Shown piece by piece: positions 1-64,000 of a stretch of DNA of 64,000 bases. Position numbers and translations under genes: made by a program. How positions within the stretch are numbered: the stretch's first letter is position 1; every line of letters starts with the position of its first letter. Under the pieces are notes generated by a model, which was given only the letters and a program-made list of their open reading frames with translations, searched no databases and was not told the origin of the DNA. Origin of the DNA: Rubricella aquisinus (GTDB lineage Bacteria; Pseudomonadota; Alphaproteobacteria; Rhodobacterales; Rhodobacteraceae); NCBI RefSeq assembly GCF_014199445.1, contig NZ_JACIJS010000004.1, positions 124,001-188,000 of the forward strand. The letters run 5' to 3'.

Positions 1-1
1 C

Positions 2-820
2 CTTGGCGCCAAGGCGAAATCGCCCGACATGACCCGCGATGTGGCCATGCGCCGGGATGCTGTCCTGTCCTATGCCGATGCCGAAGCCGCGCTGGAACGG
101 GGAGAGACCGAAGCCGCCAAAACCGCTGGTTTGGAGGCAAACAGGCTTGCGCCCGAACTGATACCGGCCGCCGCCCTTGCCGCGCGCTTGCATATCCAAG
201 CAGGCTCGCCTCGTGCGGCCAATCGGACGATCACGAAAGCATGGAAAACCGCGCCGCATCCTGCTCTCGCCGCGGCCTTCGCCGCGATCCATGCCGACGA
301 GACGCCGGATCAGCGGCGCAAGCGGTTTGACGCGCTGTTGACGGTGCATCCCGACCATCCGGAGACGAAGATGCTCGCCGCTGAACTGGCGCTCGCGGCT
401 GAGGATTTCCCGGCGGCGCGCAAGGCGATTGGATCCTTGCCAGAGACGGACCCGTCGATCCGCTCCATCGCGATCATGGCGGCTATCGAGCGGGGGCAGG
501 GGGCCGACGATTCGGTGGTGCGGGGCTGGCTTGCCCGTGCGCTGACCGCGCCACGCGGCCCGCAATGGACCTGCACCAATTGTGGCCATGTCCATTCCGA
601 TTGGGTGCCGACCTGCGAGAATTGCGACGCGTTCGACACGCTCGACTGGATCGACCAGCCCGCCCCGGCGGACAGCACCTCTGGCGCGGCGGCGATGCTG
701 CCTCTGATCGTCGGAATGCTGGAGGATTCGTCGAAACAGCCCGACCCCAGCCCGGATGTGGACGACGCGGACGTGACCGAAGACAGCACACCGACAGAGG
801 AAACGGAAAAACAGCCCTGA
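2..820 (+). CDS. HemY-like TPR protein, C-terminal part (5' end outside window)
   Basis: The frame is open from the first bases of the window, so the ATG at 29 is probably internal and the gene begins upstream. The visible part is an alanine-rich alpha-helical repeat region of HemY/TPR character (window residues 1-175). It is followed by a short zinc ribbon with two CxxC pairs (CTNCGH and CENCDAFDTLDW) and an acidic, low-complexity tail. In alphaproteobacteria HemY homologues usually follow hemC-hemD and are inner-membrane proteins tied to heme synthesis; that context is out of view. The C-terminal ribbon resembles the rubredoxin-like end of LapB/YciM, an inference from spacing only. The family call is fairly secure, the exact role is not. 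Confidence 0.75.
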   Translation, partial: LGAKAKSPDMTRDVAMRRDAVLSYADAEAALERGETEAAKTAGLEANRLAPELIPAAALAARLHIQAGSPRAANRTITKAWKTAPHPALAAAFAAIHADETPDQRRKRFDALLTVHPDHPETKMLAAELALAAEDFPAARKAIGSLPETDPSIRSIAIMAAIERGQGADDSVVRGWLARALTAPRGPQWTCTNCGHVHSDWVPTCENCDAFDTLDWIDQPAPADSTSGAAAMLPLIVGMLEDSSKQPDPSPDVDDADVTEDSTPTEETEKQP

Positions 821-864
821 TCGCGCTTGCACCGCGATCAGAAGCAAATTAAAGACAGCCCGTC

Positions 865-940
865 GCCGCTGTAGCTCAGCTGGTAGAGCACGTCATTCGT
901 AATGATGGGGTCGGGGGTTCGAGTCCCTTCAGCGGCACCA
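865..940 (+). tRNA. tRNA-Thr (anticodon CGT)
   Basis: A complete 76-nt cloverleaf can be drawn. The acceptor stem GCCGCTG pairs with CAGCGGC, the D arm is GCTC/GAGC, and the 5-bp anticodon stem 891-895/903-907 encloses loop TTCGTAA with anticodon CGT at 898-900. A GGTTCGAGTC-type T arm and an encoded ACCA end are present. It reads ACG threonine codons. It stands alone between the HemY-like gene and the TetR gene, with no integrase beside it. Confidence 0.97.
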
Positions 941-1063
941 CAGGCATCCGATAGGGCGGTTACTGGACCGTAAGATTGGGGCCAATTCGGCCAAAAACGC
1001 GCAATGGTGTCGGTTCGGCCGTGAAGGCTGATTTGTACCGTGTGCGCGCCCGATGGGCCTGTT

Positions 1064-1669
1064 CTATTCCGGTGGAAACCGCTCGAACCCTGAGATCACC
1101 ATTTCCGACAGAAACCGCCGTGCGACCTCTGGCTCGATCGCGACGATGGTCGGGCGGCAGGCGAGGGATACCAGCCCATGAACCGAGGCCCAGAGCATCA
1201 GAAAAAACTGGCGGTGCGTGTCTGATTTCGGATTGCCCTCACCCACCGTGATCAGCATGTCCAACAGGCCCATCTGATACGCCCGCGCGCGCTCATCAAG
1301 CGTCAGGTTCGGGCGAAACTCGAACAGGAGCCACCAGCGCATCGGGTTCTCCAGCGCAAAGCCGAGATAGGCCTCTCCGATCGCGATGACCTTTTGCAGC
1401 CGGTCGCCCCCCGGTGCCTCCGCCGCGGTGCGCAACACGTCGGACATCAGCCGCGCGGATTTCGAGATTACGGCACTGACCACCGCATCAAGATCGCCAA
1501 ACGCATTGTAGAGCGATCCGACGGAGATGCCGATCTCCCGCGCCAAGCGGCGGGCGCTCAGCGCCTCTACCCCCTCATCCAGAACGATCCGTTCCGCGAC
1601 CGGGATGGCGCGGTCGCGGATATCGCTGAGGTTACGCTCCCGTTTGGAAAGCTGTTTCGGCGTGGTCAT
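1064..1669 (-). CDS. TetR/AcrR family transcriptional regulator
   Basis: About 201 residues, the normal size for a TetR repressor. The N-terminal helix-turn-helix includes the stretch ISVGSLYNAFGDLDAV, a typical TetR recognition helix with a Leu-Tyr pair; the C-terminal two thirds is a helical ligand/dimer domain with no recognisable ligand signature. I chose the ATG at 1669. A longer reading from TTG at 1705 would add 12 residues but overruns an apparent -35 box. An 11-bp palindrome ends at the start codon and may be its own operator. It lies downstream of the DUF2145 gene on the same strand, with its own candidate promoter in the 39-bp gap, so it could repress itself and possibly its neighbours. 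Ligand and regulon are unknown. Confidence 0.85.
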   Translation of the reverse strand: MTTPKQLSKRERNLSDIRDRAIPVAERIVLDEGVEALSARRLAREIGISVGSLYNAFGDLDAVVSAVISKSARLMSDVLRTAAEAPGGDRLQKVIAIGEAYLGFALENPMRWWLLFEFRPNLTLDERARAYQMGLLDMLITVGEGNPKSDTHRQFFLMLWASVHGLVSLACRPTIVAIEPEVARRFLSEMVISGFERFPPE

Positions 1670-1693
1670 AGGCCGCTTGTTGAAGCGGCCTAT
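1668..1693 (-). promoter_or_regulatory. Palindromic operator at the TetR gene start
   Basis: The arms ATAGGCCGCTT (1668-1678) and AAGCGGCCTAT (1683-1693) are perfect inverted repeats separated by 4 nt. Reading on the minus strand, a TTGACT -35-like box (1706-1701) lies just upstream, which would put the transcription start at or very near the ATG at 1669. No Shine-Dalgarno sequence fits between palindrome and ATG, so the mRNA may be leaderless. A site over the core promoter is the classic arrangement for TetR autorepression; this is inferred, not shown. Confidence 0.55.
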
Positions 1694-1708
1694 GGTGCAA
1701 GTCAAGGA

Positions 1709-2509
1709 TTACCCACCCAACTGACCGTCGGGATGCAGGCTATAGACGACGCTGCTGAGTGCGTTGTCCTCCATGAACCGGGCGATGGAGCGAAAGGTCG
1801 CCGTCTCGATCCGGTCATCATGATCGGAGGTGGTGAAGGCCGCTGACATGGCGGGCGCAAAGAGCCGCTTCATCCCGCCGATCTGCACATGCTGCGGATC
1901 GAAATAGGCCGCGACATTCGCCTTGATCTGCGGAATATCGTCAGTCTGATAGACCCCGGCCATGATCACATCGAGCGTGTGCTCGGTGCAGTTCTGATAG
2001 GTGGTGCTGCGCGGATTGGCGAGCACCGCGTAGTTCGGATTGTGCAAGGCCGCATAGGTCGGGCTTGCAATCACATCGAGCAAGCGTTCCTGCATCCGTG
2101 GGTCAGGAATGATGATGCCCGCGTTCAACTCATAGACACCGGAAAAGAACCGCGCCGGATCTTCTTGCACGAGGCTGCTGCGGGTGTCGTTGTCGATACC
2201 CTGATAGAGGTTATAGACCCGGTATCCGGTGCCGGTGCTGCCATCGGCCTCCTTGATCTGGGAATAGACCCAAAACGCGACATGGGTGTATTCGATGCCA
2301 TCCGGCAGGACGTCCGGGTCGCGCCCGACCCGGCCCACAATGGCGACATGGGCGCCATGCGCGGCAAGGCTGTGTTGCACGTCATCGGCAAAGGCTGCGA
2401 TCTCCTCCGTGGGGAGGATGGGTTTGTCGCCCTCCGTGCTGCCCGCCCAAGCGAGGGACGGGACAGCGGCGGACAGGGCAAGGGTCAAGGCTGCGAACAG
2501 GCGTTTCAT
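1709..2509 (-). CDS. DUF2145-type secreted protein
   Basis: 266 residues. The N-terminus MKRLFAALTLALSAAVPSLAWA is a clear Sec signal peptide, so the protein is periplasmic or exported. The body carries the features I associate with DUF2145: a GxxYTHVAFW segment, an internal NLYQG stretch and an NCTEHTLD motif. Cys in the latter and His in YTHV could form a permuted papain-like (NlpC/P60-like) active site; this is inference. The start has a good ribosome site (AGGAGA). It lies between the small secreted protein and the TetR gene on the same strand and probably belongs to the transcript starting near 2900. Substrate unknown. Confidence 0.7.
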   Translation of the reverse strand: MKRLFAALTLALSAAVPSLAWAGSTEGDKPILPTEEIAAFADDVQHSLAAHGAHVAIVGRVGRDPDVLPDGIEYTHVAFWVYSQIKEADGSTGTGYRVYNLYQGIDNDTRSSLVQEDPARFFSGVYELNAGIIIPDPRMQERLLDVIASPTYAALHNPNYAVLANPRSTTYQNCTEHTLDVIMAGVYQTDDIPQIKANVAAYFDPQHVQIGGMKRLFAPAMSAAFTTSDHDDRIETATFRSIARFMEDNALSSVVYSLHPDGQLGG

Positions 2510-2534
2510 GGCAGTCTCCTATGCGGTTGAAGGA

Positions 2535-2864
2535 TCAGTCGAGCGACGGGCGGCCATTGGGCAGCACGCGGACCTGTTTCTCATCGGAATTGGGATAGGC
2601 AGGGTAAATCTCATCCCCCGCTTCCATCATGCCCGCGCCTGCGGACAACAGCCCCGCGCCCGTGATCGCGACCGTGGCACCAACGACCTTGACCGGGACG
2701 GAAACCGCCGCCGCTGCGCCGCTGGCCACGGCAGAACCTGCTTCGCTGACCGCCTGCCCGCTGTGATAGGTGGCCTGCGCGGAATGCTGCGTGCTGGGGC
2801 CTGCAAGGACCGGGGTCGCCATCAGGGTAAGGGCGGTGAGGGCGGATGCAATGCGCTTGAACAT
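2535..2864 (-). CDS. Small alanine-rich exported protein
   Basis: 109 residues from the ATG at 2864, which follows an AAAGGAGA ribosome site; an upstream extension in the same frame has no good start. The N-terminus MFKRIASALTALTLMATPVLAG is a signal peptide. The mature part has many Ala, Ser, Val and Gly residues (about residues 35-85), which may form a membrane-associated or amphipathic segment, and ends with a polar tail PYPNSDEKQVRVLPNGRPSLD-like in character. I recognise no named domain. It is first in a likely three-gene unit with the DUF2145 protein and perhaps TetR, and its promoter carries two near-identical palindromes, so expression is probably tightly controlled. Confidence 0.65.
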   Translation of the reverse strand: MFKRIASALTALTLMATPVLAGPSTQHSAQATYHSGQAVSEAGSAVASGAAAAVSVPVKVVGATVAITGAGLLSAGAGMMEAGDEIYPAYPNSDEKQVRVLPNGRPSLD

Positions 2865-2880
2865 GAGGCGTCTCCTTTTG

Positions 2881-2949
2881 TGAACATTGTTCAAATTATA
2901 TTGGGAGGGGTGCGCGCGGATGCAATACGCAATCGTGAACTTTGTTCAC
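2881..2949 (-). promoter_or_regulatory. Promoter with two TGAAC-type palindromic operators
   Basis: TGAACATTGTTCA (2881-2893; arms TGAACA/TGTTCA) and GTGAACTTTGTTCAC (2935-2949; arms GTGAAC/GTTCAC) share the core TGAAC-NNN-GTTCA, with core starts 55 bp apart. On the minus strand a perfect TATAAT (2900-2895) sits directly before the first palindrome, placing that site over the transcription start of the small secreted protein gene. Such cores are common for TetR-family regulators. The palindrome at the nearby TetR gene is of a different sequence, so the binding protein may be another regulator. Confidence 0.6.
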
Positions 2950-2987
2950 AAAATTGCCAGAAAAATCATAATGCCCTGATATTGAAT

Positions 2988-3016
2988 AAAAAAAGCGCGG
3001 CGATTTCTCGACGCGC
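2988..3016 (-). terminator. Rho-independent terminator of the SbtA-like gene
   Basis: On the minus strand a hairpin with arms GCGCG-T-CGA and TCG-C-CGCGC (one mismatch) closes on a GAAA tetraloop and is followed directly by seven T residues. It lies 30 bp past the stop codon of the permease at 3046. Confidence 0.8.
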
Positions 3017-3045
3017 CTCTGGTTTGGGATGAATTCAGTGCTCTG

Positions 3046-4107
3046 TCAGCCGATAAATGCCTGTGCCAGCGCGATGAACAGCGGGATGCTGAGGATCGCG
3101 ACAGGCGTGCCGATCCCGGTGGACGTGCCGACATAGGCGGACGGGTTCGCATCGGGCAGGGCGCCGCGCATCGTCGGCGGGCCGGAAATGTCAGAACTGG
3201 ACGCGGCCATCACCGCCAAGAGCACCACCCCCCCCGCCGAAAAGCCGGTCAACTCATGCGCGATCATGCCCACGCCAAACCCGATCAGCCCATGCACAAT
3301 CGGCGCCATCACACCATAAAGGATGTAGGCATGGGCCACCTTCCGCAATTCGGAGAACCGCGCCCAAGCCTCCATCCCCATGATCAGCATGAGGATCGAC
3401 AACAGACCCCGGAACAGCGGCTCATAGAAGCTTTTGTAAACCGATTGCGGCTCCGACAGCAGGCCAATGGCCAACCCTGCCACAAGGGCGGAGATGGCGG
3501 GGCTGCGGAACGTATCGACCAGAATGCCTTTGAGCAGACCCTCTTCCAACGCGCCCTTGGCCCCGCCTTTCCCGCCGGACACGGCGAGTGTGCCGCCGCC
3601 CATGGCGACATGCGTGCTCGCCCGCCGGGCCGCGGCCACCTTGGCCATCACGATGGCCGTCACAAGAGCCGCAATATCCATGAACGGGTAGAGCGCACCG
3701 ATAAATCCTTCATAAGCGATCCCGCTGTCATCAAGCATCGCCATGCCTGCCGCGAGGGTGGAGGCGGACACCGCGCCGAACAGGCCAACGGTGGCCAGCG
3801 CGTCCACTTCGGTCACGCCCTTGGCCTTTACCAGTGTCCGGCTGCCCAAAAGCACAACGCCGATCCCGATGGCCGCCGCCCCGATGGCAGGCACGAAAAG
3901 CTCAAGGAAATTGGCGTCCCGAATAGCGATCCCCGCGCCCATACCCACCTTGAGCAACAAAAGGATCACGATGAATTTGTAAACCGGTTCCGGCACTTCG
4001 AACTTGCTGCCGAGCGCCGCGAGCATCATGCCCGCGATCAAAAACGCGAGGGTTGGCTTTTGAAATTGCTCAGCCAATGTGCCGAGGATGGTCAATGCGA
4101 TATCCAT
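3046..4107 (-). CDS. SbtA-family sodium-dependent bicarbonate permease homologue
   Basis: 353 residues, nearly all hydrophobic, with about ten membrane segments in two inverted halves and a charged/glycine-rich cytoplasmic loop near residues 160-190 (GGGTLAVSGGKGGAKG). The C-terminal half holds the family-type motif ASSSDISGPPTMRGALP, matching the SbtA/DUF897 signature region. Cyanobacterial SbtA imports bicarbonate with sodium; in heterotrophs the substrate is less certain. No SbtB-like PII partner gene is adjacent. The start ATG at 4107 follows GGAGGGG. A terminator follows the gene and the upstream region is AT-rich, consistent with a single-gene transcript. Confidence 0.85.
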   Translation of the reverse strand: MDIALTILGTLAEQFQKPTLAFLIAGMMLAALGSKFEVPEPVYKFIVILLLLKVGMGAGIAIRDANFLELFVPAIGAAAIGIGVVLLGSRTLVKAKGVTEVDALATVGLFGAVSASTLAAGMAMLDDSGIAYEGFIGALYPFMDIAALVTAIVMAKVAAARRASTHVAMGGGTLAVSGGKGGAKGALEEGLLKGILVDTFRSPAISALVAGLAIGLLSEPQSVYKSFYEPLFRGLLSILMLIMGMEAWARFSELRKVAHAYILYGVMAPIVHGLIGFGVGMIAHELTGFSAGGVVLLAVMAASSSDISGPPTMRGALPDANPSAYVGTSTGIGTPVAILSIPLFIALAQAFIG

Positions 4108-4232
4108 GGGAAACCCCTCCGTTCTGCTGGGGAGGGAGATATCGCAACCGATTAGATTTAAAAAATATAACGTTTGTAAGTTTTTGTTCTAAAATGGAGA
4201 ATGCTTGTGCTCGGAGCCATCCAAACCAGTCC

Positions 4233-4583
4233 CTAGGCCATGTCGTGACAGGCCGCGGCCTGCTCGACCAAGCCGTCTTCGCGGAAATAGAGCGTCTCTG
4301 CCGCCAGAACGTCCCGATGGTTGAGATACACAATCACAGCCATGTCGTGGCCGCCCAGCACCGACTGCACCCGAAACCGCAGATCGGGCTGTTGGTTCAG
4401 CGCGGCAGCCCAGTACCGCCGCAAATCGGCCTTACCCCGCAATGCGCCGGTGCCGGTATGGGCAATCGCCTTGCGGGACCGGAAAACGATATCGTCGGTG
4501 TAATGGGCCATGATCCGATCCAGATCATGCGCATTCCACGCGGCTTCCCAGTCACGGGCGAACAGGGTGTAATCGGGTATCAT
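4233..4583 (-). CDS. NTF2-like / SnoaL-fold protein
   Basis: 116 residues from the ATG at 4583, preceded by GGGAGAG. A longer in-frame reading would run into the tRNA-Gln gene and is rejected. The sequence has the compact pattern of nuclear-transport-factor-2-like proteins: WEAAWNAHDLDRIMAHYTDDIVFRS near the N-terminus, then GALRGKADLRRYWAAAL and beta strands with conserved aromatic and charged residues. These cone-shaped folds serve as small isomerases, hydrolases or binding proteins; nothing here shows which. It is a single gene between the permease and tRNA-Gln. Confidence 0.75.
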   Translation of the reverse strand: MIPDYTLFARDWEAAWNAHDLDRIMAHYTDDIVFRSRKAIAHTGTGALRGKADLRRYWAAALNQQPDLRFRVQSVLGGHDMAVIVYLNHRDVLAAETLYFREDGLVEQAAACHDMA

Positions 4584-4677
4584 CGCTCTCTCCCACTCAG
4601 CATGAGGATACTGTGTGTCCGCGCCCACCGCCTGTCCAGCTGCGTCGAAGGGATTGTCTGCACATTCAGGAAAGACC

Positions 4678-4752
4678 TGGCTGGGGTGGTAGGATTCGAA
4701 CCTACGATACACGGTACCAAAAACCGCTGCCTTACCACTTGGCTACACCCCA
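4678..4752 (-). tRNA. tRNA-Gln (anticodon TTG)
   Basis: A 75-nt cloverleaf on the minus strand: acceptor TGGGGTG pairs with CACCCCA, discriminator G, encoded CCA. The anticodon stem GCGGT/ACCGT closes loop TTTTGGT with anticodon TTG, and a GGTTCGAATCC T arm is present. It reads CAA and probably CAG. Confidence 0.96.
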
Positions 4753-4883
4753 ACAGGTGCGCGGGTTTTATGCGGGTGTGCGGCGGGCTTCAAGAGGAAA
4801 ATTGCAGGTTTTTGCTCAGGGGGGTTGAGGCGCTTTCTCCCACCCGCCACTCTGGCCGGGACGTGCTGTGAGGGAGGATCACG

Positions 4884-6002
4884 ATGCAACCGTTCAACTT
4901 TGAAACGACACCCAAGATCGTGTGCGAAATCGGGGCCTCTGCGCAGATTGGCGCGCTGATGGCGGCGCGCGGTGTGCGGCATGTGGGCTTTGTCACGGAT
5001 GCCCCCGTGCGCGCGCTCGGTCTGACGGAGGAGGCGGAGCGGTCGATCCGGGCGGCGGGGCTGGCGTGCACGGTCGTGGACACGATCATCCCCGACCCGC
5101 CCGAGGCACTGGTTGAGGATGTGGCCAGCCAGCTTACCCAGTGTGACGGGATCGTCGCCTTGGGCGGGGGATCGGCCCTTGATGTGGCGAAGGTCGTGGC
5201 GCTTTTGAACGCGTCGGATCAACCGCTTGGCGCGATGTATGGCGTGGGCAACGCAACTGGCCCGCGCCTGCCGCTGATCCTTGTGCCGACCACGGCTGGA
5301 ACCGGATCGGAAGTGACGCCGATTTCCATTCTCACAACGGGGGAGGCGCAGAAGATGGGCATCGTCTCCCCGCTTTTGCTACCGGATGTGGCCTTGCTTG
5401 ACGCGCGGCTCACACTCGGATTGCCGCGCGATCATACGGCGGCGACGGGGGTGGATGCGATGGTCCACGCGATCGAGGCCTTCACCAGCCGTCACCGCAA
5501 AAACCCATTGTCGGACGCGCTGGCGCGGGAAGCCTTGACGCTCTTGTCCGCCAATATCGAACGGGTCTGCGACACACCACAGGATGAGGCCGCGCGGGGC
5601 GCGATGCTGCTGGGCTCCTGTTTCGCGGGCATGGCCTTTGCCAATGCGCCGGTTGCGGCGGTGCATGCGCTGGCCTATCCGCTGGGCGGCCATTTCAAGG
5701 TGCCCCACGGCCTGTCCAACTGCCTTGTCCTGCCGCATGTGCTGGAGTTCAACGCGCCCGCAGCGGAAGATGCCTATGCGGAACTGGCCAGCATCTGTTT
5801 TGACGGCGCAACGCTGGCCGATGGATTTCGCACCTTGGCCCCGCGCATTGGGCTGAAAACACGTCTCAGCGACGTCGGCGTCGGGCATAATCACCTGCCG
5901 ATGCTGGCCGAGGACGCGATGAAGCAGACCCGGCTTCTGATCAACAACCCGCGTGAGGTCACATATGAGGATGCGCTGGCAATATATACTAAGGCACTTT
6001 GA
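4884..6002 (+). CDS. Iron-containing (group III) alcohol dehydrogenase
   Basis: 372 residues, the normal length of the family. The N-terminal dinucleotide-binding domain has GGGSALDVAK (residues 94-103) and the PTTAGTGSEVT loop (135-145). The C-terminal helical domain holds the likely metal ligands Asp191, His195, His261 and His275, in TGVDAMVHAIEAF and the VAAVHALAYPLGGHFKVPHG region. Enzymes of this type oxidise primary alcohols or reduce aldehydes and ketoacids with NAD(P); the substrate cannot be told. It starts at ATG after GGGAGGATCACG and is followed by a large inverted repeat, so it is probably a single transcription unit. Confidence 0.93.
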   Translation: MQPFNFETTPKIVCEIGASAQIGALMAARGVRHVGFVTDAPVRALGLTEEAERSIRAAGLACTVVDTIIPDPPEALVEDVASQLTQCDGIVALGGGSALDVAKVVALLNASDQPLGAMYGVGNATGPRLPLILVPTTAGTGSEVTPISILTTGEAQKMGIVSPLLLPDVALLDARLTLGLPRDHTAATGVDAMVHAIEAFTSRHRKNPLSDALAREALTLLSANIERVCDTPQDEAARGAMLLGSCFAGMAFANAPVAAVHALAYPLGGHFKVPHGLSNCLVLPHVLEFNAPAAEDAYAELASICFDGATLADGFRTLAPRIGLKTRLSDVGVGHNHLPMLAEDAMKQTRLLINNPREVTYEDALAIYTKAL

Positions 6003-6020
6003 CCAGCTGAGACCGGGGAA

Positions 6021-6110
6021 GCCTCCGGCGGGAGGTATTTGGGGAAAAAAGAAGCCACTTGGCGCGCCGCCCCGCAATTCTTTTTTCTGAAAATACCTCC
6101 CGCCGGAGGC
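6021..6110. repeat. Long inverted repeat (REP/terminator-like) between adh and ilvD
   Basis: Arms of 33 nt (6021-6053 and 6078-6110) fold on each other: an outer perfect 20-bp part beginning GCCTCCGGCGGGAGG, a 4/4 nt internal loop, then AAAAAAGAA against TTCTTTTTT. The 24-nt centre contains the palindrome GGCGCGCC. The A and T runs flanking GC-rich arms could act in termination, or the element could be a dispersed REP-like repeat. I see no second full copy in this window. Confidence 0.8.
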
Positions 6111-6210
6111 GTCGAAACAGGGCGGAATGCGCGTGGTATGGGCTTCCATGCTTGTCACCCGCCCATGGGCGGCTTAATCAGGAGCAAACTCATTTCAGGA
6201 AACGTGCCAG

Positions 6211-7938
6211 ATGAAAAAGTTCGACAAGTCCAGCCTTCCCTCCCGCCATGTCACCATGGGGCCAAGCCGCGCGCCGCATCGGTCTTATTACTATGCGATG
6301 GGGATTTCCGAAGAGGAGATCGCGCAGCCTTTCGTTGGGGTCGCGACCTGCTGGAATGAGGCGGCACCTTGTAACATCGCCCTGAACCGTCAGGCGCAGG
6401 CCGTGAAGCATGGTGTGAAGCAAGGTTCCGGCACGCCGCGCGAATTCACCACCATCACCGTCACCGACGGGATTGCGATGGGGCATGAGGGCATGCGGTC
6501 CTCCCTCGCGTCGCGCGACGCGATTGCCGATACGGTGGAGTTGACCATGCGCGGCCACTGCTATGACGCGATTGTCGGTCTTGCGGGCTGTGACAAGTCG
6601 CTGCCGGGCATGATGATGGCGATGGTGCGGCTCAACACGCCCTCCGTGTTCGTCTATGGCGGGTCGATCCTGCCGGGGCGGCATGAGGGCCGCGACGTGA
6701 CCGTTCAGGACGTGTTCGAAGGCGTGGGCATGCATCAGGCGGGCAATATGTCCGACGAGGCGCTGCGCGCGCTGGAGCGGGTGGCCTGCCCCTCCGCCGG
6801 AGCCTGTGGCGGTCAGTTTACCGCAAACACCATGGCCTGTGTGTCCGAGGCGATTGGTCTGGCGCTCCCCAACTCCTCCGGTGCGCCCGCGCCCTATGAG
6901 AGCCGCGACCAGTATGGTGAGGCATCGGGCCGCGCGGTCATGAACCTGATTGAAAAGAACATCCGCGCCCGCGATATCGTCACCCTTGAAAGCCTGCAGA
7001 ACGCCGCGCGCATCGTGGCCTGCACCGGCGGCTCGACCAATGCAGGGCTGCACCTGCCCGCGATCGCGCATGAGGCGGGGATCGACTTTTTCCTTGAGGA
7101 CGTCACCGACATTTTCCGCGACACACCCTATTTCGTCGATCTCAAGCCCGGCGGGCAGTATGTGGCGAAAGACCTCTATGAAGCAGGCGGCGTGCCTGCC
7201 GTATTGAAAGAGCTAGATCGCGCCGGTCTGATCCACCGCGATTGCATGACCGTCACGGGCTATTCCATCGGGGAGGAAATCGACAAGGTCACCCGCGCCG
7301 CCGATGGCCGCGTGATCTATCCGGTGGACAAGCCATTGTCGAAAACCGGTGGCGTCGTTGGCCTCAAGGGCAACCTCGCGCCCGAAGGGGCCATCGTGAA
7401 AATCGCAGGCATGGCAGATGAGCAGCTCGTCTTTACTGGCCCCGCGCGCGTGTTTGAATGCGAAGAGGACGCGTTCGAGGCCGTGCAGCAACGCGCCTAT
7501 GAGGAGGGCGACGTGTTCGTCATCCGCAATGAGGGGCCGTCCGGCGGGCCGGGGATGCGAGAAATGCTCGCCACGACCGCAGCCCTCAGCGGACAGGGGA
7601 TGGGCAAGAAGGTGGCGCTAATCACCGATGGCCGGTTCTCTGGCGCGACACGCGGTTTCTGCGTTGGCCATGTGGGGCCGGAGGCCGCACATTGCGGGCC
7701 CATTGGGCTGTTGCAGGACGGAGACAGCATCACCATCAATGCGATCACTGGTGAATTGTCAGTCGCGTTGACGGATGAGGAGCTTGCGGCGCGCAAGGCG
7801 AACTGGAAAGGCCCGCGCGAGACGATCTATGCCTCCGGCGCGCTGTGGAAATACGCGCAGCAGGTGGGTGGCGCGCGCAAGGGTGCGGTGACCCATCCCG
7901 GGGCCAAGATGGAAAAGCATATCTATGCCGATCTCTGA
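6211..7938 (+). CDS. ilvD: Dihydroxy-acid dehydratase
   Basis: 575 residues, full length for IlvD/Edd. It dehydrates 2,3-dihydroxy-3-methylbutanoate and -pentanoate, the third common step of valine, leucine and isoleucine synthesis, in the cytosol. The probable iron-sulfur ligands are Cys54 (WNEAAPC), Cys127 (GCDKSLPGM) and Cys199 (PSAGACGG). The late motif SGPGMRE-like ([10 protein letters not shown]) and [10 protein letters not shown] are also present. Presence of exactly three such Cys fits the [2Fe-2S] type, but cluster type cannot be proved by reading. The lipoprotein gene downstream overlaps its end, suggesting cotranscription. Confidence 0.96.
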
Positions 7939-8662
7939 TCGGGTGATGATGTCCTGCCGTCTTGGTGCGGTGTTCCTTCTTCTGGCGGTGGCGGCCTGTG
8001 CCCCCACCGCAGAACAGATTGCCCGGTCCAATCCCTACATCACCGATCTGACACCCACGCGCGTGGTGTTTGAACTGGGGGAGCGGGAGGTGGCCGTGGG
8101 CACGCCACGCGGGTTCTGCCTTGACCCGTCCTCCATCCAGGCAACCGAAGCCGGGGCCACGGTGGTGCTGGGGGACTGCGCGAAAGTCGCCCCGGATGTG
8201 ACCTTGGCGGATTTCCCGGCGTCCTTTTCGCCCGCCCCGCTGTACGGGGATGCGGCAGAGATCCGCGCGCCCGTTGCGGCCCTGCTGACGGTCAGCATTG
8301 CACCGAATGGCCTGTTGGAAGGTATCCCAGACGGGGACCGGCTGGACGTGCTGGAGCGTGCGGTTCACCAGCCGGAGGCGGGCGCTGTTCTCGCCCGTGG
8401 GGTGGAGGCAGGCCCGGTGCGGGTGCGCCAGACACGCCAGCTTGGCAATGCGCTTTATGTGCTGGGCGAAGAGGATCGCGCGACCACGCCCGCAGGGGCC
8501 TCGCCCCGGTTCTGGCGCGCTTTCACGGAGGAGAATGACCGGATGGTCGTGCTCACCATCAGCGATTACGAGCCGAACTATCCCGGTGATTTCGTGCTGT
8601 TCCGTCATCTGGCCGCGCTGCGTGAGGCGGTGCGGACCACGAACGCGCAATTGACCAACTGA
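7925..8662 (+). CDS. Putative lipoprotein of unknown function
   Basis: 245 residues from the ATG at 7925, which overlaps the end of ilvD by 14 bp; starts at 7946 or 7949 (ATGATG) would give a neater signal sequence ([20 protein letters not shown]). A lipobox of the type L-A-V-A-A-C is visible, so the protein is likely anchored to a membrane by a lipidated Cys. The rest is an acidic, beta-rich globular sequence with two further Cys (GFCLDP and GDCAKV) that could form a disulfide. I recognise no domain. Coupling to ilvD may be positional only. Confidence 0.65.
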
Positions 8663-8683
8663 TCGCGGGCAGGAGAGCACGCC

Positions 8684-9466
8684 ATGGCATCCCGCTTCAG
8701 CTTCCTGATGGCCACACTTGTGCACAAACTGGCGCTGCGCATCTGGCGCAGGCGACATGCGGCGGTGTTGGCCGGTCAGCGCGCGGATAAGGATGCGCGG
8801 CGCTGGCGGCGGCAGGCGCGCGAGCTGCGTCCGCTTCTTGCGGAATTGGAGCGTGACGTCGATCAGGCCACCACCCAGGCAGAGACCCTAGGCGCCACGG
8901 GGCGCGATATCCTGCCCCGCGACACGTCCTTTTTCTTTCGCCCGCAGGTGTTTGAAAAACCGCTTGCCCGCCCCGGGCTGGCCCGCCCGGCCAGTGGCAC
9001 CCTTTTGGGGGAAGGGGTGACGCTGCACCATGATGTGCCGGAGCCGGATTTCACCGTCCGTCAGGTGCGCAACAAGACGGAAAGCCCTGCGCGCTTTGGC
9101 TTGGTAATCGAATCCTATGAGCTTGGCGGGACGTTTCTGTCACTGGCGCTGTCCTGCCCTGAGGGCGAGGCGCAGCGCACCAGCCGCGATGATCTGGTGC
9201 GCTTTACCTTCGATATGTCGCTTGATGTGCCGCTGGAGGTTTTTGCCCGGCTCAATCTGCGGCATGGTCCCAATGTGGAACAGATCGTGCGCGAGTTGGA
9301 TTTCAACGCCGCCGATCCTTGGGTCGAGTTCGATATCTTTTATTCACAGTTTGATCCGAAGCGGGGCAAGGACATGTGGCTTGACCTTATCTTCCAAACC
9401 CCCACCATGAACGAAATTCATATTCGCGACGTATCGATCCTGCGCCGCCCGCGCCTGTCGCTGTAG
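8684..9466 (+). CDS. DUF6478-type protein
   Basis: 260 residues, starting at ATG after AGGAGAG. The N-terminal 75 residues are basic and helical (WRRRHAAVLAG, RRWRRQARELRPLLAELERD), probably an amphipathic or coiled segment; the C-terminal 150 residues look like a beta-sandwich, with repeated FD.S and FARLNLRHGPN segments. I associate this arrangement with a Rhodobacterales-restricted family (DUF6478), from memory. It is in a tight series with the lipoprotein and the next hypothetical gene. No biochemical role can be stated. Confidence 0.6.
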   Translation: MASRFSFLMATLVHKLALRIWRRRHAAVLAGQRADKDARRWRRQARELRPLLAELERDVDQATTQAETLGATGRDILPRDTSFFFRPQVFEKPLARPGLARPASGTLLGEGVTLHHDVPEPDFTVRQVRNKTESPARFGLVIESYELGGTFLSLALSCPEGEAQRTSRDDLVRFTFDMSLDVPLEVFARLNLRHGPNVEQIVRELDFNAADPWVEFDIFYSQFDPKRGKDMWLDLIFQTPTMNEIHIRDVSILRRPRLSL

Positions 9467-9488
9467 TCATTATTGAAGGAAACCGCCG

Positions 9489-9875
9489 ATGGAGCCGACC
9501 CTGACATGCCGCACCATGTCCCTACAGGACGGCGTGCTGACCACGATCGTCGAAGTGACGCCCGAAACCGCGCTGATGCCGATCATGGAACTGGTGCTGG
9601 GCAATCGGGTGCTTGGCTATGCCGATGTGCAGGCCATGCCGGGGGAGCAGGGCGTTCATATGGTCAAGATCGACGTGCCGAAAGAGGCGCTGAATGACGG
9701 GATACAGACCCTGATCCTGCGGGCGGAGGGCGCGGTGGAGCCGGTCGCCACGATGCCCATGATGGCAGGCGACGTGCTGCCCTATGACCTGACGGCCGAA
9801 CTCGATCTGCTGCGGGCCGAATTGGATATGCTCAAAAAGGCGTTTCGGCGGCAATTGAGCCTGACGAGGTTCTGA
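9489..9875 (+). CDS. Conserved hypothetical protein
   Basis: 128 residues, ATG after AAGGAAACC. The first 105 residues read as beta strands (LTTIVEVTPETALMPIMELVLGN, GVHMVKIDVP), resembling a small carbohydrate-binding or immunoglobulin-like fold; the last 25 form a helix (ELDLLRAELDMLKKAF). No named family recognised. It lies 22 bp after the DUF6478 gene and its end overlaps the open frame of the exonuclease gene, so the three are probably cotranscribed. Confidence 0.55.
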   Translation: MEPTLTCRTMSLQDGVLTTIVEVTPETALMPIMELVLGNRVLGYADVQAMPGEQGVHMVKIDVPKEALNDGIQTLILRAEGAVEPVATMPMMAGDVLPYDLTAELDLLRAELDMLKKAFRRQLSLTRF

Positions 9876-9913
9876 TCGCCGGGCCACGCGATACCGCCCG
9901 CGCCCTTCTGGAG

Positions 9914-10897
9914 GTGCGCGATCAGGGGCTCTACTGCCCGCAGGGTGGCTTTTTCATTGATCCCGTGGTGCCGGTGGAGCGGGCGGTCATCACCCATGCC
10001 CATGGCGATCATTGCAGACCCGGCCACCGGGCGATCCTTGCCACGCCGGAAACCGGGCTGATCGCGCAGGCGCGCTATGGCGCGGAGGCGTTTGGCCGGG
10101 TCGAAGGGCTGCCCTATGGCATGGCGCAGGCAGTTGGCGGTGTCACGGTCCGCTTTGCTCCGGCGGGTCATGTGCTTGGCTCGGCGCAGGTGGTGATCGA
10201 GCGGGCCGGGGTGCGCGCGGTCGTGTCGGGGGATTACACCCGTGGCGTCAACCCGACCTGCACGCCGTTTGAATTGGTCCCCTGTGATCTTTTCGTGACC
10301 GAGGCCACATTCGGCCTGCCAGTTTTTGATCATCCGTCCCTTGAGGGAGAGATCGCAAAGCTTCTCGCCTCCGTCGCGGCCTTTCCCGAGCGGTGTCATG
10401 TGGTCGGCGTCTATGCCTTGGGCAAGGCGCAGCGCATCCTCGCGGGGCTGCGTGCTGCGGGCTATGACCGGACGGTTTTTATCCATGGCGCTTTAGAGCG
10501 GCTCTGTGACCTTTATGAGGAGCTTGGCGTGCCGCTTGGCCCCCGCGCGCCTGCCACAACCGCGCGCAAGGATTTCGCCGGGGAGATCGTGCTCGCCCCG
10601 CCCGGCGCGTTGCAGGATCGCTGGTCGCGCCGTCTGGGCGATGTGTTGCCGGTGGGGGCATCGGGCTGGATGCAAGTGCGCGCCCGTGCGCGGCAGCGGC
10701 GGGTCGAACTGCCGCTGATCATCTCCGATCATTGCGATTGGGAGGGGCTGACCCGCACCATCACGGAGACGGGTGCGCGCACGGTTTGGGTCACCCATGG
10801 CGCGGAAGAGGCGCTCTGTCACTGGTGCGCGACTCAAGGAATTGACGCGGCCCCGCTGGCGCTTGCAGGGCGCGGGGAGGACGGTGACGGCGACTGA
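9914..10897 (+). CDS. Ligase-associated DNA exonuclease (metallo-beta-lactamase fold)
   Basis: 327 residues. The N-terminus RDQGLYCPQGGFFIDP and the metal-binding motif THAHGDH (His28, His30, Asp32, His33) match the SNM1/Artemis-like exonucleases found beside ATP-dependent DNA ligases; later residues include GDYTRG and SDHCDW, other conserved metal/active-site segments. The start is uncertain: GTG at 9914 follows GGAG with almost no spacing, and the frame is open further upstream. The matching ligase gene lies at 12044, after one intervening gene. The pair is thought to process and seal damaged DNA ends. Confidence 0.85.
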   Translation: MRDQGLYCPQGGFFIDPVVPVERAVITHAHGDHCRPGHRAILATPETGLIAQARYGAEAFGRVEGLPYGMAQAVGGVTVRFAPAGHVLGSAQVVIERAGVRAVVSGDYTRGVNPTCTPFELVPCDLFVTEATFGLPVFDHPSLEGEIAKLLASVAAFPERCHVVGVYALGKAQRILAGLRAAGYDRTVFIHGALERLCDLYEELGVPLGPRAPATTARKDFAGEIVLAPPGALQDRWSRRLGDVLPVGASGWMQVRARARQRRVELPLIISDHCDWEGLTRTITETGARTVWVTHGAEEALCHWCATQGIDAAPLALAGRGEDGDGD

Positions 10898-10940
10898 TCG
10901 GGCCATTGCACGGCGCGCGAAACTCGCGCAATGTGGCGCC

Positions 10941-12011
10941 ATGATACTCCGCATTATTCGACTTTTCCTGTTCATCTTCCTGTTCGCGCTGGGCACATCA
11001 TGGCTGCTGTTCTCCCCTGTTGAGGTGGATGCGGTGGCATGGTCGCCGGAGCGGGATCAGGGCTTTACCGGTGACTTTGCGCTCAATGAGCGGCTTGCCC
11101 CGCTTCAGGCGATCCCGCTTGGCGGCAGTGTCGGGCCAGAGGACATCGCGGTGCATTCCGACGGTTCGATCTGGACCACAACGCAGGATGGTATCCTCTG
11201 GCGGGTCGAGGGGCGCAGCGCGCTGGAGGTGGGGCGGCTGACGGATCGCCCGCTGGGGCTGGAATTTGGCGCGGATGACGCGCTCTACATAGCGGACCCG
11301 ACGATTGGCCTGTTGCGCTGGACGATTGATGGCGGCAGCGAGGTGCTGCTGGATCGCGTGAACGGCGCGCCGCTGCGCTATATCAACCAGCTTGATGTCG
11401 GATCGGACGGCAGTGTGTATTTCAGCGTGTCCACCCAGCGGTTTGATCCCGCGACGCAGGGCGGCACGCTGGCGACCTCTATCCTCGATCTGTGGGAGCA
11501 TCGCGATACCGGCTATGTCGCCCGCTGGCGCGATGGGGAGGTCACGATCCTTGCCGAAGGGTTCACCTATACCAATGGTGTGGCGCTGACACCGGAGGAG
11601 GACGCGCTGATTATCGCGGAGACGGGCGGCTACCGGATATGGCGGCTCGATCTTGCCACTGGCACCCGGACGGAAATCCTGACCAATCTACCGGGGTTCC
11701 CGGACAATGTGCAGGCGCAGGGGGATGGGACCTTCTGGGTCGGCCTTGTGTCGCCGCGCCGCAAGATCGCGGATGTGCTGGCACCCTTCCCGACCCTGCG
11801 GGAGGTCATCTGGCGGCTGCCCGAGCAGGTCCGCCCGACCCCCATTGATCATGGCATCCTCATGCGGATCGACGGGCAGGGGCAGGTGCTGGATGTGCTG
11901 CATGACGCGGACGGGGCCTATCCGCTGGTCACGGGCGGGCGGATCGTTGGCGATCTTCTCTATGTCAGCAGCCTAGGTGCGCCCGGGCTTGGCGTGCTTG
12001 CCGCCCCTTGA
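10941..12011 (+). CDS. Strictosidine synthase-like / SMP-30 beta-propeller protein
   Basis: 356 residues from the ATG at 10941 (an upstream extension overlaps the exonuclease gene and is unlikely). A single N-terminal hydrophobic segment (MILRIIRLFLFIFLFALGTSWLLF-like) is a membrane anchor or uncleaved signal, so the domain is probably periplasmic. The body shows six-bladed propeller repeats: GPEDIAVHSDGSIW, RPLGLEFGADDALYIAD, and the family hallmark YTNGVALTPEEDALIIAETG followed by RIWRLDL. Relatives are lactonases and related hydrolases (gluconolactonase, paraoxonase, strictosidine synthase superfamily); substrate not predictable. It separates the exonuclease from its ligase. Confidence 0.8.
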   Translation: MILRIIRLFLFIFLFALGTSWLLFSPVEVDAVAWSPERDQGFTGDFALNERLAPLQAIPLGGSVGPEDIAVHSDGSIWTTTQDGILWRVEGRSALEVGRLTDRPLGLEFGADDALYIADPTIGLLRWTIDGGSEVLLDRVNGAPLRYINQLDVGSDGSVYFSVSTQRFDPATQGGTLATSILDLWEHRDTGYVARWRDGEVTILAEGFTYTNGVALTPEEDALIIAETGGYRIWRLDLATGTRTEILTNLPGFPDNVQAQGDGTFWVGLVSPRRKIADVLAPFPTLREVIWRLPEQVRPTPIDHGILMRIDGQGQVLDVLHDADGAYPLVTGGRIVGDLLYVSSLGAPGLGVLAAP

Positions 12012-12043
12012 GCAATCGGGGCGGGGCGCTAGGCTTGTGATCC

Positions 12044-13609
12044 ATGACGCCTTTTGCCCATCTTCTTGAAACGCTGGCATTCACGCCGGGCCGCAATGCG
12101 AAACTCGCGCATTTGCAGCACTTTTTCGCGCAAACACCTGACCCGGACAGGGGATGGGCGCTGGCGGCGCTTGCCGGAACGCTCGATCTGCCGCATGTGA
12201 CCTCCTCCGTCATTCGTGCGCTGGTGGAGGAGCGGGTTGATCCGGTCCTGTTTCGGCTGTCCTATGACTATGTTGGTGATCTGGCGGAGACGGTGGCGCT
12301 GCTGTGGCCGGGCAAGGGGAATGGCACCCCACCGACCCTTGATGAGGTTGTCGGTTCGCTTCGGATGGCGGGGCGGACGGACCGGGCTGCGGTGTTGGCG
12401 CAGCTTCTCGAGCGGCTTGATGGGTCGGGGCGTTATGCGTTGATCAAACTTTGCACGGGCGGGATGCGCGTGGGCGTCTCCACCCGGCTGGTGCAAACCG
12501 CACTTGCCGGTCCTGACCATCCCCTTGAGGACATAACCGAGATGTGGTTCGGGCTGGAGCCGCCCTATCTGCCGCTTTTCGCGTGGCTGGATGGTGGCGC
12601 GCGGCCTGATCTGGACCTGTCGCTCGCCTTTCGCCCGGTGATGCTCGCCACGCCACTGGATGAGGCCCGCTTGGCCGATATGGTGCCTGCGCAGTTTGTT
12701 GCCGAATGGAAATGGGATGGTATCCGGGTGCAGGCGGTCGCTACGCCTGAGGGGCGCAGGCTCTATACCCGGACGGGCGAAGATATCTCCGCCGCGTTTC
12801 CCGATGTGATTGACCGGATGGATTGGCACGCGTGTCTTGATGGCGAATTGCTGGTGCGGGCGGGGGCGGATGTCGCACCCTTTGCCGATCTGCAAAAGCG
12901 GCTCAATCGCAAGCGGGTGACGGCTAAGATGATGGCGGAGCGTCCCGCGATGATCCGCGTCTATGACATCTTGGAGGAGGACGGCGAGGATCTGCGCCCC
13001 TTGCCGCTTGAGACACGACAGGCGCGTCTGGCGGCGTGGGTGGGGCGGGTGCGGCCCGGTGGCGTTGATCTGTCGGCACCGATCGCGTTTGACGATTGGG
13101 CGGAGCTTTCGGCATTGCGGGCCGGGGCGCGCGACGATGCGCTTGAAGGGCTGATGCTCAAACGGCGCGACGCGCCGTATGTCGCGGGCCGCCCGGTGGG
13201 GCCGTGGTTCAAGTGGAAACGCGATCCTTTAGAGGCTGATTGCGTGCTGATGTACGCGCAGCGCGGGCATGGCAAACGGTCGAGCTATTATTCCGATTAT
13301 ACCTTTGGCGCCTGGGTGGACGGGCCGGAGGGGCGGCGGCTGTTGCCCGTGGGCAAAGCCTATTCCGGCTTCACGGATGAAGAATTGGTGCGGCTCGATA
13401 AATGGGTGCGCGCCAATTTCACCGAACGGTTCGGGCCGGTGCGGGGCGTCAGGCCGGGGCTGGTGCTGGAGGTCGTGTTTGACGCGGTGCAGGCCTCGCC
13501 CCGCCACAAATCGGGCCTCGCGATGCGGTTTCCCCGCATCCGGCGCATCCGGTGGGACAAACCGATCGAGGAGGCCGCGACGGTTGCCGATATTCGCGCG
13601 CTGATCTGA
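12044..13609 (+). CDS. ATP-dependent DNA ligase
   Basis: 521 residues. The nucleotidyltransferase motif I is EWKWDGIRVQ with catalytic Lys223; motif III-type LDGELL, motif IV EGLMLKRRDAPY, and motif V-type WFKWKRDP follow, then an OB-fold region. The N-terminal 190 residues are the helical DNA-binding domain. Length and neighbourhood match the bacterial cisplatin-damage-response ligase group (PP_1105 type), linked to a metallo-beta-lactamase exonuclease, and usually also to a DEXH helicase and PdeM phosphoesterase, which are not seen here. It seals nicks with ATP, probably in repair rather than replication. Confidence 0.93.
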   Translation: MTPFAHLLETLAFTPGRNAKLAHLQHFFAQTPDPDRGWALAALAGTLDLPHVTSSVIRALVEERVDPVLFRLSYDYVGDLAETVALLWPGKGNGTPPTLDEVVGSLRMAGRTDRAAVLAQLLERLDGSGRYALIKLCTGGMRVGVSTRLVQTALAGPDHPLEDITEMWFGLEPPYLPLFAWLDGGARPDLDLSLAFRPVMLATPLDEARLADMVPAQFVAEWKWDGIRVQAVATPEGRRLYTRTGEDISAAFPDVIDRMDWHACLDGELLVRAGADVAPFADLQKRLNRKRVTAKMMAERPAMIRVYDILEEDGEDLRPLPLETRQARLAAWVGRVRPGGVDLSAPIAFDDWAELSALRAGARDDALEGLMLKRRDAPYVAGRPVGPWFKWKRDPLEADCVLMYAQRGHGKRSSYYSDYTFGAWVDGPEGRRLLPVGKAYSGFTDEELVRLDKWVRANFTERFGPVRGVRPGLVLEVVFDAVQASPRHKSGLAMRFPRIRRIRWDKPIEEAATVADIRALI

Positions 13610-13707
13610 GCGGGGCGCTCCCGCACGTCGCCTTCGGCTCCCTTTGGGGGTGGCCCGGCGGGGGCTGCGCCCGGCGCCGGGAAAACACCACGCTTTGTCC
13701 AGAAGCA

Positions 13708-13736
13708 AAAAGGCCGGGCAGTGCGCCCGGCCTTTT
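13708..13736. terminator. Bidirectional terminator between ligase and petC
   Basis: A perfect 12-bp stem AAAAGGCCGGGC (13708-13719) / GCCCGGCCTTTT (13725-13736) with a 5-nt loop. It carries T runs on both strands and lies between two convergent genes. About 95 bp between the ligase stop and this stem are GC-rich and hold no gene I can support. Confidence 0.85.
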
Positions 13737-13758
13737 CACTATTCGCAACTGGCAAGGA

Positions 13759-14559
13759 TCATTCCTTGCGGTGTTTGACGTTGTACCACAGCTTTTTGTT
13801 GGTGAAGTACAGCAGCACCGTCAGCAGACCAAGGATCAGCACGCCCACGAGGCCCGCATGTTTCCGCTGGTTCAGCTTCGGCTCTGCCGACCACATGAGG
13901 AAGGCCGCGACATCCTTGGACAGGCTTTCCAGATCGTTCGGGGAGCCATCGTCGAACACCACATCCTCGCCCCAGAGCGGCGGCGCCATGCCGATATACC
14001 CGCCAGAGAAGGTCTCGTTCCCGTAGAGGATCGTGCCCGCCTCTTCCCGCTCAGACCCGGTGTAATGGGTCAGCAGCGACGCGATATACTCTGGCCCGCC
14101 CATGCCCTTAAAGAGCTGGTTGGTGCCGAGGCCGTAAGGGCCGGAGAAGCCCGCGCGCGCCTTCGCCATCAGGCTCAGGTCCGGTGCGTTTTCCAGCGCG
14201 GAGCCGGGAAACTGATCCGGCAGGCCCGCTTCACGCGTGTCGCCCGGCTGTGCGCCGAAGGAATCATCCGCTACGAAATAGTTCTTGGCGAATTCGCGCA
14301 CCTGATCTTCCGGCAGGCCGGGGCCGTTGGGATCGGTCAGGTTGCGGAAATAGACCTGCTCCAGCCCGTGACAGGCAGAGCAAATCTCGTGATACACCTT
14401 CAGACCGCGCTGAAGCTGCAATTGGTCATAGCTGCCGAACGGCCCCTCGAAGGAGAAGTCGTAATCTTCGACATAGCCCGCGCCGCCCGCGGCCCATGCC
14501 CCACCAGTGGCGAGGACGAGGGCTGCAACAGCGGTCCGGAGTGTTTTGAGGATAGTCAT
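13759..14559 (-). CDS. petC: Cytochrome c1 of the bc1 complex
   Basis: 266 residues. Signal peptide MTILKTLRTAVAALVLATGGAWA, heme-binding CSACH (Cys60, Cys63, His64), a later GMAPPLW segment likely giving the Met axial ligand, and a C-terminal membrane anchor (GLVGVLILGLLTVLLYF) followed by basic residues. It passes electrons from the Rieske protein to soluble or membrane cytochrome c in the periplasm. It is last in the order Rieske - cytochrome b - cytochrome c1, a standard pet/fbc operon. Confidence 0.97.
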   Translation of the reverse strand: MTILKTLRTAVAALVLATGGAWAAGGAGYVEDYDFSFEGPFGSYDQLQLQRGLKVYHEICSACHGLEQVYFRNLTDPNGPGLPEDQVREFAKNYFVADDSFGAQPGDTREAGLPDQFPGSALENAPDLSLMAKARAGFSGPYGLGTNQLFKGMGGPEYIASLLTHYTGSEREEAGTILYGNETFSGGYIGMAPPLWGEDVVFDDGSPNDLESLSKDVAAFLMWSAEPKLNQRKHAGLVGVLILGLLTVLLYFTNKKLWYNVKHRKE

Positions 14560-14581
14560 AATTGTCTCCTATGCTCCGGTC

Positions 14582-15916
14582 TTATTCCGCGGGTGTCGCG
14601 GCAGTGGTGCCAGCGCTTTTCGACTCGATCGGGTGATCGGCGTCAAACGCCTCCTCGATCGTGGCCGGTTGCGGCAACGGTTTCTCGATGATGCCAAGGA
14701 CCGGCAGGATCACGAGGAAATAGGCGAACCAGTAGATCGTCCCGATCAGGGAGATCAGCGGCACCAGACCCTCTGCCGGCATCGCACCCGCCCACATCAG
14801 GACGAAGAAGTCGATGATCAGCACGATGAACCACCACTTGAACATCGGGCGATAGCGGCCCGAGCGCACGCGGCTCGTATCCGTCCAGGGTGCGATGGCC
14901 ATCACGGCAAGGGAGCCGAACATGACCAAAACGCCGAGGAATTTCGCGTCGATAATGATAATATCCGTGAACGGAATACCGATGGGGAAGGTGATCGCCC
15001 GCAGCATCGCGTAGAACGGCAACAGATACCATTCAGGCACGATATGCGCCGGGGTCGCCAGCGGGTTCGCCGGGATGTAGTTATCCGGGTGGCCCAGATA
15101 GTTCGGCATGAAGCCAACCACCGCAAAGAACGCCACGAGGATCAGCGCCAGTGCGAACAGATCCTTGATCACGAAATAGGGCCAGAAGGGCAGCGTGTCT
15201 TTCGCGGCGTCTTCTTTCGACGTGCGGCGCACTTCAACACCGGTCGGGTTGTTGTTGCCCGTGGTGTGGAATGCCCAGATGTGCACGATCACAAGACCAA
15301 GGATCACGAAGGGCAGCAGGTAATGCAGTGAGAAGAAGCGGTTGAGCGTCGCGTTCCCAACGAACGGTCCGCCCAGCAGCCATGTCTGCAGCGGCTCACC
15401 AATGACCGGGATCGCACCAAACAGGCCGGTGATCACGGTTGCACCCCAGAAGGACATCTGACCCCAAGGCAGAACGTAGCCCATGAACACGGTCGCCATC
15501 ATCAGAACGAAGATGAGCATACCGATGATCCATGTCACCTCGCGCGGCGCCTTGTAGGAGCCATAGTAAAGGCCACGGAAAATGTGCAGATACACAGCGA
15601 TAAAGAACAGCGATGCGCCGTTTGCGTGGATATAGCGGAGCATATGCCCGCCATTCACGTTCCGCATGATGTGCTCAACAGAGTTGAACGCCATGTCCAC
15701 ATGCGGTGTGTAATGCATCACCAGAACGATGCCGGTGACAATTTGCAGCACCAGCGTGAAGGTCAGCACGATGCCCCAGATCCACATCCAGTTCAGGTTC
15801 TTTGGCGTGGGGATCATCAATGTGTCGTAAGCCAGACCAAGGATGGGGAGGCGACGATGAAGCCACTTCTCTCCGCCTGATTTTGGCTCGTAATGGTCGT
15901 GTGGGATACCGCCCAT
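14582..15916 (-). CDS. petB: Cytochrome b of the bc1 complex
   Basis: 444 residues, the usual length in alphaproteobacteria. Eight membrane helices are evident, with the heme-ligand histidines in the [15 protein letters not shown] / [15 protein letters not shown] region and in [25 protein letters not shown]. The PEWY motif of the quinol-oxidation site is present (VPEWYLLPF). It oxidises ubiquinol and reduces quinone in the Q cycle. A GGGAGA ribosome site precedes the ATG; 18 bp separate it from the Rieske gene. Confidence 0.98.
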
Positions 15917-15934
15917 AGTTCGTTCTCCCTTTCG

Positions 15935-16513
15935 TTATGCGCCGATCCGCAGCACAGAGTCGGAAACGAACTCTGCAACCGGGATGTGAAGGTTTTCAGG
16001 TGCCGGGCCCCGGCGGATACGGCCAGCCGTATCGTAGTGCGAGCCATGGCAGGGGCAGAACCAGCCGCCAAAGTCACCCGCATCGCCCAAGGGCACACAG
16101 CCAAGATGGGTGCAAACGCCGGTCATGACCAGCCATTCGCCTGCCTCGTCCAACGCGCGGTTCGCGTCGGTCGCCGCCGCGTCGTCACCCGCATTCGGGT
16201 TCCGGGCGTTGGGATCGGGCAGTTGGGACAGCTCAACATCACGCGCTTCGGCGATTTCCTGCTCCGTCCGGCGGCGAATGAAAACTGGCTTACCAAGGAA
16301 CAGCACGGTCATCTGGGAGCCGGGCTCCAATGCACTCACGTCCTGATCAATGGTGGACAGTGCCTGCACGTCCGCGCTTGGGTTCATCTGGTTGACCAGC
16401 GGCCAAACGGCGGCCCCTGTCACCACTGCGCCTGCCCCAGCCGTTGCGACATAGAGAAAATCGCGGCGGTTTGGCTCGTTTTCGTCTACATGGGACACGA
16501 ACATCTCCCTCAT
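15935..16513 (-). CDS. petA: Ubiquinol-cytochrome c reductase Rieske iron-sulfur subunit
   Basis: 192 residues. The N-terminus has a twin-arginine-like motif ([16 protein letters not shown]) that forms a TAT-dependent, uncleaved anchor. The [2Fe-2S] ligands are Cys134 and His136 (CTHLGC) and Cys153 and His156 (CPCHGSHYD), with Cys139 and Cys155 as the disulfide pair. Starts at 16513 and 16504 (three residues shorter) are both possible. It heads the petABC operon, divergent from trmL; the promoter must lie in the 170-bp gap. Confidence 0.96.
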
Positions 16514-16683
16514 TGCGTTCCGCCCCTTAGGGCTCCAAAACCTCTAACACCGCGTAAACGCAGTGCGGATCGCCGTGCCATACACTGCCTGCCCCGTCCG
16601 GTCCAGCGGACAGTGCGACGCAGTTGTGTTATGGCATGGCGCCCATTGTGAGGTGTGACTTAGCCCATTGAACAGGATTGCAC

Positions 16684-17121
16684 ATGCGACTTGCTGTCTT
16701 TCAACCCGATATTGCGCCGAATTTGGGGGCAATCGTGCGCACTTGTGCCTGTCTGGGGGTGCCGGTGGACGTGATTGAGCCTTGTGGCTTTCCTTTTTCG
16801 GTCAAATCCTACCGTCGCGCGGCGATGGATTATGCCGATCTGGCCGATATCACCCGGCATGATGATTGGGACGCGTTTCAGGCAAGCCGATCCGGGCGGT
16901 TGGTGTTGATGACCACACGCGGGGCAAGCCCGCTCGGGGCGTTTCAATTTCAGCAGACGGACACGATTCTCATGGGACGTGAGAGCGCGGGCGTGCCCGA
17001 TTACGTCCATGACGCGGCAGACGCCCGGGTGGTGATTCCCACCGCACCGGGTACGCGGTCACTCAATATCTCCGTCTCCGCCGGGATTGCCATCTGGGCC
17101 GGGGTGCAGAGCCTCTCGTAA
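16684..17121 (+). CDS. trmL: tRNA (cytidine(34)-2'-O)-methyltransferase
   Basis: 145 residues, a minimal SPOUT methyltransferase. The family motifs are in order: the N-terminal QPDIAPNLGAIVRTC, the central DTILMGRESAGVP, and the C-terminal knot segment RSLNISVSAGIA. TrmL methylates the wobble base of tRNA-Leu isoacceptors. ATG at 16684 follows AGGA at good spacing. The gene is divergent from petA. Confidence 0.92.
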   Translation: MRLAVFQPDIAPNLGAIVRTCACLGVPVDVIEPCGFPFSVKSYRRAAMDYADLADITRHDDWDAFQASRSGRLVLMTTRGASPLGAFQFQQTDTILMGRESAGVPDYVHDAADARVVIPTAPGTRSLNISVSAGIAIWAGVQSLS

Positions 17122-17209
17122 CGATCGGTCACACTCCTGTTAGCTGGGTTGAGAATAAGCCCGTGCCTGTTAGGTCAGCTATACGCCAACCCATAACAGG
17201 TATGCTCAG

Positions 17210-18007
17210 ATGTATGACACGACCCGCCGCACGTTTCTCGCACTCACGAGCGCTGCCATCCTAGCGCCCTCCGTCGTGGTGGCCGCGCCCGCGTCCAAAC
17301 GTATTCCCGGCCCGTGGGATCAGTTCGGCGGTCAGGCTGCCATCGACAACAGTATCTGGGCCGACCTTCTTGCGCAGCATTGGCGCATGGGGGCCGATGG
17401 GGTGGCGCGGTTTGACTATGCCAATGTCTCCGTCCCGGTGCTGCGCAACTATATTGATGTGCTGGAGGCCACCGACCCGACGCGGCTGACGCCCGATGCG
17501 GCCTTCGCGTTTTGGGTGAACGCCTATAATGCCGTCACCGTCTGGCTGGTCGCGGGTGCCATGCCGGTCGATACGATCCGCAAGGTGAATGGCGGGTTGT
17601 TCAATACCGGGCCATGGGCGGACAAGGTCGTGACCATTGCGGGCGCGCGGCTGAGCCTTGACGATATCGAGCATGGCATCCTGCGCCCGGTCTGGCAGGA
17701 CGCCCGCGTGCATTACGCGGTCAATTGCGCTTCCATCGGGTGTCCGAACCTGATGGGCCGCCCGTGGGAGGCCGCAACGCTTGGCCCCGACCTTGACGCG
17801 GGCGCGCGCGCCTTTGCCACGCATCCGCGCGGGGCCAGTGTCGAGGATGGGCGGCTTGTCGTGTCGTCGATCTATGAGTGGTTCAAGGAGGATTTCGGCA
17901 ATACGGATGCGGGTGTGATCTCGCATCTGCGTCAGTATGGGGCCGCGATACCTGAGACGATCACGCGCATCGCGGATGATCGGTATGACTGGTCGCTGAA
18001 CATCTGA
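17210..18007 (+). CDS. DUF547 protein, exported
   Basis: 265 residues. The N-terminus TRRTFLALTSAAILAPSVVVAAP is a probable TAT signal peptide. The rest matches DUF547: AFWVNAYNAVTVWLV, then LSLDDIEHGILR and VHYAVNCASIGCPNL with two Cys. The Asn-Tyr-Asn segment plus His/Cys residues suggests a papain-like or glutaredoxin-associated enzyme, unproven. It is a single gene between trmL and the convergent peroxiredoxin. No role can be stated beyond export. Confidence 0.8.
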   Translation: MYDTTRRTFLALTSAAILAPSVVVAAPASKRIPGPWDQFGGQAAIDNSIWADLLAQHWRMGADGVARFDYANVSVPVLRNYIDVLEATDPTRLTPDAAFAFWVNAYNAVTVWLVAGAMPVDTIRKVNGGLFNTGPWADKVVTIAGARLSLDDIEHGILRPVWQDARVHYAVNCASIGCPNLMGRPWEAATLGPDLDAGARAFATHPRGASVEDGRLVVSSIYEWFKEDFGNTDAGVISHLRQYGAAIPETITRIADDRYDWSLNI

Positions 18008-18015
18008 TCAGGGGG

Positions 18016-18061
18016 GCGGGCCGCGCCGCTGCCCCCGTAAAGGGGGCGCAGCTTGGCCCGC
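18016..18061. terminator. GC-rich hairpin between convergent genes
   Basis: Outer arms GCGGGCC (18016-18022) and GGCCCGC (18055-18061) enclose an inner hairpin GCCCCC-gtaaa-GGGGGC (18031-18047). No T run follows on either strand, so it may be a barrier to convergent transcription or a degenerate repeat rather than a classical terminator. Confidence 0.45.
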
Positions 18062-18106
18062 GACGGGCCTGCGGCCCATCTGGATATTTAGAGAAAGTGA
18101 ATTGGA

Positions 18107-18619
18107 TCAGGGCTTGCGATGGGCGGTAAGCCACGCGATCACATCCGCCGCGTTCTGCGACGGGTCCGGGATCGGGTGCATGGCATGGATTACAACACCG
18201 TCGCGCAGGATCAGGGTCACCCGTTTGAAAAGATGCATGCCGCCAGCCTCAAATGTGGGCAAAGTGCCCGCGAGGTGAAGCCGCTCATCCGATAGGAGCG
18301 GAAAGGGAAGGTGGAGGCGCGCGGCGGCCTCCTGCTGAAACGCGGTCCCTTGAGTGGACAGGCCAAACACCGCGTCCGCTCCCGCAGCCGTCAAATCGGA
18401 GAAATGATCGCGGAACGCGCAGGATTGCGGCGTGCAGCCGCGTGCGCCGGGGATCAGATCCCAACCCTCGATAGGGGGTGCATCCGGGGGGCTTGTCCGT
18501 GGATAGGCATAGATCACCGTAATCCCGGGCAGCGCGCGTAACGCAATATCCGCGCCATCGGTCGCGCGCAGGGTGACATCCGGCAGGGACGCCCCGATCA
18601 GGTCACGCGGCTCCGTCAT
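18107..18619 (-). CDS. Peroxiredoxin (BCP/PrxQ-like, variant active-site loop)
   Basis: 170 residues. The thioredoxin-fold core is clear, with peroxidatic and resolving candidates in GARGCTPQSCAFRDHF. Usual BCP proteins have a short TPGC loop with a conserved Thr; here a longer loop (about 15 residues, PRTSPPDAPPIEGWDLIPG) precedes ARGC and the Thr three before the Cys is replaced. It would reduce hydroperoxides with a thiol donor in the cytosol. It lies 3 bp after dxs and is probably cotranscribed with the isoprenoid genes. Confidence 0.85.
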   Translation of the reverse strand: MTEPRDLIGASLPDVTLRATDGADIALRALPGITVIYAYPRTSPPDAPPIEGWDLIPGARGCTPQSCAFRDHFSDLTAAGADAVFGLSTQGTAFQQEAAARLHLPFPLLSDERLHLAGTLPTFEAGGMHLFKRVTLILRDGVVIHAMHPIPDPSQNAADVIAWLTAHRKP

Positions 18620-18622
18620 CGG

Positions 18623-20557
18623 TCAGGCGCGTTGCGCGTCAAGGCTCGCAATGCCAAGGGCATCCAAGGCCTTTTGCACGATATGATCGGTCGTCATGCC
18701 CGCGACTTTCATCATATTGGCCGGGCTGTCCTGATCAATGAAGATATCGGGGAACACCATCGGGCGGATTTTGAGGCCAGTGTCCAACGCCCCTTCGGTC
18801 GCCAGAAGGTGCATCACATGGGAGGAAAAGCCACCAACCGCGCCCTCCTCGATGATCACGAGCGCCTCATGTTCGCGGGCAAGGCGCAGGATCAGATCGT
18901 GATCGAGCGGCTTGGCAAAGCGCGCATCCGCCACCGTGGTGGAGATGCCGCGCGTGTCGAGAACCTCCGCCGCCGCAACCGATTCCGCAAGCCGGGTGCC
19001 ATAGGACAGGATCGCGAGTTTCGTGCCCTCTTTCACGATCCGGCCCTTGCCGATCTCAATCGGGGTGCCGCGCTCGGGCATATCGACGCCGACGCCTTCG
19101 CCACGGGGGAAGCGGAAGGCGCTTGGCCCATCGTCGATTTGGGCGGCGGTGGCGACCATATGCACCAGTTCCGCCTCATCCGCCGGGGCCATCACCGTAA
19201 AGCCGGGCAGGTTCGTGAGATAGGCAATGTCGAAGCTGCCCGCATGGGTCGCGCCATCCGCTCCCACCAGCCCCGCGCGGTCAATCGCGAAGCGCACCGG
19301 CAGGCCCTGAATGGCCACGTCATGCACGACCTGATCATAGCCGCGTTGCAGGAAGGTGGAATAGATCGCGGCAAAGGGCTTCATCCCGCCTGCCGCAAGG
19401 CCCGCGGCGAAGGTCACGCCATGCTGCTCTGCGATGCCAACGTCGAAACAGCGGTTCGGGAACCGCTCGGCAAAAAGGTTAAGGCCCGTGCCATCGGGCA
19501 TCGCGGCCGTGATCGCGCAAATCTGGGGGTCATGCTCTGCCTCTTTGATGAGGCTTTGCGCGAACACCTTGGTGTAGCTTGGCGCGTTGGAGGCGGATTT
19601 CTTCTGCTCCCCGGTCACGACGTCGAATTTCGCGCGGGCGTGGCCCTTGTCGGGGGAATGCTCCGCCGGGGCGTAGCCTTTGCCCTTTTTCGTGATCGCG
19701 TGGATCAGCACGGGGCCGTCGGCGCGGGTCTTGACGGTGCGCAGAACGGCGAGCAACTGATCCATATCGTGCCCGTCGATGGGGCCGATATAGGAAAAGC
19801 CCAATTCCTCGAACAGGGTGCCGCCGACGGTCATGGATTTGACCATCTCCTTGGCGCGCTTGGCCCCTTCGCGGAAGGGTGGCGGAAGGAGGCTCACCGC
19901 ACCCTTTGCAGCGGCCTTGAGATCGTGGAACGGCTCGCCCGCATACAGCCGTGTGAGATATTCGGACAGCGCGCCAACAGGCGGGGCGATCGACATCTTG
20001 TTGTCGTTCAGGATCACGATCAGCCGCTTTTTGAGGTGGCCCGCGTGGTTCATCGCCTCATAGGCCATGCCAGCGGTCATGGAGCCATCGCCAATGACGG
20101 CAATCGCATCGCCCAACCCTTCGGGGCAGTTCCCGCCCAATTCGCGCGCCATCATGAAGCCCGTGGCAGCACTGATGGAGGTGGAGGAATGCGCCGCGCC
20201 GAACGGATCGTATGTACTCTCTTTGCGCTTGGTAAAGCCCGACAGCCCGCCGCCCATACGCAGGGTGCGGATGCGGTCGCGCCGCCCGGTCAGGATTTTA
20301 TGCGGATAGCATTGGTGGCCCACGTCCCAGATGATCTTGTCCCGTGGCGTGTCGAACACCGCGTGAAGCGCTGTCGCGATCTCCACCACGCCAAGGCCCG
20401 CGCCAAGGTGGCCGCCCGTCACGGACACGGCAGAGATGGTTTCCAGCCGCAACTCGTCAGCGACCTGTCGCAGCTCACGATCATTGAATTGCTTGAGGTC
20501 GGATGGATAGGTGACCTTATCCAGAAGGGGTGTCACCGGGCGGTGGGCGTCGGTCAT
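18623..20557 (-). CDS. dxs: 1-deoxy-D-xylulose-5-phosphate synthase
   Basis: 644 residues from the ATG at 20557 (after GGAGGATCC). It condenses pyruvate and glyceraldehyde-3-phosphate with thiamine diphosphate, the first step of the MEP isoprenoid pathway. The TPP motif [15 protein letters not shown]...NDNKMSI, the N-terminal [10 protein letters not shown] with the catalytic His, and the DxGIAEQHG ([17 protein letters not shown]) segment of the transketolase family are all present. It follows ispA by 16 bp in a four- to five-gene unit that starts with the deacetylase-like gene. Confidence 0.97.
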
Positions 20558-20573
20558 GGCTGGATCCTCCAAG

Positions 20574-21485
20574 TCAGGTCTGGCGTGTCACGATATAGGT
20601 GGCAGCGTCACGCAATGTGTCTGCTGCCGCCCCAAAGGGCGCGAGGGCGGAGCGGGCCTCCTCGGCAAGGGCGAGGGCACGCGCGCGCGCCTCCTCCACA
20701 CCAAGAAGGGAAACGAATGTGGCTTTTCCGGCGGCTTCGTCCTTGCGCAGGCGCTTACCGGCGGCGTCGGCGTCGCCTTCGACATCCAGAAGGTCATCCT
20801 TGATCTGGAAGGCAAGGCCGAGTGCGGTGGCATAGGCGGTCAGGGCGCGCGTTTGGGCAGCATCGGCCTGCCCAAGCATCGCGCCTGCCTCCGCCGACCA
20901 GCGGATCAGCGCACCGGTTTTGAGCGATTGGATATGTTCGATATCGGCAAGCGTGGCCGGGGTGGTTGCGGTTTCAGCGGCAATATCTGCCGCCTGTCCG
21001 CCCACCATACCGTGTTGCCCAGCCGCCTGCGCGAGCGACGCGACAAGGCGCACCCGCACCTCCGCACTGTCATGGGTGGCCGGGTCCGCCAAGAGGGCAA
21101 AGGCGCAGGTTTGCAATGCGTCGCCTGCCAGAACGGCGGTTGCCTCGTCCCATTTGATATGCACCGTGGGCTGGCCGCGCCGCAGATCGTCGTCATCCAT
21201 GCAGGGCAGATCATCATGGATCAGCGAATAGGCGTGCAGGCATTCGATGGCAGCGGCGACACGGTCCGCGCCTGCCGGGTCAACGTCAAACAGCTTTGCC
21301 GTCTCAATCACCATGAAGGCGCGCAGGCGTTTGCCGCCGCCCATCGTGGCATAGCGCATGGCGTGCGCAATCGGTGCCTCCGGCCCGGTGGGGCGGGGCA
21401 ATCCGGCCTCCAACGCTGCCTCAACCCGCGACTGGGCGTCGGTCAGGGCAGAACGAAAGGGGGAGGCGTCAAGCATCTGGGTCAC
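20574..21485 (-). CDS. ispA: Polyprenyl (farnesyl) diphosphate synthase
   Basis: 303 residues. First aspartate-rich motif [10 protein letters not shown] (residues 91-100) with two residues between the Asp pairs extended as in short-chain bacterial enzymes, and second motif DDLLD near residue 236. These bind the magnesium-diphosphate substrates; the expected product is farnesyl diphosphate for quinones and other isoprenoids. The start is GTG at 21485 inside a GTGA overlap with the xseB stop, pointing to translational coupling; an ATG three codons on is the alternative. Confidence 0.93.
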
Positions 21486-21718
21486 TCAGCGTCGAAAGGG
21501 GTGGTTCCGGTGGCCTCTCCGGCGGGGCCCATGGTGATTTTGGAGACGCGCTCTTCGGCATCGCGCAGCTTTGCCTCGCAATGCGCTTTCAGCTTTTGGC
21601 CCCGCTCGTAGAGCGTGATGGATTGCTCCAGCGGCACTTCGCCCCGGTCGAGTTGATCGACCACCCGCTCCAGTTCGGCCATCGCGTCCTCAAAGGACAT
21701 TTTTGCTATCTCAGTCAT
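21482..21718 (-). CDS. xseB: Exodeoxyribonuclease VII small subunit
   Basis: 78 residues, normal size. The sequence FEDAMAELERVVDQLDRGEVPLEQSITLYERGQKLKAHCEAKL is the family core, a two-helix protein that binds the XseA large subunit and processes single-stranded DNA. It overlaps the deacetylase gene by 8 bp and ispA by 4 bp, so the three are coupled. xseA is not in view. Confidence 0.95.
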   Translation of the reverse strand: MTEIAKMSFEDAMAELERVVDQLDRGEVPLEQSITLYERGQKLKAHCEAKLRDAEERVSKITMGPAGEATGTTPFDAE

Positions 21719-22643
21719 CGGTCGTTCCCATCAAACTCTTCACATGCGCGGCCGTTGAGGCCCAAAGCGCATCCAGATCATATCCGCCCTCCAGCGTCGA
21801 GACGACACGCCCGGCGCAGTGTTTGTCGGCCAGCGCGCACAGCGCCTCCGTCACCCAAACATAGTCGCTTTCGTCCCAGTTCAGTTGTGCCAGAGGGTCG
21901 CGGGCATGGGCGTCAAACCCGGCGGAGATCAGGATCAGTTGTGGCGCAAACGCATCCAGCGCTGGCAGCACGTCCCGCTCATAGACGCGGCGCATATGCG
22001 CGCCATCAGAACCAGTGGGCAGGGGCAGGTTCATCACGTTGCCATGGGCGCCCGTCTCATTTGCCGCACCTGTGCCGGGATAAAGCGGCATCTGGTGGGA
22101 TGAGATAAAGAGCACCCGCTCCTCATCCCAGATCAGATCCTGCGTGCCGTTGCCGTGATGCACGTCGAAATCCACAATCGCGACCCGGTCGAGCCCATGG
22201 GCCGCAAGCGCATGAGCCGCGCCAATCGCGACCGTGCCAAACAGGCAAAAGCCCATCGGCGTGGTTTTCTCCGCATGATGACCGGGCGGGCGCATGGCGA
22301 TAAAGGCGCGGTCCGCCTGATCGGTCAGCACCTGATCAACGGCAGCGACCATCGCACCTGCCGCCCGGCGCGCGGCACTCAGGCTACCGGGGGACATGAA
22401 TGTATCGGGATCGAGTTGCACAATGCCACTTGCTGGAGCGGCCCCGGTGATGGCATCAAGATGGGACTGGGGATGCACCCGCAAGATCGCCTCATCCGCC
22501 ACATCGGGCGCCTCTTGCCGGATCAGGCCATCCAGCGGGGCGAGTGCGTCGCGCACGGCATGCATCCGCGCCACCTGCTCGGCATGACCTTCAGGTGTAA
22601 CGTGATTTAGACAGTCGTCATGTGTAAACAAAAGTGTACGCAT
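21711..22643 (-). CDS. Histone deacetylase-like amidohydrolase
   Basis: 310 residues of the class II HDAC/acetylpolyamine amidohydrolase superfamily. Visible catalytic segments are RPPGHHAEK (paired His), GFCLFGTVAIGA, DFDVHHGNGTQD (zinc ligands Asp and His), and SAGFDAHARDPLA (zinc Asp). Bacterial members deacetylate acetylated lysines, polyamines or other small amides; which applies is unknown. It is the first gene of the unit leading into xseB-ispA-dxs, an arrangement I recall from other Rhodobacterales. Confidence 0.9.
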   Translation of the reverse strand: MRTLLFTHDDCLNHVTPEGHAEQVARMHAVRDALAPLDGLIRQEAPDVADEAILRVHPQSHLDAITGAAPASGIVQLDPDTFMSPGSLSAARRAAGAMVAAVDQVLTDQADRAFIAMRPPGHHAEKTTPMGFCLFGTVAIGAAHALAAHGLDRVAIVDFDVHHGNGTQDLIWDEERVLFISSHQMPLYPGTGAANETGAHGNVMNLPLPTGSDGAHMRRVYERDVLPALDAFAPQLILISAGFDAHARDPLAQLNWDESDYVWVTEALCALADKHCAGRVVSTLEGGYDLDALWASTAAHVKSLMGTTDD

Positions 22644-22694
22644 CTTCTGACCATAGCTTTAGTTGCGCTTTCGCACCAGTTTGATTTTGCGAAA

Positions 22695-23159
22695 TTAGAG
22701 CGGATCGCGCGCTTTATCCAGAAACTCCCGCAGCTTACGCAAGCCGGGAAGGAGGGCTGCGGCCTCCTGCACCGTAAAAACCGGCAGGATTTGCGCAATC
22801 TCTGGGGCGAGGGCGTGAATGGCCGACTCACGCGCCGCGCGCCCTTTTGCGGTGATGAACACCAGTTTTCCCCGGCCATCCTCGGGGTTTGGCCGCATCT
22901 CGATCAGGTCCGCTTGGTCGAGTTTGGCCAGCGTGTGGGACATGCTCGTCTTGGGCACCTGAAACGCGCGCGCAATGGCCAGCGGCGTGCGCCCATCGCC
23001 CACGCGCACCAGATGGTTAAGGACGCTGAATTGCGGCAGCGTCATGCCGTCAGTCATCACGGCCTCAAACGCCGTGCGGGAGAGCTGCTCAATGATGCCA
23101 ATCTCATTGAACAGCTCAAACATCAGGCGCGTGTCAGACGGAGGATCGGAGTTTGGCAT
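22695..23159 (-). CDS. MarR family transcriptional regulator
   Basis: 154 residues from the ATG at 23159 (upstream in-frame extension lies inside the nitroreductase gene and is rejected). The winged-helix core reads TLPQFSVLNHLVRVGDGRTPLAIARAFQVPKTSMSHTLAKLDQADLIEMRPNPEDGRGKLVFIT in character, with the DxRxK-type wing. It overlaps the 3' end of the nitroreductase-like gene by 26 bp, so both are on one mRNA. The double palindrome in their shared promoter is the likely target, giving autorepression that is lifted by a small molecule or oxidation. No Cys pair of OhrR type is seen in the DNA-binding part. Confidence 0.9.
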   Translation of the reverse strand: MPNSDPPSDTRLMFELFNEIGIIEQLSRTAFEAVMTDGMTLPQFSVLNHLVRVGDGRTPLAIARAFQVPKTSMSHTLAKLDQADLIEMRPNPEDGRGKLVFITAKGRAARESAIHALAPEIAQILPVFTVQEAAALLPGLRKLREFLDKARDPL

Positions 23160-24255
23160 CAAGGCTCCAGCGCGGGGTTTGCGGGACAGGCGCAGCATAA
23201 CCGAGCCGCCCCAGCATCTGAACCGTTTCTCCGTCCCGTGCAAGCAGCCCGTGGATGCGGTCATATTGCGCGGTCATCTCCGGGTATTCCTGCAAGGCCT
23301 GACTGACCGGATGCAGCGCCATGCCAGCCGCCGTGGTGCCAAGGTTCAGGCGCAACCATGCCGCCCCCGCCGCGATCTGATCTGTGCGGCTATTGCCCGG
23401 ACTGGTGATCCAGACAAAAGCGGGCGTTGCCGTGAACAGGGGCTGATAGATGTCATAGCCCGCCTGATAGGATTGGGTGCCGGGGGTGCCAAGGTCGTCG
23501 CGGGTCAGCATCCCCGCCACCATCAACCCCTCAAGGAACGGACCGCCAAGGTCGATGCCATCGGGGTTCGCCTCAATCTCAGCCTTGCCAAGGCGCATGA
23601 CGTCGATGGACTCCTGCAAGGTGTGCGGGGTTTCATACTCGATCAGCCATGCTTGCCACGCGATATCGCGCAATTCGGCCACTTTCGCGCTGTCCGCCGT
23701 GCCATCGAAACGGATGCCCGCGATGTCGGGGTTCAGGCGCGGGATATCCGCCGCCGCGACGGGCTGGGCCATGTCGAACGGCTCTTTTGTGGTGCGGCGA
23801 TGTGGGATCGCAGCAAAAAGCGGGTCGGTGGCAATCCCCTCGTCATAGAAGGTGACACGCGCGACCACGTCGCCTTCCAGCACCAAATTCGTCTCGGTGC
23901 GGATACCCCGCGCGGTCGCGGCGATCCGCATCTGTTCCAGAAAACAGCCAAGGCCAATGGTGATCTGCCGGTCATAGGGATCAGTATGGGGCAGGGCACG
24001 GGTCGGATCGCGGTAAAGCGTCACCTGATCCGCGCCATCCAGCGACACCATCCATGGCTGCAGGTTATGCGGATTGGGCGCGAGGATCGCATGGGACAGC
24101 GCGAATGTGCGCGCATCAGCATATTGCCCGGCCTCCGCCCACGGGGCGAGCGCCTTTGTCGGGGTGCGGGTCGTGGCAAAAAGCGCGCCCCCTCCAGCAG
24201 CAAGGATAACACCGCCCCCAAGGACGGACAGGAAGGATCGACGTGAGACAGGCAT
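23134..24255 (-). CDS. TAT-exported nitroreductase-family protein (Acg-like)
   Basis: 373 residues from the ATG at 24255 after GGAG. The N-terminus MPVSRRSFLSVLGGGVILAAGGG is a strong twin-arginine signal, so it is exported folded, probably with bound FMN. The body has segments NPHNLQPWMV and HRRTTKEPFD and a C-terminal GAAWLRLNLGTTAAGMALHPVSQ, the pattern of Acg/nitroreductase-fold proteins. The substrate is unknown; candidates are quinones or nitro-compounds reaching the periplasm. It is cotranscribed with the overlapping MarR gene and controlled from the operator at 24269-24312. Confidence 0.82.
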   Translation of the reverse strand: MPVSRRSFLSVLGGGVILAAGGGALFATTRTPTKALAPWAEAGQYADARTFALSHAILAPNPHNLQPWMVSLDGADQVTLYRDPTRALPHTDPYDRQITIGLGCFLEQMRIAATARGIRTETNLVLEGDVVARVTFYDEGIATDPLFAAIPHRRTTKEPFDMAQPVAAADIPRLNPDIAGIRFDGTADSAKVAELRDIAWQAWLIEYETPHTLQESIDVMRLGKAEIEANPDGIDLGGPFLEGLMVAGMLTRDDLGTPGTQSYQAGYDIYQPLFTATPAFVWITSPGNSRTDQIAAGAAWLRLNLGTTAAGMALHPVSQALQEYPEMTAQYDRIHGLLARDGETVQMLGRLGYAAPVPQTPRWSLDAKLRSSV

Positions 24256-24268
24256 TGGGAAACTCCAT

Positions 24269-24317
24269 ATAGTACGATTTCGTATCATATATATTGTGCG
24301 AAATCGTACTATGTCAA
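24269..24317 (-). promoter_or_regulatory. Promoter and double MarR-type operator
   Basis: Perfect inverted arms ATAGTACGATTTCG (24269-24282) and CGAAATCGTACTAT (24299-24312) are 16 bp apart. Each arm region also contains its own palindrome (TACGATTTCGTA at 24273-24284, and a near-copy in the right arm), so two dimer sites are likely. On the minus strand a perfect TTGACA (24317-24312) and a TATATA (24293-24288) with 18-bp spacing flank one site; the second overlaps the transcription start. Confidence 0.8.
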
Positions 24318-24330
24318 TGGACATCCTCAA

Positions 24331-24365
24331 AAAGCAAAACCGCCGCACAATTCTGCGCGGCGGTT
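24331..24365 (-). terminator. Terminator of the ABC transporter operon
   Basis: On the minus strand the stem AACCGCCGC / GCGGCGGTT encloses about 10 nt and is followed by TTTTGCTTTTT. It lies about 30 bp after the last permease stop codon and just before the promoter of the nitroreductase gene. Confidence 0.75.
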
Positions 24366-24393
24366 GAGGTAACTCTGCCCTTTGAGGCGGGGA

Positions 24394-25305
24394 TCAGGTG
24401 GGCGACAGGCCGCGCAGCTTTTCCGACCGGCGGCGCAAAATCTCCACCGTGGTCAGCAGGCAGATGGAGATGATCACGAGGATCGTCGCCACCGACAGGA
24501 TCGCGGGGCTGATCTGCTCTCGGATGCCGTTCCACATCTGGCGCGGAATGGTCTGCTGGTCATGGGCCGCGATGAACAGAACCACGACGACTTCATCGAA
24601 TGACGTGACAAACGCGAACAGCGCGCCTGAAATCACACCCGGCAGAATGAGCGGCATCGTGATCTTGAAGAATGTCGTCGTCGGCGATGCACCAAGGTTC
24701 GCCGCCGCCCGTGTCAGCGAATGGTCAAACCCGATCAGCGTCGCCGTCACCGTGATGATCACGAAGGGAATGCCCAGTGTCGCGTGCGCGAACACAACGC
24801 CCACATAGGAATTCGCCAGCCCGCTCCATGAATAGAAGAAAAACAGACCAGTCGCCGTGATGATCAGCGGCACGATCATGGGGGAGATCAGGATCGCCAT
24901 GATGATCCGGCGGAACGGCATTTCAGGCCGTGACAAGCCAAGTGCCGCGACAGTGCCCAGCACGGTTGCCAGAATGGTAGAGAAAAATCCGATGATGACC
25001 GAGTTTTTGGCGGCGTTGATCCACGCCGCATTCGCCCAGGCATCGGCCCACCATGACCCATCGCGCGGGCCGTCAGGGGCCTCCATGCCGAAGGTCAGAA
25101 GCAGATCATACCAGCGCGTCGAATACCCTGCCGGATCAAGCGTCAGCATCTCCCGCGTGAAGGTGAAGTATGGCTCCGCGTTGAACGACAGCGGCATCAC
25201 GATCAGGATCGGAGAAATCAGGAAAACGAAGATCAGCGCACAAATCACGCGATAGGCGTAATACCACGCTTTCTCTGTGGGTGAGGCGTATGTTGCGAGT
25301 GCCAT
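24394..25305 (-). CDS. ABC transporter permease, polyamine type (PotC-like)
   Basis: 303 residues with six predicted membrane helices. The cytoplasmic EAA-like loop reads AAANLGASPTTTFFKITMPLILPGVISGA, the contact with the ATPase. Spacing and sequence resemble PotC/PotI permeases of spermidine/putrescine importers. It is the last gene of a four-gene operon (ATPase, binding protein, permease, permease), 5 bp after the previous permease. Confidence 0.88.
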   Translation of the reverse strand: MALATYASPTEKAWYYAYRVICALIFVFLISPILIVMPLSFNAEPYFTFTREMLTLDPAGYSTRWYDLLLTFGMEAPDGPRDGSWWADAWANAAWINAAKNSVIIGFFSTILATVLGTVAALGLSRPEMPFRRIIMAILISPMIVPLIITATGLFFFYSWSGLANSYVGVVFAHATLGIPFVIITVTATLIGFDHSLTRAAANLGASPTTTFFKITMPLILPGVISGALFAFVTSFDEVVVVLFIAAHDQQTIPRQMWNGIREQISPAILSVATILVIISICLLTTVEILRRRSEKLRGLSPT

Positions 25306-25310
25306 GTCCG

Positions 25311-26618
25311 TTACCCCAGCTTCATGTTGTCGATGCCCACCAGCCGGTCATAAAGCCAGTAGAGGATGAGAACCCCGAACAGCAAGAGGGCCGCCAATGC
25401 CGCCGCGAGCGACCAATTGAGCGAGTTCTGCATGTGGAAGGCGATCAGGTTGGAGATCAACTGCCCGTCCGATCCACCTACAAGCGCGGGCGTGATGTAG
25501 TAGCCCACCGCAAGGATGAACACGAGCATTGAGCCTGCCGCAATCCCTGGAATGGTCTGCGGGAAATAAATCCGGCGGAAGGTCGTCCAGCTTGTCGCGC
25601 CAAGGGACCGTGCCGCGCGGGCATAGCTTGGCGGAATGGTCCGCATCACCGAATACATCGGCAGGATCATGAAGGGCAAAAGGATATGCGTCATCGCGAC
25701 AATCGTGCCGATCTGGTTATACATCATCTGGATGCGCCCATCGTCCCCGATGATGCCCATCGCGACCATCACGTCATTGACCACACCCTGACTTTGCAAC
25801 AGCACCATCCAACTGGTCGTCCGCACCAAGAGCGATGTCCAGAACGGCAACAGAACGAGGATCATCAGCAGGTTCGATGTTCGCATCGGCAGGATCGCCA
25901 AGAGATGCGCCACCGGAAAGCCAAGGAGGAAACACAGGCCCGTAATCAGCGCCGACAGCCAAAGGGTGCGGATAAAGAGGTTGATGTAGATTTGCCGGTT
26001 TTCATCCACTGACACGATATCCCCCTCCGGCGTGGTCGTCATATCGACCGCCGCGAGGTAAAAACTCAGCGTATAGGGATTGGAGGCGGTGCGCATTGCG
26101 CTCCATAATTCAGGCTCGGCCCAGTCCTCATCCACATCGAGCACGGCTTCCTTGAATGGGGCTTCCAGCCGGTCCGCGCGGCGCGCGGTCTTGGTGAAAA
26201 GGGAGCGGGAGCCGGAATGCTCATAATTGATCCGGGTGCCGACCTGACCGGGCGCGCGCAATTCGCGCAAGAGCCGCAAATCCATCACGAGCGCCTCATA
26301 GGCGGCTTCATCGGGTTCGGTTCCGCGCGGGTTGTCATCGAACCAGTCGCGCAGGTTCACCATGATCGGCGTTTTCACACCGTCTGAAATGCTGGTGTGC
26401 ATCGTAAAGCCGTCATTGTGGATCGACCGGAACAGCATCTGCCCAATGGGCACGACGAAGGTGATCAACACAAACAGCAATAGCGGGGCGACCAAAATCG
26501 CTGCGCGGGTGCGGGCGCGGCGCTGGGCGCGGGCAAGGGATGACTTGAGCGGCTGGCCATCGGCGGTGCGCAATTCACCAGCGTCGTTCTGATCCGTATC
26601 AGCGGTCATATCCACCAT
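25311..26618 (-). CDS. ABC transporter permease, polyamine type (PotB-like)
   Basis: 435 residues, longer than a typical PotB (about 280-310) because of a hydrophilic region of about 130 residues between the first and second membrane segments, probably a periplasmic insertion (it holds ELRAPGQVGTRINYEHSGSRS and DVDEDWAEPELW). The C-terminal six-helix core has the EAA loop ARAARSLGATSWTTFRRIYFPQTIPGI. ATG at 26618 follows GAGG; another ATG lies three codons in. The insertion is common in PotB-like proteins of proteobacteria that import less-known polyamines or amino-sugars, by inference. Confidence 0.85.
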   Translation of the reverse strand: MVDMTADTDQNDAGELRTADGQPLKSSLARAQRRARTRAAILVAPLLLFVLITFVVPIGQMLFRSIHNDGFTMHTSISDGVKTPIMVNLRDWFDDNPRGTEPDEAAYEALVMDLRLLRELRAPGQVGTRINYEHSGSRSLFTKTARRADRLEAPFKEAVLDVDEDWAEPELWSAMRTASNPYTLSFYLAAVDMTTTPEGDIVSVDENRQIYINLFIRTLWLSALITGLCFLLGFPVAHLLAILPMRTSNLLMILVLLPFWTSLLVRTTSWMVLLQSQGVVNDVMVAMGIIGDDGRIQMMYNQIGTIVAMTHILLPFMILPMYSVMRTIPPSYARAARSLGATSWTTFRRIYFPQTIPGIAAGSMLVFILAVGYYITPALVGGSDGQLISNLIAFHMQNSLNWSLAAALAALLLFGVLILYWLYDRLVGIDNMKLG

Positions 26619-26689
26619 GCCAAATCCTCGATCCTATCAAAAGGGGGGTGCCGGGCGCAGCACAGGGCCGCGCCCGGCGAAAGCCGTGC

Positions 26690-27772
26690 TTACTGAGCAA
26701 GCCAAGCGTTGAAACGCTCGTTCAACTCGGTGTCCCGGTCGGCCCAGAACTCGAAGTTGTTGACGAGGGCGTTCTCAAGGTTCGCAGCCGCGGTCGGCAT
26801 GTGCGGGCCCATCTGGGTCACGCCGTCGGAATAAAGACCGACAAGCTCACCAGAGGATTTCCGCGCCGGACCGTAGGAGATCCAGCTTGCCTGATCGGCA
26901 AGGCGCTGCGTGTCCGTCGCAAAGGCGATGAACTTCTTGGCTTCTTCCATGTTCGGTGCGCCCTGCGGGATCACGAACAGATCGAAATCCATGACCTGAC
27001 CGTCCCAGACGATTTCGAACGGCTGGCCTTCGCCAACGGCTGCGTTGAAGATACGGCCGTTATACGCGGTGGACATCACCACTTCGCCATCCGCGAGAAG
27101 CTGCGGCGGCTGTGCACCGGACTCCCACCACACAACGCTGTCCTTGATGGTGTCGAGCTTCGCGAAGGCGCGATCCACACCTTCATCCGTTTCCAGGAGG
27201 TCATAGACTTCGGATGCCGGAACGCCGTCTGCCATCAGAGCCATCTCAAGGTTGGCTTTCGCGTTCTTGCGCAGACCACGGTTGCCCGGGAAATCCGCAA
27301 GGTTGAAGAAATCGTCGATGCTGTCGGGCGCGTTCGCGTTGGTCTCGGTGTTATACGCGAAAACGGTGGACCAAACGATGTTGGCCACGGCGCAATCCTG
27401 AAGCGCGCCTTCGATGAAGTCATCGGCGGCAGGCGTGCCGTCGGGGGCTGCGGGCAGCATGGAATGATCCAGCTCGACAAGCAGACCTTCGTCGCACAGG
27501 CGGATCGCATCGGAGAACTCGACGTCTGCGACATCAACGGTCACGTTGCCGGCCTCAACCTGCGCCTTGATCGGGGTTGCCGGGTTGCTGGCATCCACGG
27601 AATTAACGGAAATGCCGGTCATCGCGGTGAACGGCTTGTGATAGGCCTCAACCTGGGACTTGGTGTATGCACCGCCCCAAGACATCACGGTCACTTCCTG
27701 AGCGGAAGCGACGCTTGCAGCCATCAGGCCGGTGACCATCGCGGTCGTGGCAAGATAAAACTTGGTTTTCAT
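26690..27772 (-). CDS. ABC transporter substrate-binding protein, polyamine type
   Basis: 360 residues from the ATG at 27772 (ribosome site AGGAGAG; an upstream in-frame extension is rejected). Signal peptide MKTKFYLATTAMVTGLMAASVASA, then EVTVMSWGGAYTKSQVEAYHKPF, the opening strand of PotD/PotF-like cluster D binding proteins. Aromatic residues expected to line a polyamine pocket (Trp in MSWGG, VVWWESG, Tyr in STAYNGR) are present. It delivers substrate in the periplasm to the two permeases. The exact ligand (putrescine, spermidine or other) cannot be read. Confidence 0.88.
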   Translation of the reverse strand: MKTKFYLATTAMVTGLMAASVASAQEVTVMSWGGAYTKSQVEAYHKPFTAMTGISVNSVDASNPATPIKAQVEAGNVTVDVADVEFSDAIRLCDEGLLVELDHSMLPAAPDGTPAADDFIEGALQDCAVANIVWSTVFAYNTETNANAPDSIDDFFNLADFPGNRGLRKNAKANLEMALMADGVPASEVYDLLETDEGVDRAFAKLDTIKDSVVWWESGAQPPQLLADGEVVMSTAYNGRIFNAAVGEGQPFEIVWDGQVMDFDLFVIPQGAPNMEEAKKFIAFATDTQRLADQASWISYGPARKSSGELVGLYSDGVTQMGPHMPTAAANLENALVNNFEFWADRDTELNERFNAWLAQ

Positions 27773-27850
27773 TTGGTCTCTCCTGGTTGGTCTTGGTCCG
27801 TCTTTATGTGCCCCCGCACGCGGGACCTCATGCGCGCGGGGTATCACTGC

Positions 27851-28942
27851 TCACGCGTCGAGCGCGCGGCAATCTCGTGTCGCCCAGCCGATGGTCAGCT
27901 TTTGACCTTCTTCAAGCGGGCCTTGGCCGCCTGCATTGGGCACTTTGACGATAAACTCGTCATTCCCATGCACGCGCATCCGGCACCGAATATGGTCGCC
28001 GTGGTAAATCAACTCCAGAACCTCCGCGGCGACCGCGTTGGCCCCGTTGGTTGGGTTCAATGTCACACGCTCTGGCCGGATAGACAGAAGCGTGCGGGTT
28101 CCGACGCCGGTATTGGCCACGGCAAGTGCCGTTCCCGTTTCCCCGTCGTCAAACTTCACATGCACCGTGTCGCCGTCGATCGCGGTCACTTCGGCCATGA
28201 GTTTGTTATTCTCACCGATGAACTGGGCAACAAAAGCGTTCTCCGGCTCTTCATAGAGCGCCTGCGGGGTCGCAAGCTGCTGGATGCGGCCATCATCGAA
28301 CACCGCGACCCGGTCTGACATGGTCAGCGCCTCGGACTGGTCGTGGGTCACATAGACGACCGTGATCCCGAGCCGCTCATGCAGGTGCTTGATCTCATAC
28401 TGCATATGCTCGCGCAGTTGTTTGTCGAGCGCGCCCAGCGGCTCGTCCATCAAAACCAGCTCCGGCTCGAACACCAGCGCGCGGGCCAGCGCGATCCGCT
28501 GCTGCTGACCACCGGACAGTTGCGCGGGGCGGCGCCCGCCGAACTCCCCCATCTGCACCATATCAAGCGCGCGCGCGACGGCGGCGTCACGCTCCGTCTT
28601 TCCCATGCCGCGCACTTCCAAAGGGAAGGCGAGGTTTTCGGCCACGCTCATATGCGGGAACAGCGCGTAATTCTGGAACACCATACCAATGCCGCGCTTA
28701 TGCGGGGGGATGTTGTTGATCGGGCGCCCGTCCAGCGTAATCTCCCCATGGGTCGCGGTCTCAAATCCCGCGAGCATCATCAGGCAGGTCGTCTTGCCCG
28801 ATCCCGACGGGCCAAGCATCGTGAGAAACTCGCCTTTGCCGATATGGAGGTTGAGATCTTTAACGACGAGCGTTTCGCCGTCATAGCTTTTTTGCACACG
28901 ATCAAAACTGACGAATGCCTCGTCCTGCGGCGTCACTGTCAC
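27851..28942 (-). CDS. ABC transporter ATP-binding protein (PotA-like)
   Basis: 363 residues if GTG at 28942 is used, chosen because GGAG lies 5 nt upstream; nearby GTG codons at 28948 and 28936 are alternatives, and a longer reading from upstream is unlikely. Walker A is GPSGSGKTT, the signature is LSGGQQQ, Walker B is LVLMDEPLGALD, followed by the switch His in YVTHDQ. The C-terminal 110 residues form the TOBE regulatory domain. It is the first gene of the polyamine-type importer operon; its promoter must lie in the 29.0-29.5 kb gap. Confidence 0.92.
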   Translation of the reverse strand: MTVTPQDEAFVSFDRVQKSYDGETLVVKDLNLHIGKGEFLTMLGPSGSGKTTCLMMLAGFETATHGEITLDGRPINNIPPHKRGIGMVFQNYALFPHMSVAENLAFPLEVRGMGKTERDAAVARALDMVQMGEFGGRRPAQLSGGQQQRIALARALVFEPELVLMDEPLGALDKQLREHMQYEIKHLHERLGITVVYVTHDQSEALTMSDRVAVFDDGRIQQLATPQALYEEPENAFVAQFIGENNKLMAEVTAIDGDTVHVKFDDGETGTALAVANTGVGTRTLLSIRPERVTLNPTNGANAVAAEVLELIYHGDHIRCRMRVHGNDEFIVKVPNAGGQGPLEEGQKLTIGWATRDCRALDA

Positions 28943-29256
28943 ACGCACTCTCCAGATTTCCCTGTTTTGCCTGCAAATGTGTCTTCGCATGGCGTCCTGA
29001 TCCGAAACGTAACAGTAGAATTTCCACAAGTGCAAGAATGGACGCGCGTCCCGGCGCATAAGACTGATTTTTCCCATTCTGCGGTCGGTTTTGAGCCAAA
29101 ATTGGGCGTTTTGGTCCAAATGACTGGCCAGGTGGCCTGTCGCGCAGAGCGACATCGCGCAAATGCAGCCGGGCAGGGGGCGGGTTTGCGGCCTATGGTT
29201 CCATTTTGAGCAATGCGATTCCACGATGCGGCCCAAATCCGTCAAGAGTTGGATCA

Positions 29257-29348
29257 CTCAAATTTCGTTGAGACAAAAGTCGGTATTTTTTTCGTCACAG
29301 CGCCGTGATGAACTGAACGGTTCATTATGAATTGAAATCCTATTTCAA
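29257..29348. promoter_or_regulatory. Cluster of three palindromes in a divergent intergenic region
   Basis: Between the ABC operon start (28942) and the first microprotein gene (29542) about 600 bp hold no supported gene. Within it are CTCAA-N6-TTGAG (29257-29272), TGAAC-G-GTTCA (29314-29324) and TTGAAAT-CCT-ATTTCAA (29332-29348). The second resembles the TGAAC sites at 2.9 kb. They may be operators for either or both divergent units. The rest of the gap is A/T-richer than the coding sequence and probably contains both promoters and a long 5' leader. Confidence 0.5.
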
Positions 29349-29541
29349 CCCTCGTGACGCCACGTCATTTTCACGAAAACGCGCGATTTTCTCACGCAAG
29401 GCGGCGCGTAAGCGTTTGTTTCTGTTTGCGAAAAAATGCGTCTGAAAAACTGGGGTACACGAATGCGGATGGCCTCCACATCTGTCCATCATCGCAACGA
29501 GGCGACGAACAAAACGCCTCACCAAACAAAGGAGACTACAC

Positions 29542-29736
29542 ATGACCAACGCACTGAAAACCATCCTCGCCGCATCCGTCCTGACCGTCGCAGCCGGTGG
29601 CGCATTCGCCAACACCGCGCAGCTTGCAGCCTCCGCTGGCCTGACGCCCGCCGAAGCACAGGGCCTGAGCGTTCAGGAAATCGCAGGCTACAAAGCGTTC
29701 CTCGAGAACGACGAATGGTCCCGCGTGACCAACTGA
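29542..29736 (+). CDS. Secreted microprotein, tandem copy 1
   Basis: 64 residues, MTNALKTILAAS... with ribosome site AAAGGAG 9 nt before the ATG. The first 23 residues form a signal peptide ending GGAFA; the mature part is 41 residues, starting NTAQLAASAG and ending LENDEWSRVTN. It is mildly acidic, has no Cys, and contains a Thr-Pro-Ala-Glu (LTPAEAQ) helix-cap-like start and an EIAGYKAFLEN helix. I recognise no named family. This copy differs from the other two only at the extreme N-terminus (Asn-Ala instead of Lys-Thr). Confidence 0.85.
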   Translation: MTNALKTILAASVLTVAAGGAFANTAQLAASAGLTPAEAQGLSVQEIAGYKAFLENDEWSRVTN

Positions 29737-29773
29737 TCCCCTTCCCCAGACTGAAACCGACCTTAGAAGGAAT

Positions 29774-29974
29774 ATGAAAATGACCAAGACACTGAAAACC
29801 ATCCTCGCAGCATCCGTCCTGACCGTCGCAGCCGGTGGCGCATTCGCCAACACCGCGCAGCTTGCAGCCTCCGCTGGCCTGACGCCCGCCGAAGCACAGG
29901 GCCTGAGCGTGCAGGAAATCGCAGGCTACAAAGCGTTCCTCGAGAACGACGAATGGTCCCGCGTGACCAACTGA
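29774..29974 (+). CDS. Secreted microprotein, tandem copy 2
   Basis: 66 residues if the first ATG (29774) is used; the second ATG at 29780 aligns with copy 1 and has better spacing to AGAAGGA, giving 64 residues. From the signal peptide core to the stop, the protein is identical to copies 1 and 3; the few base differences there are synonymous. Identity of the mature peptide despite silent changes suggests selection or gene conversion. Probably cotranscribed with the flanking copies. Confidence 0.85.
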   Translation: MKMTKTLKTILAASVLTVAAGGAFANTAQLAASAGLTPAEAQGLSVQEIAGYKAFLENDEWSRVTN

Positions 29975-30011
29975 TCCCCTTCCCCAGACTGAAACCGACC
30001 TTAGAAGGAAT

Positions 30012-30212
30012 ATGAAAATGACCAAGACACTGAAAACCATCCTCGCCGCATCCGTCCTGACCGTCGCAGCCGGTGGCGCATTCGCCAACACCGCGCAGCT
30101 TGCAGCCTCCGCTGGCCTGACGCCCGCTGAAGCACAGGGCCTGAGCGTTCAGGAAATCGCAGGCTACAAAGCGTTCCTTGAGAACGACGAATGGTCCCGC
30201 GTGACCAACTGA
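30012..30212 (+). CDS. Secreted microprotein, tandem copy 3
   Basis: Same protein as copy 2 (66 residues, or 64 from the ATG at 30018). Four synonymous base changes distinguish it from copy 2 in the coding part. The unit ends at the stop codon; instead of the usual spacer a strong terminator hairpin follows at once, so this is the last copy of the array. Confidence 0.85.
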   Translation: MKMTKTLKTILAASVLTVAAGGAFANTAQLAASAGLTPAEAQGLSVQEIAGYKAFLENDEWSRVTN

Positions 30213-30225
30213 TGACGACCGGGAT

Positions 30226-30270
30226 AGGTGCCGATGTCATCCCACACATCGGCACCTCACCCCTTTTTTT
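30226..30270 (+). terminator. Rho-independent terminator after the microprotein array
   Basis: A perfect 12-bp stem AGGTGCCGATGT (30226-30237) / ACATCGGCACCT (30246-30257) with an 8-nt loop, then CACCCC and seven T residues (30264-30270). The six nt between stem and T run are unusual, so read-through into the next small ORF is possible. Confidence 0.8.
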
Positions 30271-30285
30271 CCAAAGGATAGACGG

Positions 30286-30453
30286 ATGAAACCGCTTCTC
30301 TACATCGCTGCTTTTCTGGCGCTGGCCAGCCCGGCAGTGGCGTCTGATACTGTATATGCCGCAATGACCTTCGCCCCGGATGTGAGCATCCACGGGCTGA
30401 GTGATTTCGTGGTTCGGGCCATGGCAATCGGGCCTTACGGGCCGAATTATTAA
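30286..30453 (+). CDS. Small secreted peptide (55 residues)
   Basis: ATG at 30286 with AAAGGA upstream. The protein starts MKPLLYIAAFLALASPAVAS, a clear signal peptide with a predicted cut after AVA; the 36-residue mature peptide contains TFAPDVSIHGLSDFVVRAM and ends AIGPYGPNY. It has no Cys and no domain I recognise. It lies just after the microprotein terminator and its stop codon overlaps the stop of the convergent amylosucrase gene. A signal peptide over an otherwise short frame with a good ribosome site supports a real gene. Confidence 0.6.
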   Translation: MKPLLYIAAFLALASPAVASDTVYAAMTFAPDVSIHGLSDFVVRAMAIGPYGPNY

Positions 30454-32402
30454 ACCAGCCACATGGCCTGATAGGGGGCCAAGGTGACGGCGCCCTGAAT
30501 GGCGCGACCTGACAGACGATCTTCAAAATCCACGACGCCATGCGCGCTCAACCATCCCCGGTCGAGCGCGATATGCTGTTCGGAGAAGTTGAATACGGCG
30601 ACCAGCGTTCGGGCAGCCGCCACGCGCCGGAATGCAAATACCGATGCGTGCGGGACGTCCAGAATGTCACGCGGCACATCGCCATGCAGTTCCGGCGTCG
30701 CCTTCCTCGCCGCAAGCAGCGCCTTGACCCCTGCATAAACCCGCCCTGTCGGGGTGGCAGGATCATGGCGCTCTGCGGCGCGGTCCCAATCCATCAATGG
30801 GCGGTGCATCCAGCGGCTGTCATCCTCGCCCCGGCTATGCGCGGCCCAGTCATGGTCGTTCAGCAGGGCAAGCTCGTCCCCCATATAGAGCAACGGCACC
30901 CCGCCAAAGCTCGCGATCAGGGCATGGCCCATCAGGATGCGCGCAATCGCATCCCCGACCCACGCGTCATTGCCCGCTTCAAGGGCTGTTTCCAGCCCGC
31001 ACAGCGATGCCATGGTGCCATTGGTGCGCCGGTCCTGCGTGACCGGGTTATACTGAAACCGCCCGCCCCGTGCGAAACTGCCCGGAAACACGCCCTCATA
31101 GAAATCTGCCAGAAACTGCCGGTGGCCAAAGCCCGAAAAGCCAAGCTGGCCCGCATCCTCATCCGTGATCGCCCAGCCGATATCGTCATGGCAGCGCAGA
31201 TACGTGCCCCATGTCGCGTTGCGATGCACGGTCGGGAAATGGGTGCGCAGGACATGGGTCATCAGCCCGGTGTCGCGCGCGGCCAAGGCTGACCAGAACT
31301 GCACCATCAGGGAGTTGTGATAGGCCAGATTGGCAACCTTGCCCGTATGCTCCCCAACCCCGAGATAGGGGAGAAGCTGATCAGGCGCCACAATCGCCTC
31401 TGCCTTATGGATCACGGCGGGCGCGGCAATCCGGCAGGCCGCGCGCAGCGCCTGAAGGATATGGTGCACTTCAGGCAGGTTCTGACACTGGGTGCCCAGC
31501 CGTTTCCACATGAAGGCCACGGCATCCAGCCGCAGCACCTCCGCGCCCTTGTTTGCGAGATAGAGCATCACGTCGAGGATCTCGATAAAGATTTGGGGGT
31601 TCTCCCAATTCAGATCCCACTGATGCTCATTGAATGTGGTCCAGACCCAGCGGTCCATATCCGCGTAATAGGTGAAATTACCGGGCGCCTGATTGGGGAA
31701 AATCTCCAGCAGGGTTTTCTCATATTCGCGGGGCGTCTCATCCGTTTCATACATGCGGTAATAGGCCCGGTGCTGTTCGGACCCGGCGCGGGCGCGCATG
31801 GCCCAATCATGCTCTTTCGCGGTGTGATTGAGCACCATGTCGATACAGGGCGAAATACCGCGCGCGCGAAACGCGGCGCAGATCGCCTCAAACTCCGCCA
31901 TAGTGCCAAGACGGGGATCAATTTCCCGGTAATTCTGCACCGAATAGCCGCCATCATTGTCGCCGTCGCGCGGCTTGAGGCAGGGCATCAGGTGCACATA
32001 GGTGACGCCCAACTCCTCCAGATAATCGAGCTTGGCGGGCAGATCGGCCAGCGTTCCGGCAAAGCGGTCGATATAGAACACATAGCCGACCATGGTTTCG
32101 CGCAGGAACCAGTCCGGCTCCAGATCGCGGCGCAGATCGAGGTCTTTGAGGTCTTTCGGGCGTTCGCGCCAATTGCGGCGCAGCATCTGCACAAGCTGGC
32201 TGGCGAAGCGCTCATAGCCCGGCAAATGACCGTAAAGGTGATCGAGCGGGCCAAACAGATCGGCGCGGGAGCGGTCAAAGCGCAACTCGAAAATGCGCTG
32301 CTCGCCGGGGGTGAGCCGGGTTGGTGTGCGCTTGGGCAAGGGGCGGGCCGCCGCGCGCGACGGGGTGGGTTCGGTCGTGGTGACGGCCTTTGATCGCGCC
32401 AT
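30450..32402 (-). CDS. Amylosucrase (GH13 alpha-glucosyltransferase)
   Basis: 650 residues from the ATG at 32402 (a longer frame inside pgm is rejected). The GH13 core is complete: GYSVQNYREIDPRLG (about 152-166), IDMVLNHTAKEHD, nucleophile Asp293 in LRLDAVAF, general acid Glu335 in KAEAIV, and RCHDDIGW. The N-terminal helical domain and overall length match amylosucrases (GH13_4), which polymerise glucose from sucrose into alpha-1,4-glucan, with fructose released. It starts 4 bp after pgm, so the two are cotranscribed. A sucrose hydrolase activity is the alternative. Confidence 0.88.
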   Translation of the reverse strand: MARSKAVTTTEPTPSRAAARPLPKRTPTRLTPGEQRIFELRFDRSRADLFGPLDHLYGHLPGYERFASQLVQMLRRNWRERPKDLKDLDLRRDLEPDWFLRETMVGYVFYIDRFAGTLADLPAKLDYLEELGVTYVHLMPCLKPRDGDNDGGYSVQNYREIDPRLGTMAEFEAICAAFRARGISPCIDMVLNHTAKEHDWAMRARAGSEQHRAYYRMYETDETPREYEKTLLEIFPNQAPGNFTYYADMDRWVWTTFNEHQWDLNWENPQIFIEILDVMLYLANKGAEVLRLDAVAFMWKRLGTQCQNLPEVHHILQALRAACRIAAPAVIHKAEAIVAPDQLLPYLGVGEHTGKVANLAYHNSLMVQFWSALAARDTGLMTHVLRTHFPTVHRNATWGTYLRCHDDIGWAITDEDAGQLGFSGFGHRQFLADFYEGVFPGSFARGGRFQYNPVTQDRRTNGTMASLCGLETALEAGNDAWVGDAIARILMGHALIASFGGVPLLYMGDELALLNDHDWAAHSRGEDDSRWMHRPLMDWDRAAERHDPATPTGRVYAGVKALLAARKATPELHGDVPRDILDVPHASVFAFRRVAAARTLVAVFNFSEQHIALDRGWLSAHGVVDFEDRLSGRAIQGAVTLAPYQAMWLV

Positions 32403-32406
32403 GTGG

Positions 32407-34038
32407 TCAGGTCCGCACATCGGGGGCATCACGCCCGGTTGCATCCTTGATCCCGGCCACGGCCTCAACCGCCGCGATGACCGGGGCGAGCGCCTCTTGC
32501 GCGTCAAGGCTGTGATCGCCATCGGGGGCCTCGAACCGTTCCAGATAGACGCGCAGCGTTGCCCCCACAGTGCCCGTGCCGGACAGGCGCATCACAGCGC
32601 GCGCGCCGCCTTCGAAAAACAGCCGGATGCCCTGATGCGCGGAGGTGCTGCCATCCACCGGATCGGTATAGGCAAAGTCATCCGCCCTCTCGACCGAGAG
32701 CGGCCCGGCGGCGGTACCTGCCAGCCCATCCAGCCGCCCGCGCAGCGCGTCGATCATCGCCTCAGCGGCGGCCTTGTCCACTTCCTCATAGTCATGGCGC
32801 GAATAATAGTCCCGGCCATACTCGGCCCAGTGCTGTGCCATCACCTCGGCCACGCTCTCGCGCCGCTTGGCAAGGATGTTGAGCCACAAAAGCACGGCCC
32901 ATAGCCCATCTTTTTCGCGCACATGGTCGGAGCCGGTGCCGGCGCTTTCCTCACCACAAATAGTGGCATGACCCGCATCCAGAAGCGTGCCAAAGAATTT
33001 CCAGCCCGTCGGCGTCTCAAACGCGTTCACGCCCAGCTTTGCCGCGACACGGTCCGCCGCGCGCGAGGTCGGCATGGAGCGGGCGACCCCTGCGATCCCG
33101 CGCGCATAACCGGGGGCCAGATGGGCGTTCGCGGCCAACACCGCAAGGCTGTCAGATGGCGTGACATAAAGGCCCCGGCCAAGGATCATATTGCGATCCC
33201 CATCCCCGTCGGAGGCAGCGGCGAAATCGGGGCCCGCGTCGGACATCACCAGATCGACCAGCGGCTTGGCCCAGACCGGGTTCGGATCAGGATGCCCGCC
33301 GCCAAAATCCACCGATGGCACACCGTTCATCACCGTCCCCGCGGGCGCGCCGAGCCGCCGTTCCAGTATTTCCGTCGCGTAAGGGCCAGTGACCGCGTGC
33401 ATCGCGTCGAATTTCATGGTGAAGCCGCTGGCGAACAGATCGCGGATCGCATCGAAATCGAACAGATCCTCCATCAGGGTCGCGTAATCGGTGACCGGAT
33501 CCACAATTTCGACCACCATATCGCCGAACCGGGTTTCCCCGAGCGTGTCGATGGAGGGCGCATCCTCCTCCGCAATCAGATAGCGGGTGAGTTTGGTCGT
33601 CATCTCATGGATTTTCGCGGTGATCGCCTCCGGCGCGGGGCCACCGTTCGAGATGTTGTATTTCAGGCCGAAATCCCCGTTCTTGCCGCCCGGGTTGTGG
33701 CTGGCCGACAGGATCAACCCGCCATCGGCCTTACGCTGGCGGATCATGTTGGAGGCGGCAGGCGTGGACAGGATGCCACCTTGCCCGACGATCACCCGCG
33801 CCACGCCATTGGCCGCCGCCATGCGCAGGATCGTGCCAATGGCTTCGGCGTTGAAAAACCGCCCATCACCGCCAACGACGAGCGTATTGCCGAGCACCCC
33901 GCCCAGCGCGTCAAACGTGGATTGCACATAGTTTTCCAGATAGCCCGGCACGCTGAACTCCGCTGTCCGTTTGCGCAGGCCCGAGGTGCCCGGCTTTTGA
34001 CCGTCAATCGGTTTGGTGTCTACGTTCAGCATGTTCAT
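32407..34038 (-). CDS. pgm: Phosphoglucomutase, alpha-D-glucose phosphate-specific
   Basis: 543 residues from the ATG at 34038 behind GGGAGG (the TTG five codons earlier is unlikely). Domain signatures: N-terminal KPGTSGLRKR, active-site phosphoserine loop LILSASHNPGG, metal loop DGDGDRN, sugar-binding GEESAGTGSDH, and the C-terminal phosphate-binding RLSGTGT. It interconverts glucose-1-phosphate and glucose-6-phosphate. With the amylosucrase downstream it suggests a small operon for alpha-glucan and hexose-phosphate exchange. Confidence 0.96.
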   Translation of the reverse strand: MNMLNVDTKPIDGQKPGTSGLRKRTAEFSVPGYLENYVQSTFDALGGVLGNTLVVGGDGRFFNAEAIGTILRMAAANGVARVIVGQGGILSTPAASNMIRQRKADGGLILSASHNPGGKNGDFGLKYNISNGGPAPEAITAKIHEMTTKLTRYLIAEEDAPSIDTLGETRFGDMVVEIVDPVTDYATLMEDLFDFDAIRDLFASGFTMKFDAMHAVTGPYATEILERRLGAPAGTVMNGVPSVDFGGGHPDPNPVWAKPLVDLVMSDAGPDFAAASDGDGDRNMILGRGLYVTPSDSLAVLAANAHLAPGYARGIAGVARSMPTSRAADRVAAKLGVNAFETPTGWKFFGTLLDAGHATICGEESAGTGSDHVREKDGLWAVLLWLNILAKRRESVAEVMAQHWAEYGRDYYSRHDYEEVDKAAAEAMIDALRGRLDGLAGTAAGPLSVERADDFAYTDPVDGSTSAHQGIRLFFEGGARAVMRLSGTGTVGATLRVYLERFEAPDGDHSLDAQEALAPVIAAVEAVAGIKDATGRDAPDVRT

Positions 34039-34194
34039 CGTGACCTCCCTCAAGGTGCGTCCGGCTCAAACCGGTTTGAGCATATGGGTATCACGCCCGG
34101 TGCGGCGTGCAAGAGGATAACCGCTGGCCTTGCTACCCGTTCCATCCCCCGTTAAGCCCGACAGAAAGGATCACTCATTCGGGCGGAACGGCAG

Positions 34195-35862
34195 GTGAGC
34201 AGCGCACTCACAAAAGGGGCATGGATCGTCGCGGGGCTGTGTGTGGCGCCGATGATCGCCGCCGCGATTGCGGCTGTGTCTGGCGATCTGGAGACATGGC
34301 GCGGCCTCGCCGATACGGTGCTGCCGCGCTACATCACCGCGACCCTGACGCTGGTGCTGCTGGTGAGCATCGGTACGGCGGCGATTGGCACGGGGGCGGC
34401 GTGGCTCGTGACCGTTTACCGCTTCCCCGGCGCGCGGGTGCTGGAGGTGCTGCTCGCCCTTCCGCTCGCCTTTCCGGCCTATGTGCTCGCCTATGCCTAT
34501 ACCGACCTTCTGGATCATCCGGGCATCGTGCAGACAACCTTGCGGGAGGTGATGGAATGGGGACCGCGCGATTATTGGTTCCCCGAAATCCGGTCGCTTG
34601 GCGGGGCGGCGGCGATGCTGATCTTTGTGCTTTATCCATATGTTTATCTGCTGGCGCGCGCGGCGTTCCGGCAGCAAAGCTCGAATGCGTATCTGGCCGC
34701 GCGCACTCTTGGGACCGGGCCGTTTGGCGCGTTCTGGCGTGTCTCCCTTCCCATGGCGCGGCCGGCGATTGCGGCGGGCGTGTTGCTCGCGGTGATGGAG
34801 ACGATCGCGGATTACGGCACAGTCGCCTATTTCAACGTGCAAACCTTCTCAACCGGCATCTATCAGGCGTGGTTTTCGATGGGAGATCGCGCGGCGGCCG
34901 CGCAATTGGCGCTGTGCCTCCTGAGTTTCGCGCTGCTGCTTGCCGCGCTGGAGCGGTATCAGCGGGGGGACGGGCGCACCGCTGGGCGCGGCGCGCGGTT
35001 TGACGGGCTGGCCCGCACCCGGCTTGACGGGGCGAAAGGCTGGCTTGCCGCAGCGTTTTGCGCCGCCCCGGTTCTGTTTGGCTTCGTGATCCCTGTGATC
35101 GCGCTGGGCGTCATGTCCCTTGATGCGGAGCAAAGCCTGACCTCCCGCCGCTATATCGCGTTCATGACCAATTCGCTGACGCTGGCGGCGATTGCTTCCG
35201 TCGTCACGGTCGCGGGTGCGATCCTGATCGGATTTCGCGCGCGCCTGATGCCCGGTCGACGCTCACGCGGATTGGTGATGGCGGCAAGCCTTGGCTATGC
35301 GGTGCCCGGCGGGGTGATCGCCATTGGCCTCATGGTGCCTTTCGCGCTGTTCGACAACGCGCTTGACGCCTGGATGCGGGAGATGTTCGGCATCCGCACG
35401 GGCCTGTTGTTTACCGGATCCATCTGGCTTCTCATCATGGCCTATATGGCGCGGTTCATGGCCGCTGCCCTCAGCGCTTATGACAGCGGGATGGAGACCG
35501 TGCCGCGCAATATCGACGCGGTGGCGCGGACCTTGGGTCGCAGCCCGGGGCAAGTGCTGGGCAGCGTGCATCTGCCGGTCATTCGCGGCTCTGTCCTCAC
35601 GGCGATGCTGATCGTGTTCGTCGATGTGATGAAGGAATTGCCCGCGACGCTGATCATGCGGCCCTTCAACTATGACACGCTCGCGGTACAGGCGCACAGG
35701 CTTGCCAGTGATGAGCGGCTGGCGGAGGCGGCGGTGCCAAGCCTCGTCATCGTGGCCTTTGGCCTGTTGCCGGTGATCCTTGTTTGCCGCTCTATCGGGC
35801 GCAGCACCGCGCGGGCGGTGCCGGGCGTGGTGCCTGACGCATCACCCGGCGTGTCGTCCTAA
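34195..35862 (+). CDS. Iron-type ABC transporter permease (FbpB-like), orphan
   Basis: 555 residues, a duplicated two-domain permease with about twelve membrane helices, as in FbpB/SfuB and ThiP. Two EAA-type loops are seen: AARTLGTGPFGAFWRVSLPMARPAI and VARTLGRSPGQVLGSVHLPVIRGS. FbpB-like proteins import ferric iron delivered by a periplasmic protein. Neither the binding protein nor the ATPase is adjacent, so partners must be elsewhere. The start is GTG at 34195; no ATG is available in the right frame near it. Its stop overlaps the convergent esterase gene by 4 bp. Confidence 0.85.
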   Translation: MSSALTKGAWIVAGLCVAPMIAAAIAAVSGDLETWRGLADTVLPRYITATLTLVLLVSIGTAAIGTGAAWLVTVYRFPGARVLEVLLALPLAFPAYVLAYAYTDLLDHPGIVQTTLREVMEWGPRDYWFPEIRSLGGAAAMLIFVLYPYVYLLARAAFRQQSSNAYLAARTLGTGPFGAFWRVSLPMARPAIAAGVLLAVMETIADYGTVAYFNVQTFSTGIYQAWFSMGDRAAAAQLALCLLSFALLLAALERYQRGDGRTAGRGARFDGLARTRLDGAKGWLAAAFCAAPVLFGFVIPVIALGVMSLDAEQSLTSRRYIAFMTNSLTLAAIASVVTVAGAILIGFRARLMPGRRSRGLVMAASLGYAVPGGVIAIGLMVPFALFDNALDAWMREMFGIRTGLLFTGSIWLLIMAYMARFMAAALSAYDSGMETVPRNIDAVARTLGRSPGQVLGSVHLPVIRGSVLTAMLIVFVDVMKELPATLIMRPFNYDTLAVQAHRLASDERLAEAAVPSLVIVAFGLLPVILVCRSIGRSTARAVPGVVPDASPGVSS

Positions 35863-36710
35863 CAGCCCGGGCGCGGCGCGGCGGACCGGTAAGCCGAGAT
35901 AAAGGCCATCACATCTCCATGGGTCGGGGCATCGTCGCGCAACAGGTCCGACGTGGCCGAAATGATGTCGATATGGCCGTTGCCCTCGTACCGTTTCAAC
36001 TCGACCAGATTGCCCGCATCGCTCAGCGCCTGCGCCATGAGGATGCTGTCCTCCTCATGCACGATCACATCAGCCGTCCCGTGGAGTAAAAGGGAGGGCG
36101 GCTTTGGCCCATCGGCAAAGTTGATCGCCTGACTTTCGGGCCGGGTGTCCTCGGGGAACACGCGCTTGTATCGCGGATTGATGATCGGCAGGAAATCATA
36201 GGGGCCGGACACACCGATGAAGCCCGCGATCACGCATTGATCAAGCCCGACTTCGGCCAGATACCGTGGATCATAGGCAATCAGGCTGGCAATCTGCGCG
36301 CCTGCCGAATGCCCCATCAGAAACAGCGGTCGATCCGGGCCCAGATCGTCCCGGATTTCGCGAACAGCCAGCGCGATATCCTCGACAAAGGCGGGAAACA
36401 CCACCTCCGGCGACAATCGGTAATTGGGGATCGCGACCTCCAGCCCATCGCCCGCAAACCCGGTGCCGAGGAAGCGGTAAATCCCCTTGTCCCCCTCATC
36501 CCATGAGCCGCCATGCACATAGATCAGGATCGGCCCGGTCGGGTCATCGGGGGTGTAGAGGTCATAGGCCATGCGCGGCGCGGGGCCATAGGAGATATCG
36601 GCCCGCTCCGTCACGGTGTCGTCGCCTGACACCGCGTTCAAAAGGCTTGAGCCAACGCTGGCGCAGCCCGATAGGGTCAGGATCAGAAGGGCTGCGATCA
36701 CTCGCGCCAT
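35859..36710 (-). CDS. Lipoprotein alpha/beta hydrolase (esterase)
   Basis: 283 residues from the ATG at 36710. A lipobox LSGC follows a short hydrophobic stretch, so the mature protein is lipid-anchored. The alpha/beta-hydrolase features are complete: oxyanion HGGSWDEG, nucleophile elbow GHSAGAQ, the acid in LLHGTADVIVHEED, and the final His in GNGHID. This resembles the BD-FAE/carboxylesterase branch. Substrate unknown. It overlaps the DUF1467 gene by 13 bp. Confidence 0.85.
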   Translation of the reverse strand: MARVIAALLILTLSGCASVGSSLLNAVSGDDTVTERADISYGPAPRMAYDLYTPDDPTGPILIYVHGGSWDEGDKGIYRFLGTGFAGDGLEVAIPNYRLSPEVVFPAFVEDIALAVREIRDDLGPDRPLFLMGHSAGAQIASLIAYDPRYLAEVGLDQCVIAGFIGVSGPYDFLPIINPRYKRVFPEDTRPESQAINFADGPKPPSLLLHGTADVIVHEEDSILMAQALSDAGNLVELKRYEGNGHIDIISATSDLLRDDAPTHGDVMAFISAYRSAAPRPGC

Positions 36711-36967
36711 TGCTTGGTCCAGTCGATATCGTCGATGCTGATCCAGCCCGACATGATGATGCCGCAGATCACCGCCCAAAAGAGGGTGGACCAGATCGTG
36801 GCCTGCTTGATCTTACGCCCGACCATGGGGCCTGCGGGGGCGGATGCGGGCGTGCCCGGCTCCACCTCTCCCGCGTCTTCCTGACTGCGATAGCCGATGG
36901 GAAAGATGACCAAGAGGGTCATGAACCAGATAACCGCATACATCACGATTGCGCCGGTGATGGTCAT
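36698..36967 (-). CDS. DUF1467 small membrane protein
   Basis: 89 residues with two membrane helices: AIVMYAVIWFMTLLVIFPIGY and the later IWSTLFWAVICGIIMSGWISI, joined by a hydrophilic loop with several acidic residues and PGTPASAPAGP. This matches DUF1467, which I recall next to methylmalonyl-CoA epimerase in many alphaproteobacteria, as here (39 bp downstream of that gene). Function unknown. It overlaps the next gene, so all three are probably one transcript. Confidence 0.8.
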   Translation of the reverse strand: MTITGAIVMYAVIWFMTLLVIFPIGYRSQEDAGEVEPGTPASAPAGPMVGRKIKQATIWSTLFWAVICGIIMSGWISIDDIDWTKQWRE

Positions 36968-37006
36968 TCATTCGTTCCTTTAATCCGTCCTCTCAAGGGA
37001 GATACG

Positions 37007-37411
37007 TCAAACCTGCTCAAGTTCCACCAATGTGCCGGTAAAATCCTTGGGATGGAGGAACAGCACGGGCTTGCCATGCGCGCCGATCTTCGGCTCCCCG
37101 GTCCCCAGCACCCGCGCGCCCGACGCCTGAAGCTGGTCGCGCGCGGCCAGAATATCCTCCACCTCGTAGCAAATATGATGGATGCCGCCTGACGGGTTCT
37201 TGTCCAAAAAGCCTTGGATCGGGCTGTTCTCTCCCAGCGGGTAGAGCAACTCGATCTTGGTGTTGGGCAATTCGATGAACACGACCGTGACCCCGTGATC
37301 CGGCTCATCCTGTGGCGCGCCCACCTTGGCGCCGAGTGTGTCGCGATATTGCGCGGAGGCGGCCTCCAGATCAGGCACGGCAATGGCTACATGGTTGAGG
37401 CGACCGATCAT
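37007..37411 (-). CDS. mce: Methylmalonyl-CoA epimerase
   Basis: 134 residues from the ATG at 37411 (AAAGGAGA upstream; longer frame rejected). A VOC-fold protein with metal ligands placed as usual: His in LNHVAIAVPDL, the acid in IELLYPLGE, His in GIHHICYEV, and Glu near LVELEQV. It interconverts (R)- and (S)-methylmalonyl-CoA in propionate and odd-chain fatty acid breakdown. Propionyl-CoA from the 2-oxobutyrate pathway at 57-62 kb would use this step. Carboxylase and mutase genes are not in the window. Confidence 0.93.
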   Translation of the reverse strand: MIGRLNHVAIAVPDLEAASAQYRDTLGAKVGAPQDEPDHGVTVVFIELPNTKIELLYPLGENSPIQGFLDKNPSGGIHHICYEVEDILAARDQLQASGARVLGTGEPKIGAHGKPVLFLHPKDFTGTLVELEQV

Positions 37412-37556
37412 GGAAATCTCCTTTGGCTGGCATCTCTTTGCCCATGGGCTACTCCGCTTCGGCGGACCATTCAACGCGCGTCAAGGTCGCGGGGGCTGAC
37501 ATGAAAGCGTCGTATCGGGTAAGTATCAGAAGCGGATAAGCGAGGGAGGTTGCGCC

Positions 37557-38417
37557 ATGCGTGATGAACTTGACGATCTGATCCGGGAGCGCGCGCCGTG
37601 GCTGTTCCATCCCGCCGCGTGGATGCGCCCTTTGCGCGCGCTTTTGTTCCGGCTGTTATCCTATGACCGCACGGTCGCGATTGCGGAGGCTTTGGCCCCG
37701 CTTCCGCCCGAGCAGATCATGGACCGTATGGCGGGGCTGATCGCGCATCGGGTCGATTTGGAAGGGCTTGATAGGCTTCCGAAGGACGGCCCGGTGATGA
37801 TCCTTGCCAATCATCCCACGGGCATCGCGGATGGGATCATCTTATGGGCGATCCTGCGGCAAAAGCGGCCCGATCTGTTTTTCTTTGCCAACCGGGACGT
37901 GCTGAGGCTTCTGCCGCAGATGGACCGGATCATCGCCCCCGTGGAATGGCGCGCGGACCGGCGCAGCCATGCGTCGAACCGTGAAACGCTCCTTTATGCG
38001 AAGCGGGCCTTTGGTGCGGGGCGCGCGGGCGTCATCTTCCCCTCCGGGCGGCTCGCGAAGCGGCGGGGGTTGCGGCTTCATGAGCGGGACTGGATGACCT
38101 CCGCCGCTATGATGGCGCGCAAGATGGATGTGCCTGTGGTGCCCCTGCGGATCACGGCGCGCAATTCGGTGCTGTTCTACCTTTTCGACTGGCTCCATCC
38201 CAGTTTGCGCGACATCACCCTGTTCCATGAGGTGCTCAACAAAGGGCGGCAGCCTTTCCGCCTGCGCGCCGGGTCGGCGATTGACGGTCGCCATTTGCCT
38301 GCGGATGCGCGCGACGCCACCGCGCGGCTTTTCCAACAGGTGGAAAGGCTTGGGGGCGAGCGCGCGGGCAGTGCCGGACAGTCCCCGCTCAAAACCTTCG
38401 CCCCCGCCCGGTCTTGA
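37557..38417 (+). CDS. Lysophospholipid acyltransferase-like protein
   Basis: 286 residues, ATG behind GAGGGAGG. The PlsC-type acyltransferase core has block I NHPTGIADG (a spacing variant of the usual HxxxxD), block II-like FFFANRDVLRLLP, and block III-like IFPSGRLAKR. These enzymes add a fatty acyl chain to a lysophospholipid or a lipid-A-like acceptor at the inner membrane. The N-terminal half is hydrophobic enough for membrane association. The changed HxD spacing is known in some relatives but should be checked. Confidence 0.8.
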   Translation: MRDELDDLIRERAPWLFHPAAWMRPLRALLFRLLSYDRTVAIAEALAPLPPEQIMDRMAGLIAHRVDLEGLDRLPKDGPVMILANHPTGIADGIILWAILRQKRPDLFFFANRDVLRLLPQMDRIIAPVEWRADRRSHASNRETLLYAKRAFGAGRAGVIFPSGRLAKRRGLRLHERDWMTSAAMMARKMDVPVVPLRITARNSVLFYLFDWLHPSLRDITLFHEVLNKGRQPFRLRAGSAIDGRHLPADARDATARLFQQVERLGGERAGSAGQSPLKTFAPARS

Positions 38418-38484
38418 GCCAAATCAAGGCGGGCTGGCCGCTGCCGTGGTTCCCTTCTGTCGGACCAGATCAGGAGGAAAGGCC

Positions 38485-38808
38485 ATGACCGTATCCGAAG
38501 CCCGCCGCGCAGAGTTGCAAAAACTCCGTGCCAATCTCATCGCCAAAATGACCGAGATCGAGCATGAGCTTGACGCGCCCCATAGCCAGGATAGCGAAGA
38601 CCGCGCCACGGAAATTGAGGGGGATGAGGTGCTCGAACGCCTTGGAACCTCAGCGCAGGCGGAATTGCGCATGATCGATGCCGCTCTGGACCGGATCGCG
38701 ACGGGCCAATATGGCTATTGCACCACATGCGGGGAGGTGATCAGCGCCGAACGGCTTGATGTGCTGCCCTTCACCCCGTTTTGCCGCACCTGTGCTGCCG
38801 CGCATTAA
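38485..38808 (+). CDS. DksA/TraR-family C4 zinc-finger protein
   Basis: 107 residues with an excellent AGGAGG ribosome site. An N-terminal coiled coil (ARRAELQKLRANLIAKMTEIEHEL) precedes the C4 zinc motif YCTTCGE...FCRTCAAAH near the C-terminus. Short members of this family bind RNA polymerase through its secondary channel, but the acidic tip residues of true DksA cannot be assigned with confidence. It is 67 bp after the acyltransferase gene and may be a separate transcript. Confidence 0.88.
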   Translation: MTVSEARRAELQKLRANLIAKMTEIEHELDAPHSQDSEDRATEIEGDEVLERLGTSAQAELRMIDAALDRIATGQYGYCTTCGEVISAERLDVLPFTPFCRTCAAAH

Positions 38809-39038
38809 ACCAGACCGAATTCAGTTTTGCGCAAATATCCCCCGCGCGATGCGCATCGGGCGGGGCCGCGGCCATGGCAACGCGATGCCAATTCCTACCG
38901 TTTTAGTCAGGTGAAAATCACTTGGCAGGGCCGGGTTTAACCGTGACACTCCTCCCCAAGAGGTCCGAAAGGGCCCGGATTCGTGCTGGCGTTGCATCCT
39001 GCATCCCAGCCATTTCTTGAAGATTAGGGGAGGATTGA

Positions 39039-39521
39039 ATGACATCCATTTCCATGACGGTGAACGGCAAACCCGCCTCGGGCGAGGTGGAGGGCCGCAC
39101 CCTTCTGGTCCAGTTTCTGCGTGAGGATTTGCGCCTGACCGGCACCCATGTGGGCTGCGACACCAGCCAATGCGGCGCATGCGTGGTGCATGTGAACGGC
39201 GAAGCGGTGAAAGCCTGCACGATGTTTGCCGCCGACGCGGATGGCGCGGATGTGCGCACGATCGAGGGCATGGCGAATGCCGATGGCTCGCTTGGCACGA
39301 TCCAGCAGGCGTTTCAGGATCACCACGGGCTGCAATGCGGTTTCTGCACACCGGGCATGGTGATGTCCGCCGCGGCGCTTTTGAAGGACAACCCGAAACC
39401 GACCGAGGCGGAAATCCGCGAATATCTCGAAGGCAACATCTGCCGCTGCACCGGGTATCACAACATCATCAAGGCCATTCAGGCCGCCAGCGGCCAATTG
39501 ACCGCCGTCGCTGCCGAATAA
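39039..39521 (+). CDS. coxS: CO dehydrogenase-like small subunit (2x[2Fe-2S])
   Basis: 160 residues. The plant-type cluster ligands are Cys40, Cys45, Cys48 and Cys60 ([10 protein letters not shown]...KAC); the second cluster uses Cys100, Cys103, Cys135 and Cys137 (CGFC and CRC). This is the electron-transfer subunit of a molybdenum hydroxylase. It is first in the order small-large-medium, typical of form II enzymes. About 230 bp upstream hold the promoter; I see no other gene there. Confidence 0.95.
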
Positions 39522-39623
39522 GGCGCGCGTGATCTGTCGCTGGGGGGCATTCCTCCCCCATGCGGCCGGGCAGAGCCTCGCATCAGATGAGCGCCGCCCA
39601 TGACCAATCTAGGGAGATGAAAC

Positions 39624-41999
39624 ATGCCAAAAGATTCAGGCATCGGAGCCAGCAGCAAGCGGCGCGAAGACGTGCGCTTTCTGACCGGCAACGGCAATTA
39701 CACAGATGACCATTCCATGCAAGGTGAGGCCCATGCCGTCATGGTCCGCTCCAACGTCGCGCACGGGAAAATCCTATCCATCGACACCTCCGCAGTAGAG
39801 AACATGCCCGGCGTTCTGGCCGTGTTCACCGGTGAGGATTTCGTCGAGGTGGGCGGCAACCCCGCAGGCTGGTTGATCCATTCGCGCGATGGGGAGCCAA
39901 TGCGGGAGCCAAAGCGCCCCGTTCTGGCGCATGGCAAGGTCCGCCATGTCGGTGACGCCTATGCCGCCATCATCGCAGAGACGGTGCAGCAGGGCCGCGA
40001 CGCGGCCGAAGCGCTCGCTGCCGCGACAGAGATTGAGGAGCTTCCAGCGGTCGTCAACATGGCAGCCGCCGTCGCCAACGCGGACAACCGCGTGCATGAT
40101 GAGATCCCCGATAACCTCTGCTTTGACTGGGGTTGGATCGAGGACAATCGCGATGCGGTCGATCAGGCGCTTAAGGACGCACCCCATGTCACCACGCTTG
40201 AGTTAGTGAACAACCGGCTCGTGCCCAACGCGATGGAGCCGCGTTCGTCCATCGGGGAGTACTATTCCTCTGATGACAGCTATAAACTGACGACGACCAG
40301 CCAGAACCCGCACCTGACGAAACTCCTGGTCTGTGCCTTCGTGCTGGGCATTCCTGAGCATAAAATGACCGTGGTGGCCCCCGATGTGGGCGGTGGTTTC
40401 GGCTCCAAGATCTATCACTACGGCGAAGAGGCGCTTGTGCTCGTTGCCGCGAAAAAGCTGCGCCGCCCGGTGCGCTGGACCGCCGAACGATCCGAGAGCT
40501 TCCTCTCCGACGCCCATGGTCGCGATCACGTCACCACCATTGAGGTCGGCGCGACGCTGGACGGGGAAATCCTTGCCATTCGCACCAACACGCTGGCGAA
40601 TGTCGGCGCGTATCTGTCCAACTTCTCGACCGCGACGCCGACCTTCCTGCATGGCACGCTGATGGCTGGTCCCTACAAGGTGCCGCATGTCTATGTGAAC
40701 CTGAAGGCCGTGTTCACCAACACCGCGCCCGTGGATGCCTATCGCGGGGCCGGTCGGCCCGAGGCGACCTACAGCATCGAGCGGGCCGTCGATAAGATGG
40801 CCCGGGAGTTGAAACTTGACCCTGTGGAGGTGCGGCGCAAGAACCTGCTGACCCCTGATCAATTCCCCTACACGACGCCAGTGGCGCTGGTGTATGACAC
40901 CGGGAACTATCAGGCGACGCTCGACAAGGCGCTGGAGCTTGCCGATTACGCCGGGTTCGAGGCGCGCGCGGCAGAAAGCAAATCGCGTGGCAAGCTGCGC
41001 GGCATGGGTCTGTCCACATGGATCGAGGCGTGCGGCATCGCCCCGTCGCATCTGGTGGGTCAGCTTGGCTCCCGCGTCGGGCTTTATGATGCGGCGACGG
41101 TGCGGGTGAACGCGACCGGCTCCATCTCTGTCATGGTGGGGGCGCATTCCCACGGGCAGGGGCATGAAACGGTGTTCGCCCAGATCGTTGCAGATAAGCT
41201 CGGCATTGATGAGGGGGCCGTGGATATCGTCCATGGCGACACGTCGAAAATTCCGTTCGGGATGGGCTCCTATGGCTCCCGCTCGCTCGCTGTCTGCGGC
41301 TCCGCCATGGATCGCGCGATGGATAAGATCATCGCCAAGGGCAAGAAGATCGCAGCTCATATGCTCGAAGCATCCGAGGGCGATATCGTGTTTGAGGATG
41401 GCAGCTTCAAGGTTGAAGGCACCGACAAGGCGAAAGCCTTTGGCGAGATCGCCTTTGCCGCCTATGTCCCGCACAACTACCCGCTGGAGGAGGTCGAACC
41501 GGGGCTGGAGGAGACCGCGTTCTACGATCCCAACAACTTCACCTATCCGGCAGGCGCATACCTGTGTGAAGTGGAGGTGGATCCCGATACGGGCGTGGTT
41601 GAGGTGGTTGCCTTTACCTGCGCCGATGATTTCGGCAACGTGATGAACCCGATGATCGTTGAGGGTCAGGTTCATGGCGGTGTGGTGCAAGGGATCGGTC
41701 AGGCAATGATCGAGAACACGACCTATGACGAAAACGGCCAGTTGATGAGCGGCTCTTATATGGATTACGCGATGCCGCGTGCCGATGACGTGCCGATGAT
41801 CACGGTGGATCATTCCTGTGCCACGCCCTGCACCCATAACCCACTTGGGGTGAAGGGCTGCGGGGAGGCGGGGGCGATTGGCTCTCCGCCGGCGCTGGTG
41901 AATGCGGTGATTGACGCGCTCAATCGCGGTGGACATGACGTGGCGCATATCGACATGCCCGTCACGCCGTCCCGCGTCTGGTCCGCGATGAATGGTTGA
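39624..41999 (+). CDS. coxL: CO dehydrogenase-like large subunit, form II
   Basis: 791 residues, the molybdopterin-binding subunit of the xanthine oxidase family. The active-site loop is AYRGAGR (residues 372-378), the form II sequence, not the AYRCSFR loop of proven CO oxidisers. Other cofactor segments: GGGFGSK, HGQGHETVFAQ, GSRSLAVCG, and the catalytic Glu in GVKGCGEAGAIG. Form II enzymes are widespread in roseobacters; most do not oxidise CO strongly and the natural substrate is uncertain. Molybdenum cofactor maturation genes (coxD/E/F, xdhC) are not in the window. Confidence 0.95.
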   Translation: MPKDSGIGASSKRREDVRFLTGNGNYTDDHSMQGEAHAVMVRSNVAHGKILSIDTSAVENMPGVLAVFTGEDFVEVGGNPAGWLIHSRDGEPMREPKRPVLAHGKVRHVGDAYAAIIAETVQQGRDAAEALAAATEIEELPAVVNMAAAVANADNRVHDEIPDNLCFDWGWIEDNRDAVDQALKDAPHVTTLELVNNRLVPNAMEPRSSIGEYYSSDDSYKLTTTSQNPHLTKLLVCAFVLGIPEHKMTVVAPDVGGGFGSKIYHYGEEALVLVAAKKLRRPVRWTAERSESFLSDAHGRDHVTTIEVGATLDGEILAIRTNTLANVGAYLSNFSTATPTFLHGTLMAGPYKVPHVYVNLKAVFTNTAPVDAYRGAGRPEATYSIERAVDKMARELKLDPVEVRRKNLLTPDQFPYTTPVALVYDTGNYQATLDKALELADYAGFEARAAESKSRGKLRGMGLSTWIEACGIAPSHLVGQLGSRVGLYDAATVRVNATGSISVMVGAHSHGQGHETVFAQIVADKLGIDEGAVDIVHGDTSKIPFGMGSYGSRSLAVCGSAMDRAMDKIIAKGKKIAAHMLEASEGDIVFEDGSFKVEGTDKAKAFGEIAFAAYVPHNYPLEEVEPGLEETAFYDPNNFTYPAGAYLCEVEVDPDTGVVEVVAFTCADDFGNVMNPMIVEGQVHGGVVQGIGQAMIENTTYDENGQLMSGSYMDYAMPRADDVPMITVDHSCATPCTHNPLGVKGCGEAGAIGSPPALVNAVIDALNRGGHDVAHIDMPVTPSRVWSAMNG

Positions 42000-42075
42000 G
42001 GGTTCGGCCCCCCGTTGCGGCGGGGGGCCACAAGGATGACAACTCCGATGCCCCAAGGGCACTTGATGGGAGGAA

Positions 42076-42864
42076 ATGATGTATAATTTCGAGTTCACCA
42101 AACCGACGAGCATCGCGGATGCGGTCGCGGCTTTGGCCGATGAGGACGCGCAGGCGCTGGGCGGCGGGCAGACCCTGATCCCCACGATGAAGCAGCGGCT
42201 GGCTATGCCCGGCACGCTCGTGAGCCTCACGGGCATTGCGGAGATGAAGGGCGTGTGCCGCGATGGCGACAGCCTTGCTATTGGCGGTGCGACCACCCAC
42301 GCGACCGTGGCGGCAGAAGCGGGCGACTATCCCGGCCTTGCCGCGATGGCCGCGCATATCGGGGATCCTGCGGTGCGCAATCGTGGCACGATCGGTGGCA
42401 GCCTTGCCAATAACGATCCGTCTGCCTGCTATCCCTGCGCGGCACTGGCCTCCGGCGCGACCATCGTGACGAATACGCGCGAGATCGCAGCGGATGACTA
42501 TTTTCAGGGTCTGTTCACCACCGCGCTGGAGGAAGGGGAGATCATCATCAACGTGAAATTCCCGATCCCGGAAAAGTCCAACTACCAGAAGTTCGTGCAG
42601 CCCGCCTCGCGCTTCGCGCTTGTCGGTGTGATGGTCGCGAAATACGCCGATGGCGTGCGCGTGGCCGTGACCGGAGCGTCGGAGGAGGGTGTGTTCCGCT
42701 GGACCGCAGCGGAAGAAGCACTTTCGGCCAATTTCTCCGCTGATGCGATTGCGGGGCTGAGCGTTGATGCCGATGGCATGATCGGTGATCTGCACGGCAC
42801 GCCGGAATATCGCGCGCATCTGATCGGCGTGATGACCAAGCGCGCGGTGGCTGCTGCCGCCTGA
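42076..42864 (+). CDS. coxM: CO dehydrogenase-like medium (FAD) subunit
   Basis: 262 residues starting ATG-ATG behind GGGAGG. FAD-binding segments are GGGQTLIP in the N-terminal domain and RNRGTIGGSLANNDPSA in the second, as in CoxM/CutM. The C-terminal CO-DH_flav_C part is present. It passes electrons from the small subunit to quinone or another acceptor. It ends the S-L-M operon; a hairpin follows inside the end of the convergent MFS gene. Confidence 0.94.
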   Translation: MMYNFEFTKPTSIADAVAALADEDAQALGGGQTLIPTMKQRLAMPGTLVSLTGIAEMKGVCRDGDSLAIGGATTHATVAAEAGDYPGLAAMAAHIGDPAVRNRGTIGGSLANNDPSACYPCAALASGATIVTNTREIAADDYFQGLFTTALEEGEIIINVKFPIPEKSNYQKFVQPASRFALVGVMVAKYADGVRVAVTGASEEGVFRWTAAEEALSANFSADAIAGLSVDADGMIGDLHGTPEYRAHLIGVMTKRAVAAAA

Positions 42865-42883
42865 TCGCGCTTGCCTGATGCTT

Positions 42884-44143
42884 TTAGGAACGGCCCTCCG
42901 TGCTGGGGGCCGTTTTCACGTTCAGCGGCACATGGCGCGCGGCCAGCGCCAGCCCGATCAGGCAGAGCAGCCCGAACAGCGCATATCCCCCCAGCACCAC
43001 CTGCAAATCGGCATAGGCCATTTGCCCCGCATCCGATGCCACGCCCGAGGCAAGGATAAGCGAACCGGCAAACAGCACCCGCCCCGCAAGGCTCTGCAAT
43101 GACAGATAGGTCGCGCGGCTGTCATCGCTCAGCATCGGCTGAATCCGGGCAAGGATGAAGGGGCGCGACAGCGCATCCGGCACCATCCGCAGGAACAAGA
43201 GGCCCACCACGATCAGACTGTTCGACAGCGCCAATGCCCCGGCGAGCGCGATCTGCATGCCAAAGGCGATCAGCAGCAACATGCTCAACCCCCAGCCATC
43301 GCGCAACCGCACCGCAATCACCGATGCCGCGACCGACAGGAGCATCATCACCGTGGTGACCGCCCCGCTGACCAGAGGGGCCGTGGCGGCAAAACCCGTG
43401 CTGTCCAGCGCCTCAAGGATGAAGGGCTGCCCGAACACGAATGGGATATGGCTATAGCCATACATCAGCAGGCTCAGCACAAACAACCATGTCAGGACAG
43501 GCGTGCGAAACGCGATGCCGAGCGATTTTAGGGGGATCGCGCTGCTTGGCCTTGCATGGGCGGGCTCGTGAAACCGGCTTGCGATCCATATCGCGCATAC
43601 GGCCGCCCCAGCCCCCGCCAGAAATGGCAACGCATCGCTATAGAGCGCCATGGCCCCGCCCGTGATGGCCGAAAGGGCAAATCCGGCAAAGCTGAACCGC
43701 CATGCGCGCACCTCTTGTGCTTCGATCATGTCGGCCTGTCCATCCTCCGCCAGACTTTCATAGAGCAGGGAACTGTCTGTTCCCGACAGGAGAGCCGCGC
43801 CAGTGCCCAGCATGATCTGACCCGCGGCAAACACCGCAAATCCGCCCCCCATCGCCAAGAGGCCCGCGCCAATGGCCTGTGCGGTCGCGGCGGCGATCAG
43901 CGTGCGCCTGCGGCCGAGCCTGTCCGACAGATAGCCCGAGGGCACTTCCAGCACCGTGGTGGCAATGTCGTACACGGCATAAAGCAGGATGGCTTCAGCC
44001 GCGGATAGCGCATTCTGGAAATAGAGAAACCATGCTGCCTGCCAGAACATCAGGCTCAGGCAAAACCGATACCACGGGATCAGCCGGACGGTTTGGGCGG
44101 GGGTGGCGATGGGCTTGGCTCCTGTGGCGTGGTGCCCGATCAT
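42884..44143 (-). CDS. Major facilitator superfamily transporter
   Basis: 419 residues from the ATG at 44143 (a TTG eight codons earlier is the alternative). About twelve membrane helices; the conserved MFS loop between helices 2 and 3 reads GYLSDRLGRRRTLI. No substrate signature is seen. It is convergent with coxM and divergent from the SOS-controlled imuA, and has no obvious functional partner here. Confidence 0.88.
   Translation of the reverse strand: MIGHHATGAKPIATPAQTVRLIPWYRFCLSLMFWQAAWFLYFQNALSAAEAILLYAVYDIATTVLEVPSGYLSDRLGRRRTLIAAATAQAIGAGLLAMGGGFAVFAAGQIMLGTGAALLSGTDSSLLYESLAEDGQADMIEAQEVRAWRFSFAGFALSAITGGAMALYSDALPFLAGAGAAVCAIWIASRFHEPAHARPSSAIPLKSLGIAFRTPVLTWLFVLSLLMYGYSHIPFVFGQPFILEALDSTGFAATAPLVSGAVTTVMMLLSVAASVIAVRLRDGWGLSMLLLIAFGMQIALAGALALSNSLIVVGLLFLRMVPDALSRPFILARIQPMLSDDSRATYLSLQSLAGRVLFAGSLILASGVASDAGQMAYADLQVVLGGYALFGLLCLIGLALAARHVPLNVKTAPSTEGRS
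42889..42916 (+). terminator. Terminator of the coxSLM operon
   Basis: Stem AACGGCCC (42889-42896) / GGGCCGTT (42907-42914) with a 10-nt loop and a short T run (TTTT). It lies inside the 3' end of the convergent MFS gene and may also act on that gene. Confidence 0.6.
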
Positions 44144-44213
44144 GGGGCAGGGGGGTGGCTCTGGCAATCATGGGTTGCCCTGCCATGGGCTGAAAAGATC
44201 GGATGTGCGGCTT

Positions 44214-44251
44214 TTGACTCTGCTGAAAAGATGCTAGAACATAACAGGAAC
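44214..44251 (+). promoter_or_regulatory. SOS (LexA) box and promoter of imuA
   Basis: GAACATAACAGGAAC (44237-44251) fits the alphaproteobacterial LexA site GTTC-N7-GTTC on the other strand. A TTGACT -35-like hexamer lies at 44214-44219. The box is 26 bp before the imuA start, overlapping the expected -10 region, so LexA would block transcription until DNA damage. Confidence 0.88.
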
Positions 44252-44276
44252 ATTTACCAGATAGAGACTGCCGTGC

Positions 44277-44951
44277 ATGCGCAATATCGTCCCCTTGTCC
44301 AGCTATCGCGATGCGGGTGCCATCCCGGAAAGGCAAGCGATGTCAGGGTTTTGCGATCTGTTTCCCGCCACGGCGGAGGATGCGGGGAGCGTCGGTTTCC
44401 TGCTGGCCACGCTCACCGGGCGATCCGGGCCGATTCTCTGGGTGCGGGACCGGATGACCGGGGCGGAGGCCGGGCGGCTGTACCTGCCACAACGGCTGGG
44501 CGCGCGGGTTTTGCATGTCTCTCTCGGGCGGGCGGTCGATGTGCTGCAAGCGATGGAGGACGGCCTGTCCAGCGGCGCCTTGGGGGCCGTGGTGGGGGAG
44601 ATGTGGGGGGAGCCAAAGGGCCTCACCTTCACCGCAACGAAACGACTTGCCCTCCGGTCGGAGGCGCATGGCGTGCCCTGCTGGCTGATCCGGCACGGCG
44701 CGGTGGCGAACCTCAGTGCGGCGCGCAATCGCTGGCGCGTGGCGTCGCTGCCTTCTGCGCCCAACAGGGACGACCCTGCCGCCCCCGGCGATCCGCGCTG
44801 GCGGGTGGAGTTGTTTCGCTCCCGCACACAGGCGCCCGGCACATGGGTGGCCCGCTATGACCGGGCGCAGGATCGGTTGCGGTTCATGGCCATGTCCGAC
44901 GGGGATGCGCTGGCGGATGCCACGCCCGCAGATCGGTATGCGGTCCCGTAA
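44277..44951 (+). CDS. imuA: ImuA-like mutasome protein
   Basis: 224 residues, a RecA-like/SulA-related ATPase-fold protein of the ImuA family; the segment LLATLTGRSGPILWVRDRMTG and the following GRLYLPQRLGARVLHVSLG resemble ImuA of alphaproteobacteria. ImuA partners with ImuB and DnaE2 in damage-induced translesion synthesis. It has its own SOS box. The next gene of the cassette (imuB) begins 588 bp later, an unusual gap. Confidence 0.85.
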   Translation: MRNIVPLSSYRDAGAIPERQAMSGFCDLFPATAEDAGSVGFLLATLTGRSGPILWVRDRMTGAEAGRLYLPQRLGARVLHVSLGRAVDVLQAMEDGLSSGALGAVVGEMWGEPKGLTFTATKRLALRSEAHGVPCWLIRHGAVANLSAARNRWRVASLPSAPNRDDPAAPGDPRWRVELFRSRTQAPGTWVARYDRAQDRLRFMAMSDGDALADATPADRYAVP

Positions 44952-45539
44952 CAGGCGCAGGGGGGGCGACACGCCACTTTCCCGCACAGAGCCTTGGGCA
45001 CGGCACGGCGGCCTCCCCCTCTCAGTATGTATGCCGATAGACGAGCCGAAGCATAAGAGCGGTCTGGCCAGTCATAGCGGCTGCAGGGAGGCACCCATTA
45101 GCCAAGTGTGTAGGGGCTGTGCGTTGGGCGTGCCCGCTTTCCATCTGGCATATGTCGGGCGTGAAAGAGCAGGATGCGCGCCATCGTGGGGTCGTTTGGC
45201 GCGGGTCTGTCTGTCGGTGATGCGATTGCGCGGGGTGCAGGACGATAGCTGCCCTTGCCTGCCGGGTGCTGTTCTTCGCGGGCAAAGGCGGGTTATGGCA
45301 GCCATGATCGCGCGCAGGCAGACACGGCGCGCGCGGATCGGGGTGCCACCCGCTCAGGGGCCCCGGTTATGGTTCATGATCCTCTGCCCATCCATCCCTA
45401 TGATGCCGCCCGATGTCTGGGGCCGCAGATGTGTCAGGCCAGACCCGTTTCAGGGCGCGCGTCCCGTGGCGGCCCAGCGCGGGCTTGGGCATGATCCCCA
45501 CCGGACACTCAGCCCGGCACATCACCGAGGTGATGCAGC
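44952..45539 (+). other. 588-bp gap between imuA and imuB
   Basis: No ORF here looks real: the possible frames overlap imuA or imuB in another frame, lack ribosome sites and have shadow-like composition rich in Arg, Ala and Pro. I see no tRNA, IS end or clear hairpin. It may be a decayed gene, a long leader for imuB, or simple insertion between two normally adjacent genes. Confidence 0.4.
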
Positions 45540-47072
45540 ATGACCGCGCGCAGGATCGTTTCCATCTCGCTGCCGCATCTGGCGATGGAGCGTTGGCAGA
45601 AGCATCGCGAGCGGATCGGCACGCCGCCGCCCCCGGACGTGCCTGTTGTGCTGGCGACAGAGGGGCATCATGGCCCCGTGATCCATGCCGCAAACCGTGC
45701 GGCTACGCTCAAGGGCATTCAACCGGGGGAGCGGGTGGTGGACATGCGCGCGCTTTGCCCCGACCTGAAGGTCGAATATGCCGATATCGCGGGCGACCGC
45801 GCGGTGTTGGAGCGGCTGGTGATCTGGTCCCGACGGTGGAGCCCGTTCACCGCGCCGGATGGGGCGGCGGGGATCGTGCTGGACACCACCGGAGTGGCGC
45901 ATCTGTTCGGCGGGGAAGCAGCGCTGCTCTATGATATCGAGGAGCAGTTCGCGCGGATTGGCCTCACGACCCGCAGCGCCATGGCACCCACATGGGGCGC
46001 GGCCTGGGCGCTGGCGCGGTTCGGGCCGGTGCGCGCGATCTGCGGAGAGGAGGGGCTGGGCCGCGCGCTTGCCCCCCTGCCGACCCGCGCCCTGCGGCTG
46101 GATGCGGGCACGGTGCAATTGTTGCACCGGTTGGGGCTGAAAACCGTTGCGGATATCGCGGCGATCCCGCGCCTGTCCCTGACCCGCCGCTTTGCCAAGG
46201 CGGCGCTGACGGGCAATCCGCTGATGCGGCTTGATCAGGCGATGGGCCTGATGGGGGAGCCGGTCTCCAGCAAGGAGGCCCCGCCCCCCATTCGCGCCAT
46301 CGCCCGCCTGCCAGAGCCGATACAGGATCCCACCCCGCATCTGCTCGATCTATGCGCGGATCTGTGCGCGCAACTCGATCACGCCGGGATGGGCTGCCGC
46401 CGGGTGGAGGTGGTGGTCTACCGCACCGATGGGGAGGTCAGCACGGTACATGCCGCGATCTCCCAACCCAGCCGCGATCCTGCGCATCTCGCGCGGCTCT
46501 TTGAGGGCAAGCTGGAGCGGCTCAACCCCGGATTTGGCTTTGATCTGATCACGCTTCATGCGGGTGGGGTCGAGCCGCTTTCGACCCGGCAATCCCGGTT
46601 GGATGGCGCGGCGCAGGATGGCCTGCCGCTGGCGCATCTGATTGACCGCCTTTCAGCCCGGTTCGGGGCGGATGCGATCCTGCGCCCCATCGCGCGTGAA
46701 AGCCATGTGCCCGAGCGGGCCGAACAGATGGTCCCGGCCTTAGAGGCGGCCACGGATGCCGCCACACTGCCCGCGCGGGAGCGTCCGATCCGTCTCTTGC
46801 GCAGCCCGGAGGAAATTCGCGTGATCTATGCCGTGCCGGAAGGACCGCCCGCGCAATTCGTCTGGCGGCGGCAACGTTTGCATGTGGCGCGCTATGCCGG
46901 GCCGGAACGGATCGCGCCCGAATGGTGGCAGGATCTGCCCGGCACCCGGTTGCGCGATTACTACAAGATCGAGGATCAGCAGGGCCGCCGCTTCTGGCTC
47001 TACCGCGAAGGTGTGCATGGTGACGGGCGCGGTGGCGATCCGCGCTGGTTCATGCACGGGATGTTCGCCTGA
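45540..47072 (+). CDS. imuB: Y-family DNA polymerase-like protein ImuB
   Basis: 510 residues. It starts RRIVSISLPHLAMERW, the ImuB version of the Y-family palm opening; the usual catalytic Asp/Asp-Glu residues are not evident (LDTTGVAHLFGG replaces a catalytic S-D-E type motif), as in other ImuB proteins, which act as adaptors rather than polymerases. It would bind the beta clamp and link ImuA with DnaE2. The stop overlaps the dnaE2 start (TGATG), so the two are coupled. Confidence 0.92.
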   Translation: MTARRIVSISLPHLAMERWQKHRERIGTPPPPDVPVVLATEGHHGPVIHAANRAATLKGIQPGERVVDMRALCPDLKVEYADIAGDRAVLERLVIWSRRWSPFTAPDGAAGIVLDTTGVAHLFGGEAALLYDIEEQFARIGLTTRSAMAPTWGAAWALARFGPVRAICGEEGLGRALAPLPTRALRLDAGTVQLLHRLGLKTVADIAAIPRLSLTRRFAKAALTGNPLMRLDQAMGLMGEPVSSKEAPPPIRAIARLPEPIQDPTPHLLDLCADLCAQLDHAGMGCRRVEVVVYRTDGEVSTVHAAISQPSRDPAHLARLFEGKLERLNPGFGFDLITLHAGGVEPLSTRQSRLDGAAQDGLPLAHLIDRLSARFGADAILRPIARESHVPERAEQMVPALEAATDAATLPARERPIRLLRSPEEIRVIYAVPEGPPAQFVWRRQRLHVARYAGPERIAPEWWQDLPGTRLRDYYKIEDQQGRRFWLYREGVHGDGRGGDPRWFMHGMFA

Positions 47073-50000
47073 TGCCGCTCAAGGATCACGAGGTGCCGCG
47101 CCGCCGGATTGAGGAGGACGGCTTCACCCCCAACCCGCGCGCGCCTTATGTCGAATTGGGGCTGGCGACCTGCTTTTCCTTTCTGCGCGGAGCGTCTGAC
47201 GCGGTGGATTTATGCGCCACCGCCCATGCGCTGGGCTATGACAGTATCGGGGTGGCGGATGTGAACACGCTGGCCGGGGTGGTGCGCGTACATAGCGAGG
47301 CGCAAACGGCCTGCCTGCGCCCGCTCATTGGCGCGCGGTTGGAGTTGACCTGCGGCGCGGCATTTCTGGCCTATCCACGGGATCGCGCGGCCTATGGGCG
47401 GCTGTCCACCCTGTTGTCCAAGGGCAAGATGAGCACGCTTGACGGTGCGTGGCAGGACAAGGGAGAGACGCATCTGACGCTGGAGATGCTCAGCGATCAT
47501 GCCGAGGGGCTGCATCTGATCGTGCTGCCGGGGGAGGATATCGGGGGTTTTGAGGCCGATTTGCCCCGGCTCATCGCGGCTTTGCCCCAGATGTGCCATA
47601 TCGCGGCGGTGCATCGGTATCGCGGGGAGGATCGCGCGCGGATCAACCGGCTTGACCGGATCGCGCGGCGGCATGGGCTGTCGATCCTTGCCACGAATGA
47701 TGTGCTGTATCACAGCCCCGCGCGGCGGCCCTTGCAGGATGTGCTGACCTGTATCCGCCACAAGACCACGATTGCGCAGGCAGGCTTCCTTCTGGAGGCG
47801 AATGCGGAACGGCATCTGAAATCCCCGCAGGAGATGCAGCGCCTGTTTGCCGACTGGCCCCATGCGATCCGCGCCACGCGCGCGATTGCCGATGACATCA
47901 CCTTTTCGCTGACCGATCTGGCCTATCAATATCCGCATGAGATCGTGCCTAAGGGCACCACGCCGATGGCGGAGTTGACCCGGCTGACATGGGACGGGGC
48001 CGCGGGCCGCTACCCGGATGGAGTGCCGGAGCATGTGCGCGCGACGATCGAAAAGGAATTCAGGCTGATCGAAAAGCTCGACATCGCCCGCTACTTCCTC
48101 ACGATCCGCGACATCGTCCGGTTCGCGCGGGAGGAGGCCACGCCGCCGATCCTGTGTCAGGGGCGCGGGTCGGCGGCGAATTCGGCAGTGTGCTATTGCC
48201 TTGGCATCACGTCGGTCGATCCCGCGCAGCATGACGTGCTGTTTGAGCGCTTCATCTCTGAGGAGCGGAAAGAGCCGCCCGATATCGACGTGGATTTCGA
48301 ACATGAGCGGCGCGAGGAAGTGATCCAGTATATCTACTCCAAATACGGGCGGGCCCGCGCCGGGCTGTGCGCGACCGTGATCCATTACCGCCCCCGCATG
48401 GCGATCCGCGAGGTGGGCAAGGTGATGGGCCTGTCGGAGGATATCACCGCAGCCCTTGCCAAAACGATCTGGGGCTCATGGGGGCGGGAGATCGGGGCGG
48501 AACACGCGGCAGAGGCCGGGCTTGACCTGCGCGATCCGCATCTGGCGCGCACCATCCGGCTTGCCGATCAACTGATCGGGATGCCGCGTCATCTGGGCCA
48601 GCATGTGGGCGGGTTCATCCTAACCGAAGAGCCGCTGACAGAGGTGGTGCCCATTGGCAATGGCGCGATGCCCGAGCGCAGCTTCATCGAATGGGACAAG
48701 GACGATATCGACGCGCTTGGCATCTTCAAGGTGGATGTGCTGGCGCTGGGTATGCTGACCTGTATCCGCAAATCCTTTGACCTGATCGCGGCCCATTACG
48801 GCAAGACGTATAGCCTTGCCACTGTGCCGCAGGATGATCCGGCGGTCTATGACATGCTCTGTAAAGGGGACAGTCTGGGCGTGTTTCAGGTGGAAAGCCG
48901 GGCGCAGATGAACATGCTGCCGCGCCTCAAACCGCGCGTGTTCTATGATCTGGTCATTCAGGTCGCGATCGTGCGGCCCGGTCCCATTCAGGGGGATATG
49001 GTGCATCCCTATCTGCGGCGCCGCTCAGGGGTGGAGCCGGTGATCTATCCCACCCCTGCGCCGGAACACGGGCCGCATGATGAGCTGAAAAACATCCTTG
49101 GCCGCACCTTTGGCGTGCCGATCTTTCAGGAACAGGCGATGAAGCTCGCGATGGTCGCCGCGCGCTTTTCCCCGGCGGAGGCGAACCAGTTGCGCAAGGC
49201 GATGGCGACCTTCCGCGCCAAGGGGCTGGTGAGTGCGCATAAAGAAACGATGGTGGAGCGCATGGTCGCGCGGGGCTATGACCCTGAATTCGCCGCGCGC
49301 TGTTTCAGTCAGATCGAGGGGTTTGGCGAATATGGCTTTCCCGAAAGCCACGCGGCGAGTTTCGCGCATCTCGTCTATGTCTCAAGCTGGATCAAATGCC
49401 ATTACCCGGATGTGTTTTGCGCCGCCTTGCTGAATTCCCAACCGATGGGGTTTTATGCCCCTGCGCAGATCGTGCGGGATGCGCGCGAACACGGTGTGGA
49501 GGTGCGCGCACCGGATGTGAATCTCAGCGATTGGGACAACAGTTTGCAGCCCATTGGGCCGGGTCGGTTTGCCGTGCAGCTTGGCCTGCGGCAGGTCGAT
49601 GGCGTGCGGGAGGACGGGATTGCGCGGCTGTTGGCGGGGCGCGACGCGCCTTATGAGGATCTGAAGGATCTCAAGACGCGCGCGCGGCTGGATGCGGGAT
49701 CGTTGCGCAAACTCGCGGCGGCGGATGCGTTTCGGTCCATCGGGCTGGACAGGCGCGCGGCCCTTTGGGAGTCGACCGCGCTGCGCGACGCACCCGACCT
49801 GCCATTGTTCACCCAAACGGGCACCCGCGATGAGGGGGCAGAGGCCCGCGTGCCCCTGCCGCAGATGCCCACTTGTGAGCATGTGGTGGCCGATTACCAG
49901 ACCCTGCGCCTGTCGCTGAAGGCGCATCCCTTGTCTTTCCTGCGGCGGAGCATGGCGGCACAGGGCCTTATCTCCACCGATACGCTCAGCCGCACCCATA

Positions 50001-50383
50001 ATGGGGAGCATGTGACCCTTGCGGGGATCGTGCTGGTGCGCCAGCGCCCCGGCTCGGCCAAGGGGGTGTGTTTCATCACCATCGAGGATGAGCAGGGCGT
50101 GGCCAATCTGGTCGTGTGGCCCAAAGTGATGGAGGCCTACCGCCCCGTCATCATGCAAGCCCGCCTGATCCTTGTGCGCGGGCGGGTGCAGCGCGATGCG
50201 GATATCATCCATGTGGTCGCGCACCATCTGGAGGACCGCACCGATGCCCTGTCGCGCCTGTCTCAGGATGCCATGCCAACCCCGATTGCCCGCGCAGATG
50301 AGGTGATCCGCCCAGTGCCCGAGCATGGCGGGCGGCACCCGCGCGATATGCGCGTCATCCCCAAATCGCGGGATTTTCACTGA
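47072..50383 (+). CDS. dnaE2: Error-prone DNA polymerase III alpha subunit DnaE2
   Basis: 1103 residues. The N-terminal PHP domain (VELGLATCFSFLRGASDAVDL) is followed by the catalytic core with the polymerase III Asp residues in PPDIDVDFEHERREEV and SLGVFQVESRAQM, the helix-hairpin-helix region, and a C-terminal OB fold (VTLAGIVLVRQRPGSAKGVCFITIEDEQG). DnaE2 performs translesion synthesis with ImuA and ImuB and causes much of SOS mutagenesis. It is last of the cassette. Confidence 0.96.
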   Translation: MPLKDHEVPRRRIEEDGFTPNPRAPYVELGLATCFSFLRGASDAVDLCATAHALGYDSIGVADVNTLAGVVRVHSEAQTACLRPLIGARLELTCGAAFLAYPRDRAAYGRLSTLLSKGKMSTLDGAWQDKGETHLTLEMLSDHAEGLHLIVLPGEDIGGFEADLPRLIAALPQMCHIAAVHRYRGEDRARINRLDRIARRHGLSILATNDVLYHSPARRPLQDVLTCIRHKTTIAQAGFLLEANAERHLKSPQEMQRLFADWPHAIRATRAIADDITFSLTDLAYQYPHEIVPKGTTPMAELTRLTWDGAAGRYPDGVPEHVRATIEKEFRLIEKLDIARYFLTIRDIVRFAREEATPPILCQGRGSAANSAVCYCLGITSVDPAQHDVLFERFISEERKEPPDIDVDFEHERREEVIQYIYSKYGRARAGLCATVIHYRPRMAIREVGKVMGLSEDITAALAKTIWGSWGREIGAEHAAEAGLDLRDPHLARTIRLADQLIGMPRHLGQHVGGFILTEEPLTEVVPIGNGAMPERSFIEWDKDDIDALGIFKVDVLALGMLTCIRKSFDLIAAHYGKTYSLATVPQDDPAVYDMLCKGDSLGVFQVESRAQMNMLPRLKPRVFYDLVIQVAIVRPGPIQGDMVHPYLRRRSGVEPVIYPTPAPEHGPHDELKNILGRTFGVPIFQEQAMKLAMVAARFSPAEANQLRKAMATFRAKGLVSAHKETMVERMVARGYDPEFAARCFSQIEGFGEYGFPESHAASFAHLVYVSSWIKCHYPDVFCAALLNSQPMGFYAPAQIVRDAREHGVEVRAPDVNLSDWDNSLQPIGPGRFAVQLGLRQVDGVREDGIARLLAGRDAPYEDLKDLKTRARLDAGSLRKLAAADAFRSIGLDRRAALWESTALRDAPDLPLFTQTGTRDEGAEARVPLPQMPTCEHVVADYQTLRLSLKAHPLSFLRRSMAAQGLISTDTLSRTHNGEHVTLAGIVLVRQRPGSAKGVCFITIEDEQGVANLVVWPKVMEAYRPVIMQARLILVRGRVQRDADIIHVVAHHLEDRTDALSRLSQDAMPTPIARADEVIRPVPEHGGRHPRDMRVIPKSRDFH

Positions 50384-50523
50384 TCCGCGCGGGCAACCTG
50401 CGCATAAACCTTCGGCCTAGGCCGCCACCTATGACCCAAAAGTCCAATTGGCCGGGCGGGCGGTTCTGTTCAGGTGATGGGGACCGCATGACGCGGCACC
50501 CCAAATTCTGAAAGGACGATCCG

Positions 50524-50793
50524 ATGATCAAACTCAACCCCATCGCCCTCACCGCCGGGCTATTGGCCCCGGCACTCGCTGTCGCTCAGATCGGCGTGGG
50601 TGATCCTGCCGGAACCACCGAAGCGCAGGTTCGCGCCACGCTTCTCGACCTTGGCTACACCATCATCGAGATGGAGATCGAAGGTGACGAGATTGAGGCC
50701 GAAGCCCGCCTTGATGGCGTGCTCTATGAGATCGAAGTGTCCACCGCGCGCGGCATCGTCACGGGCATCGCGCTCGAAGAGGACGACGCGTGA
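50524..50793 (+). CDS. Small PepSY-like exported protein
   Basis: 89 residues, ATG behind AAAGGACG. Signal peptide MIKLNPIALTAGLLAPALAVAQ, then a 65-residue acidic domain (TEAQVRATLLDLGYTIIEMEIEGDEIEAEARLDGVLYEIEV) of PepSY character. Such domains often inhibit peptidases or accompany membrane reductases and two-component systems. It directly precedes a regulator and a ferric-reductase-like gene, with a palindrome in between, so a functional link is likely but unproven. Confidence 0.75.
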   Translation: MIKLNPIALTAGLLAPALAVAQIGVGDPAGTTEAQVRATLLDLGYTIIEMEIEGDEIEAEARLDGVLYEIEVSTARGIVTGIALEEDDA

Positions 50794-50797
50794 GAAA

Positions 50798-50820
50798 ACA
50801 TATGCAATAGTTGCATATGT
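50798..50820. promoter_or_regulatory. Perfect palindrome before the LuxR-type gene
   Basis: ACATATGCAA-TAG-TTGCATATGT, with 10-bp perfect arms. It starts 5 bp after the PepSY stop codon and ends 72 bp before the regulator start. Without a T run it is a better operator than terminator. A GGGGT-GCCGC-ACCCC hairpin lies further on in the leader. Confidence 0.6.
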
Positions 50821-50891
50821 GAATGCGGCATCCCGCTCCCCCCTCTCACCCCCTCCGGGGTGCCGCACCCCCAAATCGAAAGCCTGATGCA

Positions 50892-51395
50892 ATGTCGCGT
50901 ACCGTTGTCCTGTGGTCCCTTTTTGCGTTGCAAGCGATCTGCTGCGCGTATTTCTTGATGGACATCATTTTCGATCTGTTCCTGCCAGACACCTATAACA
51001 GCCTCGCGGAAAGCGACGCGATTGAGGCTCTGGTGACAATCGCCCTGTTTGTCGGGCTGGCATTCACGGGCAGCGAATTGCGCAAATTGCTGCGGCGGCA
51101 GACCCATCTGGATGACCAGATCCGGGTTGCGTCCGGTGCGTTTGCCGATGTGCTGGAGGCGCGGTTCACCCATTGGTCGCTCACCGCCGCGGAACGGGAA
51201 GTCGCGGTGCTCGCGATCAAGGGCTTTTCCATCGCTGAGATCGCGGATCTGCGCGAAACCAAGCTTGGCACGATCAAGGCGCAATGCGCCGCCGTCTATC
51301 GCAAGGCGGGCGTCGCCGGGCGGGTGCAGCTTCTCAGTATTTTTCTTGATGACCTTTTGGCCGACGACCTTGTGCAAGGGGCCGCGCGCCAATGA
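50892..51395 (+). CDS. Membrane-anchored LuxR-family regulator
   Basis: 167 residues from the ATG at 50892. Two hydrophobic segments (VVLWSLFALQAICCAYFLMDIIF and ALVTIALFVGLAF) suggest membrane anchoring; the C-terminal half is a LuxR/GerE helix-turn-helix (LTAAEREVAVLAIKGFSIAEIADLRETKLGTIKAQCAAVYRKAGV). A DNA-binding domain tethered to the membrane may sense the envelope or redox state. It lies 16 bp before the reductase gene and probably controls this cluster. Confidence 0.82.
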   Translation: MSRTVVLWSLFALQAICCAYFLMDIIFDLFLPDTYNSLAESDAIEALVTIALFVGLAFTGSELRKLLRRQTHLDDQIRVASGAFADVLEARFTHWSLTAAEREVAVLAIKGFSIAEIADLRETKLGTIKAQCAAVYRKAGVAGRVQLLSIFLDDLLADDLVQGAARQ

Positions 51396-51411
51396 CCGAT
51401 TGGACAACAGA

Positions 51412-52734
51412 ATGACTCCATTTGGACTTTTCCTCATCCTTGGCACGGTGCTTGTGCCAGCCTTTCAGCTTTTCACCCTGCCGGATGTGGCGGATCAGAT
51501 TGCGTTGTTCAGTCAATATCTGGGTATGGCGGCACTGATCCTGATGGCATGGAGCCAAATCCTCGCCACCCGTGCGCTGGGGATCGAGCCTCTTTTTGGC
51601 GGTATGGACCGGGTCTATGTTGTGCATAAATGGGCTGGGATCGCGGCCATGGGCGCGGTGCTGCTTCACGATACGATTGATGCGGAAATGGACGGTCTGG
51701 GCCGGGAAACGCTGTTGACCAGCCTTGCCGAAACGATGGGGGAGGTCAGCCTTTATGGATTGTTGATCCTTGTTGCGCTCTCCGTCCTGACCTTTGTGCC
51801 GTATCATCTGTGGCGCTGGACGCATAAGGCGATGGGGGTGTTGTTTGCCGCTGGGGCGCTGCATTTTGTGTTCATCCTCAAACCCTTCGCCATGACCGAT
51901 CCGGCGGGCATGTTCACCGGGGCGTTTTGTGTGGCGGGTGTGCTGGCCTATGGCTGGACGCTGCTGCCAGAAACATGGCGTCCCAAGGCCACGTATACCG
52001 TGACCCAGGTGGAACAGACCGGCGGGGCGGTCGCGATCACGATGCGGCCCGATGGCCGGGCGCTGTCCCCGCGCCCCGGTCAGTTCGGTGTGCTGCGGTT
52101 TCCCGACGCGCGGATGGATGAGCCGCATCCCTTCAGCTTCTCCCAAATCGGAGAGGATGGCAGTCTGCGGGTCACCGTAAAGGCGCTGGGCGATTTCACC
52201 GGCAGGCTCGGGGCGCGCGTCGCCCCTGGTCAGCGGGTCACGCTGCAAGGGCCCTATGGCCGCTTCACCCGACGGGGCAGTGGCCCGCAGGTCTGGATCG
52301 CGGGCGGGATCGGGATCACGCCGTTTCTGACATGGGCCGCAGCGCTCAAGCCCGATATCGGCCCGGTGCATCTGTTTTACTGCGTGAAGGACCGCGCGAT
52401 GGCCCCGCATCTGGCGGAGGTCGAGGCGCTGGCCCGCTCCTTGCCCAATCTCACGCTGCACCTTGTCGTGTCGGGGGAGGGCGCGCGCCTGACCGGGGCC
52501 TATATCGCGGAAAAGGCAGGGTTTCGTTTGTCAAAGGCACATGTCGCGTTTTGCGGGCCGGTGTCCCTGCGGGAGGCGCTCAAACCATCGCTCGCGCGGC
52601 GGGGCGTGTCGCGGCGGCGCTTTGCCTATGAGGAATTCGAGTTCCGCACCGGCATCGGGCTGGACCGTCTGGCCGCATGGCTCTGGCGAAGGGCGCTGGA
52701 TCGGGGTGCCGCCATCGCGGCGGAGCGGGGATAG
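51412..52734 (+). CDS. Ferric reductase-like flavocytochrome b
   Basis: 440 residues. The N-terminal half has about six membrane helices with paired histidines for heme (VVHKWAG, LLHDTID, THKAMG, ALHFVF). The C-terminal half is a ferredoxin reductase module: FAD motif HPFSFSQ, then GPYGRFTR, and NAD(P)-binding AGGIGITPF, ending CGPVSLREAL and FEEF-type (YEEFEFR). It moves electrons from NAD(P)H across the membrane, to iron, oxygen or a periplasmic partner. Cotranscribed with the LuxR-type gene. Confidence 0.9.
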   Translation: MTPFGLFLILGTVLVPAFQLFTLPDVADQIALFSQYLGMAALILMAWSQILATRALGIEPLFGGMDRVYVVHKWAGIAAMGAVLLHDTIDAEMDGLGRETLLTSLAETMGEVSLYGLLILVALSVLTFVPYHLWRWTHKAMGVLFAAGALHFVFILKPFAMTDPAGMFTGAFCVAGVLAYGWTLLPETWRPKATYTVTQVEQTGGAVAITMRPDGRALSPRPGQFGVLRFPDARMDEPHPFSFSQIGEDGSLRVTVKALGDFTGRLGARVAPGQRVTLQGPYGRFTRRGSGPQVWIAGGIGITPFLTWAAALKPDIGPVHLFYCVKDRAMAPHLAEVEALARSLPNLTLHLVVSGEGARLTGAYIAEKAGFRLSKAHVAFCGPVSLREALKPSLARRGVSRRRFAYEEFEFRTGIGLDRLAAWLWRRALDRGAAIAAERG

Positions 52735-52759
52735 CCCCCATCCGCCCCGCATTGTCCGG

Positions 52760-55700
52760 TCACGCGGATTGCGGGGCGGCCTCTTCGGCCTCATCCGGTT
52801 TCGGTTTGCGCAAGGTGAGCCGCAACAGCGGTGGCACCGTCAAAAGGGTCAGGAAGGCGGACATCGACAAGCCGCCCACCACCACCGCGCCCAAGCCCCG
52901 GTACAGCTCCGACCCTTCACCGGGGAACAGGATCAGGGGCAGCATCCCCATGACGCTCGTCAGCGTGGACATGAAGATCGGGCGGATGCGGTTGCGGGTC
53001 GCTTCCTCAATCGCGTCGATCGGCTCCATCCCCTCCTCGCGCAGGTGATAGAGGGTCTGGTGCACGATCAGGATCGCATTGTTCACCACGATCCCGATGA
53101 GGATCACGAAGCCAAGCAGCGTGAGCATGTCCAAGGGCTGCGTCTGATAGGTGTTCAGGAGCGCCAATCCGCCCACGCCGCCCGCCGCGGCCACAGGCAC
53201 CGCGATCAGGATCACCAAGGGCAGGATGAAACTTTCAAACAGGATCGCCATCACGAGGAACACGATGATCAGCGCCACGATGAGGTTGATCTGAATGGCT
53301 CCCCATGTCTGGCTCAACTGATCCGCCGTGCCCGATACGCTGAGGCGAATGTCTGGCGGCAGGCCCTGTTCCTCCAGCACGGCGACGACCTCCGTCTCCA
53401 ACAGGTCAACGGCCTGTTCCAGCGGCAGGTCATTGGAGGGGCGCACCTCCAGCGTGACGGTGCGCAATCGCTCCCGGTGGCGGATTTCCGTGGGGCCAGC
53501 GGTCAGGCGCACTTCGGCAAGGGCGGAGACGGGCAGGATCTGCCCGCTTGGCGTGACGACCGGGTAGTTGCCCACATCCTGCGTCCGCGTCGCGGTAGAG
53601 ACGGACGGATCGCCCTTCAGCACCAGATCGACCCGTTCCGCCCCGATGGTGATCTGCGCCACGCGCAGGCCATCGTTGAACGCATCGACCGTCGTGGCAA
53701 GCTCGGAGCTATCGAGCCCCGCATCCGCAAGCCGCAACCTGTCGGGCAAAAGCCGCACTTCCGGCGCGCCAAGCTCCAGCCCCGGAATGGGGCGGAACTG
53801 GTGCCCTTCGGACCGGGGCAGGATACGCGACACGATCCCGGCGGCTTGCCCCGCGACGGCAAGGATATCATCGAGATCCTGACCCGACACATTCAACTCA
53901 ATCGTGCGCCCCCCACCGACGCCCCGGCCAAACAGGGACGGTTGGGTCATGAAGCCGAATGTGCCCGGCTCGGCAAAAATGGGGCGGCTCAGGACCGGGA
54001 TCAGATCGCCCGCGCGATCCGCGTCCATCGCCCCCGCGCCAACAAAGGAATTTCCGGGCGTGGCGACAAAGAAAAAGCTGTCAATCGTGGGTGTGCCGTC
54101 CTCCGTTTCCAGCGCGGGGGCAGCTTCCCAAAGCGGGCGGGCCACACCTTCGATCCGCTGGGCGATGGTTTCCGTGGTCTCAAGGTTATAGCCCGGCGGT
54201 GGGATGATCAGGCCGAACACCAGATTGCGGTTGCCCTCCGGCAGATATTCGAGCCGGGGCAGAAAGACATAACTCGCGACCGCCGCACCCCCGGCGATCA
54301 GCAGCACCATGGTGATGCCCACAGAGCGCACCCGGACGGTTAGCCGGACATAAGACATAACCGCCCGATGAAACCCGCGCGCCAGATGATCGACGCCCCA
54401 GATCGGCATCGGTTTTTGATCGCCTTTGCGCAGCAGGCGGCTGGCCAGCGCGGGGATCACCGTCACCGCCACCAACAGCGACAGCAGCACCGAGACGGAG
54501 ATCGCCACGGCAATATCGCGGAACAATTGGCCTGCTTCCAATTCCATGATCAGGATCGGGATAAACACCAGCACGGTCGTGAGGGCGGAGACGAGGATCG
54601 CGCCCCAAACCTGCTTTGCCCCCAGATAGGCGGCTTCACGGCGGTTATATCCGGCTTCGCGCAGGCGGTAAATATTCTCCAGCACCACGATGGACGCATC
54701 CACGATCATACCGATGGCAAAGGCGATCCCGGCAAGGGAGATCACGTTGAGCGTCCGCCCGGTCAGCGCCATCACCACGAATGTCGCCACGATGGAGACC
54801 GGAATGGCGAGGGATACAACCAGCGTCGCGCGGGGGCTGCGCAGGAACAACAACAGGATCAGCGCGGCGAGCACCGCCCCGATCCAGATATTCTGCACCA
54901 CCAGATCAATCGCGCCCTGAATATAAATCGTTTCGTCATAGACCTGCTGCGCAGTCAGGCCCGCATCGTTGAGCGGCCCGTCCTGCAATTCGGCGAGGAC
55001 GACGCGCAACTCCTCCATCACGTTGATGACATTGGCACCCGACTCGCGCACCACGTTGAAGGCAAGCCCCGGCTCCCCCTTGAAGCGCAGGCGGCTGGTC
55101 GCGTCGCGATAGGCAAAGGACACATCCGCCACGTCCATCACCCGCACGCGCCCCACGCCGCCCGCCGCCACACCGGAGCGCAGCACGACATTGCGGATCG
55201 CCTCTTCGGTGTTGAGGCTGCTTTCGGTGCGCACGATATAGCGGCGCTTGCCCTCATCCACATCCCCTGCGGAGATGGAGATATTCTCCGCGCGCAGCGT
55301 GCGTACGACCTGCGGCACCGTCAGCCCGAACCGGGCAAGCCGCTGCGGGTCGATCACCACCTGCAATTCGTGCTGCGTGCCGCCAAACACATTGACCGCC
55401 GACACGCCCTCGATCCGCTCCACGCGATCCTTGACGACATCCTCCAGAAAGTCGCCATAGGTGGGCATGGGGCGGGTATTGCCCTCCTGCGCGGTCAGCA
55501 GAACCCACGCGATCGGGCTGTCGTCTGAGCCGGATGTGTTCAGCGTCGGCTCGCTCGCCTCATCGGGATAGCCGCCGACTCGGTCGAGCCTGTTCGACAC
55601 CAGAAGGAGCGACTGGCTCATATCGGTGCCAACGGCGAACTCCAGCGTGACGGAGGCCTGCCCAGTGCGGGAGCGGGAGGTCATGATCTCCAGCCCTTCC

Positions 55701-55921
55701 AGCCCGCGCAGGGTTTCCTCCTGTGGGTTGACGATCTCCCGCTCGATCTCCGACGGGGCGGCGCCGGGCCAGCTTGTTTCCACCACCACAATGGGTTTGC
55801 GCACATCGGGGGCCAGTTGGATCGGGATTTGGCTGAGCGCCAGCGTGCCAAACAGCACCGCGATCAGGACCGCTGCGACCACAGCGATGGGCCGCTCAAT
55901 GGCGTAGCGGATCGGGTTCAT
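52760..55921 (-). CDS. RND efflux transporter permease
   Basis: 1053 residues from the ATG at 55921, which shares its A with the TGA stop of the adaptor gene; the TTG one codon earlier is less likely. Twelve membrane helices and two large periplasmic loops as in AcrB/MdtB. In helix 4 the usual Asp-Asp proton pair appears as GMIVDASIVVLENI, so the second Asp is Ala, seen in some HAE1-like members. It exports hydrophobic compounds with the adaptor encoded just upstream; no TolC-type outer-membrane gene is in view. Confidence 0.93.
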   Translation of the reverse strand: MNPIRYAIERPIAVVAAVLIAVLFGTLALSQIPIQLAPDVRKPIVVVETSWPGAAPSEIEREIVNPQEETLRGLEGLEIMTSRSRTGQASVTLEFAVGTDMSQSLLLVSNRLDRVGGYPDEASEPTLNTSGSDDSPIAWVLLTAQEGNTRPMPTYGDFLEDVVKDRVERIEGVSAVNVFGGTQHELQVVIDPQRLARFGLTVPQVVRTLRAENISISAGDVDEGKRRYIVRTESSLNTEEAIRNVVLRSGVAAGGVGRVRVMDVADVSFAYRDATSRLRFKGEPGLAFNVVRESGANVINVMEELRVVLAELQDGPLNDAGLTAQQVYDETIYIQGAIDLVVQNIWIGAVLAALILLLFLRSPRATLVVSLAIPVSIVATFVVMALTGRTLNVISLAGIAFAIGMIVDASIVVLENIYRLREAGYNRREAAYLGAKQVWGAILVSALTTVLVFIPILIMELEAGQLFRDIAVAISVSVLLSLLVAVTVIPALASRLLRKGDQKPMPIWGVDHLARGFHRAVMSYVRLTVRVRSVGITMVLLIAGGAAVASYVFLPRLEYLPEGNRNLVFGLIIPPPGYNLETTETIAQRIEGVARPLWEAAPALETEDGTPTIDSFFFVATPGNSFVGAGAMDADRAGDLIPVLSRPIFAEPGTFGFMTQPSLFGRGVGGGRTIELNVSGQDLDDILAVAGQAAGIVSRILPRSEGHQFRPIPGLELGAPEVRLLPDRLRLADAGLDSSELATTVDAFNDGLRVAQITIGAERVDLVLKGDPSVSTATRTQDVGNYPVVTPSGQILPVSALAEVRLTAGPTEIRHRERLRTVTLEVRPSNDLPLEQAVDLLETEVVAVLEEQGLPPDIRLSVSGTADQLSQTWGAIQINLIVALIIVFLVMAILFESFILPLVILIAVPVAAAGGVGGLALLNTYQTQPLDMLTLLGFVILIGIVVNNAILIVHQTLYHLREEGMEPIDAIEEATRNRIRPIFMSTLTSVMGMLPLILFPGEGSELYRGLGAVVVGGLSMSAFLTLLTVPPLLRLTLRKPKPDEAEEAAPQSA

Positions 55922-57018
55922 CAATTCGTCTCCACGACGGAGGGGCTGATCGCCTGACCGGGGCGCAGTCGCTCATTGCCGCGCACGACCACCAGATCGC
56001 CCGGCGCAAGGCCGCTGAGCACCTCATACCGGTCCCCCAAAGGCACGCCGAGCGTCACATTGCGCGGTTGCGCCTGATCGTCCGCCGCGACGAACACGGT
56101 CCAGCCGCCGCGCGCCTGCACCAGTGCGTCCTTCGGGACCGACAAGAGGCTGCGCGGCTCCCCCACCGGGAAATTCACGGTCAGCGATTGGCCAACTGCC
56201 ACAAGGGTCGCCGCCGTATCCGGCGCGCTGGTGAGCAGCACCGCCCGGGTACGGGTCGCGGGGTCTTCAACGGGCAAGAGCGCGCGCAGGATGAGTGTAA
56301 CTTCGCTGCCATCCTCGGTCCGGGCGATCATCTCCGTCCCTGGTGTCAGAAAGGAGGTGTAGCGCGTCGGGACATTGGCCCGCACCTCGAATGCGCCTGT
56401 ATCAATCATTCGCACCACTGGCGTTCCGGCCTGAATATAGGCCCCCGGAATGGTGGAGACAGACAGAACCACGCCAGAGAAAGGCGCGCGGATTTCCGTC
56501 CGCTCCAGTTGGTATTCGGTTTCCGCGAGTTGCGCCTCGGCGGATTTCTCACGCGCCACGGCCTCAGCCAATTGGGAGCGGGCCTCAAGCACTTCGGCCT
56601 CCGCATCGTCAAAGCGGCCTTGGCTAAAGGCCGACGTGCCGCGCAGCGCCTCGATCCGTTCAAAGGTGATCTCACTGCGGTTAAGCCGCGCGCGCGCGGT
56701 GGCGGAGCCCGCTTGCGTTTCGGCAATGCGCGCTTGGGACTGGGTAAGCCGGATTTCGAGGAGATCGCGGGTCAACTCCACCAGCAGATCGCCCTCACGC
56801 ACCATTTGCCCAGCAAGGACATGCACGGCCTCGACATTGCCCGCGATCCGACCCGCGACCGATCCATCGCGGGAGGTGACAACCTCGGCAAAGATGGGAA
56901 CGGTCTCTGCCAGTACCCGCTCCTCGACGGTCTGCACGCCAACGGCGGCGGCACGGCCCTGCGCCATCAGCGCCTGAGGTGTCACGAGAATCGCTAGGAT
57001 CAAAAGGCTTCTGAGCAT
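55921..57018 (-). CDS. RND efflux periplasmic adaptor subunit
   Basis: 365 residues from the ATG at 57018 (the upstream extension overruns a tRNA-side region and is rejected). Signal peptide MLRSLLILAILVTPQALMAQ, a lipoyl-like half (GNVEAVHVLAGQMVREGDLLVEL), a long coiled-coil hairpin (residues about 95-160), the second lipoyl half (IRAPFSGVVLSV) and beta-barrel domains. It joins the inner-membrane pump to an outer-membrane channel. Translationally coupled to the pump gene. Confidence 0.93.
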   Translation of the reverse strand: MLRSLLILAILVTPQALMAQGRAAAVGVQTVEERVLAETVPIFAEVVTSRDGSVAGRIAGNVEAVHVLAGQMVREGDLLVELTRDLLEIRLTQSQARIAETQAGSATARARLNRSEITFERIEALRGTSAFSQGRFDDAEAEVLEARSQLAEAVAREKSAEAQLAETEYQLERTEIRAPFSGVVLSVSTIPGAYIQAGTPVVRMIDTGAFEVRANVPTRYTSFLTPGTEMIARTEDGSEVTLILRALLPVEDPATRTRAVLLTSAPDTAATLVAVGQSLTVNFPVGEPRSLLSVPKDALVQARGGWTVFVAADDQAQPRNVTLGVPLGDRYEVLSGLAPGDLVVVRGNERLRPGQAISPSVVETN

Positions 57019-57188
57019 GACCGCACCACTCTGTTTCGCAGCCCCTTGAGATAGCGCGCGCGGTGCAAAAGAAAATGCGACCCGGAAATTCTGGCAAAGA
57101 TGCAGGAGACAGCAATAGCCAAGGCCGCTCAGGCTGGCCCCCGATACCCACCGGAAGCCACGTTTTCTCACCTGCATCACCTGAAAAG

Positions 57189-57264
57189 TGGTGCCCCCAG
57201 AGAGACTCGAACTCCCGACATCCTGATTACAAATCAGGCGCTCTACCAGCTGAGCTATAGGGGC
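57189..57264 (-). tRNA. tRNA-Thr (anticodon TGT)
   Basis: A 76-nt cloverleaf on the minus strand: acceptor GCCCCTA/TGGGGGC with one G-T pair, D arm GCTC/GAGC, anticodon stem CCTGA/TCAGG around TTTGTAA (anticodon TGT), T arm with GTTCGAGTC and encoded ACCA. It reads ACA and related threonine codons. No integrase is adjacent. Confidence 0.97.
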
Positions 57265-57314
57265 AACGCCTGCCTCTTACGCGGCAAGAAATCAGTTTTC
57301 AAGTCTTTCCAGCA

Positions 57315-59642
57315 TCACGCCAGCGCGGTTTTTGCGAGCGACGCGGCGTCGAGCCGGAAGTGGCGATAAAGGTCCATGATTGTGCCGGTTTGCCCGAAAT
57401 GCTCAACCCCGTGGGAGAAGGTCTGATGTCCTTTCACCGCACCAAGCCAGGCCAGCGTCGCCGGGTGCCCGTCGATCGCGGTCACGATGCGGCAGTCGCG
57501 GGGCAGGGGATCAAACAGGGTCTCCACATGGGACCGTGCGGCCTTGTTTCCGTCTGCGCGGGCGCGTTGTGCGGCGGTCCATCCGGCATTGAGACGATCC
57601 GCTGATGTCACCGCGAGCACGCCCACATCGCGGCGCGCCTCGGCAATCATGCCTGCGGCCTTCACCACCTCGGGTGCGACCGCGCCCTGATAGGCAAGGA
57701 CGACCTCGCAATTCGGCCCCGGTTTGCGCAGCCAATAGGCCCCGTCAATCGCGCCCTGCACAAAGGCATCGTCATGCCGCTTTACGGGTTGCTCAATCGG
57801 GTTGGTGGTCAGCCGCAGATAGACCGATCCGCCCGTCTCGTCCCGCAGCCATGTGCGCTCATCCGGATCACCCTCGCCGTCGCGCTGCATATAGGCGAAC
57901 GCCCATTCCATGATCACCGCCAATTCATCGACAAAAGCAGGCTCGAACGCGGCCAAGCCGTCCTGGCTCATCCCGATCAGGGGGGAGGAGATGGACTGGT
58001 GCGCGCCGCCCTCGGGTGCCAGCGTCACACCGGAGGGCGTGCCCACGATCATGAACCGCGCATCCTGATAGCAGGCATAATTCAGCGCATCCAAGCCGCG
58101 CGCGACAAACGGGTCATAGACCGTGCCGATGGGCAACAGGCGCTTTCCAAACAGCGAATGGGACAGGCCCGCCGCGCCGAGCAACAGAAACAGGTTCATC
58201 TCCGCGATGCCCAACTCGATATGCTGGCCATCGGGGGTGAATTCCCATTTCGCGGTGGAGGGGATTTGCCGCTCTTTGAACAGGTCGGCGCGGGGGGCGC
58301 GCGCGAACAGTTTGCGCCGGTTCACCCACGGGCCAAGGTTGGTGGTGCCCGTCACATCGGGGGAGGTCGTGACGATGCGGGCGGCCAGATCGCTGTCGCC
58401 TTTGGACAGATCGTCGAGGATCTTGCCAAAGCCCGCTTGCGTGGACATCTCCCGGTCCGCTGACAGGGCAATCTCGGGCACTGGGATCACCGCATCGGAA
58501 TAGCGCCGCCGCCCGTTGGCAAAGAAGGGTGCTTGATCCAGGAAGGTTTGCAGCGCCTTGGCATCCTTGACCGTCGCCAATGGCTCCCATTCCTGCCCCT
58601 CCGGCACACCCATATGCTGCTGCCATGCGGCGAATTGGGTCTTGTTCATCAGGCCGCCATGGTTGTCCTTATGGCCTGCGATGGGGGTGCCCCAGCCTTT
58701 GATCGTGTAAGCAAGAAAACAGACAGGGCGGTCATGGTCGATCGCATCGAACGCCTCTGCCATCGTCGCCACACAATTGCCGCCAAGGTTCTCCATCAGG
58801 GCCGCGAGTTCGGTGTCTGAGCGGCGGTCGATCAGGGCCGTCACCTCCCCCTGATCGCCCAGATCATCCATCAGATGCTTGCGCCACACAGCCCCGCCCT
58901 GAAAGGTGAGCGCGGAGTAGAGCTGGTTCGGGCAGGTGTCGATCCACGCGCGCAGCCGCTCACCCCCCGGCTCCTTGAACGCGGCACGTTGCAAGGCACC
59001 GTATTTGACGCGCACCACATCCCAGCCGAACGCGTCAAAAATCTTCTCGATCCGCGCAAACAGCCCCTCATGCACCACACCGTCCAGCGATTGGCGATTG
59101 TAGTCGATGATCCACCATGTGTTGCGCAGATCGTTTTTCCAGCCCTCCTGCAATGCTTCATAAACGTTGCCTTCATCCAATTCCGCGTCACCCACCAACG
59201 CGACCATCCGGCCCAGCGGGATGCCGCCCCAGTCTTTTGCCGCGATGTAATCCTGCACGATGGACGCGAAGGACGTGATGCCCACGCCAAGGCCCACCGA
59301 CCCGGTGGAGAAGTCCACATCGTCGATATCCTTTGTCCGGCTAGGATAGCTTTGCACCCCGCCATAGCCCCGAAACGCCTCCATCTTTTCGCGGGTCTGG
59401 TTGCCCATCAGGTACTGGATCGCATGGAAAATGGGGGAGGCATGGGGCTTCACGGCCACCCGGTCTTCTGGCCGCAATGTGTGGAAATAGAGCGCCGTCA
59501 TGATCGACACCATCGACGCGCTCGACGCCTGATGCCCACCCACCTTGATCCCGTCCTCCTTGGGCCGGAGGTGGTTGGCGTTGTGGATCATCCAATGGGA
59601 CAGCCACAAAAGCCGCTGTTCGATGGTTTTCAGATGGGACAT
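57315..59642 (-). CDS. mdeB: AceE-like thiamine-dependent 2-oxoacid dehydrogenase E1 (probable 2-oxobutyrate type, MdeB-like)
   Basis: 775 residues of the homodimeric pyruvate-dehydrogenase-E1/transketolase superfamily. The TPP motif GDAELDEGNVYEA (151-163) with Asn182, the early H-rich GGHQASSASM and KPHASPIFHAI segments, and a C-terminal transketolase domain are present. It is shorter than AceE (about 890). The neighbours, an Lrp regulator and methionine gamma-lyase, mirror the mde region of Pseudomonas putida, where MdeB acts on 2-oxobutyrate. No E2 or E3 gene is in the window, so it would use those of another complex. A pyruvate-specific role remains possible. Confidence 0.78.
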   Translation of the reverse strand: MSHLKTIEQRLLWLSHWMIHNANHLRPKEDGIKVGGHQASSASMVSIMTALYFHTLRPEDRVAVKPHASPIFHAIQYLMGNQTREKMEAFRGYGGVQSYPSRTKDIDDVDFSTGSVGLGVGITSFASIVQDYIAAKDWGGIPLGRMVALVGDAELDEGNVYEALQEGWKNDLRNTWWIIDYNRQSLDGVVHEGLFARIEKIFDAFGWDVVRVKYGALQRAAFKEPGGERLRAWIDTCPNQLYSALTFQGGAVWRKHLMDDLGDQGEVTALIDRRSDTELAALMENLGGNCVATMAEAFDAIDHDRPVCFLAYTIKGWGTPIAGHKDNHGGLMNKTQFAAWQQHMGVPEGQEWEPLATVKDAKALQTFLDQAPFFANGRRRYSDAVIPVPEIALSADREMSTQAGFGKILDDLSKGDSDLAARIVTTSPDVTGTTNLGPWVNRRKLFARAPRADLFKERQIPSTAKWEFTPDGQHIELGIAEMNLFLLLGAAGLSHSLFGKRLLPIGTVYDPFVARGLDALNYACYQDARFMIVGTPSGVTLAPEGGAHQSISSPLIGMSQDGLAAFEPAFVDELAVIMEWAFAYMQRDGEGDPDERTWLRDETGGSVYLRLTTNPIEQPVKRHDDAFVQGAIDGAYWLRKPGPNCEVVLAYQGAVAPEVVKAAGMIAEARRDVGVLAVTSADRLNAGWTAAQRARADGNKAARSHVETLFDPLPRDCRIVTAIDGHPATLAWLGAVKGHQTFSHGVEHFGQTGTIMDLYRHFRLDAASLAKTALA

Positions 59643-59762
59643 GGTGGAGTTCCTGTGCGTGTTTGGGGGCTGGATATCACGGGACGCGGGAGCGAATCCT
59701 TGCGATTTCGGCGTGATTTGCGACTATGTTGGGGAAATTGCGTTCCTTGGCGGAAGTATGTA

Positions 59763-60230
59763 ATGAAATCCACTCATTTTGACGAATTTGATAGGCGTAT
59801 CCTTCGCGCGTTGCAGACCGATGGCAGGATCACCGTGCAGGAGCTAAGCGCCGAAGTTGGCCTTAGCCCAACGCCCGTCACCCGCCGGATCAAACGGCTG
59901 GAGGGAGCGGGCGTGATCACCGGATACCGCGCGCTGATTGATGAGGCCGCCCTTGGTTTTGACGTGTCCGTTTTTGTCTCCGTCCGGCTGGATCGGCAGA
60001 TCGACGGGGCATTGGCCGCTTTTGAGGAGACGATCCGCACCCTGCCGGAGGTCGTGGATTGTTGGCTCATGACGGGCAATCGCGATTACCTTTTGCGGGT
60101 CGTGACAACGGGCCTGCCGGAGTTTGAGACGTTCCTCGTGGGGCGGCTGACGAAAATCCCCGGCGTCGCATCTATTGAAAGCTCAATTCCGCTGCGCCGG
60201 GTGAAATCCGAACTGGCGCGCATGATCTAG
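59763..60230 (+). CDS. Lrp/AsnC family regulator (1)
   Basis: 155 residues from the ATG at 59763 (frame open upstream but antisense to the dehydrogenase gene). N-terminal helix-turn-helix FDRRILRALQTDGRITVQELSAEVGLSPTPVTRRIKRLE, C-terminal RAM ligand domain (VDCWLMTGNRDYLLRVV). It is divergent from the E1 gene, with three TTGCG elements 18-20 bp apart in the 120-bp gap, and its end overlaps the methionine gamma-lyase gene by 4 bp. Likely an activator responding to methionine or another amino acid, as MdeR. Confidence 0.92.
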   Translation: MKSTHFDEFDRRILRALQTDGRITVQELSAEVGLSPTPVTRRIKRLEGAGVITGYRALIDEAALGFDVSVFVSVRLDRQIDGALAAFEETIRTLPEVVDCWLMTGNRDYLLRVVTTGLPEFETFLVGRLTKIPGVASIESSIPLRRVKSELARMI

Positions 60231-61429
60231 GCGGCGGCACGCGCCGGGGCGGGCAGGGCCTGTTCCAGATCGGCAAGAATATCGCCCACACCCTCCAACC
60301 CGACCGACAGGCGCACCAATCCTTCGGAAATACCGTGGGCCGCGCGTTCCTCCGGCGTATAGGTCGAATGGGTCATGCTGGCCGGGTGCTGAATGAGCGT
60401 TTCCGCATCGCCAAGCGACACCGCGCGGCGAATGAGGCGCAGGCGGTTCATCATCTCCCGCCCGGCACTGATCCCTCCCTCCAGCTCAAACGCGATCATG
60501 CCGCCGGGCAGGGCCATCTGGCGCTGGGCAAGGGAGTGCTGGGCGAAACCGGGCAGGCCGGGGTAATGCACCGCTGCGACACCGGGCGCGGCCTCCAGCA
60601 TCTCCGCCACGGTCTGGGCGGAGGCGCAGTGCCGCTCCATCCGCAATTCCAGCGTCTTGATCCCGCGCAGGATCAGCATCGCGTTGAATGGGGCCATCAC
60701 GGCGCCGGTCATGTCTTTCATCCCGAACAGGCGGATCTCCGCGATCTGCTCTGCCGTCCCGGCAATCAGCCCGGCCACCACATCCCCGTGCCCGCCAAGA
60801 TATTTCGTGGCCGAATGCACCACGATATCCGCGCCAAGCTGGATCGGTTGCGTGAGGTACGGCGTGGCATAGGTGTTATCCACCACGACCACCGCGCCAT
60901 GGGCATGGGCCACGGCGCTGATGGCCGCGATATCCACCAATCGCATATTCGGATTGGCGGGGGTTTCGAAATAGACCACCCGGGTTTTGCCGCTGATCGC
61001 GGTATCGAGCGCGCCGGGCTGCGTCAGGTCCACATGGGTGATGGTGATCCCGAATTTCGCCAGCCCATGCTGCATGAACGAAAACGTGCAGCCATAGAGG
61101 GTCTTGTCCACGATCACCTCATCGCCGGGGGACAGGAGCGTCCAAAGCGTCGCCGTGATCGCCCCCATGCCGGAAGCCAGCGCCAACCCGGCCTCTGCCC
61201 CTTCGAGCGCCGCAATCCGCCGTTCCAGCAGATCAAGCGTGGGGTTGGAAATGCGCGAATAGATATGGCCCGCGCGCTCCCCCGCGAACATCTCCCCACC
61301 GGCCTCCGCACTGTCGAACGCGAATGTCGAGGTGAGGTGCAAAGGCGGGGTCAACGCGCCCTCATGGTCCATCGGCTCATAGCCGTGGTGAATGGCGCGG
61401 GTGGCAAAGCTGGCATTGGGGTTGATCAT
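60227..61429 (-). CDS. mdeA: Methionine gamma-lyase
   Basis: 400 residues from the ATG at 61429 behind AGGAGG (upstream extension rejected). PLP-dependent Cys/Met metabolism fold with Lys209 in SATKYLGGHGD and the active-site pair Tyr112 and Cys114 in TLYGCTFSF; that Cys is the mark of methionine gamma-lyase against cystathionine lyases. It cleaves methionine to methanethiol, ammonia and 2-oxobutyrate. It stands between two divergent Lrp-type regulators, next to the 2-oxobutyrate-type E1 gene. Confidence 0.9.
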   Translation of the reverse strand: MINPNASFATRAIHHGYEPMDHEGALTPPLHLTSTFAFDSAEAGGEMFAGERAGHIYSRISNPTLDLLERRIAALEGAEAGLALASGMGAITATLWTLLSPGDEVIVDKTLYGCTFSFMQHGLAKFGITITHVDLTQPGALDTAISGKTRVVYFETPANPNMRLVDIAAISAVAHAHGAVVVVDNTYATPYLTQPIQLGADIVVHSATKYLGGHGDVVAGLIAGTAEQIAEIRLFGMKDMTGAVMAPFNAMLILRGIKTLELRMERHCASAQTVAEMLEAAPGVAAVHYPGLPGFAQHSLAQRQMALPGGMIAFELEGGISAGREMMNRLRLIRRAVSLGDAETLIQHPASMTHSTYTPEERAAHGISEGLVRLSVGLEGVGDILADLEQALPAPARAAA

Positions 61430-61469
61430 ATCCGGTCCTCCTGTTGACCGCAGGATAGGGCAGGTCGTC

Positions 61470-61526
61470 TTGGCAAAGATTGCGAGATATGCCATTATCT
61501 AAGCCAAGATTAGCATTTTCTGCCAA
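61470..61526. promoter_or_regulatory. Divergent Lrp-type control region
   Basis: Between methionine gamma-lyase and the second Lrp gene, TTGGCA (61470-61475) and TGCCAA (61521-61526) face each other, and AAGATT recurs at 61476 and 61506, 30 bp (about three turns) apart. Phased weak repeats of this kind are typical for Lrp octamer wrapping. The binding protein is inferred. Confidence 0.45.
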
Positions 61527-61537
61527 TACAGAGCGAC

Positions 61538-61996
61538 ATGGACCAGAAAGACCGCCAGATCATCCGCGCGCTGCAACGCAATGGGCGGATGACGAATCAG
61601 GATTTGGCGGAGGCGGTGAACCTCTCCCCCTCGCCCTGCCTGCGCCGCCTGCGCAATCTGGAAAAATCCGGCGCGATCCGGGGCTATACCGCCGATGTGA
61701 ATGCAAAAGCCTATGGCCTGCCTGTGACGGTGTTCGTTCGCATCAGCCTTGAAAAACATACCGAGGACGCGGTGCGCCATTTCGAGGCGCAGGTGAACGC
61801 GATCGACGCCGTTCTGGAATGCTATGTCATGACTGGATTATCGGATTACCTGCTGCGCGTGGTTGTGGCGGACCTCGACGATTATGAGGAATTCGTGCGC
61901 ACCCGGCTCCATCCCATCGGGGGGATGCGGTCCATCGACACCAGTTTCGTTTATGGCACCGTCAAGAAAACCGGCGTTTTTCCCCATATCGGGTAA
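61538..61996 (+). CDS. Lrp/AsnC family regulator (2)
   Basis: 152 residues. Helix-turn-helix DRQIIRALQRNGRMTNQDLAEAVNLSPSPCLRRLRNLEKSG, then the ligand-binding RAM domain with LECYVMTGLSDYLLRVV. It is divergent from methionine gamma-lyase across a 108-bp control region, so it probably controls that gene. It shares only family-level similarity with regulator 1. Confidence 0.93.
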   Translation: MDQKDRQIIRALQRNGRMTNQDLAEAVNLSPSPCLRRLRNLEKSGAIRGYTADVNAKAYGLPVTVFVRISLEKHTEDAVRHFEAQVNAIDAVLECYVMTGLSDYLLRVVVADLDDYEEFVRTRLHPIGGMRSIDTSFVYGTVKKTGVFPHIG

Positions 61997-62102
61997 TCCT
62001 GCGCACATTTCTGTGGGGTGGAGCCGGATTTCGTCCTGACCGCTTGCGGTTCCGGGGAGGGGCTGCCTATTCTGCCGCTGTTTTGTAGGAGGGGGCAGGA
62101 TT

Positions 62103-63788
62103 GTGCGGTTGATCTGGAATGGAATAGTGGCCTCGGCGGTGGCAGCGGCGCTGGTGTTGCCCGGCGCGGGTCAGGCGCGGTCTCTTTCCGGGGCGTATCT
62201 TGCGGGTATTCAGGCCGAACAACAGCTCGATTACGAGGAGGCCGCCCGCTATTTCGTGCGCGCGCTGTCCTATGACGTGGACAATCCCGCCCTCTTGGAT
62301 GCGGCGATCCGCGCACAGGTGGCACGGGGGGAAGTGTCCACCGCGATTGTGCTGGCCCAAAGGCTGGAGGAGACGGACACCAATCCGTTGGGCCTGATCC
62401 TGCAACTTGCGGGCAATGTGCGCGACGGGCAGTTGACCCCGGCGCTTGAGACCCTGTCCAACCCGCAAGCACAGGAAAGCCTGCCGCTTTTGGCTGATAT
62501 CTGGCGCGGCTGGCTCCTGATCAATACAGGCGAGGAGGAGGACGGGTTCGAGGCGCTGCGCGACCTCGCCCTGCATCCCGAATGGGGATTGTTCGGGCAG
62601 AACCACCTCGCGCTCGCCCATGTGGCCCTTGGCGACTACGACGCGGCGGCGCAGGTTTTTGCCGATCTTGATCCGGTGACGACGACGCTGCACCGGTTTG
62701 GCACGCGCGTGCGGATCGAAGCACAGGCCAAAGCGGGGGAGACCCGGGCGGCTCTCGATCTGGTCGATACGCTCCTTGAGGGCAGTATCGGGGATGTGGA
62801 GCTTGAGACGTTGCGCGCGGCCCTGACCGACGGCAATCCGGTGCAGCGATCCATGGCCGGGCCGATGGACGGGTTTGCCATCGCTCTGTTCGACATCGGA
62901 TCGCAGTTGAACACCGGGCGGCGCAGCGAGGCGCTGTTGTATCTGCGCGTCGCGCATTTCCTGAAACCCGATCTGCATGAAGCAGCCCTCCTGATCGGGC
63001 AAATCCTCGAACAGCAGGACCAATTCGATCTGGCGCGGCAGGTGTTTGAAACGGTGCCCCTCGACGCGCCGCAATCGGCTGAAGCGCGCCTTGGCCTTGC
63101 CGCCGTGTACCAATCGGCCGAGCGGGATGATGAGGCGATCGCGACCCTTTCCGCACTCGCCCAAAGCTATCCTGAAGCGCTGCGCGTGCGGTATTTTCAG
63201 GCGGAGGCCCTGCGCGTGGCGGAGCGGTATGAGGACGCGCTGCCGATCTATGACCAGAGCGTCGATCTGGCCGTGGCGCAGGACCGCGCGTTCTGGCAGC
63301 TCTATTATGGCCGCGCGGTCTCAAAACACCTGACCGATGACTGGCCGGGGGCGGAGGCCGATTTCCGGCGCGCTTTGGAATTGCGCCCCGATCAGCCCAT
63401 GGTGCTCAATTACCTTGGATATTCGCTGGTGGAGAAGGGTCTGAAGCTCGACGAGGCGCTGGGCATGATCCAAAGCGCGGTAGAGCAGCGCCCCGACAGC
63501 GGCTATATCATCGACAGCCTCGGCTGGGTCTATTTCCAGCTTGGCCGCTATGACGAGGCCGTGGACCCAATGGAGCAGGCCGTGGCGCTGGAGCCGATTG
63601 ATCCCGTGATCAACGATCATCTGGGCGACGTGTATTGGATGGTCGGGCGCGAGCGGGAGGCCGAATTCCAGTGGCGCCGCGCGCTCTCCTTCGACCCTGA
63701 GCCGGAGGAGCGGGCGCGTATCCTGCGCAAGCTCGACATCGGCCTTGATGCGGTGCGGGCGGAGGAAGGCCATTCCGTTGCAAACTAG
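62103..63788 (+). CDS. TPR-repeat protein, exported
   Basis: 561 residues. GTG start after AGGAGGGGGCAGGATT. An N-terminal signal-like segment ([25 protein letters not shown]) is followed by TPR repeats over the whole length ([86 protein letters not shown]). It is probably a periplasmic or membrane-associated scaffold. It overlaps or abuts ispE, a pairing seen in other Rhodobacterales from memory. Confidence 0.85.
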
Positions 63789-64000
63789 CCTTGCGCCCGA
63801 TCAGGAGCTTGCGCCCGCTAAGGTCAACCTGACCCTGCATGTCACTGGCCAACGGCCCGACGGCTATCACCTGTTGGACAGTCTGGTCGTGTTCCCGCGC
63901 GTTGGCGATCTGGTGACGGTGGAGCCTGCGCGCAGTCTATCGCTGACCCTGCGGGGACCATTCGGCATTGATCTGGCGGCGGATGAGGACAACCTCGTGC
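63778..64000 (+). CDS. ispE: 4-diphosphocytidyl-2-C-methyl-D-erythritol kinase, N-terminal part
   Basis: Partial: the gene runs off the end of the window. The visible part has the GHMP-kinase opening [29 protein letters not shown], diagnostic for IspE, which phosphorylates CDP-methylerythritol in the MEP pathway. The start is uncertain: TTG at 63778 follows AGGAAGG at good spacing, while an in-frame ATG at 63748 has no clear ribosome site. It overlaps the TPR gene end and is likely coupled to it. Confidence 0.9.

Follow-up and report, generated by a model that had tools for sequence, protein, structure and literature searches.

The 64,000-nucleotide stretch of Rubricella aquisinus DNA analyzed here (the window) carries three head-to-tail genes on the forward strand (29542-29736, 29780-29974, and 30018-30212) that are held in 238-bp direct repeats and code for one and the same exported peptide. 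The interpretation that we favor, with moderate confidence, is that they form a single three-cistron transcription unit for a dosage-amplified, Sec-exported, acidic envelope microprotein belonging to a modular secreted family. Each copy encodes a 64-residue precursor with a mature 41-residue peptide (NTAQ...RVTN) that is identical in all three, and TRF reports the array as 29542-30213 with a period of 238, 2.8 copies, and 98% matches. Any two copies are 4 nucleotides (nt) apart inside the common 195-nt frame. Codons 5 to 64 include four variable codons (10, 37, 44, and 54), all silent and with no replacement (naive P of 0.005), and the two replacement differences are confined to codons 3 and 4, at the duplication junction; both spacers, including the ribosome site, are identical between copies. 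Because copies 2 and 3 each have private differences, a simple assembly duplicate does not account for the array. The repeat scan and copy comparison bear out the sequence-only reading, which had described three tandem genes with an identical mature peptide in 238-bp repeats, DNA differences that are almost all silent, and a spacer and ribosome site duplicated along with the gene. No further clear copy was found in the rest of this genome with E values up to 10, and one distant Cys-containing relative-like gene there has a score of 0.2.

A signal peptide precedes the unit (MTKTLKTILAASVLTVAAGGAFA^N) and appears to be Sec-type from its n/h/c pattern and AxA motif, judged by eye; with cleavage placed by the AxA rule, the signal peptide of copy 1 spans 29542-29610 and the mature 41 residues span 29611-29733. 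Copy 1 has a ribosome-binding site, AAGGAG, at 29529-29534. The spacer at 29737-29779 is without strong structure (z of -0.60) and supplies the site AGAAGGA at 29765-29771. Copies 2 and 3 have alternative starts at 29774 and 30012, each giving a 66-residue product, and these first ATGs are only 2 nt behind AGAAGGA, whereas the second ATGs (29780 and 30018) are 8 nt behind it. From this spacing, translation of copies 2 and 3 probably begins at the second ATG, giving 64 residues for all three products.

AlphaFold places helices in the mature peptide at residues 2 to 8, 13 to 16, and 21 to 40, with a pTM of 0.47 from an alignment of the window sequence and that of one homologue (L006) only, and with block pLDDT values of 83 to 86 over residues 1 to 30, then 62 and 48. 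Matches of this model in Foldseek are at chance level, and VIA-align finds none at a Z of 2 or more. By count the peptide has a net charge of -3. Among the mature parts of its relatives, whose ends were set by a crude rule for these counts, the median charge is -7, two of 70 are positive, and one of 70 contains Cys.

By its sequence, the window peptide is a one-unit member of a scattered, apparently unnamed modular secreted family. The family is defined by a helical unit of approximately 32 residues, QLAxSLGVxPxxYTxxELxxLKxA, with a signal peptide ahead of the first unit. Searched alone against 394 genomes of the same taxonomic family, the window protein gives seven matches at an E value of ≤0.01, the strongest being in genome G210 (2.4e-6); on reading, four are true members (G000, G210, G073, and G299), and those in G092, G151, and G283 are chance frames or match the signal peptide alone. 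The same query finds nothing among plasmids, and a genome contig scan with it returns the two-unit protein L006 in a Rhodobacteraceae MAG (E of 3e-8). A tally of 57/394 with a first unit profile (A1) was discarded, as approximately 18 of the 30 loci returned were chance frames of unrelated genes. Profile A2 has 16 rows and 32 positions and matches each window copy at an E value of 3.9e-13, the window sequence itself being one of the rows. It matches 29 of 198 sampled genera and genomes of the taxonomic family at ≤0.01, four of which (G000, G056, G073, and G129) had supplied rows; 26 remain after reading, with no parsed member in G049, G080, and G152. The other 169 genomes are without a match, and the protein family is therefore dispensable. 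In a sample of the order, for which the number of other families contained is not shown, 46/390 genomes match at ≤0.001, every one in the same taxonomic family, and in a sample of the class the sole match among 240 genomes is the window's own. Named plasmid matches are all in the Rhodobacterales, and among the sampled genomes the unit family is restricted to one taxonomic family.

The sequence-only reading had recognized no family for this peptide, and this stands for the curated resources: neither Pfam nor NCBIfam has a match to the window proteins above its curated cutoff, and the unit profile has only chance-level matches in the PDB, none credible. It does not stand for genomes, where the scattered family is found. 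The homologues scanned likewise match no Pfam or NCBIfam family above the cutoff, with the single exception of BBE on the Dinoroseobacter shibae protein (23 versus 20.6 bits over 19 residues, with no stretch passing alone), which was taken as chance. No relatives were found in viral, phage, or PDB searches, and a phage origin of the array was set aside on the empty viral and phage results. The matches are annotated as hypothetical proteins, the named ones being on plasmids of Thioclava, D. shibae, Palleronia, and Roseinatronobacter; in the portions of the literature available no publication was found that names the family, and exoproteome papers may hold such proteins as unnamed hits.

Seventy-three distinct proteins were parsed from 55 genomes or records, with starts set by rule rather than by annotation, and by detected units 29 have one, 21 have two, and 23 have three, so that 44 carry two or three in a single gene. 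The D. shibae (WP_249994595.1), Palleronia (WP_317377306.1), and Thioclava (WP_330629424.1) proteins are, like the window protein, products of stand-alone genes with a signal peptide followed by QLAxSLGV..YTxxELxxLK units, but they have three, three, and two units, respectively, joined by linkers, whereas the window's three genes each encode a single short unit. A V/ISTQ linker motif is present in 16 of the 73 proteins, the window's not among them. Spy/CpxP LTxxQ proteins are small, helical, exported periplasmic proteins with an L-[ST]-x-x-[EQ] helix start, and the window peptide resembles them in size class, helicity, export, and helix start but is shorter; the Pfam LTxxQ model matches neither the window proteins nor the homologues scanned. 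The extended units of some multiunit members read as helix-turn-helix (A..xDD..V.FIL.GG) and resemble ankyrin-like helical repeats, a resemblance only; the unit proteins differ in being secreted and without a Pfam ankyrin match, and the window peptide has no structure match. Separately, the small exported proteins encoded at four loci (L026, L037, L040, and L074) have a charged tail and stretches resembling LTxxQIAxIK, and from these motifs they may be distantly related to the unit family.

The closest parallel to the window array is in G210, a genome of another genus, with seven near-identical single-unit genes for proteins of 69 to 70 residues that are 41 to 48% identical to the window protein over residues 1 to 58. 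Four are in tandem at 282 bp, two are in tandem, and one is alone; the arrangement is thus like the window's in its single units and near-identical tandem copies and unlike it in its period and copy number. Over codons 27 to 70 (after the first mature residue) the seven copies have 11 silent and no replacement variable codons (pS of 0.16 and pN of 0); with mutation bias and shared descent left aside, a naive estimate puts the chance of 11 silent changes out of 11 at about 1.6e-7. Outside residues 27 to 70 there are the replacements V4F and N26T and a one-codon loss at 26, and spacer comparison within the four tandem genes shows 3, 3, and 0 differences over 69 nt. A tandem pair in G045 has five silent and six replacement codons, and with replacement changes this common, constraint is not equally strong everywhere; the codon comparison of gene copies leaves out three copies in G034. 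Neighboring family genes on the same strand are present in at least eight of the 55 genomes or records, a lower bound given that the flanks are mostly 1.5 kb, and in the six pairs other than those of the window and G210, protein identities are 33 to 96% and gaps are 99 to 848 nt. Comparison with related genomes for copy number and conservation, the check proposed in the sequence-only reading, finds family members, a seven-copy relative, and recurrent neighboring copies. Silent-only change is evidence of constraint on the peptide but does not show any advantage of three copies over one; the array's own spacers are unchanged too, such that its noncoding DNA has no visibly faster drift, and copies can also stay similar through recent duplication and gene conversion.

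Codon usage of the array suggests genes built for high output, and an abundant product is predicted. With codon adaptation index (CAI) weights taken from 23 ribosomal protein genes of the same genome, chosen by recognized N termini, copies 1, 2, and 3 score 0.858, 0.830, and 0.806, and the array is above all 23 ribosomal genes (0.63 to 0.80). Among the 45 window genes the median is 0.63 and the highest value is 0.812, none reaching the array mean, which is attained by 1.4% of 1,350 64-codon segments; copy 3 falls below one window gene, that for the adjacent potD-like solute-binding protein (26693-27772, reverse strand), which has the highest value. The silent-only changes (here and, with greater force, in G210), the codon bias, and the neighboring genes in relatives together support the earlier proposal of a recent amplification that raises dosage, and the array is probably a recently amplified, constrained gene whose three copies increase output.

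Sequences flanking the array are consistent with one transcription unit. The element CATCTGTCCATCATCG (29479-29494, forward strand), a candidate promoter or leader element, is common to G210 and nearly so to G013; the 16-nt form shared by the window array and G210 is CATCTGTCyATCATCG, and the pattern CATCTGTYYATYATCG has a single exact match in the genome, which is this element. Immediately downstream is a leader stem-loop, GAGGCG-10 nt-CGCCTC (29499-29520, forward strand), in a segment that folds well (z of -3.37 for 29485-29541) and has no Rfam match. A probable intrinsic terminator at 30221-30270 (forward strand) has a 12-bp stem with an outer GGG/CCC followed by the U-run CUUUUUUU (-27.1 kcal/mol and z of -5.46). 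A simple consensus scan of 29200-30600 lists neither a sigma-70-type promoter nor this terminator. Transcription would begin just before the leader hairpin, pass through three cistrons, each with a ribosome site of its own, and stop at the terminator, and the hairpin may protect the mRNA. Right after the terminator is a 55-residue exported-looking open reading frame (30286-30453, forward strand) that cannot be clearly assigned to the unit family; its sole other match in the 198 genomes is weak (E of 0.008 in G070), in a frame following what is presumably flgG, and it may be a truncated FlgA-like remnant.

Leader hairpins are enriched upstream of the family. Twelve of the 73 members were left out of the upstream counts (near-identical copies or doubtful starts), and the upstream regions of the remaining 61 are on average more stably folded than shuffles (mean z of -1.42, with 38 below -1). 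A TCAY motif plus a hairpin is present in 28 of the 61, compared with 15 of 176 other genes taken from the same loci, 12 of 61 windows farther upstream, and a mean of 7.0 (standard deviation of 2.4 and maximum of 14) in 40 shuffled sets, the rule being post hoc and designed on the same sequences in which it was counted. Adding a -10-like element gives 14/61 family genes versus 2/176 others. The other 33 upstream regions fail the hairpin rule, including those of G210 despite the common 16-nt element, and we claim no covariation for the stems, which MAFFT could not align.

Two palindromes near family genes are also of note. A candidate repressor operator, GAACTGAACGGTTCATTAT, is at 29310-29328 (no strand assigned), and sites of this type (GAACyGAACsGTTyrGTTC) precede the array, a distant Cys-type gene on C1 of this genome, and a family gene in G093; it is a lead only, because the own-genome count at up to three mismatches (6+5) is not clearly above that of a reversed-pattern control (2+4). 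The C1 locus (L004/L095, about 546100-546350) codes for a small secreted protein, distant and Cys-containing (CTQLEMSVQVTGAECGTLSLAELAARK...); two GAACyGAACsGTT-like palindromes precede the gene and a TetR-type regulator gene follows it, and a similar Cys-type protein is encoded in G169 (L024). A TGTGCA-N4-TGCACA-like palindrome recurs upstream of multiunit genes, as found by eye (among them L083, at about 5826-5845, L023, L055, L056, and L057), with none seen at the window array, and from its recurrence is possibly a shared regulator site of multiunit genes.

The amplification could also be neutral, with slipped or unequal recombination copying a constrained gene, recency and gene conversion keeping the copies alike, and copy number having no selected function. 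The identical spacers and few differences between the window copies fit such an origin, as do the six neighboring pairs, whose varied divergence is that expected of a duplication-prone family without selection for dosage; however, independent near-identical single-unit arrays are present in two genera, no G210 copy has decayed, and the array has a codon bias above that of ribosomal genes, and we consider neutrality somewhat unlikely. The sequence-only reading had offered signal and envelope roles for the peptide, both of which are possible. A secreted pheromone-like peptide, amplified for output and sensed by some receptor, would be small, exported, and conserved in its mature sequence, as is seen, but the helical 41-residue unit recurs two or three times within larger secreted proteins, and no constant neighbor, and hence no constant partner gene, was found among the seven annotated plasmid regions, which makes a signal improbable. 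These regions comprise a copper island, RND efflux with TetR, methanol dehydrogenase/katG, LysR/beta-lactamase, exopolysaccharide, htpX, and a truncated copy with Imm52. The last is on Thioclava plasmid p5 (L142, 929-1189), where the truncated family gene has the unit SAGKAQLAAQLGVNPTEYTLAELV... and a frame interrupted upstream, and the Imm52 gene is ~2.2 kb away.

That Imm52 family immunity gene is one caveat to our disfavoring the suggestion that the peptide is bacteriocin-like, that is, a bacteriocin or other antagonistic microprotein, a role that a small exported peptide in several copies would suit. Glycine-zipper contact-dependent bacteriocins of the CdzC/D type have a GxxxG zipper motif in the secreted peptide; by raw count, 48 of the 73 family proteins have GxxxG at some point from the first unit onward, but the window peptide lacks it. 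Double-glycine (C39) bacteriocins have a conserved GG after an amphipathic leader, but the window leader is hydrophobic and GG is found in the leader of just 8 of the 73 proteins, the window's two forms included. The window peptide is acidic and 68 of the 70 mature parts are not positive, and the other six plasmid regions have no immunity or exporter annotation except an RND pump (Palleronia) and a copper RND gene (D. shibae island), all of which leaves a bacteriocin very unlikely. Less credible still is an accessory part of the adjacent polyamine-type ABC transporter, whose potB-like permease, potD-like binding protein, and ABC ATPase genes occupy 25311-29257 on the reverse strand. The codon bias of the binding protein gene is the highest of the 45 window genes, and both products may be abundant periplasmic proteins, but the array is on the opposite strand with a separate leader and terminator, and none of the seven annotated plasmid homologues is inside such a cluster. 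Three of the seven regions have single transporter-type genes 3 to 6 kb from the homologue (for an ABC solute-binding protein at 3.3 kb, a substrate-binding-domain protein at 5.8 kb, and an ABC ATPase at 5.4 kb, one region each), and the earlier proposal of a transporter cofactor is left unsupported.

We thus return to a dosage-amplified envelope microprotein. The array would make three doses of one Sec-exported peptide, the signal peptide probably being removed after AFA, and a 41-residue acidic helical mini-domain would accumulate beyond the cytoplasm, with the periplasm or the cell surface as its probable location. Given a small, acidic unit that recurs in longer proteins and has no constant neighbor in the regions read, the simplest interpretation is a nonenzymatic envelope module; we infer that it acts as a noncatalytic binding or protective module rather than as a toxin or transporter part, which is the weakest step of the explanation. 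Gene copies in tandem here and unit copies inside one gene elsewhere would be two routes to many units per cell. More tentatively, and on balance doubtfully, the modular secreted class as a whole could form an abundant scaffold, in the envelope or outside the cell, in which recombination adjusts the number of units by either of two interchangeable means, adding units within a gene or adding single-unit genes in tandem, with many of the genes sharing a high-output promoter and 5′-hairpin leader. What emerges is a family of exported proteins, apparently unnamed and open to testing, within one alphaproteobacterial family, and the single-unit form is its minimal version, 41 residues whose structure and function could be solved quickly. 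It also provides a clean case of one protein unit multiplied within genes or as tandem genes, with a product that is strongly constrained in both single-unit arrays.
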